From positions 1 through 64,000 of the forward strand of contig JACOEL010000006.1 in the NCBI GenBank assembly GCA_024998625.1: a stretch of DNA of 64,000 nucleotides, given 5' to 3'. Positions 1-64,000 of this stretch are shown here, piece by piece. Within the stretch, counting starts at the first letter, position 1; the number at the start of each line of letters is the position of its first letter. The stretch is from Nitrospira sp. (GTDB lineage Bacteria; Nitrospirota; Nitrospiria; Nitrospirales; Nitrospiraceae). A model generated the notes under the pieces. That model saw only the letters and a list, made by a program, of their open reading frames with translations, did not search any database and was not told the DNA's origin. Both the position numbers and the translations under genes were made by a program.

Positions 1-51
<51 letters not shown>

Positions 52-98
52 CACCTGTGTGCACTATGTTTCGATCGTAACGTACCTGACAGAGCGAA

Positions 99-175
99 TG
101 GTGCGCCTGACAGGATTTGAACCTGTGGCCCTCAGCTCCGGAGGCTGATGCTCTATCCAGCTGAGCTACAGGCGC
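99..175 (-). tRNA. tRNA-Arg (CCG)
   Basis: The minus strand folds as a complete tRNA: acceptor GCGCCTG pairs with CAGGCGC, the anticodon stem TCAGC/GCTGA holds loop CTCCGGA (anticodon CCG, Arg), and the T arm contains GGTTCAAAT. Discriminator A is at 102 and a CCA tail is encoded at 101-99. It lies upstream of the tRNA-Lys gene on the same strand. Confidence 0.93.
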
Positions 176-222
176 TCCCGTCGATCAGATCCGCAACATT
201 AGCATAGCGTTTCTGTTGCTGT

Positions 223-852
223 CTAGGGAGTTGGATCACCATTTGGCACGAATCCATAGGGCAGGAGGATTTCATCGTCGTCCTGAGATTGAGAGCGGCG
301 CAGGATGGATAAAGAGAGTGCCTCGTGTTCGGCCAGGCGGTCGGCGTCGCTTCGAAGGGTGGCTGAGAGGCGGACAATGGGCACGGCGGTTTGGACGGCA
401 CAGGCACCATGAACTATCCCGCCCGATTCGTCGGGAATGCCCATCGTGCGGCATGTGATGGGTCTGTGAGAGTAGATCCCGCAGGTTCCGTCGGTCTTCA
501 GAGCGGGGCAGGGAAGGTGGGCGAATCGTTCGGCCATCTCATCGATGGTGTCATCTGCCCATTCGTCAAGGCCCGGTTTCGATTTCAGTCTTGGGTAGGC
601 CGTTTCCACAGCAGTGATCTGGGTATGCGCCCGCGTGACAATTGCGTGCGTGAGAGCAGAAGGTAATTCATCAAGGCCGCGTTGTATTTCGAGGGCGTCG
701 AGACGAGTGATGGGAAAGACGCCGGTACAGCATCCGCAGCAGCCGCGCCCGCAAGGGATCTGCCCCAGCAACGAGGCTCGTGCACGTCGGAACCAGTCCT
801 CAGCTTGCTGGAAGAGGGGCAAGGGGTGAGGGGAGGGCGACGTGGTCCCCAT
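223..852 (-). CDS. YkgJ-family cysteine cluster protein
   Basis: A 209-residue protein with the spaced cysteines of the YkgJ/UPF0153 family, thought to bind zinc or an Fe-S cluster: CGRGCCGCC near residues 34-42, then CPALKTDGTCGIY and HRPITCRTMG in the middle. The R-P-x-x-C-R motif is the most typical part. The enzymatic role of the family is not established; members are often cytosolic and of unknown substrate. The start codon lies 5 bases after the stop of the upstream unknown gene (858-1415) on the same strand, so the two form an operon. No signal peptide is seen. Confidence 0.8.
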   Translation of the reverse strand: MGTTSPSPHPLPLFQQAEDWFRRARASLLGQIPCGRGCCGCCTGVFPITRLDALEIQRGLDELPSALTHAIVTRAHTQITAVETAYPRLKSKPGLDEWADDTIDEMAERFAHLPCPALKTDGTCGIYSHRPITCRTMGIPDESGGIVHGACAVQTAVPIVRLSATLRSDADRLAEHEALSLSILRRSQSQDDDEILLPYGFVPNGDPTP

Positions 853-857
853 GGTGC

Positions 858-1415
858 CTATTCCTCGGGGAGAGAGAGATCGACGATGAGTTCTCCTTTG
901 GGGGAGAAGAATCCTTGTTGGTCGATCTGCACGATGCCGTTACAGTGTTCCTGGAAAAATTCCAAAATCCACCCGTTGAAATCATAGCCCTCGTCGGTGA
1001 CGTCGGCTTCGACCATGCGCGTCGTGAGGATGAATCGCGCACGGGTGACGTGTTCTTGGGCCAAGCTGGCCTCGAGGCTGTCGTGTGAGGACAGATGCTC
1101 CAGGAATTGTTTCTGTTCCTGCTCGAACAAATCTTGATAGCTGCCCCGGTCGCGCACGCAAAACACGTGAATCGGCTTACGCTCGCGCGCATAACCAAAA
1201 ATGACCTGCACCCATGCCCACTCGTCCAGCATGGCATCGCTCATGTCGGGGGGAAGAATGGGAAGTTGTCCACGTGATTTGAGGAATTCGATCAACAGGC
1301 GAAGAGGTGGAGCATTGTCATTTTTGCAGAAGACTCGTGAGTAAATGACCGCTTCGGGTGCGGCGCCCTCGGCCGGTTGGGCGTTAGAGGGAAGAATAGG
1401 AAGTTCTTTAGCCAT
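858..1415 (-). CDS. hypothetical protein, first gene of operon with YkgJ-like protein
   Basis: I do not recognise this 185-residue protein. It has no signal peptide or membrane segment, and looks like a soluble, acidic, mixed alpha/beta protein; the only cysteines are two near residues 30 and 85, so it is not an obvious metal protein. It is translated just ahead of the YkgJ-like gene with 5 bases between stop and start, implying co-expression and possibly a shared role. The C-terminal part is rich in aromatic and acidic residues (WILEFF, GFFSPKGEL). The ATG at 1415 is the start used. Confidence 0.65.
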   Translation of the reverse strand: MAKELPILPSNAQPAEGAAPEAVIYSRVFCKNDNAPPLRLLIEFLKSRGQLPILPPDMSDAMLDEWAWVQVIFGYARERKPIHVFCVRDRGSYQDLFEQEQKQFLEHLSSHDSLEASLAQEHVTRARFILTTRMVEADVTDEGYDFNGWILEFFQEHCNGIVQIDQQGFFSPKGELIVDLSLPEE

Positions 1416-1550
1416 GGCGACGCCTCATGATCCTGAGTGATGCAACGGACAGCTATCTGCCTTCGTACTGTACTCTGTGGCTCACACGGCGCGCAAGAGC
1501 ATCGAGCGTGCTGGTCGCCTCTCTGGATGCGCGTGCTCCGCTTTGCGCTC

Positions 1551-1579
1551 TTGACAGCCCCTAGGGCTTTGGATACACT
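1551..1579 (+). promoter_or_regulatory. sigma70-type promoter for HU gene
   Basis: TTGACA (1551-1556) and TACACT (1574-1579) are separated by exactly 17 bases, a near-consensus vegetative promoter. It points at the HU gene and predicts a leader of about 125 bases. The 1416-1710 gap otherwise shows no coding sequence. Confidence 0.65.
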
Positions 1580-1710
1580 CTCGCCCTGTTTTCGGACTGA
1601 TTCTGCAGGACACTCGCAGATTTCCGGCTCCACCTCTGTACGTACGAGTTTATAGATCGCAGACCGCACAAGTCAGTTCACTTTCATTCGTTGTTCAAAG
1701 GGAGGAACGC

Positions 1711-1998
1711 ATGGCCAAGTCGATGACGAAATCGCAGATTGCTGACCATCTTGCTGGAAAGGCGGGGATTACTAAAAAAACGGCTGTCCAGTTCCTGGAC
1801 GATTTTGCCGCTCTCGCCTATCGTGAAGCGAAGAATGCCTTCGTAGTACCGGGAATCGGAAAGTTGGTGCTAGCCAATCGGAAGGCCCGCATGGGTCGGA
1901 ACCCGCAAACGGGTGAGCCGATCAAGATTCCGGCCAAGCGGGTGGTGAAGTTTCGAGTCGCGAAGATGGCCAAAGATTCGATCCTCGGAAAGAAGTAG
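1711..1998 (+). CDS. HU-family DNA-binding protein
   Basis: A 95-residue nucleoid protein of the HU/IHF family, which binds and bends DNA as a dimer. Typical features are the N-terminal helices (MTKSQIADHLA, KKTAVQFLDDF), the GIGKL turn in place of the usual GFG turn, and the DNA-binding arm with RxGRNPQTGEPIKIP (here RMGRNPQTGE). The ATG has a strong ribosome site, GGGAGG, 5-10 bases upstream. It is a single-gene unit with its own promoter at 1551-1579 and terminator at 2023-2066. The N-terminus is a few residues longer than the classical 90-residue HU. Confidence 0.9.
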   Translation: MAKSMTKSQIADHLAGKAGITKKTAVQFLDDFAALAYREAKNAFVVPGIGKLVLANRKARMGRNPQTGEPIKIPAKRVVKFRVAKMAKDSILGKK

Positions 1999-2022
1999 TC
2001 AGCCTCGTTCCTCTATAGACTG

Positions 2023-2066
2023 AAGGGCCGGTGCTCCGTCATTGAGAGCACCGGCCTTTGTGTTTT
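2023..2066 (+). terminator. rho-independent terminator after HU gene
   Basis: An 11-bp GC-rich stem GGCCGGTGCTC (2026-2036) pairs with 2046-2056 across a 9-base loop, extended by A-T and G-T pairs, and is followed by TTTGTGTTTTT. It lies 25 bases after the HU stop codon. Confidence 0.85.
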
Positions 2067-2113
2067 TGCAGCAGGCGTAGGTAGCGGCGCGCCAGTGAGT
2101 ATGTGGCGGGACA

Positions 2114-2386
2114 CTAAAAAGACGGGGCGAGTCCGCTTCCACCTGCGCCATCATGTCCCACGAAGCGCACCGCATCTCCGTCTTGCACCAGAGAATCTTC
2201 GCTGGCGATGCGCTTGTTGATGGTGACCAGGATTTTTTTCTCCCGCAACAGTTGGAGCATGTGACGAAGCCCACGTCCCTGCCGCTGAATAACCTGCCGA
2301 ACTGTCACAGGGGTGGGGAGCTCACATGCGAGGTCCCGCTCTCCATCCGTGGTTTGAAGTTGTCCCATCAGTGTGATCGTAATCAT
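2114..2386 (-). CDS. MoaD/ThiS-like ubiquitin-fold protein
   Basis: From the ATG at 2386 this is a small beta-grasp protein of about 90 residues: it opens with MITITLMGQL, has the LP.PVTVRQVI segment typical of sulfur carriers, and continues LVTINKRIASEDSLVQDGDAVRF, which matches the MoaD/ThiS pattern of a final strand before the tail. The expected C-terminal Gly-Gly is missing: the chain ends ...GSGLAPSF, with a Gly-rich stretch (GHDGAGGSG) before it. Either this tail is trimmed, or it is a non-carrier relative. A longer start at 2452 is possible, but GGGAGG 11-16 bases before 2386 supports the shorter form. Confidence 0.6.
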   Translation of the reverse strand: MITITLMGQLQTTDGERDLACELPTPVTVRQVIQRQGRGLRHMLQLLREKKILVTINKRIASEDSLVQDGDAVRFVGHDGAGGSGLAPSF

Positions 2387-2490
2387 GCGACCTGTGTCCT
2401 CCCAGTCGATCTGCCGTACTGTTCCGTTGTGTGGTGCAGCCGAGCGGCCCAAATTGACTCCCCCAGCCGGCTGCGACTAATATTATCACC

Positions 2491-2892
2491 ATGCAATCCC
2501 TAAATATCCAGCGACCAGGAATGCCGGACCTCCAGTTTGCTTTGGTGGTCTCGGCCTTGTGCACGTCCGGCCTGGAAACCCTGAATGTCCCGGAGGAACT
2601 TCGGCGCAGAGTGTTCGATGCTTGTTGGGCGCTCGTCAGCACCGATCCCCCACCGACCACCCCTCAGGAACGTGTGCTGGACTTGCGATTCGGCACGGAG
2701 CTCACATTGGACGCCATCGTGGCCACCATTCGCCAGCTCTTCGCAGAAGCGGGGATTTCCACGCTGACTTGGGATCACGCTCCCAGTGATCCAACCCGAC
2801 CGAGTAGTCCCGCTGCAGAGCCGTTGATTGATCGATTGCAGAAGCTCTACCCCGATCCGCCTCCGACTGTTGATCCCTCGGACCGAAACTAG
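2491..2892 (+). CDS. hypothetical protein
   Basis: A 133-residue protein that I do not recognise. The first 95 residues look like a compact alpha/beta domain (LQFALVVSALCTSG, ELTLDAIVATIRQLF), and the tail is rich in proline (PSDPTRPSSP, DPPPTVDPSD) and probably disordered. It starts 104 bases from, and divergently to, the MoaD/ThiS-like gene, so the two may share a control region. No signal peptide or metal site is seen. Confidence 0.55.
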   Translation: MQSLNIQRPGMPDLQFALVVSALCTSGLETLNVPEELRRRVFDACWALVSTDPPPTTPQERVLDLRFGTELTLDAIVATIRQLFAEAGISTLTWDHAPSDPTRPSSPAAEPLIDRLQKLYPDPPPTVDPSDRN

Positions 2893-3023
2893 CTGCCCTT
2901 CTCGGTTCTCTATTGGCTTCGTTCATTCAACATCAGGCTGGGGAAGTTGAAGGTCCGCTTTCCGCTTGAGAGCGAACGAGGTATGATGCTATCCGTTCTC
3001 CCCAATGCGACTCAGGAGGTATC

Positions 3024-3581
3024 GTGCAGATTACGCCAACGCCGCTCAAGGGTCTTTTTCAGATCGAGCCTGATGTGTTCGGTGATGCCCGGGGAAAGTT
3101 TGTCGAGATCTTTCGCGAATCACGCTATGACGCGGTTGGAATCGACACACCTTTTGTGCAGGATAACTTTTCCTGGTCCGTTCGTGGCACTCTGCGCGGA
3201 CTTCATTATCAGCTATCTCGGCCGCAAGGGAAATTGGTCACGGTCGTTAAGGGAACGGTGTACGATGTGGCGGTCGATATTCGACACGGGTCGCCGACCT
3301 TCGGGCAGTGGTATGGAGTCGAGCTGTCCGATAGCAACATGCGACAGTTGTATATTCCTCCCGGTTTCGCCCACGGCTTTTGTGTGCTCAGCGACGAAGC
3401 AGGGTTTCTGTATAAGTGTACGGATGTCTATTCGCCGCCGGATGAGCGGGGGATCCTATGGAATGATCCGGCTCTCGCCATTGCCTGGCCTGTAAAGACC
3501 CCGCTGCTGTCGGTGAAGGATCAAGCGTATAAGTGTCTGGCCGACATGATGACGGAGTTGCCTCGTTACGAAAGCCGATAG
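3024..3581 (+). CDS. rfbC: dTDP-4-dehydrorhamnose 3,5-epimerase family protein
   Basis: A 185-residue cupin enzyme that epimerises C3 and C5 of dTDP-4-keto-6-deoxyglucose in dTDP-rhamnose synthesis. It shows the family hallmarks: FGDARGKF near residue 20, LRGLHYQ with the catalytic His61, GTVYDVAVDIR, and PPGFAHGF. Start is GTG at 3024, chosen because AGGAGG sits 5 bases upstream. The usual partners rfbA, rfbB and rfbD are not in the window, so it stands alone here; an epimerase for another dTDP or CDP sugar is possible. The product would feed cell-surface polysaccharide. Confidence 0.85.
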   Translation: MQITPTPLKGLFQIEPDVFGDARGKFVEIFRESRYDAVGIDTPFVQDNFSWSVRGTLRGLHYQLSRPQGKLVTVVKGTVYDVAVDIRHGSPTFGQWYGVELSDSNMRQLYIPPGFAHGFCVLSDEAGFLYKCTDVYSPPDERGILWNDPALAIAWPVKTPLLSVKDQAYKCLADMMTELPRYESR

Positions 3582-3663
3582 CCTCGCGAGTCTATTCGTG
3601 TCCTTCCTTCCAACTCACTGAGGCCGATCCAGTCTTGCCGTACGATGGGCCTGCGTGCTATGT

Positions 3664-3676
3664 AGGAATCATTCCT
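3664..3676. promoter_or_regulatory. PerR-box-like dyad upstream of perR-like gene
   Basis: AGGAATCATTCCT is a perfect 6-1-6 palindrome whose centre AAT-C-ATT equals the core of the PerR box (AATNATT). It ends 17 bases before the start codon of the Fur/PerR-like gene, a place that would allow autoregulation. Confidence 0.5.
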
Positions 3677-3693
3677 GTCTAGTGGGCGATATC

Positions 3694-4146
3694 ATGAAGT
3701 TGGATCCACAGGAGATTGAGGCGCGTTTTCGTCGGCACGCGGTGCGTGTGACTCGCCAGCGGGCGGCCATCTATGCGGCGTTGGCGGAGACTACCAGCCA
3801 TCCGACCGCCGAGGACCTCTACCGGACGGTGAAGCGTCAGCATCCGATGATGTCCCGTAACACCGTCTATTACACGCTGGGGGTGTTGCGTCAGGCCGGT
3901 TTGGCGCAGGAAGTAAACGTCGGTCATGAAGTGGCGCGGTTCGATGGGAATGTCGCGGTACATCATCATCTGGTCTGTCTGGGCTGCGGCCAGATTGTGG
4001 ATGTGATGGACGACGGGTTGAATCAGCTAGCCATCTCTAGTCGCCAGGCCAGGGGATTTCACGTGCTCGGGCATCGGGTGGAGTTTCACGGATATTGTGC
4101 GGACTGTCAGCCGGCAGGTCTTAGCGCAATGGATCGCCGCGGGTAG
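3694..4146 (+). CDS. Fur/PerR-family transcriptional regulator
   Basis: A 150-residue metal-dependent repressor of the Fur superfamily, most like PerR. The winged helix is near residues 15-75 (RVTRQRAAIYAAL, HPTAEDLYRTVK, SRNTVYYTLGVL). Two structural-zinc CxxC motifs are present (CLGC near 103, CADC near 140), as are candidate regulatory ligands: His36, the Asp in ARFDGN and the HHH run. The ATG at 3694 follows a weak ribosome site; a GTG at 3655 would add 13 residues and would run through the dyad. It lies 35 bases upstream of rubrerythrin, the classic pairing for a peroxide sensor. Confidence 0.8.
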   Translation: MKLDPQEIEARFRRHAVRVTRQRAAIYAALAETTSHPTAEDLYRTVKRQHPMMSRNTVYYTLGVLRQAGLAQEVNVGHEVARFDGNVAVHHHLVCLGCGQIVDVMDDGLNQLAISSRQARGFHVLGHRVEFHGYCADCQPAGLSAMDRRG

Positions 4147-4181
4147 AATAGGCATTCGTCACTTTACCGAAGGAGGAGAGT

Positions 4182-4610
4182 ATGGGAAACAGTTTGAAGG
4201 GTACGAAGAGTCACGAGAATCTCAAACACGCGTTTGCCGGGGAATCACAAGCGAACCGGCGTTATCTCTATTTTGCACGCCGTGCCGACATTGAAGGCTA
4301 TCCGGATGTGGGCGGGTTGTTCCGGGATACGTCCGAAGCGGAAACTGGTCATGCGTTCGGCCATCTGGATTTTCTGAAAGAAGTGGGCGATCCCGCCACG
4401 GGTGTCCCGATCGGAAACACCGAAGCGAATCTGAAGTCCGCGATCGAAGGAGAAACCTACGAATACACGCAGATGTATCCGGGGATGGCGAAGACCGCGC
4501 GCGATGAAGGCTTTTCTGAATTGGCGGAGTGGTTCGAGACCCTGGCCAAGGCGGAGCGGTCCCATGCCAATCGGTTCACCAAGGGCCTTGATAGCTTGAA
4601 GCAAGGCTAA
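4182..4610 (+). CDS. rubrerythrin (diiron domain only)
   Basis: A 142-residue ferritin-like diiron protein that reduces hydrogen peroxide with electrons from a small redox carrier. The four-helix-bundle ligands are visible: GESQAN with Glu21, SEAETGH, EGETYEY, and KAERSH. The C-terminal rubredoxin domain of full rubrerythrin is missing, so an external electron donor is needed; the next gene, an Fe-S oxidoreductase, is a natural candidate. A strong ribosome site AGGAGGAG precedes the ATG. It lies 35 bases after the PerR-like gene and is probably part of its regulon. Confidence 0.88.
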
Positions 4611-4641
4611 GACCTGTTCGACGTCGACCTTCGGATATCGG

Positions 4642-4680
4642 CGATCAGCGAGAGATCAAGGTGATCTCCTCCGCTGATCG
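4642..4680 (+). other. stem-loop between rubrerythrin and Fe-S oxidoreductase
   Basis: CGATCAGCG (4642-4650) pairs with CGCTGATCG (4672-4680), with an inner GAGATCA/TGATCTC stem. No T tract follows, so it is more likely an mRNA-stabilising or processing hairpin than a strong terminator; the downstream gene starts 39 bases later. Confidence 0.5.
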
Positions 4681-4719
4681 CGGGTAGCCGGTGGCTGCCT
4701 GCGTGATGGCATCGCGTCT

Positions 4720-6006
4720 ATGAACCAGTTCAACCTCATCAATCCGATCGATCCACAGGATCTGGAGAAGGAAACTCTACGGATCTACGATGTATGCGAC
4801 GGCTGCCGCCGCTGCTTCAATCTGTGTCCATCGTTCAACACGTTGCTGGACCGGATTGATGAATACGAGAGCGATGTGACGAAATTTACCGCGGCGGACC
4901 ATCATCGCGTCGTCGACGAATGTTACTATTGCAAACTCTGTTTCAACCATTGCCCGTATACGCCGCCTCATCAATATGGCATCGACTTTCCGCTCTTAAT
5001 GGCGGTCTGGAAGAAGCGGCTGGCGACGGAGCGCGGAACCCGGTGGCGGGATTGGCTGTTGACGAGGACCGATCTGCTGGGTCGAGTGAACAGCGCCCTC
5101 GCGCCGCTGGTCAATTGGGGGTTGGGGCAGGGATGGCTACGAGGTCTTCTGCAGACTCTGCTGGGTGTCCACCGTGACAGGCAGGTGTTGCCCTATCAGC
5201 GTGAAACATTTGTGCGTTGGTGGGCCCGTCGATCTTCAGGCCGCAAGCTAAGCACTGGAAAGAAAGCGGCAGTGTTTGCCGGTTGCTTGGTCAATTACCA
5301 GGCTACCGATGTGGGCAAAGCGACGGTGCAGGTGCTCGAAAAAAATGGGGTCGAAGTAGCGTTGCCGGACCAGTCTTGCTGCGGGATGCCGTCGTTCGAT
5401 ATCGGTGATACGGCGGCGATGCTGGCGGCGGCCGAGCGTACGATCGCCTCGCTGAAATCATGGGTGGATCGGGGCTATGATGTGGTGATTCCCACTCCCA
5501 GTTGCAGTCTTATGGTCAAGCGGGAGTATGTGCATTTGGTGACCGGAGACGAGGCGAAACGGCTGGCCGAGCATACGTACGACATCAGCGAGTACCTGAT
5601 GAAGATGAAGCGTGAGGGCGCCTTGGCCATGGATTTCACGCAAAAGCTGGGGCGTGTGGCCTATCAGGTGCCCTGTCATCTGCGGGATCAAAATATCGGG
5701 TTCAAATCGAAAGAACTCATGGAATGCGCCGGGGCGAAGGTCGAGGTGATAGAGAAATGCTCCGGGCACGACGGTTCTTGGTCGGCGAAGGTCGAATTTT
5801 TCCCCCTCTCCATGAAGATCGCGCAAAAAGCCGTGCGCATGGTTGTGCAGGCGCCGTCCGATCTGGTGGCATCCGACTGTCCGCTGGCTGGGCTTCAGCT
5901 TGATCAGGCCGGAGTCGGAGCCCACGCGGGAGGGAAATCCTCGCAGCATCCCATCCAGATTGTGCGCGACGCCTATGGGTTGCCCAGGGACCCGCGTGCT
6001 TCCTGA
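4720..6006 (+). CDS. (Fe-S)-binding oxidoreductase with two CCG domains
   Basis: A 428-residue soluble protein of the GlpC/HdrB-like family. The N-terminus holds two [4Fe-4S] ferredoxin motifs: C26-x2-C29-x2-C32-x3-C36-P and C68-x2-C71-x2-C74-x3-C78-P. Two cysteine-rich CCG domains follow: AGCLVNY with SCCGMP, and PCHLRD with KCSGHDG in which the second CC pair is altered. Such proteins pass electrons between a quinone or flavin partner and redox carriers. The neighbours rubrerythrin and DUF3501 form a known conserved trio, so a role in supplying electrons for peroxide reduction is a fair inference. ATG at 4720 lacks a strong ribosome site. Confidence 0.82.
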   Translation: MNQFNLINPIDPQDLEKETLRIYDVCDGCRRCFNLCPSFNTLLDRIDEYESDVTKFTAADHHRVVDECYYCKLCFNHCPYTPPHQYGIDFPLLMAVWKKRLATERGTRWRDWLLTRTDLLGRVNSALAPLVNWGLGQGWLRGLLQTLLGVHRDRQVLPYQRETFVRWWARRSSGRKLSTGKKAAVFAGCLVNYQATDVGKATVQVLEKNGVEVALPDQSCCGMPSFDIGDTAAMLAAAERTIASLKSWVDRGYDVVIPTPSCSLMVKREYVHLVTGDEAKRLAEHTYDISEYLMKMKREGALAMDFTQKLGRVAYQVPCHLRDQNIGFKSKELMECAGAKVEVIEKCSGHDGSWSAKVEFFPLSMKIAQKAVRMVVQAPSDLVASDCPLAGLQLDQAGVGAHAGGKSSQHPIQIVRDAYGLPRDPRAS

Positions 6007-6058
6007 GGGTTGGCTTCCCGCTCGCGGCAGGAGATGTCTTCTCACCCCGGACTAGATC

Positions 6059-6649
6059 ATGAAAGCACTCACATCGCAGGACCTGATTCCTCACGACGAG
6101 TACGAGCGTCAGCGCGAAACGTATCGCCAGACCATCATTGAGCTCAAACGGCGTCGGCGGATCGGTCTTGGCGAGAAGGTCACGTTGGTCTTCGAGAATC
6201 GGGAAACCCTGCGTTTCCAGATACAGGAAATGATTCGCGTCGAGCGGATCTTCGATTCGCAAAAGGTCCAGGAGGAGCTGGATGTGTACAACGCGCTTCT
6301 CCCGGCCCCGGGTGAATTGAGCGCGACCCTCCTGATCGAACTCACGGACCCCGACACGATGAAGCAGTGGCTCGATCTGTTTATGGGCCTGGATCACGGC
6401 CAGAAGGTCGGCCTCCGGGCCGGAGGAGAGGTGGTCTACGGCTTGTTCGAGGGCGGTCATAGCCATGACACGAAGATCAGCGCGGTTCATTTTGTCCGCT
6501 TTCGTCCGACGCCTGCGATGGTGAAGGCCCTCGGCAATCAGGCCGCGCGGGTGGCGCTGACAGTTCGTCATGCCGGGTATGAGGCCGAAGCTGAGGTGCC
6601 GTGGGTGACGCGACAGGAATGGCTTGAGGATTTGAGCACGGTCGAGTAA
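6059..6649 (+). CDS. DUF3501 family protein
   Basis: A 196-residue protein of the DUF3501 family, recognised by the opening KALTSQDLIPHDEYE, the LGEKVTLVFENRETLRFQIQEM stretch and the RIFD...EELDVYNALLP core. Its biochemical role is unknown. Genes of this family commonly lie next to rubrerythrin and a CCG-type Fe-S oxidoreductase, exactly as here (52 bases after the oxidoreductase). It has no cysteine, signal peptide or membrane segment, so it is unlikely to carry a metal centre by itself; a scaffold or regulatory partner in the peroxide module is an inference. Confidence 0.75.
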   Translation: MKALTSQDLIPHDEYERQRETYRQTIIELKRRRRIGLGEKVTLVFENRETLRFQIQEMIRVERIFDSQKVQEELDVYNALLPAPGELSATLLIELTDPDTMKQWLDLFMGLDHGQKVGLRAGGEVVYGLFEGGHSHDTKISAVHFVRFRPTPAMVKALGNQAARVALTVRHAGYEAEAEVPWVTRQEWLEDLSTVE

Positions 6650-6722
6650 TGTTCATGGATGCGTGATCGATGCGCACCCGCAATAATCGTCACTGAACGC
6701 TGTCTAGGGAGAATCGGTTCCT

Positions 6723-7475
6723 ATGGCCTCTGTTCTCCTCAATAAACGCATTGAGTTCTGCGCGTCCCACCGGTACCACAAGCCGGAATGGGATGCCGCG
6801 AAGAACCGTGCCACGTTCGGTGCCTGTAATAATGATCCGGGGCATGGTCATAACTACATGTTGGAAGTGACGGTGGCGGGAGAGGTCGATCAGCGGACCG
6901 GCATGGTCGTGAACCTCTTTGATTTGAAACGCGTGTTGTTGCAGGTGCTGGAAGAGTTCGATCACAAGCACCTCAATCTTGACCTGCCCTATTTTAATCG
7001 CCAAATTCCGACCTCCGAGAACATCGCGCGTGTCTTGTGGGACAAGCTTCAAGCGCAGCCGGATATCGGTACCCTCCGACGGTTATCCTTGTATGAGGAT
7101 GAAGATCTCTGCGCCGACCTGACGGCAGAGGCCGGGCTGGAGGTGGCCTCGGTCACCAGACGGTATTCGTTTACCGCCGTCCATGAGGGGCATCGTGGGC
7201 ATACCTGGGATCTGTTTGTGTCAGTGCATGGACCGATTGATCGTGAGACCGGCATGGTCACGGATATTGTCGCGTTGGATCACCTGCTGAAAGAGCGCGT
7301 ACTGGTTCCGTTTGACGGGCGGGATCTGCGCATTGTGTTGGAGACTCCCTCAGTCACCGGGGAATATCTGGCCAAGGCGGTGTGGGATCGTATCGCCCCG
7401 GCCATTCCAGCCGGAACGCTTCAACTCGTCAAGCTTGTCCAAACCCGCGATCTCTTCTACGAATACGCCGGCTGA
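6723..7475 (+). CDS. tandem 6-pyruvoyl-tetrahydropterin synthase/QueD-like protein
   Basis: A 250-residue fusion of two PTPS-fold domains; normal members have one domain of about 120-140 residues. Domain 1 (1-128) is complete: zinc ligands His16, His41 and His43 (GHGHNY), catalytic Cys35 in FGACNND, Asp80-His81 (FDHKHLN) and Glu125. Domain 2 (145-250) keeps His154 and GHTW near 160, but the Cys loop is deleted, the DH pair is changed to FDGRD, and the final Glu is replaced (LVQTRD). So only the first half can be catalytic. The reaction may be the QueD step of queuosine synthesis or a pterin reaction; no folE, queE or queC is visible nearby. Confidence 0.8.
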   Translation: MASVLLNKRIEFCASHRYHKPEWDAAKNRATFGACNNDPGHGHNYMLEVTVAGEVDQRTGMVVNLFDLKRVLLQVLEEFDHKHLNLDLPYFNRQIPTSENIARVLWDKLQAQPDIGTLRRLSLYEDEDLCADLTAEAGLEVASVTRRYSFTAVHEGHRGHTWDLFVSVHGPIDRETGMVTDIVALDHLLKERVLVPFDGRDLRIVLETPSVTGEYLAKAVWDRIAPAIPAGTLQLVKLVQTRDLFYEYAG

Positions 7476-7734
7476 TTTTATTCCGTCTCCTCTCGGCTCC
7501 CTGCAATGCGGCTGAGCGTTGTGCCTGCGAGGGCCAACCAGTCGACGACTACAGAAGCTGCACAAACTTCCACCGCTCGGCAGTTCTTGCCGGGTGCTCT
7601 GCGTCCAGTGCTTCTCCTGCACAAAAAACCCTTGAGTTTCAGGTCGGTCTCTCTCGAATGTGTGTGGCCCGGAAGTTGTATCTCTGGATGGGTGCTGGGT
7701 CGTTCTGTTTGTGTCATCGGGAGGTACTGACACC

Positions 7735-8979
7735 ATGATGTCCATCTGGGAATTCTTCGGCCAAGACGTGGCGCTCTTCGGGCAGCTCCATAGTCCCATG
7801 TTGAGTTGGCTCGGCTCTGTTGGGTTGATCGTGCTGTTTCTGTGGCATGCCGGTCGGCTGACGGCGGCCATCTCCAGCGTGCAGGGGTGTTACACCCGCG
7901 TATGGCCGACCTTGACGAGTCTCACTGCCAGCCGCGAGAGCCTGCAATCAGACTGGCTGACGGTCCCCATCTTGAGCGATGTGAAGAAACCGGCCCACGA
8001 GTCCGGCGGTCAATCGGAGCGGGTCGATTTGGATGACCTGCATCTGCTGGACAAGGCCATGCGTCGGGAGCCTCACCTTGAACAGGCCTGGCTGCATTTT
8101 CGTAAGACCTTTATTGTGGAGCGTACCGCCTGGTTCATCGAGCCGAAAGTGTTTGCGACGCGCACGGCGGCGGAATTTTTTCCTCGTGATCTGTTGAATA
8201 GCCGATTGAATCTCGCCTTTTACCATCAGTTCCCGTCGTTGATTACGGGAGGCGGTCTGTTGCTCACGTTTCTTGCGATTCTCATCGGCTTAAGCAAGCT
8301 CCATGCGGATGGATCACATATCGTGGGCATTCAAGGGTTGATCAACGGATTGGCCGGGAAATTTTTGACGTCGATTGTCGGATTGCTCTGTGCCAACCTC
8401 TTTGTGCTTCTGGAGAAATCCGCCTTGCATCGGTTGGGCACCAGTCAGCAGCAGTTTGTCGCCATGGTCGATGAACTGTTCCCGCGCAGAACCATGGAAC
8501 AGATGTTGGAGAACTTCACCCCCGGGGCGGGGCCATCACAAACGCCTGCCGCAGTAGGTGCGGTGCCCGTTGATCTTGGCGATCGCCTCGTGGGTACCCT
8601 CAGTGATCGCTTGAGTCCCACCGTGACGGCGCTGAGGGAGGCCGTGGAGGTGTTGAGCAGGCGGGAACCGGGTGGACGGTTCGTTGCACCGGATCGTTTG
8701 GCGGAGGAGTTGTCGCGGGTGATGCAGCAGACGATGGCGGCTCCGATTCAGGAATTGAACCAGGCGATTCACACGCTTTCCCGCTCGGTCGAGCAACTCA
8801 AGCGTGACCAAAAAATGGAACCAGGAGCGGAGCCGAGAGAGCGCGAGTTTGAATCGACGTTCTTCGATGACACGCTGCCGTCAGAATTGGAAGAGGAAGC
8901 CGTCCCTGATGACGGCATGAGCGGGTTACGGTGGTTTGCGAATTGGCGTCAGGGTGCTTCAATGAAGGGGGCGGCCTGA
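7735..8979 (+). CDS. MotA/ExbB-type proton channel subunit, ZorA-like
   Basis: A 414-residue membrane protein. Three membrane segments are predicted by eye: residues about 22-45, 167-187 (GGGLLLTFLAILIGL) and 209-227 (FLTSIVGLLCANLF), which is the topology of ExbB and of ZorA of Zorya defence rather than four-pass MotA. After the third segment comes a cytoplasmic tail with long helical, coiled-coil-like stretches (about 280-360). ZorA of known Zorya systems has a much longer tail. Start at the first ATG of the ATGATG pair was chosen for GGGAGGT 8 bases upstream. The MotB-like partner starts one base after its stop codon. Job unknown; a peptidoglycan-anchored ion-driven complex is inferred. 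Confidence 0.7.
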   Translation: MMSIWEFFGQDVALFGQLHSPMLSWLGSVGLIVLFLWHAGRLTAAISSVQGCYTRVWPTLTSLTASRESLQSDWLTVPILSDVKKPAHESGGQSERVDLDDLHLLDKAMRREPHLEQAWLHFRKTFIVERTAWFIEPKVFATRTAAEFFPRDLLNSRLNLAFYHQFPSLITGGGLLLTFLAILIGLSKLHADGSHIVGIQGLINGLAGKFLTSIVGLLCANLFVLLEKSALHRLGTSQQQFVAMVDELFPRRTMEQMLENFTPGAGPSQTPAAVGAVPVDLGDRLVGTLSDRLSPTVTALREAVEVLSRREPGGRFVAPDRLAEELSRVMQQTMAAPIQELNQAIHTLSRSVEQLKRDQKMEPGAEPREREFESTFFDDTLPSELEEEAVPDDGMSGLRWFANWRQGASMKGAA

Positions 8980-8980
8980 T

Positions 8981-9733
8981 ATGCGCACCAACTTCTCGTC
9001 GGATTCGCAGGAACATTCCTCCACTCTCACCATGGGCATCACGGATTTGATGACGTCACTCGCCGTTATTTTTATCCTTCTGTTCAGCGCCTATGTCACC
9101 AAAGTCTCCGAAACGGAATCACAGGCGAAGGTGCCGGTCCCCATTCCGGCGCCGGAGCGGAAGGTGGCCCGGACGACGACGGATGATATCAAGGGGTTGT
9201 TGCGCGACCATTTTCAACGATTCGACCTTTTCCTGGATGCCGATCCCATCGATCCCAATGTGGTGCGGATTGTCGTGCCGGAGGCGTTGTTGAACTTTGA
9301 GTTCGGCAGGGGCGCACTCTCGTCGGCGGCGGAACGATTTCTTGTGGATGCGATGCCGACCTATGCGGCGTTGCTCTGCGGTGCTATGCGGGATCAAATC
9401 GACTCGCTCGTGATCGAAGGGCATACAGATGATCGCGGCTCGGACATCTACAACTTGAAGTTGAGCCAGGAACGTTCGTTGAATGTGATGGCGAAGGGGC
9501 TGGAAGTCATCCAGGACTCGGCGCCCTGGGCCTATCGCTGTTTCCACGAAAAGACGTCTGCCAGCGGGCGAGGTCGGCAAGATCTCGTCATGGATGAGTC
9601 ACGTGGCCTGGATCGAGACAAGAGCCGGCGGGTGGTATTTAAGATCCGCCTGCGGCCTACGGGTCAGCAGGGTGAGATGAAACAAGCCACGCGGCCTCGT
9701 GAAGAGCCAAGCTTTAGCTCCCGCCTGTTTTAA
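8981..9733 (+). CDS. MotB/OmpA-domain protein, ZorB-like
   Basis: A 250-residue inner-membrane protein with one N-terminal membrane segment (about residues 19-40) that carries Asp22 in TMGITDLMTS, the position of the proton-binding aspartate of MotB/ZorB. The C-terminal half is an OmpA-like peptidoglycan-binding domain with VIEGHTDDRGS and a LSQERS element. It is translationally tied to the ZorA-like gene, one base upstream. Together they should form a stator-like ion channel anchored to the cell wall. No ZorC, ZorD or ZorE homologue lies nearby, so a full Zorya system is not shown. Confidence 0.72.
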   Translation: MRTNFSSDSQEHSSTLTMGITDLMTSLAVIFILLFSAYVTKVSETESQAKVPVPIPAPERKVARTTTDDIKGLLRDHFQRFDLFLDADPIDPNVVRIVVPEALLNFEFGRGALSSAAERFLVDAMPTYAALLCGAMRDQIDSLVIEGHTDDRGSDIYNLKLSQERSLNVMAKGLEVIQDSAPWAYRCFHEKTSASGRGRQDLVMDESRGLDRDKSRRVVFKIRLRPTGQQGEMKQATRPREEPSFSSRLF

Positions 9734-10602
9734 CGATCCTCCGGCGACTGCCCATCTCTCGCACAGCGAAACCCGACATCGTTTCGTCGTGCATCGGGCG
9801 CGTATCCGGCGCGATTTGACGACCTGATGGCCTTGGAATCATTGTTCCAGGCGCCTCCGCGCAAAGCTCTGAGTGGCCCCGCGGAAGGTCCTTTTGGATT
9901 GTCTCGTACACTGAACTGGTAGTAGGTGGGGTCGTACCAGTCGGCGACCCATTCCCAGAGATTCCCCGCTAAGTCATGCACTCCCTCCGGTGTTTTGCCC
10001 GGTTCAAAGTGTCCGACATCGCTCAGGGTGTTGTATCCTCGCCATCTGGTCTCACCTGCGTTGGCATGTCCCCTGGTCGGATGCGCATTTCCCCATGGGT
10101 AGATCCGTCCCTCGGTGCCGCGAGCTGCAATCTCCCATTCCGCTTCTGTCGGCAATCGTTTCCCCACCCATCGACAATAGTCACGCGCATCGTACCAATT
10201 GACGCCGACCACGGGCCTTTTCTCGTGACCGCCGGCGGCCGCCTCATTCCACTTGAACGGCACATCCGGTTTCTGGGAGGCCAGGAACTCGGCATAACGA
10301 GAGACGGTCGTTTCATACACATCGAGGTAAAAGGCTGTGACCGAGACGCGATGAACCGGCTGTTCATCCTCCTGACCGAGGTCGCTGCCCATGGCGAATT
10401 CCCCGGCAGGAATAAGCACCATTGGCGCACCACGATGCGTGCCGATCAACTTGATGTGAGGCTCGACGGGGCCGGAGTTGGATGGGTTAGCTACGACTGA
10501 ATGTGAAGAGTATGGTGAAATGTCCTCCGCTTCGGCCGCTCCTGTGAATGGGAGGCAATAGAGCAGCGCGATGGCACAGGCGAACGGTACGAATGGTTGC
10601 AT
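9730..10602 (-). CDS. formylglycine-generating-enzyme-fold (SUMF1/FGE) secreted protein
   Basis: About 290 residues from the ATG at 10602, opening with a signal peptide (MQPFVPFACAIALLYCLPFTG). The rest is an FGE-sulfatase (SUMF1, C-type-lectin-like) domain: IPAGEFAMGS, KRLPTEAEWEIAARG, LAGNLWEWVADW, and the final LRGGAW..., VGFRCAR. FGE proper uses two conserved active-site cysteines; here the Cys pair is not obvious, so the protein is more likely a structural or ligand-binding relative than a sulfatase activator. A longer start at 10743 exists but would hide the signal peptide. Its stop overlaps the stop of the convergent zorB-like gene by 4 bases. Confidence 0.75.
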   Translation of the reverse strand: MQPFVPFACAIALLYCLPFTGAAEAEDISPYSSHSVVANPSNSGPVEPHIKLIGTHRGAPMVLIPAGEFAMGSDLGQEDEQPVHRVSVTAFYLDVYETTVSRYAEFLASQKPDVPFKWNEAAAGGHEKRPVVGVNWYDARDYCRWVGKRLPTEAEWEIAARGTEGRIYPWGNAHPTRGHANAGETRWRGYNTLSDVGHFEPGKTPEGVHDLAGNLWEWVADWYDPTYYQFSVRDNPKGPSAGPLRALRGGAWNNDSKAIRSSNRAGYAPDARRNDVGFRCARDGQSPEDR

Positions 10603-10776
10603 TATTCCGTGGGTGATCGATTGCAAGCCGGTCGGCGGTTCTGGTCTCACCTGCACATTGTATCCCGTTCGTGTGAAAAAGTGTGGGGAGGACCGTGTAG
10701 GGTGCGCGTCCTTAGCCACAAACAAGTTGCAGCAGGGCTTCAACGGTGCGGTAAGGGCTATCGGAGATGGAGGCTA

Positions 10777-11109
10777 TTACTTCAGCAGATGGTCGGAGAT
10801 TAATGCCGCCAACTCGGCCGGTTCGACCACCCCTTCACGAGTCAGCAGCAGTTTGCCCTCTGCGAAGAAGTGCGTGGTGGGGTAGGTCTCAAAGGTATGC
10901 GCTTTCTTGATCTCTCGGCATCGGCCTGGCACGTGCATCTTGGCCTTGCCGATCTTGATGGTGGGAAACTTTGCAGCGGTTTCTTCCAGAATGGGATCGT
11001 ATTGCTTGCAGGGTTCGCAAGTGGCCAAGCCGTAAGCCACCACCGCTCCTGCACTGTCGGTAAATTCTTTATAGTTCTCGTCGCGAACGTCTTCGACCGT
11101 GCCGCTCAT
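10777..11109 (-). CDS. thioredoxin-fold protein with CEPC motif
   Basis: A 110-residue cytosolic thioredoxin-like protein. The active-site pair is C31-E-P-C34 in place of the common CGPC, and the cis-proline loop is TYPTTHFF. A tryptophan before the first cysteine is missing (GLATCEPC), which will change its redox potential. It lies between an FGE-fold gene and a peroxiredoxin gene on the same strand, so it may reduce the peroxiredoxin encoded 76 bases upstream. Length fits the family. No signal peptide. Confidence 0.82.
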   Translation of the reverse strand: MSGTVEDVRDENYKEFTDSAGAVVAYGLATCEPCKQYDPILEETAAKFPTIKIGKAKMHVPGRCREIKKAHTFETYPTTHFFAEGKLLLTREGVVEPAELAALISDHLLK

Positions 11110-11185
11110 TGGCTCTCCTCATCTCTAAAACATGACCGAGGGGAAGGCGCTGTGGCGGCCCATTCCCCCCGGCCTATGTCGGAGC

Positions 11186-11656
11186 TTAGCTCAGTTTTGC
11201 GAGGGCGGCGAGAATGTCCTTGTCTTCCCGCGCGACCTTAATTTCCTGAACTTTTACGTAGGCGACTTTGCCGTTCTTGTCCACGATGACCGTCGCACGC
11301 TTCCCGCAATTCAGCGGTTCGAAATACAGACCGTACTTCTTGACGACTTCGCGGTTGAAGTCGGAGAGGAGGCGATGCTTGAGGTCGAGCGAATCCGCCC
11401 AGGCCTTGTGGGAAAAGAAGCTGTCGCAGCTGATGCCGAACAGTTCGGCATGGGCACTCTGGAACTTCGGGAAGTCATCGGTCAGGCACTTGTTCTCACC
11501 CTGACAGACCGGGCTCCAGTCGAGCGGATAGAACGCGAGGACGACATTGCTCTTTCCTCTGAAATCGCTCAACTTCACGTCCTTCTGGTCTTGATCCTTT
11601 AATGTGAAATCCGGCGCGGTATCGCCGACCTTAATTTCTGCAGCCACATCACTCAT
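11186..11656 (-). CDS. peroxiredoxin (AhpC/TSA family, PrxQ-like)
   Basis: A 156-residue thiol peroxidase. The peroxidatic cysteine is Cys51 in [12 protein letters not shown] (the P-x-x-x-S/T-x-x-C motif), and Cys57 is placed close enough to act as a resolving cysteine as in PrxQ/BCP; others lie near 77 and in LNCGKR. Start at ATG 11656 was chosen because AGGAGG lies 7 bases upstream; a start at 11713 would add 19 unlikely residues. Together with the CEPC thioredoxin downstream it forms a likely peroxide-reducing pair. Confidence 0.87.
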
Positions 11657-11816
11657 TGAGAATCCTCCTAGGTTAAACCTACAGCACGACGCAAAACGTT
11701 TTTGTGGTACCACGCCTGGAAAAACCTTGTCAACGGGGCCAGAAGGCCTAGGGGGAACTGGCGCAGTCGTAATTGCTTGATTTCGTGATGCTTTGCGGAC
11801 TTTCTGAGGTGGCGGG

Positions 11817-12572
11817 TCAGAGGATATCAGTGGTGATTTGTCGGAATGCCGTCATGCGGCCGGTCGGCGCGGCGGTGCGATGTTTGATGAATCGGATGGT
11901 ATGAGCGAGGACTGGAAGGTCCAACGAGCTTCCGACTTTTTGATTCTGTCCGGACCGTAAGACTCTGTCGGCCGCAGACTTGAGGAGGGCGATGGTCTCG
12001 GTGTCAGGGAGGCCTCGAGGCTGGATCACTTCCAGTTCGTCCAGCCCGAACTTATTCAATCCCAATGTATGGAACCATTCGGACGATTCATCGGTACTCT
12101 CGCTCTGCTGAACGGTGACATGGTCGCGGGGTAAAAAGACATTCAACGGTCGATCATTCCAATCCGACGGATTCAGGTACTCGTGACATAGCACATCGAA
12201 GGCTGTTCCCTGGGTGAGCAGTGTCAAGCCGCGGGCGAGGCGGGCAGCGACGAGCACCGTATCTGCAATGGTGCTTGGGGCGGCGGCGGCTGGTGCGATG
12301 ACTCCGAGTTGCCGGTGGTCCCAGGATAGGAGGGGCTGCCACTGTGCGGCTTCGGATTGGGGAATGCTGGTCAGGAGATGCGCCTGCCATGGACCGTGGC
12401 TGGCGCTGACGCGGCCCCCGGTTTCATGTTCGAGGCAGGTCAGCGGCCCCCCGTACTGCAGGTCGTACCAGATCTTCAGTTCGTCGAGAGACGGCGGCGC
12501 CCCACGATAGCCGACCAGGTAGAGTGGAGGCTTCGCGGGCGCAGGTTTCGGGGATTTTTTCCTGATCTTCAT
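11817..12572 (-). CDS. hypothetical protein
   Basis: A 251-residue soluble protein that I do not recognise. It opens with a basic, proline-rich leader ([15 protein letters not shown]) and then a mixed alpha/beta domain with [32 protein letters not shown] and [16 protein letters not shown]. The central part suggests a domain similar in layout to proteins of unknown function that sit near GTPases, but I cannot name one. It precedes no obvious operon partner; typA ends 36 bases upstream on the same strand, so read-through expression from typA is possible. Confidence 0.6.
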
Positions 12573-12608
12573 GCCGGCCGCTGAGCGAGGCGCCGGGCGC
12601 CTGCGGAG

Positions 12609-14492
12609 TTATTTGGCGCTCTTCTTCGCTTTCCGGCGGTCATCCGGGTTCAAGAGCCTCTTGCGGAGGCGGAGATATTTCGGCGTCACCTCGACCAATT
12701 CATCCTGGCCGATGTACTCCATCGCGAATTCCAGCGACATTTCACGCGGTGGTGTGAGCACCAAGGCCTCGTCCGTGCCGGCTGCACGCATGTTGCTCAG
12801 TTGTTTCTGCTTGCACACGTTCACGTCCAGGTCCTCGTCTCGGCTGTTCTGGCCGACGACCATGCCCTGGTAGACTTCGACCGCGGCGCCGATAAACAAC
12901 TCGCCGCGTTCTTGAGTCATGAAGAGAGCATAGGCCGTGCTGGTTCCGGCTTCGAAGGCCACCAACGACCCATGAGGTGCGACGAGAAGCGCCTTTTCAT
13001 CCGCCGGAGCATACCCGGAGAACACGTGGTGCAGAATGATGGTGCCGCGGGTCTTTGCCAGCAGGATGTTTTTCAGGCCGATAATGCCGCGCGTCGGGAT
13101 GTGATACTCAATGTGCATTTCGCTGGCGGTGCCTTCGGAATGCACGAGCTTCATGTGCCGGAGCTCGCCGCGTCGTTTCCCGATTTCTTCAATCACCGGC
13201 CCTTGATATTCAGAAGGGACCTGAATGGTCAGCTCTTCAAAAGGCTCCGTGACCGTATCGCCTTCTCGGTGCAGGATGACCTCGGGCTGGGAGATCTGCA
13301 GCTCATATCCTTCACGACGCATCTGTTCGATCAGCACGCCGAGATGGAGTTCGCCACGGCCGGCCACGAGGAACCGGTCGGCGCTGTCTGTTTCCTGCAC
13401 GCGCAGGGAGACGTTGGTTTCCAGCTCCTTGAACAATCGTTCACGCAGGTGGCGCGAGGTAAGGTATTTCCCGTCACGGCCGGCGAACGGGCTGTTGTTT
13501 ACCGAAAACGTCATCTGCACGGTCGGTTCGTCGATCGTCACGCGCGGGAGCGCAATGGGATTGGCCGGATCAGCAATGGTATCACCGATGTTCACTTCTT
13601 CCAGGCCGGAGAGCGCGACAATTTCGCCCGCCTCAGCCGTTTCGACATCGGTGCGCTCGAGGCCAGAAAACACGGCAAGGTCTGAAATTTTTCCTGGTAC
13701 CTGACCGCCGTCCTTGGTCAGGGTGACCACGTTTTGGCGGCGGGTGATTGACCCGGATTGGATCTTCCCGATTCCCATTTTCCCTTTATAAGAGTCCTGG
13801 GCGAGGGCAAGCACGAGGAGCTGGAACGGGGCGTCTGCGTTGATGGCCGGCGCCGGGATCTTATCGAGAATCGTCTCCAGGAGCGGGGAGATTTCTGTCC
13901 CTGGTTGCTTGAGATCGAGGGTCGCGACGCCTTTGATGGCGGAGGTATAGACGATAGGAAAGTCCAGCTGTTCGTCGGTGGCTCCCAGATGCACGAAGAG
14001 ATCAAAAGTGCGATTGACGACGTCATCGATGACGGCATCGGGGCGATCGATTTTGTTGATGACGACGATGGCTTTGTGTCCGAGGGCCAACGCTTTGCGC
14101 AAGACGAACGTGGTTTGGGGCATCGGGCCTTCTTTAGCATCGACGAGGATGAGGACGCCATCGACCATGCGGAGCGTTCGCTCCACTTCGCCGCCGAAAT
14201 CTGCATGGCCCGGCGTGTCGACGATGTTAATCTTCACCCCCTTATAGGTCACGCTGGCATTCTTAGCCCGGATTGTGATCCCGCGCTCGCGTTCCTGATC
14301 CATTGAATCCATGATACGCTCACCCATATCATCGATCTTGCGATGGACGTGGGTCTGGCGCAGCACGGCGTCGACGAGAGTCGTTTTCCCGTGGTCGACG
14401 TGCGCGATGATGGCAATGTTGCGGATGTCAGTCCGACGACCTCGCGGCGCGTGCAGACCCGATGTGGTGGATGAGGGCGCTGAGCTGTTCAT
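12609..14492 (-). CDS. typA: translational GTPase TypA/BipA
   Basis: A 627-residue ribosome-binding GTPase of the elongation-factor family that helps 50S assembly and growth under stress, such as cold. Motifs: [13 protein letters not shown] (P-loop), RGITI switch [17 protein letters not shown], and BipA-type C-terminal domains ([33 protein letters not shown]). The ATG at 14492 has GGAG 4 bases upstream; a TTG at 14501 would add three residues. Its only visible promoter (14558-14587) is followed at once by a rho-independent-type hairpin, suggesting control at the 5' leader. Confidence 0.95.
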
Positions 14493-14516
14493 AATCTCCA
14501 ATGCCGTGAAAGTGCC

Positions 14517-14547
14517 AAAAAAAAGACGCCTTCCTATGAAGGCGTCT
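14517..14547 (-). terminator. promoter-proximal terminator-like hairpin in typA leader
   Basis: On the minus strand a perfect 10-bp stem (AGACGCCTTC with GAAGGCGTCT, 14547-14538 and 14533-14524) with a 4-base loop is followed by eight T residues. It lies between the predicted typA promoter and the start codon, not after a gene. The upstream neighbour is transcribed the other way, so the hairpin acts on typA transcripts. Confidence 0.7.
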
Positions 14548-14557
14548 AAGCCTATGG

Positions 14558-14587
14558 ACTATACCCGATTCAAATGTCTTCCCGCAA
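14558..14587 (-). promoter_or_regulatory. predicted typA promoter
   Basis: On the minus strand TTGCGG (14587-14582) and TATAGT (14563-14558) are 18 bases apart. Transcription would start near 14551, about 4 bases before the leader hairpin and 60 bases before the typA start codon. Confidence 0.55.
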
Positions 14588-14716
14588 GCTGATTGTCGAA
14601 TGTTCACCGGAAACTTCTTCTGACGATGATTCCAACCTTGCTTGAGTTTGTCGGGTGTGCATTGTATGGTGGGGTTGTCGCGGGTTGACCCCTTCTCCTC
14701 GCAACCATCCAACTTC

Positions 14717-17110
14717 ATGTCCGAACTCGATCACTTACTCGATAAGCCGGAGAAGCCTCGCCGTCGCTGGCGATGGTGGAAGATTGCCGTCGTCGGTCTG
14801 CTGCTGGCCATTGTGCTCGGTGGCGGCGGGGCGGCCGGCATTCTCTGGTATTTCTCTCAAGACCTGCCCTCGCTGGATCCCTTACAGAACTATCAGCCGA
14901 GCCTGGTGACGCGCGTCTATTCCGACGACCGGCAAGTGATCGGCCAGTTTTTCATCGAACGACGGTTCCTCAAGCCCATTCAGGAGATGCCCAAGAGTCT
15001 GACCCAAGCTGTCATTGCGACGGAGGATACGAGATTTTTTGAACACCCGGGCTTGGACATCGTTGGGATTCTCCGGGCGGCCTGGACCAATATTCGCCAT
15101 GGCGGCCGGAAGGTCGAAGGCGCCAGTACCATTACCCAGCAGCTGGCGCGGTCCCTGTTTCTTTCGGCAGAGCGGACGTTCGATCGTAAAGTGCGAGAGC
15201 TTATCCTGGCCTACAAGATGGAGCTGGTGCTGACGAAAGAACAGATTCTGGAGATGTATTTGAACCAGATCTATTTCGGCCAGGGCGCCTATGGCGTGGC
15301 GGCAGCCAGCCAGACCTATTTCGGGAAAGAACTGTCGCAGCTCACGCTGGCTGAATCGGCGTTCCTCGCCGGCCTCCCCAAATCCCCGAGTCACTATTCC
15401 CCCTTCAAGGCCTATGACCGGGCCAAGAAGCGGCAGGAGCATGTGCTGAGCCGGATGGCCGAGGCAGGTTTCATCAGCGCAGCCGCTCGTGAACAAGCCA
15501 TAGCCGAAAAGCTTAACTTCCGCCGTCCTGGCAGCGAACATCTTGGGCCCTATTTCGTGGAGTATATCCGGCAATTGCTGGTGGCCAAGTTCGGTGAAGC
15601 AATGGTGTACAAGGGCGGATTGGAAGTGTTCACCACGCTGAATGCCGATATGCAGAAAGCGGCTGAAGCAGCTGTGTTTAATGGATTGCGAGAGGTCGAT
15701 AAGCGTCAGGGCTGGCGCGGTCCGCTCCGCACCGTCGATCTGGCGACTCTGGAAGTGCCGGCACCGGATCCCTCCGTGAAGCTTGCGGAAGGGGATATCC
15801 TGGAAGGGGTGGTGACAAAGATCGCCAAAGACTACGTGCTGGTCCAAATCGGCGGCAGCACCGGTCGGCTTGCCTTCGACGATATGGCTTGGGTAACCAA
15901 GTATCTCAAAGGCAAGGATCCCACGAAAGATGTGACTCCGGTCAAAAATCTCAAGCAATTGCTGGCACTCGGTGATGTGATCGAGGTCGGGGTGAAGAAG
16001 CTTGAGAAGGAGACGGTGCATCTGCGATTGGAACAGACTCCGTTGGTCGAAGGCGCGTTGGTGGCCATCGATCCCAAAACAGGCGCGATCCGCGCCATGG
16101 TCGGCGGGTATGATTTTGCACGGAGCGAATACAATCGTGCGGTGCTCGCCCGCCGGCAGCCGGGGTCGTCGTTCAAGCCACTCATCTATGCCACGGCGAT
16201 GAACCAAGGTATGAGTCCGGCTACGGTGGTGCTGGATGCCCCGGTGGTGTACGAACAGGAAGAAGAAGACAAGACATGGAAACCTGAAAATTACGGCAAG
16301 CGGTTCCACGGTATTGTAAGTTTGCGGGAAGCGCTGATTCATTCTCACAATCTCGCGACCGTGCGTCTCCTCGATAAAGTGGGCATTCGCAACGTGATCG
16401 ATTTCTCGCGGACGGTCGGTATTGTGAGTCCGCTGGCTGCCGATCTATCGCTGGCGTTGGGTTCGTCCGGCGTGGGGCTCATGGAGTTAGTGTCAGTGTA
16501 CGGTGTGTTTGCCAATCAGGGCATGCGGGTGGAGCCCTATGCAGTGGCGAGTGTGCAGGACAGTGGCGGCCGCACGTTGGATCAGGCGGCCATTCAACCG
16601 CGGCAGGTGGTATCCAGAGAAACGGCCTATCTGATTACGAATATGATGGAAGATGTCATTCAACGCGGAACAGGCATGGCGGCCAAGGCCGTCATCGACC
16701 GGCCGGTGGCGGGGAAAACCGGGACGACCAATGACTTTACCGATGCCTGGTTCATCGGTTCGACGCCTAATCTGGCGACCGGGGCCTGGGTGGGTTTCGA
16801 TGATCGGCGTCCCTTGGGTGAAACCGAATCCGGCGCGCATGCGGCCTTGCCGATTTGGATCGCGTTCATGAAAGATGCGCTCAAGCAACTGCCGGTGGTG
16901 CCGTTTGAAATTCCCGATGGGGTGATGTTCGTGAAGGTGGATCCCACGACGGCTCTTCTCACTGATCAGGACGAGCAGCATGGCACCGTGGAACTCTTTA
17001 CGAAAGGCACTGAGCCAACCAAGAGCGCGGGATCCAAGATCGATCCCACCGAGTTCTATAAGCTGGACCAATTGCAGGACAGCGCCCCACCGGTGCCTGT
17101 CGAGCCGTAA
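14717..17110 (+). CDS. mrcA: class A penicillin-binding protein (PBP1A family)
   Basis: A 797-residue bifunctional peptidoglycan synthase. A short cytoplasmic N-terminus is followed by a membrane anchor (about residues 26-46), then the GT51 transglycosylase domain (VIATEDTRFFEHPG with the catalytic Glu, TITQQLAR, YLNQIYFGQGAYGV), an OB-like insertion with TKIAKDYVLVQIGG, and the transpeptidase with SSFK, SHN and KTGTT motifs. ATG 14717 was chosen as the first start giving MSELDHLL and a normal short tail; an upstream TTG at 14642 is unlikely. It is divergent from typA and not in an operon. Confidence 0.93.
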   Translation: MSELDHLLDKPEKPRRRWRWWKIAVVGLLLAIVLGGGGAAGILWYFSQDLPSLDPLQNYQPSLVTRVYSDDRQVIGQFFIERRFLKPIQEMPKSLTQAVIATEDTRFFEHPGLDIVGILRAAWTNIRHGGRKVEGASTITQQLARSLFLSAERTFDRKVRELILAYKMELVLTKEQILEMYLNQIYFGQGAYGVAAASQTYFGKELSQLTLAESAFLAGLPKSPSHYSPFKAYDRAKKRQEHVLSRMAEAGFISAAAREQAIAEKLNFRRPGSEHLGPYFVEYIRQLLVAKFGEAMVYKGGLEVFTTLNADMQKAAEAAVFNGLREVDKRQGWRGPLRTVDLATLEVPAPDPSVKLAEGDILEGVVTKIAKDYVLVQIGGSTGRLAFDDMAWVTKYLKGKDPTKDVTPVKNLKQLLALGDVIEVGVKKLEKETVHLRLEQTPLVEGALVAIDPKTGAIRAMVGGYDFARSEYNRAVLARRQPGSSFKPLIYATAMNQGMSPATVVLDAPVVYEQEEEDKTWKPENYGKRFHGIVSLREALIHSHNLATVRLLDKVGIRNVIDFSRTVGIVSPLAADLSLALGSSGVGLMELVSVYGVFANQGMRVEPYAVASVQDSGGRTLDQAAIQPRQVVSRETAYLITNMMEDVIQRGTGMAAKAVIDRPVAGKTGTTNDFTDAWFIGSTPNLATGAWVGFDDRRPLGETESGAHAALPIWIAFMKDALKQLPVVPFEIPDGVMFVKVDPTTALLTDQDEQHGTVELFTKGTEPTKSAGSKIDPTEFYKLDQLQDSAPPVPVEP

Positions 17111-17242
17111 CTCGACACCCGGTACGTTTCCTGCCCCGAAGTCTTCTTCTCTCATCCTGGCACAGCACAACGCTGCGACAGTTGTTACTCTGGCATCGGC
17201 CTTGCTGTGAGATGTGTGGTGAAGGACGATTGGGTTGGCCGA

Positions 17243-17455
17243 TCAGGACCGGGAATCCTGATATTCTTCGTGCCAGGCCATTTGAATGGATTCGAGGGTT
17301 TTTTCGTTCGACTTCTTCGGGTCGTCCTTGAATTCAGGGAGGGCGACGATCCACGCATGCATGTCGGTGAAGCGGACGGTGAGGGGGTCGGTGGTCGGGT
17401 GGGCCTCTACCAAACGAATGGCGAGTTCTTCAGCGTCACTCCACTTCAAATCCAT
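17243..17455 (-). CDS. iscX: Fe-S assembly protein IscX
   Basis: A 70-residue acidic protein with the IscX/YfhJ signature: LKWSDAEELAIRL, FTDMHAWIVALPEF near the middle, and ESIQMAWHEEY at the end. IscX binds IscS and modulates iron delivery to the scaffold. It is the last gene of the isc operon, 15 bases after hscA. Length matches the family. Confidence 0.92.
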   Translation of the reverse strand: MDLKWSDAEELAIRLVEAHPTTDPLTVRFTDMHAWIVALPEFKDDPKKSNEKTLESIQMAWHEEYQDSRS

Positions 17456-17470
17456 TGCAGTTCCTCGTGT

Positions 17471-19297
17471 TCAGGATTGCGTCACGTCAGAGACTTTTTT
17501 ACCCTGGAGTCCTTGCTTCAGGGAATCGTCCAGCATGGCCACGGTGAGGCCTTTGGCTGCCTGCTCAATGTCAGCCATGCGCGCGCGGATGGCACGGGGA
17601 TCGTTTCCGTCCTTGGCGGCCGCCAGGGCCGATAGGGCGGTGCGAATAGCCGCGACGTCCCCTGTGGCGATGAGATGCCCACCATCAGCTAACGATTTTT
17701 CGGTCGTGGTGAGAAGCGCTCCCGCGTCGAGTCGGGCTTCGATCAGCTTTCGCGCGCTGACGTCGTCCGCGGCGAACTTGAACGAATCTTCGATCATCCG
17801 TTCGACTTCTTGATCCGACAATCCGTAGGACGGTTTGATCTCGATTGATTGGGTTTCGCCGGTCCGCATGTCTTTGGCCGTGACATTCAGGATGCCGTTG
17901 GCATCGATCAAGAAAGTCACTTCAATGCGTGGAACTCCTGCGGGCAATGGCGGTACCTTGAGACGGAAGCGGGCCAGGCTGCGGTTATCCTTTGCCAGCT
18001 CTCGTTCGCCCTGGAGGATATGGATGTCCACCCCGGTTTGGCCGTCCACATAGGTGGTAAACATTTCCTTGGCGCTGGCGGGGATGGTGGTGTTTCGTCT
18101 GATCAGACTGCTCATCACCCCACCCATTGTTTCGATGCCTAATGACAACGGGGTCACATCCAATAACAACATGTCGGTTGTGCCGCCGCTCAGAATATCG
18201 GCCTGCACTGCAGCGCCGAGTGCGACCACTTCGTCCGGATTCAGTTCGCAGTGCGGTCGTTTCCCGAAGAGGGCTTGCACTCGCTGGCGAACCAGCGGCA
18301 TGCGGGTCGAACCGCCGACGAGGACGACTTCATCGATGTCGCCGGGCGCCAGTCCGGAATCTTTCACGGCCAGACGGCAGGGGCCCAGCGTGCGCTCAAC
18401 CAAGGCGATGCTGAGCGCATCAAGTTGATCGCGCGTGAGCTCACGGGTAAATCGGCCTTTCCCGTCAGGTAGGTCGAGACTGGCGGTCGTCTTGAGTTCG
18501 TCCGAAAGACGAATCTTTGCGCGCTCGGCTTCCAGACGGACCGCCTGCATATGGTCGGGATGAGTACTGAGGTCGAGCCCGTATTGCCTGCGGATCTCAG
18601 TGAGGAACAGATCGGCAATCAGCTGGTCGAAATCGTCGCCGCCCAGGTGGGTATCGCCGTTTGTGGCGAGCACTTCGAAGATTCCGTTTTTTAGTTTCAG
18701 GATCGAAATATCGAAGGTGCCCCCGCCCAGATCGTAGACAGCGATCGTGCCCTGTGTCCTTTCTTGTAGACCATAGGCCAGAGCAGCAGCCGTTGGCTCA
18801 TTGATGATGCGCAAGACCTCAAGGCCGGCAATCATGCCCGCATCTTTGGTCGCCTGCCGTTGACTGTCGTTGAAATAGGCAGGCACGGTGATGACGGCTT
18901 TGGCGATGCTTTCGCCGAGAAAGGCTTCCGCCCGGAGCTTGAGTTCCTTCAGGATCATGGCGGATATTTGCGGCGGTGAGTAGGACTTCTCACCCAGCTT
19001 GATCCGAATGACGCCACCTTTTTCTGTGAGCGTGTAGGGGAAATAGGCCAGCTCGCCTTGGACGTCGGCCAAGCTCTTCCCCATGAACCGTTTGACTGAA
19101 TAGACCGTACGCTCTGGATTTCTCGTGAGATGTTCTTTCGCCGAATCGCCCACGATGAGTCCGTTATCCGTCAGGGCCACGACGGAAGGCACCATTGCGC
19201 GTTCATGGTGGGCTGAGATGACACGGGGGGTGCCATGATCCATGTAGGCGACCAAAGAATTGGTAGTGCCGAGGTCAATGCCGACAATGCGTGACAT
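17471..19297 (-). CDS. hscA: Fe-S cluster chaperone HscA
   Basis: A 608-residue Hsp70 dedicated to transfer of Fe-S clusters from IscU. ATPase domain: GIDLGTTNSLVA at the start, NEPTAAALAYG, YDLGGGTFDISIL and VLVGGSTRMP; then the beta-sandwich substrate domain with LSLGIETMGGVMS. The ATG at 19297 was chosen because it gives the standard Hsp70 N-terminus; the ORF continues upstream without a better start. It partners with HscB, encoded 5 bases before it, and with the LPPVK motif in IscU. Confidence 0.95.
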   Translation of the reverse strand: MSRIVGIDLGTTNSLVAYMDHGTPRVISAHHERAMVPSVVALTDNGLIVGDSAKEHLTRNPERTVYSVKRFMGKSLADVQGELAYFPYTLTEKGGVIRIKLGEKSYSPPQISAMILKELKLRAEAFLGESIAKAVITVPAYFNDSQRQATKDAGMIAGLEVLRIINEPTAAALAYGLQERTQGTIAVYDLGGGTFDISILKLKNGIFEVLATNGDTHLGGDDFDQLIADLFLTEIRRQYGLDLSTHPDHMQAVRLEAERAKIRLSDELKTTASLDLPDGKGRFTRELTRDQLDALSIALVERTLGPCRLAVKDSGLAPGDIDEVVLVGGSTRMPLVRQRVQALFGKRPHCELNPDEVVALGAAVQADILSGGTTDMLLLDVTPLSLGIETMGGVMSSLIRRNTTIPASAKEMFTTYVDGQTGVDIHILQGERELAKDNRSLARFRLKVPPLPAGVPRIEVTFLIDANGILNVTAKDMRTGETQSIEIKPSYGLSDQEVERMIEDSFKFAADDVSARKLIEARLDAGALLTTTEKSLADGGHLIATGDVAAIRTALSALAAAKDGNDPRAIRARMADIEQAAKGLTVAMLDDSLKQGLQGKKVSDVTQS

Positions 19298-19302
19298 AAT
19301 TC

Positions 19303-20019
19303 TTAGGCGATCGTTGCGACGAGATCGTTGACGATGTTCTTGACGTAGGTGCGGTTGGACAGGATGTCCCGCATGTCCTTGAGAATGCGGCCGCGTTCGG
19401 CTCGTGCTTGCTCGGTGGTCTCGCCGCGATTCTGCAGCGCATCCCACCGGCCGAATAGCTGTTGCAGCTGGGCTTCCATATCTCGTTGCCGTTGCTCAAG
19501 TGTGGCGCGATCAGCGTGGAGTTTCGTGCGGAGGGTGGACGCACTTTCGGAGGCGCGATCACTGGCGCGGAACTCATCGAGCGTGTCCTGCAACTCGAGA
19601 ATCTCTTCAAAGAGATCGGCCGGCGGTGTCGTCCGGATATCTTTCACGGAACCGGCTTCGAGGTCCAATAGGTATTCGGCTCGCTGAATCGGGTCTCGCA
19701 GCGTGCGATAGGCCGTGTTCAGCATGGCCGAGTTGCCGAGGCTGATAGTCTGTTCCGCATCACTCTTGTTCTGATAGAAGTCAGGATGGAACGCGCGGCT
19801 TAACTCGTAGAACTTGGTTTCCAGAGTCTGTGGATCGAGGGCGAGGCGTCGGGGCAGACCGAAGCAGGTGAAATAGTCGAGGTCTTTCGAAACCGGTTGG
19901 ACTTTCACGCAACGGTCGCAAAAATATTCTCCGGCCATTTCGGACTGGCAATGCCAGCACATGCTGCGAGCCATCTGCAGCTCGCGTCGATCATCGGTGT
20001 TATGAATATGTCCGCTCAT
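19303..20019 (-). CDS. hscB: co-chaperone HscB with N-terminal zinc ribbon
   Basis: A 238-residue J-protein that delivers IscU to HscA. The J-domain has the FHPDFY (HPD) motif and a C-terminal coiled-coil-like domain that binds IscU follows. Ahead of it is a four-cysteine zinc ribbon (C21-x2-C24 and C34-x2-C37) that classical E. coli HscB lacks but eukaryotic HSC20 has. ATG 20019 was used; an internal ATG at residue 16 would keep the ribbon. It lies between iscA and hscA in the operon. Confidence 0.9.
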   Translation of the reverse strand: MSGHIHNTDDRRELQMARSMCWHCQSEMAGEYFCDRCVKVQPVSKDLDYFTCFGLPRRLALDPQTLETKFYELSRAFHPDFYQNKSDAEQTISLGNSAMLNTAYRTLRDPIQRAEYLLDLEAGSVKDIRTTPPADLFEEILELQDTLDEFRASDRASESASTLRTKLHADRATLEQRQRDMEAQLQQLFGRWDALQNRGETTEQARAERGRILKDMRDILSNRTYVKNIVNDLVATIA

Positions 20020-20033
20020 GGGTTGTCGCTCGC

Positions 20034-20393
20034 TCAGGCCGAAAAGGATTCTCCGCAGCCACACGTCTTGTTGGCATTGGGGTTCACGAATTTGAAGTTT
20101 CCGCCCATCAGGTCCTTCTGAAAATCGAGCTGGGTGCCCTGCAGGTAGATGGCGCTCTTGGCATCCACAATGACCTTGACGCCGTCGAATTCGTACACTT
20201 GATCGTATTGGCCGATCTTGTCGTCGAAATTGATGGTGTAGCTGAGGCCGGAGCAACCGCCTCCCTTGACGCCTAGGCGGAGGCCGCCTTCTTCGATGCC
20301 TTGGACATTGATGAGACGTTTGACCTCTTTCAAGGCTGCGGCGCTCAGAGTGATGACTGGGGCTTGAGCATCCGTATTCGTGGTGGCGTCCAT
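20034..20393 (-). CDS. iscA: A-type Fe-S carrier IscA
   Basis: A 119-residue A-type carrier that takes clusters or iron from the scaffold to target proteins. The three conserved cysteines are present: GGGCSGLSY and, near the C-terminus, TCGCGESF. ATG 20393 was selected for the ribosome site GGAAGGAG shortly upstream; a start at 20465 would add a basic stretch that overlaps the previous gene. It sits 15 bases ahead of hscB and 20 bases after iscU. Confidence 0.93.
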   Translation of the reverse strand: MDATTNTDAQAPVITLSAAALKEVKRLINVQGIEEGGLRLGVKGGGCSGLSYTINFDDKIGQYDQVYEFDGVKVIVDAKSAIYLQGTQLDFQKDLMGGNFKFVNPNANKTCGCGESFSA

Positions 20394-20412
20394 AATGTGC
20401 TCCTTCCTGTCG

Positions 20413-20796
20413 TTACTTCGAGTCGGCTTTCTTTTGATAGTCTGCGAGGGCTGCCTTGATGGCATCTTCAGCCAGCACGGAGCAGTGAATCTTGACGGGG
20501 GGCAGATTCAACTCCTGCACGATATCGGTGTTCTTGATCTTGCCGGCCTCCTCCACCGTTTTGCCCTTGAGCCATTCGGTGGCGAGGCTGGAGCTGGCAA
20601 TGGCGGAGCCGCAACCGAAGGTCTTGAACTTGGCGTCCACGATCGTGTCGTTTTCAACTTTGATCTGGAGTTTCATGACATCGCCGCATTCCGGTGCCCC
20701 AACGATGCCGGTACCGACCCCGTCTTCTTCTTTCTTGAAACTGCCCATGTTGCGGGGGTTGTTGAAGTGATCGACGACTTTTTCGCTATAGGCCAT
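20413..20796 (-). CDS. iscU: Fe-S cluster scaffold IscU
   Basis: A 127-residue scaffold on which [2Fe-2S] clusters form. Ligand residues are Cys37 and Asp39 (PECGDV), Cys62 (GCGSA) and Cys105 (IHCSV), with His104. The LPPVK sequence at 98-102 is the HscA recognition site. It opens with YSEKVVDHFNNPRN, typical of the family. It follows iscS by 41 bases. Confidence 0.96.
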   Translation of the reverse strand: MAYSEKVVDHFNNPRNMGSFKKEEDGVGTGIVGAPECGDVMKLQIKVENDTIVDAKFKTFGCGSAIASSSLATEWLKGKTVEEAGKIKNTDIVQELNLPPVKIHCSVLAEDAIKAALADYQKKADSK

Positions 20797-20837
20797 GGTG
20801 TCCTCCGAAATTTATCGCGCACAAGTGTGGATTCAGA

Positions 20838-22055
20838 TTAATGGGCTGCCCATTGCACGGACTTCAGATCGATGCCTTCCTTGGCCATTTCATACAATGG
20901 CGACATTTCCCGCAGCTTGGTTACGGTCTCGATAATTCGCTTTCCGGCGTAGTCAACTTCTTCGTCGAGTGTGAAGCGTCCCAGGCCGAATCGAATGGAA
21001 GAATGCGCGAGTTCTGCTCCCACACCCAAGGCACGTAACACATACGAGGGCTCCAGGGTCGCCGATGTGCAGGCTGAACCGGAAGACAGAGCGATTTCTT
21101 TGCAGCCCATCAGTAACGACTCGCCTTCGACATAGGCAAACGAGATATTGAGATTGTGAGGGAGACGTTCTGTCGGGTGGCCGTTCAAATACACGTCTTC
21201 CAGCGCCTTGGTGATGGTGGCATGCAGCCGGTCGCGCATGACGGAGAGTCGTGCGGCATCGGTGGTCATTTCCTGCTCGCACAATTCACAGGCTTTCCCG
21301 AAACCCACAATCAAGGGCACCGGGAGGGTGCCGGATCGCATGCCGCGCTCATGTCCGCCCCCATCCATTTGAGCCGCAATACGGACCCGGGGATTCTTTT
21401 TCCTGACGTACAGGGCGCCGACGCCCTTGGGGCCATAGATTTTATGGGCGCTAAAGGACATCAGGTCGATACCCATGTCCTGGACATCGATCGGGACTTT
21501 TCCGACGCCCTGAGTTGCGTCGCAATGAAACAGAATGCCCTTTTCTTTCGCGATCTTTCCGATCTCTTTGATCGGGTTGATGGTGCCGATTTCGTTGTTG
21601 GCAAACATGACGGAGATCAAGATGGTCTTGTCGGTGATGGCGTTCCGCACATCCTCCGGATTGACCATGCCGAACTTGTCGACCGGGAGATACGTGACTT
21701 TGACTCCACGCTTGGCTTCAAGGGCTTTGGCCGTGTCCAGCACCGCACGATGTTCGGTGGACGACGTAATAACGTGGTCGCCCTTTTCGTGATACATCTC
21801 GACGACGCCTTTGAGTGCGAGATTGTTCGACTCGGTGGCGCCGCTGGTGAAGACAATTTCCTTGGCATCCGCATGGATGAGCTTGGCGATTTGTTTCCTC
21901 GCGGCTTCGACACCTTCTTCGGCATCCCATCCGAAGGCGTGGTTGCGACTGGCGGCGTTCCCGAACTTTTCCGTAAAATAGGGCAGCATCGATTCCAGCA
22001 CCCGCGGATCCATCGGGGTGGTCGAATGGTTATCCAGGTAGATCGGGAACTTCAT
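20838..22055 (-). CDS. iscS: cysteine desulfurase IscS
   Basis: A 405-residue PLP enzyme that removes sulfur from cysteine and feeds IscU. It opens with [16 protein letters not shown] and carries the PLP lysine in [12 protein letters not shown] and the sulfur-carrying cysteine in [18 protein letters not shown], the NifS/IscS group I loop. The ATG at 22055 overlaps the stop of iscR by four bases (ATGA), so translation is coupled. An upstream in-frame extension of 47 residues is not typical and was dropped. Confidence 0.96.
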
Positions 22056-22531
22056 CGCTCGACTCCTTGTTGTTCCGTCGCGACGGATTGAATGGTAATG
22101 AGTGGGGTGCCCCCCATCATATCTTGCAAGGTCATATTGTTGAGAAGCTGATAAATACTGCTCTGGATTTTCAGCAACGGAGTGCGGATGTTGCAATGCT
22201 CGCGCTGCATACAGGCATCGCCGTCTTTTTCGTGTGAACAGTCCATGATGCCGAGTGGACCTTCCAGGCTTTCGAGTACGTGGGCAATTGTGATCTCACG
22301 CGGATTCTTGCCGAGCAGATAGCCGCCCTTGGGGCCGTTATGACTCTCAATGATTCCGCTCTTCGAGAGGGTTTGGAGAACTTTGGCAAGTAATTCGACC
22401 GGAATGTGATATTCCTCGGCGATTTCCTTTGTGTTTACTACGCGAGCTTGGGCGACATCGCCGTATTGGTTGGAGGCGATGTGCTGGAGAGCCATCAACC
22501 CGTAATCAGCTTTTTTCGATAATTTCAGCAT
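22052..22531 (-). CDS. iscR: Rrf2-family Fe-S regulator IscR
   Basis: A 159-residue winged-helix regulator heading the isc operon. It has the Rrf2 N-terminus ([14 protein letters not shown]), the recognition helix with [10 protein letters not shown], and three cysteines in [19 protein letters not shown] that can hold a [2Fe-2S] cluster with one other ligand. IscR-type proteins sense cluster status and repress isc genes. A 21-bp dyad at 22556-22576, 25 bases upstream of the start codon, may be its operator. Start ATG 22531. Confidence 0.9.
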
Positions 22532-22555
22532 TGGCCTATTGCCGATCCTTCGAGT

Positions 22556-22576
22556 CGGAGACTATAATGATCTCCG
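22556..22576. promoter_or_regulatory. dyad at iscR promoter, candidate IscR operator
   Basis: CGGAGA (22556-22561) and TCTCCG (22571-22576) form a 6-9-6 inverted repeat. Its centre holds TATAAT on the plus strand and the overlapping minus-strand TATAGT, a possible -10 box for iscR. The spacing does not match the E. coli type 1 site exactly, so the assignment is tentative. Confidence 0.45.
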
Positions 22577-22647
22577 ATCAAATCAGTCGTACAAAAGGTA
22601 TCATGTGGTCTTTGGGGCTGTCAAGCGAGCGGAGGGATGAGAACTAA

Positions 22648-22744
22648 GGAAGGGCTGATTAATGCCCGCTTTTGATCGGTCGGCGTCTAAAACACCGAGA
22701 ATTTAACCATCGTTGTCGGGAACATCGAATTAATCAGACCTTCC
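22648..22744. mobile_element. 97-bp MITE with IS5-like ends
   Basis: The ends are 16-bp inverted repeats GGAAGGGCTGATTAAT (22648-22663) and its complement, differing at one base (22729-22744). The element is flanked by a CTAA duplication (22644-22647 and 22745-22748). A 4-bp YTAR target duplication and GGAAGG ends are hallmarks of IS5-family insertions. There is no transposase, so it is a non-autonomous element. It lies between iscR and fdx, and accounts for most of the 22532-22833 gap. Confidence 0.85.
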
Positions 22745-22833
22745 CTAAGAATGTCAGTCTCTGGAGGCTGGCGGGTGATATGGAAGCAGCACGATACACT
22801 GCACCACATGCATGACAAAAGGGGCTAAGCAAC

Positions 22834-23250
22834 ATGGGTGGGACCAATCCCTACATTGAAAAGGCGGACGTCGAGCTGCCGCAAAAATCGTATACTGTGA
22901 CCTTCATTTTTCCCGATAAAACGGAAAAGAAGGTTGAGGTACAACCGGACAAAATTCCGTACGGTTCTACGGGCCTGCCGGGAAGCATTCTCGACATTGC
23001 GATGGGCAATGGGATCGACCTGGAGCATGTGTGCGGCGGTGTCTGCGCCTGCTCCACCTGCCATGTCATAGTGAAGAAAGGCTTGGAGACGTGCAATGAG
23101 GGGACGGATGACGAGTTCGACCAGTTGGACGAAGCTCCCGTCACGACGTTGCAGTCCCGGCTCGGCTGCCAATGTGTGCCGAATGGAAGGGTGGAAGTCG
23201 TGGTAGAGATTCCTGCCATCAACAAGAATCTGGCGAAAGAAGGGCACTGA
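22834..23250 (+). CDS. fdx: ISC-type [2Fe-2S] ferredoxin
   Basis: A 138-residue adrenodoxin/ISC-type ferredoxin. The ligands are in VCGGVCACSTCHVIV (C-x5-C-x2-C) and the later LGCQCVP. The C-terminal half (DEFDQLDEAPVTTLQSRLGCQ) matches Fdx of ISC. It supplies electrons to the scaffold during cluster assembly. Unlike E. coli, where fdx is inside the isc operon, it is divergent from iscR. A ribosome site AAAAGGGG precedes ATG 22834. The N-terminus is about 20 residues longer than usual. Confidence 0.9.
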   Translation: MGGTNPYIEKADVELPQKSYTVTFIFPDKTEKKVEVQPDKIPYGSTGLPGSILDIAMGNGIDLEHVCGGVCACSTCHVIVKKGLETCNEGTDDEFDQLDEAPVTTLQSRLGCQCVPNGRVEVVVEIPAINKNLAKEGH

Positions 23251-23288
23251 GGTAAAGAGATCGAGTTGCAGCTCGTAGCGCGGCTGTC

Positions 23289-23987
23289 TCAGTCGTACGT
23301 TTCCAGCTTCACTTCCCGCCGATCGAGCCCCAGTTCCATCAGAAGCGCCCGTAAAGGACGTGCAAATGCCTTGACCCCGGCAATCATGGGGGTCACCTGC
23401 CGGCCGTTTCCCGCGATTTGTTTGATCACATCCATAGTCTCGGCATTGTTCTCGGGCGATTCGCTGACAAACGGCAGATACCGGAAGCTGGATTGGCTTG
23501 CCGCGAGGGTCATGAATTCCTCATGGTAGAGCTGTTCGGATGTGGTAGGTGCCTGGGCGATCAGCGTGCTCGAAGGGAGCGAGCCCTGGCCTGCCAGTGA
23601 ACGGAGCATACAGCGCAGAGGGACAAGCCCCGAGTACCGTCCGATCAACAGCAAGTGTTGAGGTTTCGAGTCAGGCAGCACAAAGTGGCCATAGGGGCCT
23701 GACACGGGGATGCGGTCGCCCGGCTTGAGCGATGAGAGATAGCCGGAGCCTTTCCCGCCTGGAACATGGTCAAAGACCAATGTGAGGTGGCCGGTCTCGG
23801 AAGGTGGTTCTGCCAACGAATAGGCACGGTTCAACGGCGGATGATCGCCGATCGGCAACTGGAGCGAGATCCACTGCCCGGCCTTGAAGGAAAGCGGGCG
23901 CTCGACCGGACGGAGCACGAGTTCCGTCGTGTGCGGAGTGAGCGCGGCGAGTGAGACGAGTTCGGCAATTTGTGTCGGTTCGGCCAT
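23289..23987 (-). CDS. FAD/NAD(P)-binding oxidoreductase, ferredoxin reductase fold
   Basis: A 232-residue member of the ferredoxin-NADP reductase superfamily. The FAD-binding R-x-Y-S motif is NRAYSLAEPP, preceded by KAGQWISLQLP; the second domain is the nucleotide-binding half. Its pyrophosphate loop reads IGRYSGLVPLRC rather than G-T-G-I-A-P, and the C-terminal CGP motif is IAGVKAF, without cysteine. So the pyridine nucleotide site is atypical. It is convergent with fdx, 38 bases away, and could reduce that ferredoxin; this is inference from position. Confidence 0.75.
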   Translation of the reverse strand: MAEPTQIAELVSLAALTPHTTELVLRPVERPLSFKAGQWISLQLPIGDHPPLNRAYSLAEPPSETGHLTLVFDHVPGGKGSGYLSSLKPGDRIPVSGPYGHFVLPDSKPQHLLLIGRYSGLVPLRCMLRSLAGQGSLPSSTLIAQAPTTSEQLYHEEFMTLAASQSSFRYLPFVSESPENNAETMDVIKQIAGNGRQVTPMIAGVKAFARPLRALLMELGLDRREVKLETYD

Positions 23988-24104
23988 GGCCTGTTCTTAA
24001 CAAAAACGGATTCAGAATGGAACAGGCCAGTTCTGTACATCATTCCAATGCCATGTTATAGATAGCCCCCCGTTTATTGTTTCCACACGAACTACGGTGA
24101 TGCG

Positions 24105-25520
24105 ATGAGTCAGGTCAGGGTTCGATTTGCGCCCAGTCCGACAGGTTTTCTGCATATCGGCGGGGTGCGCACGGCCTTGTTCAACTGGCTGTTTGCGCGG
24201 CAGCAGAACGGAGTCTTCGTCCTTCGCATTGAAGACACCGATCAGAGCCGTTCCACCGATGACTCCATTCAAGCCATTTTGGACGGGATGCGCTGGGTCA
24301 AACTGGATTGGGACGAAGGGCCCTTTCGGCAGACCGAGCGAATGGATCTCTATCGTGAACGCGCGATGCGATTGTTCGAGCAAGGCCATGCCTATTGGTG
24401 TGTCTGCACCTCGGAAGAGCTGGAGGCGCGTCGAAAAGAGGCCGAAGCCAAAGGCGGCTCGCCCAAGTATGACGGCCGGTGCCGGAATCTCGGCCTGACA
24501 AAACCGATAGGGGAAGCCGCACTCCGTTTCAGGGCTCCGCAGGATGGGCAGACGGTTGTCGATGATTTGATCAAGGGCTCTGTGGTGTTCGACAACCAGA
24601 TTCTGGACGATGTTATCATTCTCAGGTCTAACGGGTATCCTACCTATAATTTTTCCGTGGTGGTGGACGATGCCTTGATGGGGATTACCCATGTGGTGCG
24701 GGGCGATGACCATCTCACGAATACGCCGCGACAGATTCCGATTTTTCAGGCGCTGGGATTTCCGCTCCCGCGCTTCGGACATTTACCGATGATTCTCGGG
24801 CCGGATAAGGCAAGGTTGTCGAAGCGACACGGCGCCACCTCGATCATGGCTTACAAGGACATGGGGTATCTGCCCGAGGCCATGGTCAATTACCTGGTTC
24901 GCTTAGGCTGGTCGCACGGCGATCAGGAACTGTTCTCACGTGCAGAACTGATCGAGAAATTCTCCTGGAAGAATGTGCAGACCTCGGCGGCTGTGTTTAA
25001 TCCGGACAAGTTGCTGTGGCTCAATGCTGAATACCTCAAGACCAGCCCTCCGGCTGAAATTGCTCAGGCGCTCGTGCCGCTCCTCGAGCAGGCCGGTCTC
25101 AAAGAAGAGGTGCGTGCCGTGTCGACCGAATGGCTTGCGCAGCTGGTCGTCTTGGTGAAGGAACGAACGAAGACATTGGTTGAGATGGTCCACTGGGTGA
25201 CACCCTACTTCGGCCAGGCGGTCGTGTTTGACGAAGAGGCGGCCAAGAAATTCCTCACATCCACTCAAGCGCCGGTGTTAGCCAAGCTGTTGAGCCGATT
25301 CGAAGCCTTCCCCGCGTTTTCCAAGCAGGCGTGGGAAGAGTCATTTAAGCAACTGGTCGAGGAAGAGGGGATAAAAATGGGGCAACTGGCTCAGCCGGTG
25401 CGGGTGGCCCTGACTGGACGGACGGCAAGCCCTGGTCTGTTCGAGGTGATGGACGTGCTCGGCCGGGACCGCACCTTGTTTCGACTCCGCCAGGGGATCG
25501 AGCAGGCCTCCAGAGTCTGA
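24105..25520 (+). CDS. gltX: glutamyl-tRNA synthetase
   Basis: A 471-residue class I aminoacyl-tRNA synthetase that charges tRNA-Glu. The catalytic core has the HIGH-type motif (FAPSPTGFLHIGGVRTALFN) and the KMSKS-type motif (KLSKRHGATS). The anticodon-binding alpha-helical domain fills the C-terminal third. ATG 24105 has GGTG 6 bases upstream, so the ribosome site is weak. It is followed by two tRNA-Gln genes; whether this enzyme also mischarges tRNA-Gln is not clear from sequence, since a separate glnS is present at 28362. Confidence 0.94.
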   Translation: MSQVRVRFAPSPTGFLHIGGVRTALFNWLFARQQNGVFVLRIEDTDQSRSTDDSIQAILDGMRWVKLDWDEGPFRQTERMDLYRERAMRLFEQGHAYWCVCTSEELEARRKEAEAKGGSPKYDGRCRNLGLTKPIGEAALRFRAPQDGQTVVDDLIKGSVVFDNQILDDVIILRSNGYPTYNFSVVVDDALMGITHVVRGDDHLTNTPRQIPIFQALGFPLPRFGHLPMILGPDKARLSKRHGATSIMAYKDMGYLPEAMVNYLVRLGWSHGDQELFSRAELIEKFSWKNVQTSAAVFNPDKLLWLNAEYLKTSPPAEIAQALVPLLEQAGLKEEVRAVSTEWLAQLVVLVKERTKTLVEMVHWVTPYFGQAVVFDEEAAKKFLTSTQAPVLAKLLSRFEAFPAFSKQAWEESFKQLVEEEGIKMGQLAQPVRVALTGRTASPGLFEVMDVLGRDRTLFRLRQGIEQASRV

Positions 25521-25550
25521 GAATCGGCCGGTCAAGAATCAGCCTTGATC

Positions 25551-25579
25551 TTGACGCAGTAGAGAAGCTTATATTACTG
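25551..25579 (+). promoter_or_regulatory. possible promoter for tRNA-Gln genes
   Basis: TTGACG (25551-25556) is followed by AT-rich TATATTACTG; TTACTG lies 17 bases downstream (25574-25579), 11 bases before the first tRNA. The -10 match is poor, so the exact boxes are uncertain. Confidence 0.35.
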
Positions 25580-25590
25580 TGTGGACCGGT

Positions 25591-25664
25591 TGGGGGATCG
25601 TCTAGCGGTAGGACGTCAGTCTCTGGATCTGACTACCTAGGTTCGATTCCTAGTCCCCCAGCCA
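25591..25664 (+). tRNA. tRNA-Gln (CTG)
   Basis: Starts TGGGGGA, which pairs with TCCCCCA at the 3' end; the T arm has GGTTCGATT, and an encoded CCA ends at 25664. The anticodon loop CTCTGGA gives CTG (Gln). The last pair of the anticodon stem (31-39) is T-T, unlike the tRNA-Gln (TTG) next door. Confidence 0.93.
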
Positions 25665-25717
25665 AAATCTTTTCCACCCCTTGTTCTTCAGCTCGATGTC
25701 TCGGTTCCGTACCGCGC

Positions 25718-25791
25718 TGGGGGATCGTCTAGCGGTAGGACGCCAGCCTTTGGAGCTGGCTACCTAGGTTCGATTCCTAGTCCCCCAGCCA
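25718..25791 (+). tRNA. tRNA-Gln (TTG)
   Basis: Nearly identical in the acceptor, D and T arms to the tRNA-Gln 54 bases upstream. The anticodon stem CCAGC/GCTGG is perfect and its loop CTTTGGA gives TTG (Gln). CCA is encoded at 25789-25791. Confidence 0.95.
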
Positions 25792-25885
25792 AATTTCCTC
25801 CTCAGACGATTCTTTAAGAACGTACGTAACTTAGGTCGAGATATGAGGCTGTCCGCGCTACGTCTGGGGACGGGCGGTCGTTCCC

Positions 25886-27730
25886 TCACGAACTCTGCAC
25901 AGTCTGTGCACGTTTTTCATCCAGTTCGGCCCAACGGGCATAGAGCCGCTCCACTTCAGCTTGTGCCGCCACCAATGCCTGACTTCGGTCCTGTAGTGCA
26001 GCAGCATCGGACACGACGGCCGGATCCTGCATCGCGGCCTGACAGGCAGCGACCTGTTCCTCGGCTTTGAGGATACTTTCTTCGATCGTGCCCCATTCCT
26101 TCTGTTCGCGATAACTCATCTTTTTGGGTTTACGAGCGGGACTTGCCGAGGCACTCTCGTCCTGGACCGCAGCACGCCCGTTACTCTTCGACTCCGAGGT
26201 GGATCCATCGGCCCGCTCCTGCGCACGTTCCCACTGGGCATAGTCGGCGAACCAGTCCACGCGTCCCGTGCCATTCAGTGCCAGCAGAATGGTTGAGACG
26301 CGATCCAGCAACCACCGATCATGGGTCACCAGCACGAGTGCGCCGGGAAATTCCAGCAGGCTATCCTCCAGCACTTCGAGGGTCGGAATATCCAAGTCAT
26401 TGGTCGGCTCGTCCAGGATGAGCAGGTCTGCAGGCTGAAGCATGAGTCGGGCAATGAGGAGCCGTGCCTGTTCGCCGCCGGACAGTTTCGAGACCGGGAG
26501 ATCCAGTTGTTCGGGACGGAAGAGAAAGCGTTTCGCCCATGAGGCCAGGTGAATCGAGCGATCCTGATAGACGACGGCATCGCCGGACGGGGCCAGTGCG
26601 CGTCGCAAGCTTGTGGATTGGTCCAGGGACTCGCGATGTTGGTCAAAGAAGACGATGCGCAGTGCGTCGGCTCGCGTGATGGCACCGGAATCGGGCTCCA
26701 GCGTCCCGGCCAGTAACCGCAGCAGGGTGGATTTACCGCTGCCGTTCGGACCAAGGAGTCCCAGTCGTTGGCCGGGCCCGAGGAGCAGGTCGAGATTGGT
26801 GATGACGGGCGTCCCGTTGAAACTCTTGCTGACCTGCTCCACGACCACGAGTTGTTTCGATTTTCGGCCCGAAGTGGAGAAGTCAATACCGATGGTCGAT
26901 TGGGCCGAACGGGATTCGGCCTCGTTCAATTCGTCGATGAGCTTGCCCGCGGATTGGATCCGGCCCTTGGCTTTGGTCGTACGGGCTTTGGGGCCGCGGC
27001 GCAACCACTCCACTTCACGGCGAACACGATTGGCTAATGAGGCCTGGTAGTCGGCTTGCGCTTGAAGCGCGGCATCGCGCTGTTCGAGGAAATCGCTATA
27101 GCAGCCGCGGGCTTCAAACCGGCCTTCGGGGTAACAGCGGTTGAGTTCCACCATGCGAGATGTCACCGATTCGAGGAACCGGCGATCGTGGCTGATGACA
27201 AGAAAGGCTTTGGCGCGATTCTTCAGCAGTTGTTCCAGCCAGATGATGCCTTCCAGGTCCAAATGGTTCGTCGGCTCGTCCATGAGCAGGACATCCGGCT
27301 CGAGCAGCAAGGCCTGAGTGATGGCCAATCGCTTCCGCCAGCCTCCGGAGAGTGTGGAAACGGCTTGTTCCGGGTCGGGAAAGGCTCCGATGCTGAGGGC
27401 CCTGGCGATCCGGCCACCCTGTTCGTGAGGATCAAGGCCGTCTTCCGTCAACGTGTCTTGCAGCACCTGTTCAATGGTGTGATGCGGGGGAAACAGGGGT
27501 TCCTGTGGAACATAGCCGACACGTGTGTGACGCCGCAGGGTGCGCGTGCCTTCATCCGGGGATTCGAGCCCCACGAGGATCTTGAGCAAGGTTGATTTGC
27601 CGGACCCGTTCGGTCCGATTAATCCCACATGATCGCCGTCGGAGAGTGCCAGGGAGAGATCTGTAAACAGGGCTCTGACCCCATAGCTTTTGCTGATCGA
27701 TTCGCAACTCAACAGAATGTTCGGGGCCAT
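25886..27730 (-). CDS. uup: ABC-F family ATPase, Uup-like
   Basis: A 614-residue soluble protein with two ABC ATPase domains and no membrane segment, acting on ribosomes or DNA-related processes. Both domains have GPNGSGKST, a signature (LSGGWRKRL; LSGGEQARL) and Walker B followed by DEPTN (LLMDEPTNHLD; LLILDEPTNDLD). A linker between the domains is basic and helical. The C-terminal about 80 residues form a coiled coil (SYREQKEWGTIE..., ALVAAQAEVERLY), typical of Uup. It is not linked to a neighbouring gene. Confidence 0.9.
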   Translation of the reverse strand: MAPNILLSCESISKSYGVRALFTDLSLALSDGDHVGLIGPNGSGKSTLLKILVGLESPDEGTRTLRRHTRVGYVPQEPLFPPHHTIEQVLQDTLTEDGLDPHEQGGRIARALSIGAFPDPEQAVSTLSGGWRKRLAITQALLLEPDVLLMDEPTNHLDLEGIIWLEQLLKNRAKAFLVISHDRRFLESVTSRMVELNRCYPEGRFEARGCYSDFLEQRDAALQAQADYQASLANRVRREVEWLRRGPKARTTKAKGRIQSAGKLIDELNEAESRSAQSTIGIDFSTSGRKSKQLVVVEQVSKSFNGTPVITNLDLLLGPGQRLGLLGPNGSGKSTLLRLLAGTLEPDSGAITRADALRIVFFDQHRESLDQSTSLRRALAPSGDAVVYQDRSIHLASWAKRFLFRPEQLDLPVSKLSGGEQARLLIARLMLQPADLLILDEPTNDLDIPTLEVLEDSLLEFPGALVLVTHDRWLLDRVSTILLALNGTGRVDWFADYAQWERAQERADGSTSESKSNGRAAVQDESASASPARKPKKMSYREQKEWGTIEESILKAEEQVAACQAAMQDPAVVSDAAALQDRSQALVAAQAEVERLYARWAELDEKRAQTVQSS

Positions 27731-27873
27731 ACCCGGGGTACCTCTTTCGTCACGTTGAAAGCTTGCAGTATACGGTGTGGCGGGGGCTCGGGGCTAGCGG
27801 CGCGGGAGGGAGGAGGCTACCGTGCCGCTGGAATGGAACGATACGCGTGTCTTGGGGGCAGGGAAGGTGAGGC

Positions 27874-28209
27874 TCAGTGCGCGGTCCGCGCGCGTCCCGT
27901 GTGCAGGCGTTGCTGGAAGCAGGTCGGGCAGAGGTGATAGCCGCCCTGGGTGGATGTATGAAATGACTCCATCCTGGCGGTTCCGCAATCAAAACAGCGC
28001 ACCTCGCTCACCACAGACCGCGGCAAGAGGGGCGTGGGATCAATACGTTGCAGTTGATCGTGCAGCCGACGTGTGGAGCGGTAGATGTTTCGGAGGAGGG
28101 GTTGTGCTTCGGTTGCCGCACCGGGGATTGCCGCTTCGAGTAGGGAGAGGCGTTCGCGAAACGAACCCGGTTCTTCAAGAGGCTGTTCACTGCAAGGTTC
28201 CATCACCAT
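27874..28209 (-). CDS. small zinc-ribbon protein
   Basis: About 111 residues from ATG 28209, chosen for AAGGAG 8 bases upstream; longer forms from 28269 or 28287 have no good ribosome site. The N-terminal 60 residues are helical (RERLSLLEAAIP, YRSTRRLHDQLQR) and the C-terminus holds a C-x2-C...C-x2-C zinc ribbon (VRCFDCGTA, HLCPTCFQQ). No enzymatic role is apparent. It may bind nucleic acid or a partner protein. It lies between uup and glnS on the same strand. Confidence 0.6.
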   Translation of the reverse strand: MVMEPCSEQPLEEPGSFRERLSLLEAAIPGAATEAQPLLRNIYRSTRRLHDQLQRIDPTPLLPRSVVSEVRCFDCGTARMESFHTSTQGGYHLCPTCFQQRLHTGRARTAH

Positions 28210-28361
28210 CGTTGAGGCTCCTTTGTCGTGGAGTAATGCCCGATCAGGCGAGTGGCGATTCTCGTTCATCGGCGTGACAGGGTTCAAGGGGGCCGAAGGC
28301 TGGAGTCCCCGTACTTTGCGTGGGACGGTGAAATGGGAGGATGAACTGTGCCCGGGCCGGT

Positions 28362-30065
<1,704 letters not shown>

Positions 30066-30263
30066 AGTGGTTGCGAGCCTGTCGAGTTGCAGGTGATGAA
30101 ACGCGCATGGTTCTATCACAGAACGGCGGGGTGGGAGAAGAGGGTCCGGCGGCTCAGGCTGTGGCGAGTCGATTTTCCCTGGATCGATCGGAAGGACTAT
30201 TTTAGAATCAGGCTGCTGCGGAAGGCGGATGTCTGATGGGTGCCGAGGAACGGAGAACAAGAG

Positions 30264-31421
30264 ATGATGAATGGTCGATGGAGCGCATGGGGACTGATGG
30301 TGGTGCTCGGCATCCTCTGGGCGGGCGGAAGTCAGGCGTCGGAGCCCGACTCACTCGCGGTGTGCCGGGCTCAACCGTTCGACGCCAAAATGCAATGTTA
30401 TCAGCGGCATCTGGAAACAGTCCTCCAGGCAGAGGGCACAGAACAGGCGCTCACGGCCTTGGAGCAGATCACGGTTCAGGATCCTGAGGCGTTGTGGGAA
30501 GCCCATCCGCTCGTTCATCACGTCGGCCAACGGTCGTTTGCGCACTATGGTACGGCACCGCTGGCGCTCTCGCATTGCCGAGACGTGTTTTGGTCGGGTT
30601 GCTACCACGGGGTCTTGCAGGCCTTCCTCAGCAGCCTTGCGACTGTCGAGCCACAGCACATTCTGCCCCTTTGCCCGATCAGCGAGACGGTCTCCGCCTA
30701 TTCGTTTCAGCGGTACAACTGTCTTCATGGGTTGGGCCATGGCCTGACCATTCAATTTCGCTACGACCTACTCAAGAGCCTGGCATTTTGTGATGCGTTG
30801 CCGGGCAGTTGGGATCGGGAGTCTTGCTATGGCGGCGTGTTCATGGAAAACATCGTGACGTTTCAGCAGGCACAACGGGCGCAGCCGGCGCAATCGGGCA
30901 GCGAACATCATCACCATGAGGCGACGAGTTTTCTCAATCCTCAAGACCTCCTCTATCCCTGCTCCGTCTTGAATGAGAAATACCTGCGAGCCTGTTATCT
31001 AATGCAGACCTCCGCCGTACTGACCTTCCTGAATTATGATTTTGCCCAGGCTTTCACGCAGTGCGCCAGAGTGGAGGGGGAGCATCAGACGACCTGTTAC
31101 CGCAGTTTGGGTCGTGACATCAGCGGCTATACGTTGCGTGATGCGGTGCGGGTCAACGAACTCTGCCGGCTGGGGCAAGCCGACCAAATCCGGCAATGTT
31201 TCATCGGCGCCGTGAAAGACTTCATCCTCACCGATGCCAATCCGGACCCCGGGCTCGCGCTGTGCCGTAGCCTGGATGGGCCGTTCAAGAAAGACTGTTA
31301 TGCCACCGTGGGTGAAATGGTGATTCCCCTCTTCGACGACAAGGAGAAGCGAACGCAAGCCTGCCGTAAAGGCGAAGACGAGTATGTTGATGCCTGCCTC
31401 GCAGTTGCCACTACCTTTTAG
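30264..31421 (+). CDS. secreted protein of nine two-cysteine repeats
   Basis: A 385-residue exported protein: signal peptide ([17 protein letters not shown]) then nine units each with a cysteine pair, C-x7-15-C, mostly C-x10-C, and often Y, F or L after the second cysteine ([50 protein letters not shown]). This gives 18 cysteines in total, all in pairs. Units 2-4 also carry HG/GHG motifs and a HHHHE run that could bind metal. The pairs suggest one disulfide per helical hairpin, like a solenoid. Start ATG 30264 has GGAG 8 bases upstream. Function unknown. Confidence 0.7.
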
Positions 31422-31657
31422 TTGGGGCCCTTCGGGAATCCCGGTCCAACCACGCCGCTCGGGTCCTGCCCCTGATCAGACCCGCATCTCGTAAAGCGCG
31501 AACCACATCTTGGTAGGGGCAAGAGTGTATGGCTCGTGGCGTATAGCCACTGGCCACACACCACGCCCTCCATTTCAGTTCCTATGCTCGGTTCTTTAAT
31601 CGCATACGAATGACGCTTCACGGTCGCCGATGGATTCGCGGGGGAATCCGTTCGAGG

Positions 31658-32071
31658 TCAGGCGCCGGGCGGTGTCGACACCTGGACCACATGAAAATCC
31701 TTTTGCGCGATCATACGGCCGTTCATGCGAAGCCGAAACTCATAGCGACCGGGCGTAGGGAAGAGGAGGGCGGGGATGTTGATGCCGAAGTCGGAAATCT
31801 GCAGACGATCTCCAATGACGATATCGGGGAGCGATGCGCGGCAGACCAACTGGTCCGTATTGACGAACATCAGGTCAATTTCGACGTGATACGTGCCTTC
31901 GGCGTCGGTCATGCAGAAGTACAGGCCGAGCTGATGGTGCTGAAACGGGAACGTCACCGACTGGAGGTGGGTGAACAGGCCGATCAGAGATTTTTTCTTA
32001 GTGAGGCTATCTTCGATGACGCAGTCGCAGACGAGGAACGCCTGTATGCTGGGCGACGAGACGTCAGTCAT
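31658..32071 (-). CDS. hypothetical protein, DUF6941-like
   Basis: A 137-residue protein with an all-beta look: QAFLVCDCVIEDSLTKK, LIGLFTHLQSVTFPFQHHQ, LGLYFCMTDAEG, and ISDFGINIPALLFPTPGRYEFRL. The LVCDCVI...KKSLIGLF pattern resembles the DUF6941 group, but I cannot verify this. It may be an immunoglobulin-like domain. It is preceded on the same strand by the unknown gene 32087-32611, 15 bases away, so they form an operon. No signal peptide. Confidence 0.55.
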   Translation of the reverse strand: MTDVSSPSIQAFLVCDCVIEDSLTKKKSLIGLFTHLQSVTFPFQHHQLGLYFCMTDAEGTYHVEIDLMFVNTDQLVCRASLPDIVIGDRLQISDFGINIPALLFPTPGRYEFRLRMNGRMIAQKDFHVVQVSTPPGA

Positions 32072-32086
32072 GCGATCTGGCCATTG

Positions 32087-32611
32087 TCAGCCGAGCACCG
32101 CGGTGCCGCCACGGGCCTCGAAGACATCCCCGAACAGCGTATGGGTAGATCCGATGCGACAGAAGTGCGACGTGATTTCGATGAGCTGGCCGCGGTGCGA
32201 ATAGAATTTTCCGGTCGCCACGTGGATTTTTTCACCGGGTGCGACAGCGGCTTCCAGGACCGTTTCGCCGGTTTCCTGGTCCGTGACTTTGAGCCATGGC
32301 AGATTGGGAAAGAGGGTCGGCGGGGACTCGCTGGTGTGGAGTGAAAAGCGATTACCGTCATTGAACGCCCAGCGGTTGCGACGCAGATGGGCCACATGAT
32401 TCCCGCTGCCGTCATAGAGATCGATGGTCAGCAGGATGCGCTCCTGATCCGGCGCAAGCTCCAGCACGAGCTGTTCTTTGCCTTGAACCCGGATGACTCC
32501 GTTGGTGTTCCGGAAGATGTTGGAGCCGAGCCGGATTTCCAGGCTGTGCTTGTGCCGATCCGATTCGGCCTCATGGAAAGTGTGGGCTGGGTCAGGTTTG
32601 CGTAGTTCCAT
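32087..32611 (-). CDS. hypothetical protein
   Basis: A 174-residue soluble protein of mainly beta character: RLGSNIFRNTNGVIRVQGKEQ, LTIDLYDGSGNHVAHLRRNRWAF and FYSHRGQLIEITSHFCRIG. I do not recognise the family. It contains few cysteines and no motif for catalysis. It starts an operon with the DUF6941-like gene, 15 bases downstream. The layout suggests a beta-sandwich binding protein, but this is inference. Confidence 0.6.
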   Translation of the reverse strand: MELRKPDPAHTFHEAESDRHKHSLEIRLGSNIFRNTNGVIRVQGKEQLVLELAPDQERILLTIDLYDGSGNHVAHLRRNRWAFNDGNRFSLHTSESPPTLFPNLPWLKVTDQETGETVLEAAVAPGEKIHVATGKFYSHRGQLIEITSHFCRIGSTHTLFGDVFEARGGTAVLG

Positions 32612-32734
32612 GCGTAGAGATCTAGGGCGACCCGAGGACCTGTTGAACGACGCACTCGACCATACGTTGTTGCCTGAGCAAGTGGGAGCAAGGTAGGCCC
32701 TTGGCGAGGCGCTGTCAAGTCCGTTCTGGGCTGG

Positions 32735-33172
32735 CTAGGGAGAGGCGGGACCTTCGCGCTCGTCGGAATCGGTGGCGGTCACGCAGATGGTGACTTCCTG
32801 CTCTAATTGGTCACGCAGTGGAATCATGACGACTTGGGACACAGCCGCTCCGCCGGTTTTTCCAGACGCGGGGACGACCTTACCGATGACCGGGCCATCC
32901 CCGGCGTTGTAGTAAATGGTGGTATAGGCAAGGTTGGTCAAGGGTTTGCCGTCGGTGCCGGTCGTGGGTTCGGTGTAGGCGACTGTGATGGTCGAATGTG
33001 GCGGCTTCACGCGGACCTTCGTGGTGGCTCCGCATTTGGTCCAGGCGCTTGAGTAGGGGGGCGCGATGGTTCCTTCCAGAAAACTCGCCCCGCAGCCGGC
33101 CAGTGAGAGGAAAGCCGGGAGCAGACCTGAGATCACAAGCGGTCGGGTGCGAGTGAAAAACACAATCATCAT
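32735..33172 (-). CDS. predicted lipoprotein with fibronectin-III-like strand pattern
   Basis: A 145-residue exported protein. Its N-terminus has a lipobox, LSLAGC near residues 22-27, so it would be lipidated on the cysteine. The mature part has a beta-rich pattern, with KVRVKPPHSTITVAYTEP and NLAYTTIYYNA, like a fibronectin type III domain. Another cysteine pair could form a disulfide. The family is not recognised. It lies next to tRNA-Glu but on the opposite strand and has no partner. Confidence 0.6.
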   Translation of the reverse strand: MMIVFFTRTRPLVISGLLPAFLSLAGCGASFLEGTIAPPYSSAWTKCGATTKVRVKPPHSTITVAYTEPTTGTDGKPLTNLAYTTIYYNAGDGPVIGKVVPASGKTGGAAVSQVVMIPLRDQLEQEVTICVTATDSDEREGPASP

Positions 33173-33263
33173 CCTACTTTAGGCCAATTCATTCGGCTCC
33201 GCAAGCAGGCTGAGCCCTTTCCAAGTTCACAAGCCATCGGATGATTCCTTCATGACTTGCTGT

Positions 33264-33293
33264 TTGAAAAGCCAAAACCCGCTATGGTACAGT
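33264..33293 (+). promoter_or_regulatory. possible promoter for tRNA-Glu
   Basis: TTGAAA (33264-33269) and TACAGT (33288-33293) are 18 bases apart and lie 35 bases upstream of the tRNA-Glu gene. A weak -35 match leaves doubt. Confidence 0.45.
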
Positions 33294-33328
33294 CCTGCTC
33301 TTTCGGTTGCCTCGTAGATCGCCTCTCT

Positions 33329-33406
33329 GGTCCCATCGTCTAGCTTGGCCTAGGACGGAGCCCTCTCAAGGCTCAGACACGGGTTCAAATCCCGTTGGGA
33401 CCACCA
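33329..33406 (+). tRNA. tRNA-Glu (CTC)
   Basis: Acceptor GGTCCCA pairs with TGGGACC, the T arm has GGTTCAAAT, the anticodon stem GAGCC/GGCTC encloses CTCTCAA, giving anticodon CTC (Glu), and CCA is encoded at 33404-33406. A variable arm of normal size is seen. Confidence 0.95.
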
Positions 33407-33732
33407 ACCTTTTCGCTGGCGTCTCTGATAGATCCCCTCCATCACTCCGATTCTTCCACCGAGCCCTTCATCCTGTTGTTGCGTCGATCGGCCCGATTCA
33501 ACGGTTTCATGGAGCCATGCTGACCCGCTTTCTTGCGCGAGCGGCACGCTGATCTATACTCGCACTGCGCCACAGTGCAGGAACGTAGCGACGAGTGCGG
33601 CCCCCTGCTAAAAATAGCTGCTTCGATTGACTGTGAAAAAAACACGGCTAAGGTAAGGGTGGCCGCATAGAGATGTGGGCACGATGCGCCTTGCGAGTGT
33701 GCGGTGACGAACGAGTACAGAAAGGAGATGGC
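33407..33732. other. intergenic region, no gene seen
   Basis: This stretch between tRNA-Glu and the DUF3015-type gene has no coding sequence that I can support. It contains a GCACTG/CAGTGC hairpin near 33560 without a T tract and an A-rich patch near 33640, and ends with the ribosome site AAAGGAG for the next gene. Confidence 0.5.
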
Positions 33733-34245
33733 ATGAACAAAGGATTGTTAGTCGCGTTGACTGGGGTGTTGATGGGGGGGCAAGTCAGCCTGGCCCACGC
33801 TGTCAATCCGGACAACGGACCCGGATGCGGATTGGGTAAATTGGCCTGGGCGGATTACAAGACTCCAAAGAATATTGCGCCTCAAGTCATGATGGCGACA
33901 ACGAATGGTACGTTCGGGAGTCAAACGTTCGGGATCAGTTTCGGTACGTCCGGCTGCACCAATGATGGGAAGGTGATGGCCGGACAGCAGACGAACGTGT
34001 TTGTCGCCGGCGTGCTCGAATCCCTCTCTGAGGATATGGCCAGGGGGGGAGGAGAGCATCTGGCCACCCTGGCAACACTTATGGGCGTGCCGTCCGAACA
34101 GCAGCCCACGTTTTTTGCGCTGGCTCAGCAGCAGTATGGTGCGCTTGTTGCGGCCGGTGAACTTTCTTCAGTCGCCGTCGTCAAGGCGCTGCAAGAGGCG
34201 ATGAGAGAACAGCCGATGCTCGCCCGGGCATCAGGCATCCGCTGA
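33733..34245 (+). CDS. DUF3015-type exported protein
   Basis: A 170-residue protein with a signal peptide (MNKGLLVALTGVLMGGQVSLAHA) and a mature part that starts PDNGPGCGLGKLAW and continues through TTNGTFGSQTFGISFGTSGC. These features match the DUF3015 family of secreted or outer-envelope proteins with two conserved cysteines and a glycine-rich strand. The function is unknown. ATG 33733 was chosen for AAAGGAG 7 bases upstream and for the signal peptide; a longer frame from 33673 would hide both. It is a single gene. Confidence 0.75.
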   Translation: MNKGLLVALTGVLMGGQVSLAHAVNPDNGPGCGLGKLAWADYKTPKNIAPQVMMATTNGTFGSQTFGISFGTSGCTNDGKVMAGQQTNVFVAGVLESLSEDMARGGGEHLATLATLMGVPSEQQPTFFALAQQQYGALVAAGELSSVAVVKALQEAMREQPMLARASGIR

Positions 34246-34472
34246 GCGGGATTTCCCCTTCAGGTTCTCTTGGAGAAGTTGCCGGGGTGTGTGCGTCTGG
34301 CGGTGGACGGGCGTTTTCTGCCTTCACTGCCAGCCGCGCCCCGGCAAGCGGCTCACGTCCTCAGGTAGCGTTCGTCTTCATCGGTGCGGTCACGTCTTCG
34401 GGAAGCGAAGTGCGCCTTGGGGCGTCCTCCTTCCTTCGCCAGACGCACCGGCTTGAAGCGCTCAGCCTGACA

Positions 34473-34490
34473 GGAGGATAATTGTCCTCC
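34473..34490 (+). promoter_or_regulatory. hairpin sequestering the ribosome site of the kinase gene
   Basis: GGAGGA (34473-34478) pairs with TCCTCC (34485-34490), with an extra G-T pair and a loop AATT. The 5' arm is the Shine-Dalgarno, and the 3' arm ends one base before the ATG at 34492. Folding would block ribosome binding. Confidence 0.5.
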
Positions 34491-34491
34491 G

Positions 34492-35658
34492 ATGATCCAG
34501 CCTTCCCACAGACTCCTCCTCCTGACCATCGTCGCCCTCGGAGTCGGACTCTACAGCCTTGATCTCTATCTCCCCCTGGGCATCGGCAACGGAGTTTTGT
34601 ACGGAGGCCTGGTGGTGCTGTCGCTGGCAGTTCCGGATCGCAAGATTCCCCTGCTCGTGGCCGGCGCATGCTCCATCCTGGCCATCTCGGATGTCTTTCT
34701 CGGGGTGCGGTTCCCCAATGTCCCCCTCTGGATGGGAATCAGTAACCGGCTATTTAGTCTGGCGGCGATCTGGTTTCCCGTCGTCTATGCTTTCCAGCGT
34801 AGAAAAATTGAAGAAGCGCTTCGTGACGCACATGGAGAACTGGAGGTCCGCGTGGAAGAACGCACGCGCGAGTTGGCACTGGTGAATCAGGCGCTGGTCG
34901 GGGAGATTGCCGAACGAATGGAGACGGAGCGGTCACTCAGAGAGAGCGAGTGTTCGTTGAAGGTGAGTCAGGAGGAACTCCAAGAGAGTCGCGAAGAACT
35001 GAGGGCGCTGACCGGCCAACTGTTGACGGCTCAAGAGGGGGAACGCCGCCGGATTGCGCGGGATCTGCACGATGATGTGAACCAGCGATTGGCGATGTTG
35101 GCGATGGACCTGCGCCGGATTGAAAAGGGTGACACGGAAGATCCTGCGGCTGTCGCGAGCATGGTCCGATCGATCACCGTTCGGCTGACGGCGGTGTCGG
35201 ACGATGTCCGCCAGATGGCCTACCGATTTCATCCTTCCATCCTGGACGACCTTGGGCTGACGAAAGCCGTGCGCCGGTTGGTGGACGACTTTTCCGTCAG
35301 CACCGGGGTTCAGGCGGTGTATGTCCATCATGACCCCGTGAGCCCCGTCCCTACCGACCTGGCCACCTGTGTGTACCGAATCGCGCAGGAAAGTCTCAAT
35401 AACGTGGCGCGTCACGCCAGGGCTTCTGAAGTCGAAGTCGAATTGATTTGCGATGAAGGGAGGGTTACTCTTTCAGTGCGCGACAACGGAGTCGGGTTCA
35501 ATCCGCAGCAGATGTCACAGATGCGGGGTCGGTTAGGTGTGCTCAGCATGAAAGAGCGGGTGCGTTTGGTGCGGGGAACCTTGAATGTGACGACGGCGCC
35601 GGGGCGCGGAACGCACATCGAGGTGGATGTGCCGATGGCAGGGAATGCGCATGTCTAA
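34492..35658 (+). CDS. sensor histidine kinase, NarX-type (HisKA_3)
   Basis: A 388-residue membrane kinase. The first 100 residues hold about four hydrophobic segments (LLLLTIVALGVGLYSL, GLVVLSLAV, LLVAGACSILAI, FSLAAIWFPVVYAF). A long coiled coil (about 105-180) links to the HisKA_3 dimerisation domain with phosphorylated His193 in RRIARDLHDDVNQRL, and to an ATPase with RDNGVGF. This type of domain pairs with LuxR/NarL-family regulators. The response regulator begins within its last codons. The start is ATG 34492, behind a hairpin that covers its ribosome site. Signal unknown. Confidence 0.88.
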   Translation: MIQPSHRLLLLTIVALGVGLYSLDLYLPLGIGNGVLYGGLVVLSLAVPDRKIPLLVAGACSILAISDVFLGVRFPNVPLWMGISNRLFSLAAIWFPVVYAFQRRKIEEALRDAHGELEVRVEERTRELALVNQALVGEIAERMETERSLRESECSLKVSQEELQESREELRALTGQLLTAQEGERRRIARDLHDDVNQRLAMLAMDLRRIEKGDTEDPAAVASMVRSITVRLTAVSDDVRQMAYRFHPSILDDLGLTKAVRRLVDDFSVSTGVQAVYVHHDPVSPVPTDLATCVYRIAQESLNNVARHARASEVEVELICDEGRVTLSVRDNGVGFNPQQMSQMRGRLGVLSMKERVRLVRGTLNVTTAPGRGTHIEVDVPMAGNAHV

Positions 35659-36295
35659 ACCGCGGGTGTTGTTGGCGGACGATCATTCGCTGGTGCTCGA
35701 AGGGTTTCGCCGCATTCTCGACGATCAATGCGACCTGGTGGGGATGGTCGAGGACGGACGAGCCCTTCTGGAGGCGGCACAACGGGTTCAGCCCGACATT
35801 GTGATTCTCGATGTGTCGATGCCGCTGCTGAACGGCATCGATGCGGCCACGCAGCTGAAAAAAACGCATCCGTCCATGAAGGTGATCTTTGTCACCATGC
35901 ATGCCGATGCGGATTATGTCCGGTCGGCGTTTGAGGCCGGGGCCTCAGGCTATCTCCTGAAACGATCGGCGGTCGATGAACTGGAGCAGGCGATTCGAGC
36001 GGTGTGGGCCGGGCATACGTACATCACCCCGTTAATAGCGAAGGATCTGCTCGACGCGTTGCTGACGATCGGCCCGGGGCAGTCACCGCAGAAAAAAACA
36101 CTGACGTTCCGTCAGCGTGAAGTATTGCAATTGCTGGCTGAGGGCCGAACGGTAAAGGATATTGCGATTCGCCTTACGATTTCGACCCGGACCGTTGAGT
36201 TCCACAAGGCGCAGATCATGGAACAGCTCAACCTCCGCACCACAGCGGAGTTGATTAAGTACGCGCTCACGCATGGAATTGTAGCCCCCTCCTGA
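35651..36295 (+). CDS. NarL/FixJ-family response regulator
   Basis: A 214-residue regulator: receiver domain with acidic pocket LLADDHS, phospho-acceptor Asp54 in IVILDVSMP, and conserved Lys in LLKRSAVDEL; then a C-terminal LuxR helix-turn-helix (TFRQREVLQLLAEGRTVKDIA, RTVEFHKAQIMEQL). ATG 35651 overlaps the kinase stop by 8 bases, indicating translational coupling and a cognate pair. Targets are unknown. It binds DNA when phosphorylated, by analogy with NarL. Confidence 0.93.
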   Translation: MSKPRVLLADDHSLVLEGFRRILDDQCDLVGMVEDGRALLEAAQRVQPDIVILDVSMPLLNGIDAATQLKKTHPSMKVIFVTMHADADYVRSAFEAGASGYLLKRSAVDELEQAIRAVWAGHTYITPLIAKDLLDALLTIGPGQSPQKKTLTFRQREVLQLLAEGRTVKDIAIRLTISTRTVEFHKAQIMEQLNLRTTAELIKYALTHGIVAPS

Positions 36296-36451
36296 CACTT
36301 CTTTAGGTCTCCACGAGAGATCCATCCCCAGGATTCCTGCATCGGGACCTCGTAATTTTCCGTTCAAGACTGTCAGGCCTTACGAGTTCCGCATTCTTCG
36401 GGGCTGTTTTATAAGGAATGGCTCGATGTGCCGAGCCAGGTGGGAGGGCGT

Positions 36452-36697
36452 ATGCGCACCGGAGACCGAGAAGAGGGAGGCGAAGGATCGCCAGAATTCT
36501 TCGGTCGCCCGGTGTTATTCCGTTGTCGCTTCTGTGAGCGGGTTCGGCTGGCCGGACTGCTGGAGACGTCCCGATCCACCTGGCAGGATGAGTCCACGCT
36601 GCTGCGAGGCCATGAGTTCAGTCGGGAAGACCCCTGGTGGTTCCATACCTGCTGTGAATATTGTCAGCCCACCGAGCACCCCTCCGAGTGTGTTTAG
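36452..36697 (+). CDS. small zinc-ribbon protein
   Basis: An 81-residue protein with two cysteine pairs, FRCRFCERVRLAGLL and TCCEYCQPTEH, spaced like a zinc ribbon. ATG 36452 has GGGAGG 4-9 bases upstream, which supports it as a real gene. It follows the two-component pair by 156 bases on the same strand. It may bind nucleic acid or a protein partner; I cannot assign a family. Confidence 0.55.
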   Translation: MRTGDREEGGEGSPEFFGRPVLFRCRFCERVRLAGLLETSRSTWQDESTLLRGHEFSREDPWWFHTCCEYCQPTEHPSECV

Positions 36698-36756
36698 CCC
36701 CGCGCCGATTTCCTCACAACGATCTTTCTTCCCCGCCGCCGGTTCTGGTAGAAGTC

Positions 36757-36773
36757 TGACATGATAAATGTCA
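36757..36773. promoter_or_regulatory. dyad overlapping start of ZIP transporter gene
   Basis: TGACAT (36757-36762) and ATGTCA (36768-36773) form a 6-5-6 inverted repeat spanning the ATG of the ZIP gene. It could be a metal-regulator operator or an RNA hairpin; it is short, so chance is possible. Confidence 0.3.
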
Positions 36774-37513
36774 TTGGACTGGGCGCGATCGCCGGTCTCA
36801 TCCCGGTCTATCTCGGCATCCTTGCGGCCCTGTTTTTAGGCAAGGTCTTGCCGCGGACTTGGGAAGGCGGGCTGATCGGCGTGGCGAACGGTGTCTTGGT
36901 GTACCTCTTTTTCGATCTCATGCACGAGGCGACCGAGCAGACGGGCGCGCGTGACCTGGTGTCATGGGTGGTGTTCTTGGGAAGTTTGGGGGTGAGTTTC
37001 GTCGGATTGGTGGCGTTAGAATCAAGCCAGGTCTTCGGCGGGCGCTCAGGAAACCGCATGCTGTCTCTGCCTTACATGATCGCGGTGGGGATGGGATTGC
37101 ATAATCTTGGCGAGGGACTGGCCATCGGCGCCAGTTACGCCAGTGGTGAATATACGCTCAGCGCGCTATTGGTGGCGGGCTTCGGTCTACATAACGGCAC
37201 TGAGGGATTCGGCATTGTGGGCGCGGCGGGCAAAACGCCGATGTCGTGGTGTGATGTCTTGCTGCTGGGATTGATCGCCGGGGTGCCGACCTGTGTCGGA
37301 ACATTTCTCAGCGGACAAGGGGTGTCTCCCTATTTCTCCATCTGCTTTTACGCGCTGGCAGCCGGTTCATTGCTGTATGTGGTGCTCTCCTTGACCGTGA
37401 TGTCGTACACGGCGACGCGCCGGGTGCAGGTGGCGGCCGGGATGTTTGGCGGCATCAGTCTCATGTATGTCACGGCGATGGTGCTGACGCTGGTGAGCGG
37501 CGTCCGCAGCTGA
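36761..37513 (+). CDS. ZIP-family metal transporter
   Basis: A 250-residue inner-membrane transporter with about eight hydrophobic segments. The ZIP metal-site motifs are present in helices IV and V: MGLHNLGEGLAIGAS and GFGLHNGTEGFGIVGA. ZIP proteins move zinc, iron or manganese into the cytosol. The His-rich cytoplasmic loop is very short here. ATG 36761 is used; the ribosome site is weak. It stands alone after the zinc-ribbon gene. Confidence 0.85.
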   Translation: MINVIGLGAIAGLIPVYLGILAALFLGKVLPRTWEGGLIGVANGVLVYLFFDLMHEATEQTGARDLVSWVVFLGSLGVSFVGLVALESSQVFGGRSGNRMLSLPYMIAVGMGLHNLGEGLAIGASYASGEYTLSALLVAGFGLHNGTEGFGIVGAAGKTPMSWCDVLLLGLIAGVPTCVGTFLSGQGVSPYFSICFYALAAGSLLYVVLSLTVMSYTATRRVQVAAGMFGGISLMYVTAMVLTLVSGVRS

Positions 37514-37735
37514 CGGCTCCTTCCATCCGCAGTCTCCTTCCGGTCCGGTTGATGCGCACAACCCTTGCTCACTGTTCGTGCTGTTCACGGCGCGCGTTCA
37601 TGGCGCTATCCCGTGGTCTGATCACGGGGCCGGCGTGCGGGGCTGGCCGGTGCTTCAATTGACCCCGCGACGCTCGGTTGTGTATAAAATGATCTGCTCG
37701 ATCGGAAGATTGATTTGTTTCGGGAGGCTCTCATC

Positions 37736-38839
37736 ATGGCGGGACGGGAATTTCACGATGGTGCCACGGATGGCTTGGAGGCGCTCGAGCCTCTCGACCC
37801 CGAGAAGATCCATTCCTTTTCGGAACTGCTGGAGGCGATGCGGAAGACGGCATTCGGCGGCCGACGGCTGGGCGAAGCGTATGAAACACTCGCCGCGATG
37901 ATCGAGGATTCCGATTGCAAGGTGGTGCTGACTCTCTCAGGCGCCATGACCATCGCGAAGATGGGCAAGATCATCAGCACCATGATCGACCGCGGCATGG
38001 TGCATGCCGTGGTCTCGACCGGCGCGCTGGTCGCGCATGGCCTGAGCGAATCGGTAGGCAAGCTTCACTACCGGCACGACGCCTCCCATAGCGACGAGGA
38101 GTTATTCCAGAAGGGATACAACCGCGTCTATGATACCCTCGAAATGGAGTCGAACCTCAATTACGTCGAGCATGTCGTTTCATTGACCTTGAAACGTATC
38201 AACACCGAACAACCCCTCTCTTCGCACCTCCTCACCCGGGAACTCGGCAAGACGCTGGCCGAAGAATTTGAGGGCCCCGGCATCCTCAAGAGTGCCTATT
38301 TGAAAAATGTGCCGGTCTATATTCCTGCCTTTACCGATTCAGAAATGGGGCTGGATGTCGGTACCTGGGCGATGGGCAAGCGGATGGATCAGGCTCGCAG
38401 CCAAGTGAAGGACGGTGGAGACACGGCGGTCTTGCGCGCGCTGCACCAAACCTGTCCGGACTTCAACCCCTACCTCGATCTCAATCATTACGCGGAAGAA
38501 GTCCTGGGGTCGAAACGCCTCGGCATTTTCACCATCGGCGGCGGGGTGCCGCGCAATTGGGCGCAACAGGTGGCGCCGTATATCGAGATCAGCAACACTC
38601 GTTTGGGACTCAACGTGCAACCGCCACGCTTTCATTATGGTGTGCGAATCTGTCCCGAGCCGGATTATTGGGGCGGCTTGAGCGGGTGCACCTATCAAGA
38701 AGGCATCTCCTGGGGCAAATTCGTGCCGCCGGCTGAAGGGGGACGTTTCGCCGAAGTGCTCAGCGATGCCACCGTGGTCTGGCCGCTGCTCATGGTCGGG
38801 CTGCTGGAGCGAATCCGCGCCAAGAGTGTCACGGCATGA
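37736..38839 (+). CDS. deoxyhypusine synthase-like protein
   Basis: A 367-residue NAD-dependent enzyme of the deoxyhypusine synthase fold. The nucleotide-binding features are LTLSGAMTIAKMG, VVSTGALVAHGL and FTIGGGVPRNW, and the catalytic lysine lies in ISWGKFVPP, as in the eukaryotic SWGK motif. Bacteria lack eIF5A, so the substrate is probably a polyamine: such proteins can make homospermidine from putrescine or spermidine. ATG 37736 has GGGAGG 8 bases upstream. It overlaps the start of the DsbA-like gene by four bases. Arginine decarboxylase and agmatinase lie 2.6-4.3 kb downstream and would supply putrescine. Confidence 0.85.
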   Translation: MAGREFHDGATDGLEALEPLDPEKIHSFSELLEAMRKTAFGGRRLGEAYETLAAMIEDSDCKVVLTLSGAMTIAKMGKIISTMIDRGMVHAVVSTGALVAHGLSESVGKLHYRHDASHSDEELFQKGYNRVYDTLEMESNLNYVEHVVSLTLKRINTEQPLSSHLLTRELGKTLAEEFEGPGILKSAYLKNVPVYIPAFTDSEMGLDVGTWAMGKRMDQARSQVKDGGDTAVLRALHQTCPDFNPYLDLNHYAEEVLGSKRLGIFTIGGGVPRNWAQQVAPYIEISNTRLGLNVQPPRFHYGVRICPEPDYWGGLSGCTYQEGISWGKFVPPAEGGRFAEVLSDATVVWPLLMVGLLERIRAKSVTA

Positions 38840-39489
38840 CACCCGTGACGGCGTGGCTTCTTCGGGTCGGGGCGTCGTGTTTCCTGTTCTTGCTTGTCGC
38901 GGGAGCGGCTCTGGCTGCGAGTGCGCCGGCGGTCGATTATCGTATGCGGGGCAAGGCGGATGCGCCGGTAACGCTGATCGAGTATTCGGACTTCACCTGC
39001 GGGTACTGCCTCAAGTTTTTCAAGGAAACCTGGCCCAAGATTCAGGCGCGCTATGTCGACACGGGCAAGGTGCGGTTTCTCTATAAGGATTATCCCCGCG
39101 CCGATCAGGGGCCAGGGGTCACCGCTGCGCTCGCCGCTCGTTGCGCCGGCGATCAGGGAGCCTATTGGCCGATGCATGACCGATTGTTTGCGGCAGACGG
39201 GCGGTTGGATGTGGACAGTTATTCCCACCATGCCAAGGCGATCGGACTCGACCAATCGCAATTCCGGCAATGTTTACGTGATGCTCCGCATATGCAGGCG
39301 ATCTTTCACGACCGGGATGAGGCGAATTCATGGGGATTTCACGGCACGCCCGGCTTCGTCCTGATGCGCACGGCGCAGCAGCCGACGACCAAGAATCCGG
39401 CTATTGCAATTCCCGGCGCGTTTCCCTTTGAGGCCTTCGAGGAAGAAATTGAGAAGCTGCTCGCGCCGGCGGGGGCGAAACAGAAATAA
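38836..39489 (+). CDS. exported DsbA-like thiol-disulfide protein
   Basis: A 217-residue periplasmic protein with a signal peptide (WLLRVGASCFLFLLVAGAALA) and a DsbA/Com1-like thioredoxin fold with the pair C55-G-Y-C58 in SDFTCGYCLKFF and the cis-proline loop HGTPGF. It may form or isomerise disulfides in exported proteins such as the cysteine-repeat protein; this link is inference. ATGA at 38836 overlaps the stop of the preceding deoxyhypusine-synthase-like gene, so translation is coupled. No DsbB-like partner is seen nearby. Confidence 0.85.
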   Translation: MTPVTAWLLRVGASCFLFLLVAGAALAASAPAVDYRMRGKADAPVTLIEYSDFTCGYCLKFFKETWPKIQARYVDTGKVRFLYKDYPRADQGPGVTAALAARCAGDQGAYWPMHDRLFAADGRLDVDSYSHHAKAIGLDQSQFRQCLRDAPHMQAIFHDRDEANSWGFHGTPGFVLMRTAQQPTTKNPAIAIPGAFPFEAFEEEIEKLLAPAGAKQK

Positions 39490-39560
39490 TGTTTCCATGC
39501 GGAAGAAAGCCAGGACTGTGACGAGACTCATCGTTTAGCCAGGAAAGAGGAACCTGCACT

Positions 39561-39839
39561 ATGGCGTCGAAACAAGCCTTTTGGTCTGTGACTGCGAAGG
39601 ATGGAGAGCCCGATTTATGGGTGTGCATGTCCTGTTTGAGCGAGGCGTTTTGCCGGAAGGTGCCCATGCCGGCCTGTCCGACGTGCCACGGCGTGTCGAC
39701 CTACGAAGCGTTTACCTTGGCGGCGGTTCAGGATTGGGGAACCGAGGAATTAATCGCCAAGGCGGTGGCGGCTCAGCGTGATGCGGAGGCGATCGGCGCC
39801 GCAACCCCTGCGACACCACCAGTGGAATCCGTGCAGTAG
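39561..39839 (+). CDS. small zinc-ribbon protein
   Basis: A 92-residue protein whose first 55 residues carry two cysteine pairs, LWVCMSCLSEAF and MPACPTCHGVST, in the arrangement of a zinc ribbon; the rest is an alanine-rich helix and a proline-rich tail. GGAAAGAGGAA lies near the start ATG. It is between the DsbA-like gene and aldehyde dehydrogenase on the same strand. Function unknown. Confidence 0.6.
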   Translation: MASKQAFWSVTAKDGEPDLWVCMSCLSEAFCRKVPMPACPTCHGVSTYEAFTLAAVQDWGTEELIAKAVAAQRDAEAIGAATPATPPVESVQ

Positions 39840-39867
39840 CGATTCTCCCACTCCTGGAGTGAGTCCG

Positions 39868-41298
39868 TTGGAAGATGGACGTCCATTTCTGATCGGCGGC
39901 CGGTGGTGTCACACCACCATGACCGCTCCCGTACACAATCCCTATACAGGCGAGACGATTGCTCATGTCTGTCAGGCCGGCCCCGCCGAAGCGGAGGCGG
40001 CAGTGCAGTCGTCCGTCGAGGGCGCGGTCGCGATGCGCCGGTTGTCCGGCTATGCGCGCTCGACGCTGCTTCAGAACGCCGCTCAGGCCCTTCGGTCCAG
40101 GCAGGAAGAGTTTGCGCGCATCATGATGGAAGAGGCCGGCAAGCCCCTGACCGATGCGCGTCGCGAGGTCGGCCGCGCCATTCAGACGTTCTCGATTGCA
40201 GGGGAGGAAGCCAAGCGCATCGGTGGTGAAGTGGTTCCGCTCGATTGGTCTCCCGGAATGGAATCGTATTGGGGGGTGACGCGGCGATTTCCTATCGGGC
40301 CTATCCTCGGAATTACCCCGTTCAACTTCCCGCTGAATCTCGTTGTTCATAAGGTCGCTCCAGCCTTGGCGGCGGGTAATTCGATTCTCATCAAACCGGC
40401 TCCGCAGACCCCCCTGACATCGCTCCTTCTGGCGGAGTTGCTTCTCGAAGCGGGCGTTCCACCGGGGGGCCTCAATGTGTTGCCCTGCGATAACCGGGTG
40501 GCGGAGCAATTAGTCGTCGATCCTCGGTTCAAGTTGCTGAGCTTTACCGGAAGCGCGCCGGTTGGCTGGATGTTGAAAGCCAAGTGTGGCAAGAAAAAGG
40601 TGGTGCTCGAATTAGGCGGGAATGCCGCCGTGATCGTCGAGCCGGACGCGGATCTGGATTATGTGGCGCAGCGTTGTGTGACCGGGGGATTCAGCTATGC
40701 GGGGCAGACGTGCATTTCGGTTCAACGGATCTTTGTGCACGAGTCGGTCGTCCAAGCCTTTACGGAGAACCTCGTGGCCCGTGTGGAGCGGTTGGAAACC
40801 GGAGATCCCGGCAATGAACGCACGGTCGTCGGCCCGCTCATTGATGCAAGGGCTGCACAGCGCATCGAAGGCTGGATCGGGGACGCCGTGGCCCAAGGTG
40901 CCCGGGTGTTGTCGGGCGGAACGCGGGTGGGGGCGGTCGTGCGGCCGACCGTCTTGTCCCAGGTGACGCCCGCCATGAAGGTGTCTTGTCAGGAAGTGTT
41001 CGGTCCGTTGGTGACGATTACGCCCTATCGCGAGTTTGATGACGTGTTGAAAGCCGTCAATGAGTCGGAGTATGGCTTGCAGGCGGGCCTGTTCACCAGC
41101 CACATCGGGCGAATTTTTCAAGCATTTGAGCAGCTGGAGGTCGGCGCCGTCCTGGCGAACGAAATTCCGACGTTCCGCGCGGATCATATGCCCTACGGCG
41201 GGGTGAAAGACTCCGGGATCGGACGTGAAGGGCTTCGGTATGCGATCGAAGACATGACCGAACCCAAGTTGCTGGTCATGAACCTCCGCAGACCCTGA
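39868..41298 (+). CDS. aldehyde dehydrogenase family protein
   Basis: A 476-residue NAD(P)-dependent dehydrogenase of the ALDH superfamily. The catalytic cysteine is in FSYAGQTCISVQR, and the general base Glu is in VVLELGGNAAVIV; nucleotide binding is at TPFNFPLNLVVHK and SFTGSAPVG. Substrate cannot be fixed: lactaldehyde, succinic semialdehyde or an aminoaldehyde from polyamine breakdown are options, the last suggested by context. Start is unclear: TTG 39868 has GGAG 8 bases upstream, GTG 39859 is possible, and a long ATG-started frame would overlap the previous gene. Confidence 0.85.
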   Translation: MEDGRPFLIGGRWCHTTMTAPVHNPYTGETIAHVCQAGPAEAEAAVQSSVEGAVAMRRLSGYARSTLLQNAAQALRSRQEEFARIMMEEAGKPLTDARREVGRAIQTFSIAGEEAKRIGGEVVPLDWSPGMESYWGVTRRFPIGPILGITPFNFPLNLVVHKVAPALAAGNSILIKPAPQTPLTSLLLAELLLEAGVPPGGLNVLPCDNRVAEQLVVDPRFKLLSFTGSAPVGWMLKAKCGKKKVVLELGGNAAVIVEPDADLDYVAQRCVTGGFSYAGQTCISVQRIFVHESVVQAFTENLVARVERLETGDPGNERTVVGPLIDARAAQRIEGWIGDAVAQGARVLSGGTRVGAVVRPTVLSQVTPAMKVSCQEVFGPLVTITPYREFDDVLKAVNESEYGLQAGLFTSHIGRIFQAFEQLEVGAVLANEIPTFRADHMPYGGVKDSGIGREGLRYAIEDMTEPKLLVMNLRRP

Positions 41299-41471
41299 AC
41301 GCTCGGGATCGAGACAAAAAAACCCTGCCGCCGTATTGCGGATGCCCCACAAACTTGATACAACTTCCGCGCGTGTCGCGGCATGATCAATTGCGTGGCA
41401 CAAGGCTTGTGACAATTCTTCGAACACTCAGGGCGGAGTGATTTCGACGAGGGATGAAGAGGGAGACCTAC

Positions 41472-42047
41472 ATGGTACCAACACACATGTTTTTGACGAG
41501 GGGCGTCGGGGTGCACAAGGAAAAGCTGGCTGCGTTCGAGCAGGCCTTGCGTAGCGCCGGCGTGGCCTATTGCAACCTCGTCAGTGTCTCTTCGATTCTC
41601 CCTCCCAATTGTAAAATCCTTCCTCGCAAGCGCGGCGAGAAATTGTTGAATCCCGGTGAAATCACGTTTTGCGTCATGGCCAGATCGGAGACCAACGAGC
41701 GCAACCGGTTGATCTCCGCATCGATCGGCTTGGCGATTCCGACGGATCGCGATACGTACGGCTATCTTTCCGAGCACCATGCGTACGGTGAAACGGACGA
41801 AGAGTCCGGAGAATACACGGAGGACTTGGCGGCACAGATGCTGGCGACCACGCAGGGCATCGAGTTCGATCCCGATGTGGCCTGGAAAGAGCGTGAGCAG
41901 GTCTTCAAGATGGGCGGCAAAATCGTGCGAACGTTGAATATCACGCAATCGGCGGTCGGTCGTCCCAATCGGTGGACCTGCGTCATCGCCTTGGCGGTGT
42001 TTATCCCCACGGAAAACATCCCCAAGAGTCTTCGGAACAAGGCCTAA
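41472..42047 (+). CDS. pyruvoyl-dependent arginine decarboxylase
   Basis: A 191-residue proenzyme that splits itself at a serine to make a pyruvoyl group and then converts arginine to agmatine. The cleavage region is [14 protein letters not shown], with the split expected between Ser40 and Ser41. [10 protein letters not shown] and [10 protein letters not shown] fit the family. ATG 41472 was chosen for GGGAG 8 bases upstream; an ATG at 41454 adds six residues. It is followed 11 bases later by agmatinase, giving an agmatine-to-putrescine operon. Confidence 0.87.
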
Positions 42048-42058
42048 CGGCGGGCGGC

Positions 42059-42991
42059 ATGGCGCTCCCGTCCGGATGGCTTGGGCAAGCCGACAACTTT
42101 CTGGGGATTGACGAACCCTGGTGTCATCCCGATCAGGCTGGAGTCTACGTACTCCCGGCTCCTTACGAACATACCTCCAGTTATATCCTCGGGTCCGATC
42201 GAGGACCGTCCGCGATTATTGAAGCCTCCCAACAGGTCGAGTTGTACGATGAGACGTTGCGCTACGAGCCCTATCGCGAATGGGGCGGTGTGGCGACGGC
42301 GACCACATTGGACCTCGATGGGCGGGTCGATGGCCCGGCCGTCCAGGCCATTCAGGATTTTGTGCAGCCGCATGTCGGTCGGGGGAAGTTTTTGATCACC
42401 CTGACCGGTGAACATACCGGCGCGTTAGGAGCGATTCGGGCACATGCCCGGACGTATCCGGGGATGTGCGTGGTGCAAATCGACGCCCATGGCGATCTCC
42501 GCCAGGCGTACCAGGACAATCCCTACAGCCATGCGAGTGTGATGGCCCGTGTGGTAGAGGATGGGCTGCCCCTGGTACAAATCGGTGTCCGGTCGATCAG
42601 TCCGGAAGAAATCGATCTCATTCAGAAGACTCCGCGAATTCAGACATTTTTTGCCGCCTCGATTCTCGATCCATCCGGTCCCTATGAGGGGCGGGCCGCT
42701 CGCTGGATTCCCGAGGTTCTGGCCGCCTGCACCGGGCCGGTATACCTCACCTTTGATTGCGACGGGCTCGATGCGTCGCTCGTGCCGGCATTGGGAACGC
42801 CCGAGCCGGGCGGGTTGGGTTGGTACGACACCCTCGCGCTGGTGACTGCGTTGGCAAACGGTCCCGGCATCGTCGGCATGGACATCAGCGAGATCGCGCC
42901 TATCGAGGGGTTTGTCGCGCCCCAGTTCAGCATCGCCCGCTTGATCTATCGGATGCTGGGTCGGATTCGTGCCGGCCGCCGCGTGCATTGA
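42059..42991 (+). CDS. speB: agmatinase-like ureohydrolase
   Basis: A 310-residue member of the arginase/agmatinase family, which hydrolyses agmatine to putrescine and urea with two metal ions. Metal ligands are His119 (LTGEHTGALG, usually GGDHS), Asp142, His144 and Asp146 (IDAHGDLR), and Asp pairs in TFDCDGLDAS. The PGTPxPGG-type loop is ALGTPEPGGLGW. Altered motif residues suggest a diverged subgroup. ATG 42059 follows arginine decarboxylase by 11 bases; a start at 41972 would overlap it. Together they form a two-step route to putrescine. Confidence 0.82.
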   Translation: MALPSGWLGQADNFLGIDEPWCHPDQAGVYVLPAPYEHTSSYILGSDRGPSAIIEASQQVELYDETLRYEPYREWGGVATATTLDLDGRVDGPAVQAIQDFVQPHVGRGKFLITLTGEHTGALGAIRAHARTYPGMCVVQIDAHGDLRQAYQDNPYSHASVMARVVEDGLPLVQIGVRSISPEEIDLIQKTPRIQTFFAASILDPSGPYEGRAARWIPEVLAACTGPVYLTFDCDGLDASLVPALGTPEPGGLGWYDTLALVTALANGPGIVGMDISEIAPIEGFVAPQFSIARLIYRMLGRIRAGRRVH

Positions 42992-43105
42992 AGCATACCG
43001 TGGCACAGGCCTCGGCGTTCTCTCACCGAATCATTCGCCATGGGAATGGCCCACTCCGTTCGATGGACGGTTGACCCATGACGTCCGACAGGTGTTTCCC
43101 ATCCC

Positions 43106-43816
43106 ATGCGCATCAATAAATTTTTCACCGAGCAGGGCCTGTGTTCCCGGCGGGAGGCCGATCGCCTCATTGCCGAAGGGCGGGTGACCATCAATGGCCG
43201 GGTGGCCAAGCTCGGCGACCAGGTCTCGCCACAGGATGCGGTTGCGCGCGACGGCGTTGTGCTGCAGCGCGGCAATCGTGCGGTGTATCTCAAGTATCAC
43301 AAACCGGTCGGGGTGACGACGACCACCGAGCCGCATGTGCGGCGGAACATCATCGCCGAAATCGGCCATACGGCCAGAATTTTTCCGATCGGACGGCTCG
43401 ACAAAGATTCCTCCGGCCTCATTCTGCTCACGAACGACGGCGACATCGTCAATGAGATCTTGCGGGTCGAGCACGGGCATGAGCGGGAATATCATGTGGA
43501 AGTGGATCGGGAATTCGACGAGATGTTTCTCGCGCGGATGGCCCAGGGGGTGACCATTCTGGGAGTGCCCACCAGGCCTTGCAGCGTGGCGCGGCTTGGC
43601 CCCTGTCGCTTCCGCATCATCCTGACGGAAGGGCGCAACCGGCAGATCCGGCGCATGTGTCAGGCGCTCGGTTATCGCGTCGTGTCATTACATCGCGTGC
43701 GGATCATGCACATTACCATTGAGGGTTTGCATGCCGGGCAGTGGATGGATTTGACCCCCGATGAGCGTAGCCGACTTTTTCGGGCTCTCGGCCGGCCGGA
43801 TGCTGCGTCGACATAA
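43106..43816 (+). CDS. rluF: 23S rRNA pseudouridine synthase, RluF/RsuA family
   Basis: A 236-residue RNA-modifying enzyme: an S4 RNA-binding domain at the N-terminus (MRINKFFTEQGLCSRREADRL) and a catalytic domain with the aspartate in IGRLDKDSSGLILLT and a final LTEGRNRQIRRMCQALGY. RluF modifies uridine near 2604 of 23S rRNA; the RsuA and RluB branches are close, so the site is uncertain. It is the last plus-strand gene before a minus-strand block. Confidence 0.85.
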   Translation: MRINKFFTEQGLCSRREADRLIAEGRVTINGRVAKLGDQVSPQDAVARDGVVLQRGNRAVYLKYHKPVGVTTTTEPHVRRNIIAEIGHTARIFPIGRLDKDSSGLILLTNDGDIVNEILRVEHGHEREYHVEVDREFDEMFLARMAQGVTILGVPTRPCSVARLGPCRFRIILTEGRNRQIRRMCQALGYRVVSLHRVRIMHITIEGLHAGQWMDLTPDERSRLFRALGRPDAAST

Positions 43817-43858
43817 GCAGGAATGGGGGCGTGGTGTATACGCCGGGACCACGGGCGG

Positions 43859-44617
43859 TTATCCCTCGCTCGGCAGGCTCCGTGGTGATCCCGGATGGGG
43901 CGTTTCTTCAGGTCCTGGGGAGGGCAGTTCCTGTACGCGCAGGGGACGAGTGAGAAACAGGTTCAACAGCGCGATGAAAAAACTCCCGCCCACGATCCAG
44001 TAGCCGGTCTTCACAATCGTTTTGGTTCCTTCTTCGCGCATGTCCTTGGCGACCTCTGCCACCGTCTCCAGCAGGCGGTCCAGGGCGAGACTCACCTGCA
44101 TGACTTTCGGCCCTCCATTGTCGGCCGCATGAATTTCGGCCTTGCGACGCAGTTCCGCTGCTTCGGCTGCGGAACCGGCTCTCCATTCCTGGGAGAGCAG
44201 ATCCGTCGTCTGGCTGGCCACGTGGAAGTACTGATCGAGACTTTCGCGAACCGCTTGAATGTCTTTCTCTTCGCTCCGTCCGCTCCGTGACACACGCAGG
44301 CCGGCTGCGGCGTATCGATCCACGGCATGTTGAATACGTGCGCGTTGCGTCGGCAACGATTCGGTAATCCGTTCGAAGGTGGCCTGGTTCTCGGCCTCCA
44401 GCGACCGGATGATCGTATTTCGATAGCGAATGACGTCCGCTGAAATATGGGCAAGGTCCGCTGCGCCCAGGGTGTACTCGGTGTACATGATGCGCAGATC
44501 CTGATCGATACGACTGAGAGCCTGGCCGCTGACCCATCCCAACCCCGCGATCATAAGACTGATGATCAGTTGGTTCGTAGTGGGAAAGGACAATTTCAGG
44601 CGTGATGCCAATGACAC
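43859..44617 (-). CDS. membrane protein with four-helix-bundle sensor-like domain, no output domain
   Basis: A 252-residue protein with two membrane segments: residues about 15-35 (TTNQLIISLMIAGLGWV) and 205-225 (IVGGSFFIALLNLFL). Between them lies a helical periplasmic region resembling the 4HB_MCP ligand domain (QDLRIMYTEYTLGAADLA, IRYRNTIIRSLEAENQATFERI). Unlike chemoreceptors it has no HAMP, methyl-accepting or kinase domain; the cytoplasmic tail is about 25 residues and proline-rich. It lies 99 bases downstream of the ABC pair on the same strand, so it may belong to that operon and act with it. Role unknown. Confidence 0.65.
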   Translation of the reverse strand: MSLASRLKLSFPTTNQLIISLMIAGLGWVSGQALSRIDQDLRIMYTEYTLGAADLAHISADVIRYRNTIIRSLEAENQATFERITESLPTQRARIQHAVDRYAAAGLRVSRSGRSEEKDIQAVRESLDQYFHVASQTTDLLSQEWRAGSAAEAAELRRKAEIHAADNGGPKVMQVSLALDRLLETVAEVAKDMREEGTKTIVKTGYWIVGGSFFIALLNLFLTRPLRVQELPSPGPEETPHPGSPRSLPSEG

Positions 44618-44715
44618 AAGCGTCCCCTTCGTCGGGTTGCAGTTGAAAACTCGCGCTCAGTCTAGCAGATCGTTCTCGAAGAAAGAAGTCGAGTCAGCTT
44701 TGATGCAACGGGGCA

Positions 44716-46392
44716 TTAGTCCAGCACCACCCGTCGTTCGACCAGTTGGCTGACCTCCGGATCATTGGAGACGAACACCACCGACCAGGGTTCTTCCTTG
44801 GAACAGAGTCGGCGCAGCAGGGTGAGTCGCAGCGCCGGCTCAATGTTGTGGAGGCTGCCGTTGAAGATCAGCAGTTCCGGCCGGGTGACGATCATTCGAG
44901 CCAGGAGCACGCGAAGAACCTGGCTTCGAGTCAAGTTGGCGCCGTCTCCATGCACCAGAGTTTCCAGCCCCTGCGGCATGGCGTCGATTTCCTCTTCAAG
45001 CTCCACGAAGCGGAGTGCCCAGCTCAAATCTTCAAACTGAATCGAAGGGCGCTGCAGAGTGATATTTTCCTCCAGGGACCCGTCGAACAGTGTGGGATGG
45101 GAGTCCAGCATCAACCCCCGGCAGCGGTTCACGTAATTCAGCGACACATCGCGCAGGTCAATGTCGTTGTAGCGGATCACCCCGCCGCTTGGATGATACA
45201 GTCCGGCTAATACAAGCGCGAGCGAGGTTTTGCTTCTGCTGGTTCCGGAGAGGACGCTGATCTTTTCCCCCGGCATGACTTCCAGGTTGAATCGTTCGAA
45301 GAGCAGCGGTCCGTCCGGCGCGGCGAAGGACACGTCTTTGCACGTCAGGCGCACCCCCTGCAGTGAGGGATCGGGAAGCCAGGCGGCCACGGGGCCGGAG
45401 ACATCCTCCTTCGGCATGTCGAACAGTGTGGAGAGCTCATGGAGTGAGGTGGCGACATAGATGGCGGCATACATGCGCCGGGCGACGGTGTCGAGATTGA
45501 GCAACAGGGTGCCGACGATCACCTCCGCCGCGACGAACTGTCCGAGGGTGATGTCGCCGACCGACAGCAACCAGCCGCCGAGGCCGATCATGCCGCTATG
45601 CGCCACGGCCTGAAAAATGACCGTACTCTTGTATTGCGCGCCGCTCAGAATATCGGAACGCGTCTTCCGTGCCATCACATAGGCCTTGACCAGCGCATCG
45701 GTTTTTTTGAGGAGCAGCGGCAGGCTGTCCGTGGACTTGAAATGGAGCCGGTTGATGCCGATGTCCTGGAGCCAGTGAAAGGTCTGGTAGTGCAGTCGGG
45801 ATACCCGTTGTGTGATGCCGAGCCCGCCTCGACCGAAAAACGTCAGCAGAAAGGCAAACCCTGCGATCAGGAGCGTGTTATATCCCAGGAAGTAAGGATG
45901 GTACATGATCAGGATCGCCATGCCGATGGTGCCCGACACCGACACATTGATCACATCGACCAGCATGGCGACCAAGGCCCGGGGCAACAGTTCCGCCTCG
46001 ATGAACGTGTTGGTATGTTGAGGAAGAAAGACATTCTCGCGGAAGCGGGGCAGAGCTTCGGTAAAGGCGACGGCGAGCCGCGTATAGAGGCGCTGGACTA
46101 GGATTTCCACCGCCCGCGCTTGCAGGACCCGGAATGCCCCCGTCAGCAGCAGCGCGCCGAACATCGTGGCCACCAGAGTGATGATCATGATCGGTTGAAT
46201 GGCGAACGCGAAGGTGTTGACCAGTTCTTGCACCGTGAGCGGGACGATCAATGCAAACAGACCGATCACGACTGCATAGGACACGATGATGGCGAGGATG
46301 CGGCGCTCGAGCCCGATCAGGAGATTCAGGCGGGCAAGGATGGTCCAGGCGGAGGGTGTCGCAATGGGCGTTTCAGTGGCGGTGTCGTTCAC
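44716..46392 (-). CDS. ABC half-transporter with degenerate ATPase domain, second of pair
   Basis: A 558-residue protein of the bacterial exporter type: six-helix membrane domain (about 1-325), then an ATPase-like domain. Its ATPase motifs are lost: Walker A is G383TSRSK388T (Lys kept, Gly lost), the Q-loop is LMLDSHPTLF, the signature is LTRSQ, Walker B is LLIFNGS (no Asp-Glu), and the H-loop is replaced by SNDP. The neighbour 46533-48200 shows the same changes, so this is a conserved form, not recent decay. Starts with GTG at 46392. It is downstream of HlyD, TolC and the first ABC gene and probably forms a heterodimer with the latter. Confidence 0.82.
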   Translation of the reverse strand: MNDTATETPIATPSAWTILARLNLLIGLERRILAIIVSYAVVIGLFALIVPLTVQELVNTFAFAIQPIMIITLVATMFGALLLTGAFRVLQARAVEILVQRLYTRLAVAFTEALPRFRENVFLPQHTNTFIEAELLPRALVAMLVDVINVSVSGTIGMAILIMYHPYFLGYNTLLIAGFAFLLTFFGRGGLGITQRVSRLHYQTFHWLQDIGINRLHFKSTDSLPLLLKKTDALVKAYVMARKTRSDILSGAQYKSTVIFQAVAHSGMIGLGGWLLSVGDITLGQFVAAEVIVGTLLLNLDTVARRMYAAIYVATSLHELSTLFDMPKEDVSGPVAAWLPDPSLQGVRLTCKDVSFAAPDGPLLFERFNLEVMPGEKISVLSGTSRSKTSLALVLAGLYHPSGGVIRYNDIDLRDVSLNYVNRCRGLMLDSHPTLFDGSLEENITLQRPSIQFEDLSWALRFVELEEEIDAMPQGLETLVHGDGANLTRSQVLRVLLARMIVTRPELLIFNGSLHNIEPALRLTLLRRLCSKEEPWSVVFVSNDPEVSQLVERRVVLD

Positions 46393-46532
46393 ACAAGGGC
46401 TCGTATCGGTCGGCTGTGGGCCGCAGTGTGGGCGATTGCCTGATTTCTGTCAAGCTGAGCAGGTCCGGATGTGCGGAGCGCAGGGACATGAAGCGGGCGG
46501 GAACAGAAACGAAGAATCGATGCGTTGTCCGG

Positions 46533-48200
46533 CTAGTTCAGCATGATACGGCGGTCGACATGCGGGGTCAGGTTGGGATCATTCGAGACGAAAATGACCG
46601 ACCACGGCTCTTCTTTGCTGCAGAGGCGCCGGAGAATCGTCTCGCGCATCGCGGGATGCATGTTGTGCAGGATCCCCTCAAAAATGAGGAGTTGCGGCCG
46701 ACCCAGGATCGCCCGAGCGACCAGGATGCGCACAATGTGCGTCGGTGCGAAAATTTTTCCGGCGGCCCGGACGTGGGTTTTGAGGCCCTGCGGGAGGGCA
46801 TCAACTTCCTCTTCCAGCTCGGTAAAGCGTAACGCCCATCGCACATCACTGTAGGGGATATATTCCCGTCCGAGCACGATGTTCTCTTCGAGCGTGCCTT
46901 CGAACAACGACAACTGGGAATCCAGGATGAATCCTCTGAACCGGTTGACGGAATCCAGGTTAAGGTGCCGGAGGTCGACGCCGTTGTAGCGGATCACGCC
47001 GGAGGTGGGTGTTTCCAGACCGCCCAGTACCCGGGCCAGCGCGGTTTTGGCCATCGTGCTGTCCGCATAGATGCCGATTTTTTCGCCTGGCGTAACTTCC
47101 AGGTTGAAGCGCTCGAAGACGGCTGGGCCGCCGGCGGGGGCAAATGTCAGATCTTTGCAGGTGACGCGAATGCCGTGCACGGTCGGGTCTGGGAGCGGGA
47201 TGGAGAGGGTCGCCGTATCCTGGTCCTTCGGTAGCGAGAATAAGAAGCTCAGCTCCGTCAATGCCGTCAGGAAGTAATAGATATGCCCCATCCGTTTCAC
47301 GACCCCGTCGAAGCTCGACAGGATGCCGCTTACGACGACTTCGGCGGCGACAAATTGTCCGAGCGTCAACTGCCCGATGCCCAGGAGCCAGCCGGCCGTC
47401 GCAATCAGACCGCTATGCGCAATGGCCTGCCAGCCCAGTGAGCCCAGATATTGCCGGATCAAAATTCCAAATCTGGTACGACGGATGCCGACGTAGGTAT
47501 CCAGGAGTTGGTCCGTCTTCTTGACCAGCAGAGCCTGGCTGTCGGTCGACTTGAAATGGAGCAGGTTATAGGCAATTTCCTGAAACCAGTGCAGGGTGTT
47601 GTACTTGGCGTGGGAGAGGTTCATGTCGGCCTTGAGGCCGCCATGGCTCATGAGGAAAAAGACCACGTTGAATCCGACCAGCAGGATCGCGTTATACAGC
47701 AGGAAATACGGGTGATAAAACACAAGGATGGTCATGCCGACCGCGCCGCCGACAATGACGTTGATCAGATCCACCAGTAGGACCGAGACCGCCCGTTGCA
47801 TGAGAATGGTTTCGACGAAGAAATTTGCAAAGCGCGGTTTAAAGCCCTGGTAGCGCAGGTGCGGGAGCTGCTGAGCCATGGCAATGGCGACCCTCGCGAA
47901 AATGCGACGCTCCAACACTTCGACCGCGTAATATTGCAGGGCCCGGAAGGCACCGACAAATAACAGGGCGGCCACCATGACGGCGGCCAGGGTGACGATG
48001 GTAATGGGTTGGAGCGCGAACGCGAAAGTATTGACGAGCTCCTGAACCGTGAGGGGAACGATCAGGGAGAAGAGCCCGATGGCGATCGAATAGGAAACGA
48101 TGAGTCCCAGGACCCGCCGTTCCAGGCGGAAGAGGAGGCCGAGATGGCCGATGACGGCCTGGAACAGATTGCTCTGATTATCGGAATGGTCCTGGGCCAT
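46533..48200 (-). CDS. ABC half-transporter with degenerate ATPase domain, first of pair
   Basis: A 555-residue paralogue of 44716-46392, with the same six-helix membrane domain (TVQELVNTFAFALQPI near 51-66, FYHPYF near 161) and a degenerate ATPase domain: Walker A position is A379DSTMAK385T, the Q-loop FILDSQLSLF, the signature FAPTH, Walker B LLIFEGI, and SNDP instead of the H-loop. The Walker A lysine is the only one kept. Both proteins share LEENI after the Q-loop and LHN after Walker B. It follows TolC by 134 bases. Possibly a secretion channel that is gated but not driven by ATP in the usual way. Confidence 0.82.
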   Translation of the reverse strand: MAQDHSDNQSNLFQAVIGHLGLLFRLERRVLGLIVSYSIAIGLFSLIVPLTVQELVNTFAFALQPITIVTLAAVMVAALLFVGAFRALQYYAVEVLERRIFARVAIAMAQQLPHLRYQGFKPRFANFFVETILMQRAVSVLLVDLINVIVGGAVGMTILVFYHPYFLLYNAILLVGFNVVFFLMSHGGLKADMNLSHAKYNTLHWFQEIAYNLLHFKSTDSQALLVKKTDQLLDTYVGIRRTRFGILIRQYLGSLGWQAIAHSGLIATAGWLLGIGQLTLGQFVAAEVVVSGILSSFDGVVKRMGHIYYFLTALTELSFLFSLPKDQDTATLSIPLPDPTVHGIRVTCKDLTFAPAGGPAVFERFNLEVTPGEKIGIYADSTMAKTALARVLGGLETPTSGVIRYNGVDLRHLNLDSVNRFRGFILDSQLSLFEGTLEENIVLGREYIPYSDVRWALRFTELEEEVDALPQGLKTHVRAAGKIFAPTHIVRILVARAILGRPQLLIFEGILHNMHPAMRETILRRLCSKEEPWSVIFVSNDPNLTPHVDRRIMLN

Positions 48201-48334
48201 CGTGTGACTCCAGCAAAACCTGACCGGGCCCCTTGCCGTGTCTCTTCGCGAGCAGTCTGAAGCGGTGGAGGTGACCCGCCTGTGCCGGGCTGCCTCATCG
48301 GCTAAAACCTATCAGAGCAGGCCGCAAAATACCA

Positions 48335-49822
48335 CTATTTGGAGAAGCTCGCCCCGACGCGGTAGTTCACCGGCGTCGCGGATGGCTGACTCCGTGCCCA
48401 GGTGCCGGTGGCCCACTGATACAGGGCCAGCGCCTTCTGATAGTCTGCCTTCGCTCGCACCAGCTGCATTTCCGAATCGACGGAGTTTCGCTCCCGCAGG
48501 TTCACAAAGAGCACGCTCGTCGCGCCTAAACTGAAACGGAACCGCTCGCCTTCCTCAAGCGTCTTGGCCATGCGGAGCGATTCTGCCGCTGCGGTGACCC
48601 GCTCCTTCGCGCGCTCGATGGCCGAGAGCGCATTGTCGACATCGACGACCACTTGCTGCTCCCGGTATTTCTGTACCATCACCAGACGATCGGCCTGTGC
48701 TTGCGCTTCCATCACTTCACCGCGGCTTCTCCGCTGCAGGATCGGCATGCGCAGTTCCACGCCGAACCGATAGCCGAGGCCGAGGACGAATTTCTCCGGA
48801 GCCCGTGCCGGTGCCGCTTCGAGATCGAGACTGGGCAGCAGGTTGTTTTTGGCCAATTCCAGGTCGATGTTGTTGACCTTGGCTTCGATATCGACCTCGC
48901 GAATCTCCGGCCGGTCGGTTTTGGCCTGGAGCTTGTCGGCTCGCACGATTTCAGGCGTCGGCACGGCGGTCGGCGGCGGGAAATCCGGCGCTCGCTCGAG
49001 TTGTGGCGCGGTCGGAGTCTGGTTTTCCCAGAGGAACATCGACATCTTATATTGTTCCTGCTCCACGGCTCGTTGTGCGCCGATGGCGATCTCGCGCCGG
49101 CGCTGGACTTCCTGCCCGGCTTCGACGACGTCGAGCGGGGCGACGGCGCCGGCTTTCGCTCTGCCTTCGACCTGCCGCAGCCGTTCTTCCGCGACCCCCA
49201 GGGCCCGGCGCTGCACGTCCACGTACTTTGCCGCAGAGACCCAATCCCAGAACTGGGTTGCGGCTGCGAGGAACAGGTCCTGCCTGGTTTGGGAGATTTT
49301 GACATCGGCGCGTGGATCGGCCAACTCCGATCGCTGGAGTTCGGCATTCTCCGGGTTGATCATGAGCCCTTTGAGGAGGGGCAGGAAGCCACCGAGAATG
49401 ACCTGTTGGCCGTTGCCGAAACCGAGGTCTGGGATCTTGGCGTCACCGATGGACTGCCGAACGCCAGCGCTGCCCCGGAACCCCCAAGGCGTGCGCGCTT
49501 CGACCAGCGTATCGTTGAAGCCGACGCTTTGTGTTTTGGTGGTTCCCTTGTCGATAAATCGTTCGATTTCCGTATCGTTCACGAGGACGGGCTCGAAGGC
49601 GCCCAGGGCTTTGAGCATTTTCCCGCGCGCCGAAGTTTTTTCGGTGCCGGCTCCCTTCAGCAGGGGATGGGACCGATCGATCCAGGCGTGGACTTCGTTC
49701 AACGAGAGCGGAATAGGCGGGAGCGTGCGTGGTTTTGCCGTCTCGTCCGCCGACAGACCAGTGTCAGGCAGCGAGCAGAGCCCACAAGCGGCGAGAGCAA
49801 GTACCCAGGCATGGATCTTCAT
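48335..49822 (-). CDS. TolC-family outer membrane efflux protein
   Basis: A 495-residue outer-membrane protein with two TolC-type repeats: long helices (LYVDVQRRALGVAEERLRQ-like segments, RAKAGAVAPLDVVEAGQEVQRR) and beta-strand regions, including a LGYRFGVELRMPI strand near the middle. A short signal with ALAACG (Cys13) may be a lipobox. ATG 49822 has AAGGAG 7 bases upstream. It is between HlyD and the ABC pair, so it is the exit duct of the same complex. Length fits the family. Confidence 0.87.
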   Translation of the reverse strand: MKIHAWVLALAACGLCSLPDTGLSADETAKPRTLPPIPLSLNEVHAWIDRSHPLLKGAGTEKTSARGKMLKALGAFEPVLVNDTEIERFIDKGTTKTQSVGFNDTLVEARTPWGFRGSAGVRQSIGDAKIPDLGFGNGQQVILGGFLPLLKGLMINPENAELQRSELADPRADVKISQTRQDLFLAAATQFWDWVSAAKYVDVQRRALGVAEERLRQVEGRAKAGAVAPLDVVEAGQEVQRRREIAIGAQRAVEQEQYKMSMFLWENQTPTAPQLERAPDFPPPTAVPTPEIVRADKLQAKTDRPEIREVDIEAKVNNIDLELAKNNLLPSLDLEAAPARAPEKFVLGLGYRFGVELRMPILQRRSRGEVMEAQAQADRLVMVQKYREQQVVVDVDNALSAIERAKERVTAAAESLRMAKTLEEGERFRFSLGATSVLFVNLRERNSVDSEMQLVRAKADYQKALALYQWATGTWARSQPSATPVNYRVGASFSK

Positions 49823-49910
49823 GAAACGCACTCCTTTCTGAGTATAAACAAGAGAGAGCAAGGTCGAAGGAAATGAGCGCTTCGGCCTGGCGGCTGATCG
49901 GAAGGGCCTG

Positions 49911-51347
49911 TTACTTGGCCCCGCGACCGGCTTTCGGCAAGAGTGTATCGATCAAGCTCGGGGGCCGTTCCTGGTAGTCGGGCGGAAACAGATTGAAGCG
50001 GCGCCACAGCTCGTACCAAAGCGGGACACGATTGAGAATGACCCACCCCATGGCTTTGGTGCCCTGGCGGACATGCTCTTGCGGAGGCCAGGGACGTTCC
50101 TCCAGGTCGGGGACGACCCAGAAGCGGAAGTTGCCTTTTCCGTCGTCCACCTGGTCAATGACTTTGATGACGCCATTATAGGTGCCGGCCATCAGTTCCG
50201 GCCAGGCCGGCAACGGAATGGCGGGAATACCATAGAAGAGAATCTTGACCTTCCGGCCGACATTCAGCAAGGGCGCGTCGATGCCGTCGGCGACCATTTC
50301 GATGGCCTTGTCCGTGCTGCTCGGTGAAATTCTGACGAGTTTGTCCCCGGGACGCACGGTTTCGCCCGCGCCGGCCTGCGCCATTTTCACCACGGTGCCG
50401 TCGATGGGAGAAAGAATGCGGCCGGCCACGCGCCGCTGGTTTGCATTGGAGAGGCGTAACGAAACGTCTGCGACTTGATCGGCGGCTCGCGCTGCTTCTC
50501 CGATCGAGGCATCGCGCGCCGCTTCCGCATCGAGGAGACGTTGCAGGACTTCCGCGTTCACCTGTTCCCGCCCGAAGCTCAGTGCCTTCATGCCTTGTTC
50601 GGCGGCGGCCAAGTTGGCCTGGGCACCTTGCAAGTCTGCTTTGCTGGCTATGGCGGCTTGAATGGTGAGTTCCAGTTCGCGTTGGGAGACCAGGCCTTGT
50701 TGCGCCAATTGCTGGTGCCGTTCGACGTTGAGCTCGGCAGTGGCGACGGCAATCTTGGCGGCTTCGATTTTCTGCCTTGCTTCGCGCACCTTGCTTTCCG
50801 CCTCGAGAACGCGGGCACCTGCCGAAGGGACGGCCGCCTTCACGAGGTTTTGCATTTCTTTGATCCGCTTATCGAGCTGATCGGCTCGGCTCAACGCCGC
50901 CTTCCGGGTGTCCTCCAGTGCTTTCTTGCGTTGTTCGAGGAGGCTCAAGAGATCCGGGGCCATGAAGTTCGGATCGTAGTCATCGAGTTCGAGAATCACA
51001 TCGCCGGTCTTGACTCGCACGCCTTCGAAGACATGCCATTTTCTGATGCGGCCGGTGATCTGTGCTTCGACGTCCTGCGGTCGTTCGAATGGCGTGTAGG
51101 CCGAAAGTTGCCCGGTCACGGTGATGGTTTGCGTCCAGGGTACGAATGCGACGATGAGAATGAAGAAGCCGACCAGGAGAATGGCCAGCCGGGAGGAGAA
51201 GCGAAGCCGCTCGGGAATCTGGACCGCCTCCCACGACTGGAGTTGGGTCGATGTCGCTAGATCATCGACCGCCATTTCATCCAGGCCCGTGCGCTGGGTC
51301 ACCAAGGAGCGAATTCTGCTTTTGAGCCCTTCACGGATACGCTGCAC
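49911..51347 (-). CDS. HlyD-family periplasmic adaptor
   Basis: A 478-residue membrane-fusion protein. One N-terminal membrane segment (LAILLVGFFILIVAFVPW) is followed by a biotinyl-lipoyl half-domain (GRIRKWHVFEGVRVKTGDVILELDD), a long coiled-coil hairpin (about 130-260), the second half of the lipoyl domain (RILSPIDGTVVKM) and a beta-barrel. GTG 51347 was chosen for GGAGG 6 bases upstream; an upstream frame to 51422 exists. It is the first gene of the operon and is transcribed away from purE. Confidence 0.87.
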   Translation of the reverse strand: MQRIREGLKSRIRSLVTQRTGLDEMAVDDLATSTQLQSWEAVQIPERLRFSSRLAILLVGFFILIVAFVPWTQTITVTGQLSAYTPFERPQDVEAQITGRIRKWHVFEGVRVKTGDVILELDDYDPNFMAPDLLSLLEQRKKALEDTRKAALSRADQLDKRIKEMQNLVKAAVPSAGARVLEAESKVREARQKIEAAKIAVATAELNVERHQQLAQQGLVSQRELELTIQAAIASKADLQGAQANLAAAEQGMKALSFGREQVNAEVLQRLLDAEAARDASIGEAARAADQVADVSLRLSNANQRRVAGRILSPIDGTVVKMAQAGAGETVRPGDKLVRISPSSTDKAIEMVADGIDAPLLNVGRKVKILFYGIPAIPLPAWPELMAGTYNGVIKVIDQVDDGKGNFRFWVVPDLEERPWPPQEHVRQGTKAMGWVILNRVPLWYELWRRFNLFPPDYQERPPSLIDTLLPKAGRGAK

Positions 51348-51450
51348 GTGTCCCCTCCAGGGCACAGTCAATGACAGAGAACCACACAGCGTATCATAGT
51401 GGATTGCGGAGGACTTGGTCAATTCAATGAGGGGTTCCGTCGGGTGCGGC

Positions 51451-51480
51451 TTGACCCTTTGACCGGAGAACGGCTAAGGT
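51451..51480 (+). promoter_or_regulatory. possible purE promoter
   Basis: TTGACC (51451-51456) and TAAGGT (51475-51480) are 18 bases apart, 42 bases before the purE start. The -10 match is poor. Confidence 0.35.
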
Positions 51481-51522
51481 TCGCCGCATCGTTCTTTCCT
51501 TCAGCCAAAGGCGGCCTCTCAC

Positions 51523-52083
51523 ATGTCAAAGAACAACACCGTGGTCCGGGCTTCTGTCGGGGTGCTGGGCGGAAGCAAGTCGGATTTTCCGATCCTGGAA
51601 AAGGCCGTGGCCATGCTGAATGAACTCGGGATTCCCAACGAGCTCTTGGTGGTCTCCGCCCACCGGACTCCCGATCGTCTCTTCGCCTACGCGGAGCAGG
51701 CGATCGACCGGGGTATTCACATCATCATTGCGGGCGCCGGCGGGGCCGCCCATCTTCCCGGGATGCTGGCGGCGAAGACCACGTTGCCGGTGATCGGGGT
51801 TCCCATTCCCACGGAGAATCTCAGAGGGTTGGACTCGCTGTTGTCCATCGTGCAGATGCCCAGAGGTATTCCGGTGGCGACGGTCGCCATCGGGGGGGCG
51901 GAGAATGCCGCCATTCTGGCCGCGCAAATACTCGGACTCCGGTCCGCCGCCATCAGACAACGTGTCGAGCAGTTTCGCGCCAATCAAACCCAGTCGGTGC
52001 TCGACTCACAGGACGACGCCCGATTGTTTCCTCCCTTGCGGATGGGACGAAGCTCCCGGGCGAGCCGTCGGTCGCGAACGTGA
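51523..52083 (+). CDS. purE: 5-(carboxyamino)imidazole ribonucleotide mutase
   Basis: A 186-residue PurE. It shows VGVLGGSKSDFPI, the substrate motif SAHRTPDRL and IAGAGGAAHLPGM. The enzyme converts N5-CAIR to CAIR in purine synthesis. The C-terminus (RSSRASRRSRT) is longer and more basic than usual. It overlaps purK by four bases (GTGA), so both are co-translated; purK supplies its substrate. Confidence 0.95.
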   Translation: MSKNNTVVRASVGVLGGSKSDFPILEKAVAMLNELGIPNELLVVSAHRTPDRLFAYAEQAIDRGIHIIIAGAGGAAHLPGMLAAKTTLPVIGVPIPTENLRGLDSLLSIVQMPRGIPVATVAIGGAENAAILAAQILGLRSAAIRQRVEQFRANQTQSVLDSQDDARLFPPLRMGRSSRASRRSRT

Positions 52084-53240
52084 CGGTCATCGATCCCGGC
52101 GCGGCGCTGGGTGTGCTGGGAGGTGGACAACTCGGCGCCATGTTCGCAACCGCGGCCCGGCGTCTCGGGTATGCGGTGGTCGTGTGGGATCCCGATCCTG
52201 AAGCGCCGGCCCACCGGCTGGCTGACTCTTCCCTTATCAAACCGTTCACCGACTCTGCCGCGTGCGGAGATTTCATCCGACAGGTGCGTGCTGTCACGTA
52301 TGAATGGGAAAATGTGCCTGCCGATCTCTGCGAGCAGTTGGAGCGCGACGTGCCGGTCCGGCCCTCGAGCCGGGTGCTTCGTGTGATTCAAGACCGAATC
52401 GAGCAGAAAACCTTTCTTCGAGCCCATGGCTTGCCAGTTCCGGCGTTTTACGCGATCTCGTTGCCGGATGAGCTCAGCCGGCAGACAGTGCTGGAATATC
52501 CTCTTGTCTGTAAGACCGCGACGGCCGGGTACGATGGCAAAGGCCAATGGAAAATTGCGCGCGCAGAGGATTGCGCCGCCGTTCAGGAGGATCTGGCTCG
52601 AAGCCTGCGCCCCGGGTCACGCTGGATTCTGGAAGCCTGGTTGCCCTTCGAACGTGAGGTTTCGATTCTAGTGGTGCGAGGCATAGAGGGGGCGGTGCGA
52701 ACTTATCCGCTCGTTGAAAATGTGCATGAAGAAGGGATTCTTCGTCAAACCACTGTTCCCGCGGATGTGCCGCCCACGGTGGCCGATCAGGCTGCGGTGA
52801 TGGCACGGAGCGCAGTGGAGGCGTTGGACGGCGTGGGGGTGTTCTGCGTGGAGTTATTTCTCATGCCCGATGGCCGGTTACTCATCAACGAGGTGGCGCC
52901 CAGGCCGCATAACTCCGGGCACTATTCGTTGGATGCCTGTACGGTGTCGCAATTCGAACAACAGGCCCGCGCCCTCTGTGGGCTCCCGCTTGGTGAGGTA
53001 CGCCTGCTGAGCCCGACGGTCATGCTCAATCTCATCGGTGAGGAAGTTCTGCTCGCAACCGTGTCGCCCGCTGCACAGGATCTATTTCGTGAGCCGGGCG
53101 CGGTGGTTCATCTCTATGGGAAGCGTATGGTGCGTCCGAAACGGAAAATGGGCCACATTTCGTTCCTGGCCGCGACCCGTGAGGCAGCCCTCTCAAAAGC
53201 ATCGGTCTTTCGATCCCGCCTCGTCCGGACTCACTCTTAA
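52080..53240 (+). CDS. purK: 5-(carboxyamino)imidazole ribonucleotide synthase
   Basis: A 386-residue ATP-grasp enzyme that carboxylates AIR using ATP and bicarbonate. N-terminal GVLGGGQLGAMFA binds nucleotide, and VCKTATAGYDGKGQW and ERFAPRPHNSGHYS-like (EVAPRPHNSGHYSLD) motifs form the active site. The GTG start at 52080 overlaps the purE stop. Nothing unusual is seen. Confidence 0.95.
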   Translation: MTVIDPGAALGVLGGGQLGAMFATAARRLGYAVVVWDPDPEAPAHRLADSSLIKPFTDSAACGDFIRQVRAVTYEWENVPADLCEQLERDVPVRPSSRVLRVIQDRIEQKTFLRAHGLPVPAFYAISLPDELSRQTVLEYPLVCKTATAGYDGKGQWKIARAEDCAAVQEDLARSLRPGSRWILEAWLPFEREVSILVVRGIEGAVRTYPLVENVHEEGILRQTTVPADVPPTVADQAAVMARSAVEALDGVGVFCVELFLMPDGRLLINEVAPRPHNSGHYSLDACTVSQFEQQARALCGLPLGEVRLLSPTVMLNLIGEEVLLATVSPAAQDLFREPGAVVHLYGKRMVRPKRKMGHISFLAATREAALSKASVFRSRLVRTHS

Positions 53241-53487
53241 GCATCCTGCGCTATGCGACGTGTACCGGTCGCAATCCACGCGCTGCTCATTCGCATCCGT
53301 TAGCGCAGCTTGTCTAATCCGAGTCTGTTCGTTTTTGTGATCAGACGAAAATGATCCGGCCCTTCCTGAGCACCGATCCGGTCGCGCCTCCTGATAATGC
53401 GACGACTTGCCGTTCGGTGCTGCAGGGTACGGGACTTGCTGATCTTCCGGCTGGCGTCACACTCTTCCACCGAAGGCAGGCGCGGTC

Positions 53488-55350
53488 GTGAGCATTCCAC
53501 TTTCCTCTTCCGATCTCGATCAAACCGGACGCCATCCAAACATCCGAGGGTTGGGGCGGCTGCTCGATCATGCCCGAACCCGCGCGATTTTTCTGCAAAG
53601 CCTGGTGGCCGGTATCCTCTCGTATGAATTGCTGGTCAGTAACGAGACGATCTTCGGACATCGGGTGAGCCTCATGGTGGCCGCCGGCCTGATCCTGGCC
53701 AGCTGCGGCATCATGCTGTTGCCGCGGAATCTCCTTGAGAGCGCCTGGTTCCCCGGCGCGCTGATCAGCATCAATACGCTGTTCGTGACGGGGACGATTT
53801 ATCTCTCCGGGACCGCCAGCTCAGAGCTGTATCTCACGTATTTTCTCCTCCTCTTGATCGCCTCATCGGCCCCGTCGCTCAGGCAACTACTCGGTCTTTC
53901 AACGGTGATTTGCGCCGGCTACGGCGTCTTGGTCTACGAACATGCGATGCAGTCGGGCGGGCTCGAGGTAGGGCATCTCTTGGGCATTCCCGTGTTGCTG
54001 ATCATGTCGGTCTTTTATGGATTAACGCTTGAAACGGTCGCCGCCGAACGCCGGCGCAATCGCCTATTGCGGGAAAACGTGCAGGGACTAAAGCAGTCGG
54101 AGCAGGTGTTGGAGGAACGACGGACGCAACTGGAAACCCGCGTGCAGGGATTGAAGCAGGGGTTGTCACGCGCGAATCAGGAAATTCGTCAGGGCAGGGT
54201 GGAGCGGACCGGCTTGGAGCGGCAGCTTCGTGAAGCCCAAAAGTTCGAGGCGGTGGGCCGCCTGGCCTCCAAATTGGCCAATGAGTTCAACCAGGTTCTG
54301 GCGGTGATCGGGAGCCAAACCGGAGTCATTGTCTCAAAGTTGAAACCGGATGACCCGCTGCAGCGGCCGGTGGAAGAGATTTTTCGAAGCGGGGAACGGG
54401 CTGCCGCTCTGACGGCGCAATTGTTGGCGCTACGCATTCATGAGACGGCGATCCGAGATACCCTGTCGCTGAGCCCGGCAATCGAGTCGATGCGGGAGAC
54501 GTTTGAGTCATTGCTGCCGGGTCGCATCGATTTGCGGCTGGCGAACGAGTCGATTCCAGTCCTGGTGGAGATCGGGCATGACCGCTTGGAGCAGCTGTTA
54601 TTGCACCTAGTCGCCAATGCGCGCGACGCGATGCCGAAGACGGGACGGGTGGAGATCGCGCTAGAAGTCGTCAGCGGCGAACTCCTTCCCGCCGAGCAAC
54701 TGGAAAAGAATCCCCGGAGGCGCATGGCCCGGATTGCTGTGAGCGACAACGGCGGCGGAATGAACCTGGATGTGCAATCACAGATGTTCGAACCGTTTTT
54801 CTCAACGAAAGAGACCCACGCCGGTCTGGGCCTGACCTTGGTCTATGGGATTGTTCGGCAATACGGAGGCACAGTCGAGGTGCAGAGTCAGTCCGGGCAG
54901 GGGACGACGGTACGGGTCTACTTTCCCCTGGTTGAACGGAACGGTGTAGTGCGGGATACGAGAGTTCTCAGCGGGGCACTCTCAAAAGGGGCCGAGACCG
55001 TGTTGCTGGTGGAGGAAGACGAAATTACCCGAAAACTGGCCTCATCGACGCTCCAGAACCATCAGTATCAGGTATTGGAGGCGGGGTCTGCAGTCGAGGC
55101 GTTGTTGGTGGCTCAGCAGCATCCCGGGCCGATTCATCTCACCGTCAGCCACCTCTCGATGCCGGAGATCAGCGGCCGGGAGTTGGCCAAGCGTCTGGTC
55201 CTTCAACATCCCAAGATGAAGGCGTTGTTCGTGTCGGGGTTCTCGGACGATACGATCGCCAGCCATCGGGTCAACAAGAAGTATTTCTTGCAGCAGCCGT
55301 ATCGGCAACAGGATCTGGCAGGAAAGATTCGTGAACTGCTGGATGTATAA
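53488..55350 (+). CDS. hybrid histidine kinase-like protein lacking both phosphoacceptors
   Basis: A 620-residue membrane protein with about six N-terminal hydrophobic segments (40-180), a coiled coil (185-250), a HisKA-like region, an ATPase domain and a receiver. The usual phospho-histidine of the A-H-D-F-N-N motif is Asn265 (GRLASKLANEFNQVL). The ATPase still has an N-box (HLVANARDAM) and DNGGGM, but the G2 loop is short (THAGLGL). In the receiver, the acceptor Asp position is His555 (LTVSHLSMP) and the conserved Lys is replaced by Gln603 (LQQPY). So canonical phosphorelay is not possible. GTG start at 53488. A regulatory scaffold is inferred. Confidence 0.82.
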   Translation: MSIPLSSSDLDQTGRHPNIRGLGRLLDHARTRAIFLQSLVAGILSYELLVSNETIFGHRVSLMVAAGLILASCGIMLLPRNLLESAWFPGALISINTLFVTGTIYLSGTASSELYLTYFLLLLIASSAPSLRQLLGLSTVICAGYGVLVYEHAMQSGGLEVGHLLGIPVLLIMSVFYGLTLETVAAERRRNRLLRENVQGLKQSEQVLEERRTQLETRVQGLKQGLSRANQEIRQGRVERTGLERQLREAQKFEAVGRLASKLANEFNQVLAVIGSQTGVIVSKLKPDDPLQRPVEEIFRSGERAAALTAQLLALRIHETAIRDTLSLSPAIESMRETFESLLPGRIDLRLANESIPVLVEIGHDRLEQLLLHLVANARDAMPKTGRVEIALEVVSGELLPAEQLEKNPRRRMARIAVSDNGGGMNLDVQSQMFEPFFSTKETHAGLGLTLVYGIVRQYGGTVEVQSQSGQGTTVRVYFPLVERNGVVRDTRVLSGALSKGAETVLLVEEDEITRKLASSTLQNHQYQVLEAGSAVEALLVAQQHPGPIHLTVSHLSMPEISGRELAKRLVLQHPKMKALFVSGFSDDTIASHRVNKKYFLQQPYRQQDLAGKIRELLDV

Positions 55351-55365
55351 GTGGCCGAGTGCTCC

Positions 55366-56070
55366 CTAATAGCGCCAGGATCTGGTGCGTCCGGGCGTGA
55401 AGAAGCGCACCTCCGGTCGTTTGAACAAGCCGATCAGAACCATCCCCGCAATGAATCCGCCGATGTGGGCAAAGAACGCGACCCCTCCTCCCTGCGAACC
55501 AATATTCGCGCCGCCGTTTAACAGCTGCATCACGAACCAGAATCCCAGCACGATGCCGGCCGGCACATAGGTGGTGCCCACCACCGGGGCGAGCAACAAC
55601 ACCCGGGCGTGGGGGAAGAGCAGCAGGTACGCGCCCAGTACGCCGGAAATCGCTCCGCTCGCTCCCACCATCGGTACGGTGGATGCCGGGTCGGTCAGGG
55701 CGTGGCTCAATGCCGCCAAGACGCCGCACACCACGTAGAACAGGATAAATCTGGCATGGCCCATGATGTCCTCAATGTTGTTGCCGAAGACCCAGAGGTA
55801 CAACATGTTGCCGATCAGGTGCATCCAACTGCCGTGCAGGAACATGCTGGTCAGCATTGTCGCGAATGCAGGTACTGCCGCGACCTCGGGCGGGAGCATG
55901 GCGTGGCCGAAAACGACGGAGGGGATCGCGCCATATTGATACACAAAGGCTTCGCCAGGAGCCGGGGGCAGCGAACCCTGGTAGAGGAACACGAGGCAGC
56001 AGGCGACGATGAAGGTGATGGTGACGACCGGTGTGTGATCGGTCGGGTTATCGTCATTGAGGGGCAGCAT
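55366..56070 (-). CDS. rhomboid family intramembrane serine protease
   Basis: A 234-residue membrane protease with about six to seven segments. The catalytic dyad is the Ser in MVGASGAISGVLGAY and the His in FAHIGGFIAGM; WMHLIGNMLYLWVFG is the conserved loop-1 and helix-2 region. Rhomboids cut membrane proteins within or near the bilayer; the substrate is unknown. It lies 24 bases after the DHH phosphoesterase gene on the same strand, so the two are probably co-transcribed. Confidence 0.9.
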   Translation of the reverse strand: MLPLNDDNPTDHTPVVTITFIVACCLVFLYQGSLPPAPGEAFVYQYGAIPSVVFGHAMLPPEVAAVPAFATMLTSMFLHGSWMHLIGNMLYLWVFGNNIEDIMGHARFILFYVVCGVLAALSHALTDPASTVPMVGASGAISGVLGAYLLLFPHARVLLLAPVVGTTYVPAGIVLGFWFVMQLLNGGANIGSQGGGVAFFAHIGGFIAGMVLIGLFKRPEVRFFTPGRTRSWRY

Positions 56071-56094
56071 GTCGATCCCTATCGAGGCGGTGCG

Positions 56095-56949
56095 TTACGG
56101 CGCCGGTCGAGGAAGTCGGGGATTGGAAGGGAGCGAGCCGTCGGCCTGCAACGGAAGGGAGAAACCGGCCGCATGGGTATGGCCGCCACCGCCGAATGAG
56201 GCGGCGATCGAGCCGACGTCGGTGCCATCTTCCCGAGAGCGCATGCTGTAGTACCGTCGTCCGTTGCGGTCATGCCAGATGAGACAGAACGGGTGCACGG
56301 CGGAGAGTCGTTCGCCGATCTGGCTGGTGAGGACTGCGCTTTGAACCGCGGGCACGGTCGCCCCTTCGAACTGCACCAGGGTCGCGTGCGAGACCAATTT
56401 CGTGACCAGTTCGTTTTCGTAGCGGAGAATCGCCCGACCCTCCCGCTCTAACTCCTGCTGCTCGAAGCTGCTCCAGAGCTGAAAATCGAACGGGTGCGAG
56501 GCCAGCGCGGCGCTGATCTCCCGGCTGTTTGGAAGCGCCCAGTTCCAGAGATCCTTGTCCTGAATGTAGCGTAGCAGCCAGGGGGCCGGTTCGTCATGGG
56601 CCCATTCCCACCCGAGCACGGCCCCGGACTTTTTCTGATCAAAATAGGCATAGGGCAGATCGGCCAGCGTTTGCTCGGCGGTAATGTGATGGTCTAGGAC
56701 CACCAGGCTGGCTGCGTCCTTGGCGATGGCTTCGAGGGTTGGCCGGGCGTAACTGAAATCCACGATGACGATATGGTGACCGGCCAGGTCGGCCGGCGGG
56801 CCTTCGCCGTGTTTCACGGGGCGATATTCTGCGTGGGGGTAGCGCCGCCAAATGGCCCAGGCGGCACCGAACCCATCCGCACATTCCGCGTGATAGAGAA
56901 TGAGTGTAGGAGGAGAAGCGGCACGACTTCTCATGACGGCGGCGCTCAT
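56095..56949 (-). CDS. DHH-family phosphoesterase
   Basis: A 284-residue enzyme with the DHH metal-binding motifs in order: YHAECADGFGAA, IVDFSYARP, VVLDHHITAEQ, and, at the C-terminus, the DHHA1 domain with FGGGGHTHAAGF. Such proteins cut oligoribonucleotides, cyclic dinucleotides or pAp; the substrate is not clear from motifs. It precedes the rhomboid gene by 24 bases. The start ATG at 56949 is accepted, although a start a few residues later at residue 6 is possible. Confidence 0.88.
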   Translation of the reverse strand: MSAAVMRSRAASPPTLILYHAECADGFGAAWAIWRRYPHAEYRPVKHGEGPPADLAGHHIVIVDFSYARPTLEAIAKDAASLVVLDHHITAEQTLADLPYAYFDQKKSGAVLGWEWAHDEPAPWLLRYIQDKDLWNWALPNSREISAALASHPFDFQLWSSFEQQELEREGRAILRYENELVTKLVSHATLVQFEGATVPAVQSAVLTSQIGERLSAVHPFCLIWHDRNGRRYYSMRSREDGTDVGSIAASFGGGGHTHAAGFSLPLQADGSLPSNPRLPRPAP

Positions 56950-57049
56950 AGGCTGATCACCTTAGCATGTCCGTTCATGGAGACTAAAGGGCAATCTCTG
57001 GAGGGGACGCGATGCCGGTTGGTCCGGCCGGCATCGCGCGGGATTCCGG

Positions 57050-58105
57050 TTATACCGTCGAGGGAAGCTGGTTCAGGTGGTTGATCAGTTGCCGGAGGCG
57101 TCCGGCATTCCGGCGGTTGAACGAGAAGGTCAGTCGCGAGAGATCCTTCAACCTCGGTTCATCGATTTCCTCGGGGAGCGACGGACGCTGCTCGAATGTC
57201 CCCTCCGTCAGCATATCGCTGAATTGCTGCTGTACTTCTTCAATCTGCGCCGCGCTCAACGGGGTCTTTAGCCTGATGGCAAGCTGGCGGCCCACAAACC
57301 GGAGCGAGTGATAACGCCGGTAGAACGTGCGGATCTCCGTGACGGCATCTTCGACATTATCGACGATAGTGAACAGCGAGAGATCCTCCGCGTTGATCAG
57401 ACGTCGTTTCAGCAATTGCTCGGTGATGAAGGAGTTCCAGTGATCCCAGTAGTCGCACCCGGGCGCCTGAAGACAGACGATCGGTTTCGGGTCGCTCTTG
57501 CCGGTTTGCACGAGGGTCATGATCTCGAAACCCTCGTCATGGGTGCCGAATCCGCCGGGAAACAGCGCGATCGCGTGGGATTCTTTTTGGAACATGAGCT
57601 TGCGGGTGAAGAAGTATTTGAAGGTGACGAGCTTAGGGTCATCGGCAATGACGGCGTTGGCGCCTTGCTCGAACGGCAGCATGATATTCACACCGAAACT
57701 GTGCTCACGGCCGGCGCCTTCCTGCGACGCTCGCATGATGCCGTCCGCGCCGCCGGTGATGGTCATGTAGCCTTCTTCCACCATTCGCCGGGCGAATTGA
57801 AAGGCCAGCTGGTAGTTGGGGTCGTCCGCCGGCGTGCGGGCCGATCCGAACACGCTGATCTTCAAGCGGTGCCGGTAGCCCTGGAACACTCTGAAGGCAT
57901 GCCGCAGTTCCTTGAGCGCCCGATTGACGATTTTGAGGTCCAGGACATCCAGTTGCGATTCCGAGAGCCGAATCACACCCGCGAGAATTTCCTTCATGAG
58001 CGCAGCCTGGATGTCGTCGTCCGGACGGTCGAGCAGTGTGTTGAGTTGCGCGAGAATTTCGTCTTTCGTCGGGGTCGGCTTGGAGCGGGCGGCGGGGCTT
58101 TTCAT
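57050..58105 (-). CDS. LOG-family/TIGR00730-like nucleotide hydrolase
   Basis: A 351-residue protein with a central LOG (lysine decarboxylase-like) domain: GGADGIMRASQEGA for phosphate binding, FTRKLMFQK for the RK pair, and the PGGFGTHDEGFE motif with the catalytic Glu. LOG enzymes release the base from cytokinin or other nucleoside monophosphates. The N- and C-terminal extensions, each about 70-100 residues, make it larger than typical LOG proteins (about 200 residues). It is a single minus-strand gene. Confidence 0.85.
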   Translation of the reverse strand: MKSPAARSKPTPTKDEILAQLNTLLDRPDDDIQAALMKEILAGVIRLSESQLDVLDLKIVNRALKELRHAFRVFQGYRHRLKISVFGSARTPADDPNYQLAFQFARRMVEEGYMTITGGADGIMRASQEGAGREHSFGVNIMLPFEQGANAVIADDPKLVTFKYFFTRKLMFQKESHAIALFPGGFGTHDEGFEIMTLVQTGKSDPKPIVCLQAPGCDYWDHWNSFITEQLLKRRLINAEDLSLFTIVDNVEDAVTEIRTFYRRYHSLRFVGRQLAIRLKTPLSAAQIEEVQQQFSDMLTEGTFEQRPSLPEEIDEPRLKDLSRLTFSFNRRNAGRLRQLINHLNQLPSTV

Positions 58106-58215
58106 GGATTGTCACCTAACGCACGGTAAACTCCGGACGCGTATCGTCGGAGAGAGCACTCATAAAAATCATAGCAAGCTGATGCGGATGAAGCAAAAGA
58201 TTCATGGAACGGAGC

Positions 58216-58992
58216 TTAGGAGAGGCCGGAGACCCGCGGCAGATTTTGCAAGACCCAGGCGCGAATCTTCGACTCATCGGAGGAAGGAAGGGGGGCAAAT
58301 TGGATATCGACCCCGGGATAGGTCCCGAGCACACCCCGGTCTTCGTGGAATTCCGGCTCGCAACTACCGTTGAGAATGGTGCCACGTACGGAGAAACTCA
58401 AGTCTGTTCCCGGAAGCATGAACGACAGAACGATACTCGTGCCGGGCAGCAGCAGTGTGCGGCTCTCGACGAACGCGCCGACGTGGCTCAGCTGCCGGAT
58501 TGTGGCGAGGTGGTTCGCTCCCTCACCTTCACCATTCGTCACACGGATGGTAGCAGGGAGGCAGGTCTCGCATCGTTTGGGGGCCAGGGCTAGGTCTCGC
58601 GCCGTCAAGATGCCGACCGGCTGGCCTTGTTTCGTGACGATCAATAGCGAGGCGCCGGTGGAGGCCATGGCACTGGTGGCGTCATCGAGGATCTGATCGC
58701 ATTCGATGGAATGCACGGGCTTCGACATGATCGCGCGGACTTCCACGTCATGCGGCTCCAGTCCCTGGGCGACGACCTTCATCACGATATCGGCGGAAGT
58801 CATGATGCCGAACGAGGTCTCGCTGTCTTTCACCAACAGGCAGGGAATCCGCTCCCGGTCGAGGAGCAAGGCGGCTTCGCTGACAGAGACATCCCCGGGA
58901 ACCTGTACCACGCCGGGTGTCATCATGTGGGCCACCATAGGGGTTGAGTAATGCGTCGGTTTGTCGCGGAGTATGAAGCCGGTTTTTGTCAT
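58216..58992 (-). CDS. CBS-pair protein with C-terminal PilZ-like domain
   Basis: A 258-residue cytosolic protein: two CBS motifs (about 18-130; VAHMMTPGVVQVPGD, VRAIMSKPVHSIECD) that usually bind adenine nucleotides, followed by a PilZ-like beta domain (about 140-250). In PilZ the c-di-GMP site needs R-x-x-x-R and D/N-x-S-x-x-G; here only QLSHVGAFVES resembles the latter, with Gln for Asp/Asn, and no RxxxR is seen. Binding may be lost or changed. It stands alone between LOG and the MNIO-like gene. Confidence 0.75.
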   Translation of the reverse strand: MTKTGFILRDKPTHYSTPMVAHMMTPGVVQVPGDVSVSEAALLLDRERIPCLLVKDSETSFGIMTSADIVMKVVAQGLEPHDVEVRAIMSKPVHSIECDQILDDATSAMASTGASLLIVTKQGQPVGILTARDLALAPKRCETCLPATIRVTNGEGEGANHLATIRQLSHVGAFVESRTLLLPGTSIVLSFMLPGTDLSFSVRGTILNGSCEPEFHEDRGVLGTYPGVDIQFAPLPSSDESKIRAWVLQNLPRVSGLS

Positions 58993-59153
58993 TGGTTAAG
59001 CCTGTTTCTCGCCGTGAGAGGGGCTGACGTTTTGGCCCGGCGACCACCGCGTCGAAAGGAAGTATACCAGATCGACCTGCCGCATCAGCTTCCCCAGCTT
59101 CCCTTGTCAACCAAGAGGTTAGGCGCTTAGACTGCACATGAACTATAGTCAGT

Positions 59154-60659
59154 ATGGTTGCTTCAAAATATGCCAAACGCGATCTGATGCAAAGCGAATT
59201 CATACAACGTGCGAACGGCCTCGCCGCGCATGGTTTAGGGTTGTCGGTGGATGTCTATTCGCCTGACCTGTTGCACCTCGTCCATTCATTGCAGGACGCA
59301 GGCCTGCAGCCCGGGTATCTGGAGGTCTTCAAGGCGACCACTTCAGCCATGCAGTGGGTGCGGCGGCAGTTGCCGGATATGAAGCTTCCTTACCATGGCG
59401 AAGGCCTGTGGGTCACGCAACCGGATTTCCCCCACAGTTGCTCCGGGACGCATGGGGTTGCGGAGGCGTGCGCGCAAATCCTCGCCCTGCGGAGTGCCTG
59501 GCTGAATCACGAATGTGCGACGAAGCAGATGGCGGGGTATTCCTTCGGAACCTACCTGCCGCCGTTGTATACGGAACTGTCCGCCAGGATGACAGCCGAG
59601 AACCTGGCTTTTCTCCAGGAACAGGTGGATGAGCAGGCGCGCCGCCATGGGGTTGATCCCGCACTCGTCCTTCTGGAAATGCCGCCGCTCACCTATTTTG
59701 GCTGCGGATCTCTCGCAATTCCCGCCTACTTCCGGGCCGTGACGGACCGGGTCGCCTGCGGTCTGGTGTTGGACATCGGGCATCTATGGACGGTGTATCG
59801 TTACACAGGGGCCTGGGGTCGTCAGACGTTGGAGGCCTTTGTCGCTGAATTTTTAGATGCGTTCCCGATGGAACGGGTGATCGAAATTCATGTCGCCGGC
59901 CTGGCGGAGTTCACGGCGCAGGGTGTTGCTCAATCCATGGTCGATGCCGAAGCCTTGCCCTATTGGATCGACGCTCATGGTGCTCCGATTCCGGAAGTCC
60001 TGTTCGATCTGCTGGCGCAGGTCTTGGTACATCCACGGTTGACAGCGGTTAAAGGCGTCGCGTTGGAGGTCGATACGAAGCCGGTGGACCGGATCGTCGC
60101 AGAGTTTCGCCGCGTTTCTGACCAATTTGAAGCAATAGTCAATCGGGTGGAGCAGGTCGGCACGGCTCGTTCTCTGGAACCAGGTGCGGACCAACGCACT
60201 GGAATGCAGCAGCCTCTGGCAATGGATGAGCAGGCGGCGCTACGCGATCAGTACCAGGCCTATGTCCGGTTGGTCACAACCGGGCAGCCTCTGCCGGTGT
60301 CGGTACATCTGTCTCTGCTCGGCGGACCGCTCGATGACCTCAATCGGTATCGCGAGACCTACTTGCCCTACGAGGTGTTGCACTGGGGCGGTGAGCTGCA
60401 CGATATGTTTCCGCGGACCTGCAACGTGCTCGTAGCGGCTCATCTTCCGTTGGAGCGGTTCGTTCCCTTCTGGTTCAGCCGGCCGAGGCCTGACGAGGAA
60501 GACTATGATTTCTTCCTGCTGAAGATCGACCGGTTCGTTGAATTCGTGACGCAGGACTGTCCCTCCGCGGCCGTGACCGTGCGAGAAGAGGCTGAGGAAC
60601 TGCGGGCGGCCTATCGCGCGGCGAACGAGCCGACGGAATCGGCTGAGGTGCGTGCATGA
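59154..60659 (+). CDS. MNIO (DUF692)-like iron enzyme with extra C-terminal domain
   Basis: A 501-residue protein. The first 320 residues match the DUF692/MNIO TIM-barrel family, which modifies peptides at cysteines using two or three iron ions: LAAHGLGLS near the start, His81 (PYHGEGL), Glu175 (LLEMP), Asp207 and His210 (LVLDIGHL), His246 (VIEIHVAGL), Asp273 and His275 (WIDAHGAP) and Glu305 (VALEVD). The last about 170 residues form a separate domain of unknown type, perhaps a partner protein fused in. Start is uncertain: ATG 59154, or ATG 59187, which would fit a TATAGT at 59144-59149. Stop overlaps dus by four bases. No precursor peptide gene is visible nearby. Confidence 0.65.
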   Translation: MVASKYAKRDLMQSEFIQRANGLAAHGLGLSVDVYSPDLLHLVHSLQDAGLQPGYLEVFKATTSAMQWVRRQLPDMKLPYHGEGLWVTQPDFPHSCSGTHGVAEACAQILALRSAWLNHECATKQMAGYSFGTYLPPLYTELSARMTAENLAFLQEQVDEQARRHGVDPALVLLEMPPLTYFGCGSLAIPAYFRAVTDRVACGLVLDIGHLWTVYRYTGAWGRQTLEAFVAEFLDAFPMERVIEIHVAGLAEFTAQGVAQSMVDAEALPYWIDAHGAPIPEVLFDLLAQVLVHPRLTAVKGVALEVDTKPVDRIVAEFRRVSDQFEAIVNRVEQVGTARSLEPGADQRTGMQQPLAMDEQAALRDQYQAYVRLVTTGQPLPVSVHLSLLGGPLDDLNRYRETYLPYEVLHWGGELHDMFPRTCNVLVAAHLPLERFVPFWFSRPRPDEEDYDFFLLKIDRFVEFVTQDCPSAAVTVREEAEELRAAYRAANEPTESAEVRA

Positions 60660-61840
60660 GTTTCTGGGCGACACTGCCCCAGCCTATTCTCGGATTGGCG
60701 CCGATGGATGGAGTAACCGATGCCGCCTTCCGGCGGGTGGTGGCTTCGCAGGGGCGACCGGACATCACCTTCACCGAGTTCACCAACGTCAATGAGATTT
60801 GTCGTGGGCCGGACCATCTGCTGGAGTCGTTGATTTATAGCGAGGCGGAACGGCCGATTGTCGCGCAGTTGTACGGCAAGGATCCGGATCAGTTTTATCG
60901 CGCCGCGCAGGTGGTCTGTGAACTGGGGTTCGATGGGCTCGATATCAATATGGGCTGCCCTTCGAAGAGCGTCGCGGCATCAGGGTCTGGCGCGGCCTTG
61001 ATCAAAACACCGGACTTGGCCCATATGATCGTGCGCGCCGCTCGGCAGGGCTTGGAAGATTGGGCCGGCGGTCAGTCGATCCATAGCCAGGGATTTAAAC
61101 CCTCGCGCATCGAATTTATTCATACGCTGAACCACAACCGTTCCGGTGTGCCGGTCGTGCCGCGCCGGCTTCTGCCGCTGTCCATCAAGACCCGACTGGG
61201 GTTTGATTGCGTGGTGGTTGGGCGTTGGGTCGAACATTTACTGGAAGTCCGTCCCGAGGCCATCACCCTGCACGGCCGGACGCTGCAGCAGATGTACCGG
61301 GGGGCGGCTGACTGGTCCGCCATTGCCGAAGCCGCCAAGCTGGCCCATGGTACCGGCACGCTGATGCTGGGAAACGGCGATCTCACTACGTTAGTCGATG
61401 CGATGCGACGCGTGGCTGAGAGTAACGTGCAGGGCGTGTTGGTCGGCCGCGGCACGTTGGGCTCGCCCTGGTTCTTTCGTGAAAAAGAGCAGGCCAGGCG
61501 GACGTTCAGCGAGCGAGGAGACCTGTCTGCCTTACCTGCCACCGCGTGGGAACCGCCGGTCTCGGTGAGCCATCGCATGCAAGTCATGCTCGACCACGCC
61601 AGGCAGTATGAGGCGATTGCCGGACTGGAACGGTTCCGGTCCATTCGCAAACATCTGGGCTGGTACTGCAAAGGATTTCCCCATGCCGCGGCGATGCGGG
61701 GCAAGATGTTCGGCGCGTCCAACGTGCAGGATGTCGAACGCATCGTGACGGATTTTTGCCAGGACCTCATGCGGACAGAGCGAGAGGTGCCCGCTCCCAA
61801 TCCGCTTGCGACACAGGCCTCTTCCGTCTCCACCGCGTAA
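60656..61840 (+). CDS. dus: tRNA dihydrouridine synthase
   Basis: A 394-residue FMN-dependent enzyme that reduces uridine in tRNA. The active Cys lies in DINMGCPSKSVAASGSG, with the FMN region at LGLAPMDGVTDAAF; the C-terminal phosphate loop includes GVLVGRGTLGSPWF. A stretch of about 30-40 residues in the middle (GGQSIHSQGFKPSRIEF) is an insertion compared with compact DusA/B/C, so the tRNA position is not assigned. ATGA at 60656 overlaps the end of the MNIO-like gene, and maf starts 4 bases after its stop. Confidence 0.87.
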   Translation: MSFWATLPQPILGLAPMDGVTDAAFRRVVASQGRPDITFTEFTNVNEICRGPDHLLESLIYSEAERPIVAQLYGKDPDQFYRAAQVVCELGFDGLDINMGCPSKSVAASGSGAALIKTPDLAHMIVRAARQGLEDWAGGQSIHSQGFKPSRIEFIHTLNHNRSGVPVVPRRLLPLSIKTRLGFDCVVVGRWVEHLLEVRPEAITLHGRTLQQMYRGAADWSAIAEAAKLAHGTGTLMLGNGDLTTLVDAMRRVAESNVQGVLVGRGTLGSPWFFREKEQARRTFSERGDLSALPATAWEPPVSVSHRMQVMLDHARQYEAIAGLERFRSIRKHLGWYCKGFPHAAAMRGKMFGASNVQDVERIVTDFCQDLMRTEREVPAPNPLATQASSVSTA

Positions 61841-61844
61841 CCGC

Positions 61845-62477
61845 ATGCGATTGATTCTCGCCTCCACCTCGCCGAGACGGCATGAATTGTTGATTCTCCT
61901 GGGGTTGTGCTTCGACGTCGTGGCCCCGCCGTTTGTCGAGCAGGTGGTGCCGAATAGGTCCGCCGAGCAGCAGGCGGTAGAATTCGCGGCAGGCAAGGCC
62001 AAATCCTGCATCGAGCTATGTCCCGATGCGCTCATCCTCGGCAGTGACACCCTGATCAGCCTTGGTTCGGAGGTGCTGGGAAAGCCGGCCGATTTGGCCG
62101 ATGCTGACTCCATGCTCAGACGTATGGCCGGACAGATGCACCAGATTTTCACTGCCGTCGCTCTGGTGGGCCCCGGTCCTGAGCCCTGTGAGGTTCAGGT
62201 CGCCAGGGTATCGGTCGCAATGAAACCCTTGAATGAAGAGGCCTTGGCCGCCTACTTGCGAACCGGGGATAGTCTAGGGAAGGCCGGCGCCTATTCTATT
62301 CAGGGTGGAGGGGCCGCACTGATTGAGGGGATCGAGGGCGATTACACGGCGGCCGTGGGCTTACCGCTTCGCACCGTCGCCGACATGTTGCGCCGACGCG
62401 GGATGCCCTGTCCGGCTGATGTCGATCAACTCTATGTTCGCAAGCCCTATCCCAACTGGGCTCGATTCAATCCCTAG
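61845..62477 (+). CDS. maf: Maf-family nucleotide pyrophosphatase
   Basis: A 210-residue enzyme that hydrolyses non-canonical or pyrimidine nucleoside triphosphates, or controls division. The start ASTSPRRHELL is the family signature, followed by EFAAGKAKS, ILGSDTLIS, LGKPADLAD and KAGAYSIQGGGAALIEGIEGDY. ATG 61845 lies 4 bases after the dus stop, so it is co-expressed with it. An upstream frame to 61806 would overlap dus. Its stop codon touches the inverted-repeat element at 62477-62659. Confidence 0.9.
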   Translation: MRLILASTSPRRHELLILLGLCFDVVAPPFVEQVVPNRSAEQQAVEFAAGKAKSCIELCPDALILGSDTLISLGSEVLGKPADLADADSMLRRMAGQMHQIFTAVALVGPGPEPCEVQVARVSVAMKPLNEEALAAYLRTGDSLGKAGAYSIQGGGAALIEGIEGDYTAAVGLPLRTVADMLRRRGMPCPADVDQLYVRKPYPNWARFNP

Positions 62478-62659
62478 CAGGCTGTTGAGAAAGTCCGCCG
62501 GCGGCGTTCTCGCGTTGTTGAAGACTCGACGTATCGCACGCGGGGAAAGAGCCTGTCCCGGCGGGCTCGGGGTGGGCGGGTAAGAAAGATGTGGCTTCAC
62601 CTCCTCGCTTGCTGCGGTCTTGCCGGATATGGTCCAGACGGTCTTTCTGAACAGCCTGC
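62477..62659. repeat. 183-bp inverted-repeat element (MITE-like)
   Basis: GCAGGCTGTTGAGAAAG (62477-62493) and CTTTCTGAACAGCCTGC (62643-62659) are inverse copies differing at one base. No coding sequence lies between. Such TGTTGA-type ends are common in intergenic elements of related genomes. The left end coincides with the last base of the maf stop codon. The rest of the 62478-62764 gap holds nothing else that I can see. Confidence 0.6.
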
Positions 62660-62764
62660 AAGTTCGGATCGTCCACGTACAGTTCGGCTGCCTGTGAGAT
62701 TGAAAAGGCCTCCGCAATCCTTTTACAATGCGCCTTTGTTCAGTGACGCGTCAGGGAGGTACTC

Positions 62765-63436
62765 ATGCGCGCGAATCATGGCAGTGCAGGTCGGCATCGT
62801 CGGTCCCATGGAGTCATCGGGGTCGTAGTCGGAGCAATGGTGGCGGTCGGCAGTCCCGCGTGGGCGATCGACGTCAAGTTGTCTCCTGAAGAGGCGAAGA
62901 AGGCCCTGGAAGCGGGGCGGGCACCAATGGAAAAGGCCAATTCCCCGGAGGACGTGAAGAAGGTGTTGCAGCAGGCCTCGCTGGTCACGCGGGTGGGGGC
63001 GGATCCCGAGAAAGATCAATGCGGCGCGAGTGCCATCCTGCGCACCAAGCGGTATCGGCTGGAAGCGTTCGGCCGACAGGAGGCAGCGGAGTCGAAGAAG
63101 CAGAAGAAAGACGTGCGCATGCCCGAAGAGTTCATCCAGAAAGTTGTGGACATGCCGAATATGGAAGTGGAAGTGCAACTCTGCGGGGACGATGAGTACT
63201 TCGCCGAGAAGGCCGACATCGTGTTCCAGCAAAAGGGAAAGAATATCCGGCCGGTAGATATCAGCCCGGCCGACCGGGGCAGGAAAAACGAGGGCGCAGG
63301 TCCGGCTTATCGGTCGCGCTTCACGGCCCGGTTTGGATACGAGTCGTTTGATCCCAACGCCAAGACCACGGTGATCGTCACGTTGCAGGACGGGCAGACT
63401 ATGCAGTTCGATGCCGACTTCTCCAAAGTGAAATAG
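62765..63436 (+). CDS. secreted hypothetical protein
   Basis: A 223-residue protein with a signal peptide (HGVIGVVVGAMVAVGSPAWA) followed by a Lys/Glu-rich helical segment (LSPEEAKKALEAGRAPMEKA) and a beta-rich C-terminus (FTARFGYESFDPNAKTTVIVTLQDG). Two cysteines (KDQCGAS, VQLCGDD) may form a disulfide. I do not recognise the family. ATG 62765 has GGGAGG 6 bases upstream. A hairpin at 63446-63474 lies 10 bases after the stop. Confidence 0.7.
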   Translation: MRANHGSAGRHRRSHGVIGVVVGAMVAVGSPAWAIDVKLSPEEAKKALEAGRAPMEKANSPEDVKKVLQQASLVTRVGADPEKDQCGASAILRTKRYRLEAFGRQEAAESKKQKKDVRMPEEFIQKVVDMPNMEVEVQLCGDDEYFAEKADIVFQQKGKNIRPVDISPADRGRKNEGAGPAYRSRFTARFGYESFDPNAKTTVIVTLQDGQTMQFDADFSKVK

Positions 63437-63445
63437 ACGGCAGGC

Positions 63446-63474
63446 TCCGGTGCGGGCATCGCGCCCGCACCGGA
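63446..63474 (+). terminator. GC-rich hairpin after secreted protein gene
   Basis: TCCGGTGCGGGC (63446-63457) pairs with GCCCGCACCGGA (63463-63474), a 12-bp stem with a 5-base loop. No T tract follows, so it is a weak or rho-assisted terminator at best. Confidence 0.5.
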
Positions 63475-63582
63475 AACGACTATGTTCGTACCTGTGTTTC
63501 CCTTCCGTGTGTTCATTCCATATTCTTCCCAGTGCCGACCTCCGAACATCCCGGTTGAGTCGTCTTGTCGTAGACATGCATA

Positions 63583-64000
63583 ATGACCGACATGGACAGG
63601 GACGATCTGCTTTCCCTCTATCGTCAGATGTTGCTGATTCGTCGGTTTGAAGAAAAGTCGGCGGAGATGTATGCGCTCGCCAAGATTGCTGGGTTTCTCC
63701 ATCTCTACATCGGCGAAGAGGCGATTGCTGTTGGTGCGATTGCGGCGCTGAGGCCGGACGATTATGCGATCAGCGCCTATCGCGACCATGGACATTGCCT
63801 GGCCCGCGGCTCTGATCCCGGTAAAGTGATGGCCGAACTCTTCGGCAAAGCAACCGGGTTGTGTCAGGGCAAGGGCGGCTCTATGCATCTGGTGGATCTC
63901 GCCCACCGGTTCATGGGCGGCTACGCCATCGTCGGCGGGCATATTCCATTAGCGACAGGGCTGGCCTTTGCGACGAAATATCAGAAGCAGGATCTGGTGA
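63583..64000 (+). CDS. pdhA: pyruvate dehydrogenase E1 component alpha subunit, partial
   Basis: The first 139 residues of a thiamine-pyrophosphate E1-alpha protein, cut by the right edge. It starts [13 protein letters not shown] and has [30 protein letters not shown] and [10 protein letters not shown], the substrate and TPP-binding parts; the GDG motif lies beyond the edge. It decarboxylates pyruvate as part of the pyruvate dehydrogenase complex, though acetoin or branched-chain relatives share these motifs. ATG 63583 has no clear ribosome site; ATG 63592 is an alternative. Confidence 0.85.

Follow-up and report, generated by a model that had tools for sequence, protein, structure and literature searches.

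We report here a gene cassette of Nitrospira sp. which resembles a type I secretion system (T1SS) and in which both ABC exporter proteins lack the catalytic residues of ATP hydrolysis. The loss of these motifs is a trait of the whole protein family and not an accident of the two proteins. An ATP-driven motor is a defining feature of both type I secretion and ABC export. We consider it very likely that export by this system is no longer powered by ATP hydrolysis of its ABC protein, although this is an inference for which direct evidence of transport is lacking. The window, that is the whole stretch of 64,000 nucleotides analysed (contig JACOEL010000006.1 of assembly GCA_024998625.1), carries five genes in a row on the minus strand, separated by gaps of approximately 50-140 bases. 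The first gene (49911..51422) encodes a HlyD-like periplasmic adaptor of 503 aa that matches Pfam HlyD_3; its match to TIGR01843 (type_I_hlyD, 8e-21) is under the curated cut-off, and its orthologues occupy the same relative position in most loci of the family. It is followed by the gene of a TolC-like outer-membrane channel of 508 aa (48335..49861; Pfam OEP, 2e-31), which is a conserved neighbour, and by the genes of two degenerate ABC exporters, A (46533..48200, 555 aa) and B (44716..46392, 558 aa), paralogues with 54% identity. The last gene (43859..44617) encodes a membrane protein of 252 aa with a four-helix-bundle sensory domain of the MCP type (Pfam 4HB_MCP_1, 2.4e-9), in which no signalling domain was detected; the four-helix-bundle gene is conserved beside the ABC gene in many Nitrospiraceae loci. 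The flanking genes, which we take to be purE/purK-like and pseudouridine-synthase-like genes, named from their translations, run in the opposite direction, so that the five minus-strand genes look like one operon.

Both open reading frames A and B were confirmed at these positions as full-length ABC exporters. Pfam ABC_tran is barely above its cut-off of 25 bits for the two proteins (30.6 and 31.1 bits), no Pfam model of an ABC membrane domain matches either of them, and among NCBIfam models those of T1SS or bacteriocin ABC exporters score best, though far under their cut-offs. In A, the six-helix membrane domain (TMD) is complete, and the nucleotide-binding domain (NBD), which has no catalytic residues, stops at the point where the usual C-terminal tail would start. 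The remnant Walker A of A reads ADSTMAKT (residues 379-386; 47043..47066, this and the following sites on the minus strand), with Lys385 retained and the glycines gone. The Q-loop site holds Asp427-Ser428 (46917..46922), the signature LSGGQ is replaced by FAPTH (residues 484-488; 46737..46751), the Walker B site reads LLIFEG (residues 504-509; 46674..46691) with Asp changed to Glu508 and the catalytic Glu to Gly509, and the H-loop site SNDP (residues 539-542; 46575..46586), preceded by Val, has Asn540 in place of His. B aligns with GTSRSKT at Walker A, LDS at the Q-loop, LTRSQ at the signature, N-G at Walker B and VSNDP at the H-loop. Neither protein has the Q-loop Gln, LSGGQ, the catalytic Glu or the H-loop His in the alignment, and the full motif set expected of an active ABC transporter ATPase is not present. 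A complementary intact site formed across A and B was considered and rejected, since the catalytic residues are in neither protein. A preliminary description, made from the sequence alone, had claimed that both ATPase domains are degenerate at these four motifs and that the Walker A Lys survives while the glycine pattern is gone, and both statements held. Its claim that the Q-loop Gln becomes Asp had to be refined, as the Gln aligns with Ser428 and the Asp is the neighbouring residue; the change of the H-loop to SNDP was confirmed, with the His itself replaced by Asn.

The extent of the loss was evident from an alignment of 154 distinct full-length homologues from Nitrospirota with eight intact exporters as controls. 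The catalytic Glu and the H-loop His were present in none of the 154 homologues and the Q-loop Gln in two, while all three residues were found in the eight canonical controls. The Walker A Lys was kept in 121 homologues and missing from 33, and the Walker B Asp was kept in 115. Given that these two residues are often retained and those of hydrolysis are not, many members may still be able to bind nucleotide. Conservation extends to the replacements (Gly509 and Asp541 in 150/154 each, Asp427 and Ser428 in 137/154 each), and the place of the H-loop His is taken by Asn in 102 and by Thr in 43 homologues. HlyD, TolC and the ABC gene travel together in the family in an HlyD-TolC-ABC order that recurs across genera. 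The ABC genes number one or two, the four-helix-bundle gene is often present as well, and the conserved gene set includes no ATPase gene. No relatives were found in viral collections. One sub-group has three successive TolC-like proteins together with one degenerate ABC protein and one HlyD (L166:2914-10985, L167, L168, L178, L184 and L185).

Homologues of A and B occur genus-wide in the Nitrospira relatives searched, and a protein 99% identical to A is present in Candidatus Nitrospira defluvii. Among close Nitrospira sequences, the median dN/dS was 0.039 for the TMD and 0.037 for the NBD of A, and 0.078 and 0.071, respectively, for those of B; these values are rough, as they were obtained by a simple counting method with dS near 1. 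The low dN/dS, equal in both domains, argues that A and B are not decaying, and an NBD that is as constrained as the membrane domain within Nitrospira points to a non-hydrolytic task of this domain in these species. The view that the proteins form a selected, conserved subfamily rather than decaying copies is thus supported by homologues that are all degenerate, by strong purifying selection on both domains and by the recurring gene order. Intact closest relatives or relaxed selection, which would have refuted it, were looked for and not found.

Three species (G056, G058 and G326) of a single Nitrospirales genus have gone further, as their ABC gene stops after the membrane domain (337-346 aa), and no NBD remnant was found downstream of these short genes. 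TolC is in place in all three, and so is HlyD where the contig stretch reaches it. The dN/dS among the membrane-domain-only proteins (0.23-0.29) is somewhat above that of HlyD/TolC (0.16) and well under 1, so that they remain under purifying selection. Any function of the system in these species is exerted with no NBD of its own, and this strengthens the earlier claim, supported here, of a machine that is complete save for a working ATPase.

Beyond Nitrospirota, tblastn of plasmid records identified full-length relatives with 23-30% identity in Persicobacter, Aureibacter, Riemerella and several sphingomonads. In these records they are misleadingly annotated as ABC transporter ATP-binding proteins, and the Bacteroidota and sphingomonad relatives lie in ABC-HlyD-TolC cassettes where annotated. 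Their NBDs are also degenerate, with different replacement residues, and are least degenerate in Persicobacter and Riemerella, the Walker A of the latter looking intact. The phyletic range is drawn from plasmid records and from the search of Nitrospirota, as nearly all of the best loci in the contig scan were from Nitrospira. Residues common to the whole cross-phylum sample are L46, P49, Q53, G155, H163, F166, S196, W205, Y236, Q250, G281, A285 and E287 in the membrane domain and a single one, G401, in the NBD. Whereas intact exporters share a median identity of 41.7% in the NBD and 18.4% in the TMD, degenerate proteins of different phyla share 17-25% and 24-25%, respectively. The NBD is no longer the better-conserved half between phyla, which suggests that it has been freed from the constraint imposed by ATP hydrolysis. 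In trees built from whole proteins and from the membrane domain only, the latter being independent of the NBD, all degenerate proteins split from the eight intact exporters with a branch support of 100/100. A single origin of the degenerate clade is therefore likely, but it remains unproven because the branches are long and the sample of intact exporters is small. The Persicobacter relatives carry an N-terminal extension of about 150 aa (L158:5500-6000, L163:5542-6050), possibly a C39-like domain as in HlyB. Genes for DabA (DUF2309) adjoin the cassette in three Nitrospirales species and on one Sphingobium plasmid (L041:5504-11731, L042:997-7210, L037:14987-18001 and L211:82-3914), and three of these four loci also have a NuoL-like DabB partner; this may be due to chance.

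An AlphaFold2 model of A (pLDDT 75.6, pTM 0.52) predicts a complete exporter fold, with a six-helix membrane domain and an NBD arranged as in type IV ABC exporters; according to this model, no helix of a working exporter is missing from the membrane domain. Among solved structures, A is closest to HlyB of the HlyB/HlyD complex (Z 28.7 and rmsd 2.8 over 531 residues). The conserved polar residues Q53, H163 and Q282 are predicted near the periplasmic end of the helices, the topology being inferred from the exporter fold.

Among the known systems, the type I secretion systems (HlyB/HlyD/TolC and those of the LssB and PrtD types) are similar in their gene set, as HlyD, TolC and an ABC exporter are encoded together here, and in the fold of A, which is nearest to HlyB; the Pfam matches confirmed the HlyD and TolC genes that had been named before. 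In contrast to those systems, the requirement that the ABC component hydrolyse ATP is not met, as judged by sequence only, since the catalytic residues are absent in both paralogues; A and B have no N-terminal peptidase-like domain, and the operon contains no substrate gene. In a T1SS, such a secreted substrate, often an RTX protein, would be expected nearby. The only RTX-repeat protein found in the genome is an open frame of 2186 aa on another contig, approximately 6 kb from an intact ABC exporter of 733 aa (G000:C24:48365-53218, L213-L220). RTX secretion by the operon was therefore rejected, and the genes for ordinary type I secretion probably lie elsewhere in the genome. The heterodimeric type IV exporters (TmrAB, TM287/288, TAP and BmrCD) likewise consist of two paralogous half-transporters with NBD replacements and a closely similar fold, and a degenerate site in one half of such heterodimers is well known and its role has been reviewed (PMC7756269). 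However, those proteins keep one composite site with catalytic residues, which A and B do not, and many of the relatives are encoded by a single degenerate gene.

The SbmA-like peptide transporters (SLiPTs; SbmA, BacA) share with the family an ABC-exporter-type membrane domain without a working NBD, and the authors describing SbmA consider them to be descendants of ABC transporters whose NBDs were lost (PMC13316013). SLiPTs are importers that have no coupling helices, an extra TM0 and a glutamate ladder (PMC13316013), whereas most members of the present family retain a remnant NBD and the HlyD-TolC partners. A membrane domain without any NBD is not given in A and B, which keep the remnant, and is restricted to the relatives in G056, G058 and G326, which appear to be independent of the SbmA case. 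With respect to a glutamate ladder, E54 and E130 are invariant in Nitrospirota, neither of them nor any other carboxylate in the membrane domain is universal across phyla, and these positions have not been mapped onto SbmA. E287 is mostly kept in Nitrospirota, with Gln in 23/154, including several loci of the sub-group with three TolC-like proteins. LmrA and MsbA demonstrate that ion gradients can drive the membrane domain of an ABC exporter or be coupled to it (PMC6155054, PMC4979069), and ethidium transport by LmrA in liposomes responds to imposed ion gradients (PMC6155054), although the NBDs of both proteins are intact. The proton-coupling Glu314 of LmrA is probably not the counterpart of E287; judged from spacing, without a direct alignment, E287 lies 98 residues before the Walker A Lys and Glu314 lies 74, and the two probably occupy different places. 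T1SS-type parts without an ABC ATPase are also known from loci in Nitrospirae, among others, that combine a secondary SecA_DEAD protein with HlyD-domain proteins (Kamneva et al. 2015, PMC4452313). Those loci have a second SecA and no ABC homologue, in contrast to the genome studied here with its single SecA_DEAD match.

We hypothesize that the operon encodes a T1SS-like tripartite exporter which needs no ATP hydrolysis of its own and is most likely a secondary transporter using the proton motive force or ion gradients, a reading that in our judgement could as well be wrong as right. In this view, TolC in the outer membrane and HlyD in the periplasm would join a membrane dimer of the ABC exporter fold, probably an A/B heterodimer here and the product of a single gene in many relatives. 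The NBDs would have turned into non-hydrolysing domains that serve cytoplasmic dimerisation or gating and may bind nucleotide where the Walker A Lys is kept, and the membrane domain would act as the secondary transporter. Four supports are shown, namely the absence of the hydrolysis residues, the strong selection, the conservation of the conduit partners and the dispensability of the NBD in some lineages. The most economical source of power would be an ion gradient or the proton motive force, as in the precedents SbmA (PMC13316013) and LmrA (PMC6155054). This is inferred and not shown, and we put it forward with reservation, given that there is no direct evidence of transport or proton coupling and no single universal acidic residue in the membrane domain. 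Among the titratable residues, His163 alone is both nearly universal and rare in intact exporters; in the model, it lies at the TM3-TM4 loop.

Of the competing explanations, a role of the ABC protein as a sensor or assembly scaffold, in which the membrane domain would hold HlyD-TolC or bind a ligand and would serve signalling or gating without transport, remains possible. In its favour, degenerate ABC paralogues also occur alone, without HlyD/TolC, and in four genomes such a paralogue is directly followed by genes for a PAS-HisKA kinase and for an NtrC-type regulator (L029:2973-7513, L030:5952-10492, L172:7178-11707 and L174:2812-7360); a sensory role is conceivable for these paralogues, which suit it better than the exporter reading. 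Moreover, the last gene of the operon bears an MCP-type sensory domain, and some of the most conserved polar residues are those predicted near the periplasmic helix ends. On the other hand, the partners that recur across phyla, HlyD and TolC, form an export conduit, and the six-helix exporter fold is fully retained. Less probable is that A and B form a membrane platform which receives its energy from an ATPase encoded elsewhere, such as an intact half-transporter pairing with A or B or a soluble ATPase docking on the remnant NBD. The genome has many intact ABC ATPases, the NBD is conserved within Nitrospira, and a second SecA has been proposed as the replacement ATPase of other HlyD-containing loci (PMC4452313). 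However, the operon has no other ATPase gene, the cassette is self-contained in three phyla, and the membrane-domain-only relatives offer no NBD for docking. A second SecA as the motor was rejected, and the proposal does not apply here, as the genome has a single SecA of 905 aa. Of the two energy sources suggested in the preliminary description, the partner ATPase has thus lost one candidate, and the membrane potential stays a proposal. Slow ATP hydrolysis by NBDs with unusual residues, which would make this an ordinary if divergent T1SS, is very unlikely; the frequent retention of the Walker A Lys and Walker B Asp, the strong constraint on the NBD in Nitrospira and the Walker A of Riemerella speak for it, but the catalytic Glu, H-loop His, Q-loop Gln and LSGGQ are jointly absent, even the Lys is gone in 33 of the 154 homologues, and three species have no NBD. 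Decay of a formerly active exporter, of which the genes would be the remnants, is practically ruled out by the dN/dS of 0.04-0.08, the open frames and the replacements conserved across the genus, despite a frame change at the membrane-NBD junction in the relative G186 (L169:7382-9481), which affects one of two ABC copies and for which a sequencing error cannot be excluded.

In a bolder version of the secondary-transporter hypothesis, which we regard as slightly less likely than not, a clade in Nitrospirota, Bacteroidota and sphingomonads gave up ATP hydrolysis and became the membrane-potential-driven inner-membrane pump of HlyD-TolC systems, with its present lineages at various points between a degenerate NBD and full loss of the NBD and thereby representing a second, independent route from primary to secondary transport besides SbmA. 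If true, a T1SS-like cassette that is widespread and maintained by selection, with its motor dead or absent, would mean that the conduit can be powered differently, and its members would be natural intermediates of the change from a primary to a secondary transporter. A search of the open-licence literature yielded no account of a family of T1SS-like cassettes whose members are all without a hydrolysing NBD. The hypothesis is directly testable, since a homologue is found on a plasmid of the cultured strain Novosphingobium aromaticivorans DSM 12444. The genome studied here also has a third paralogue on a further contig (C14), beside GT2 and PMT-type glycosyltransferases (L028:5176-9862, L047:5348-10037 and L044), and the PMT-type glycosyltransferase beside it is conserved in other Nitrospira.
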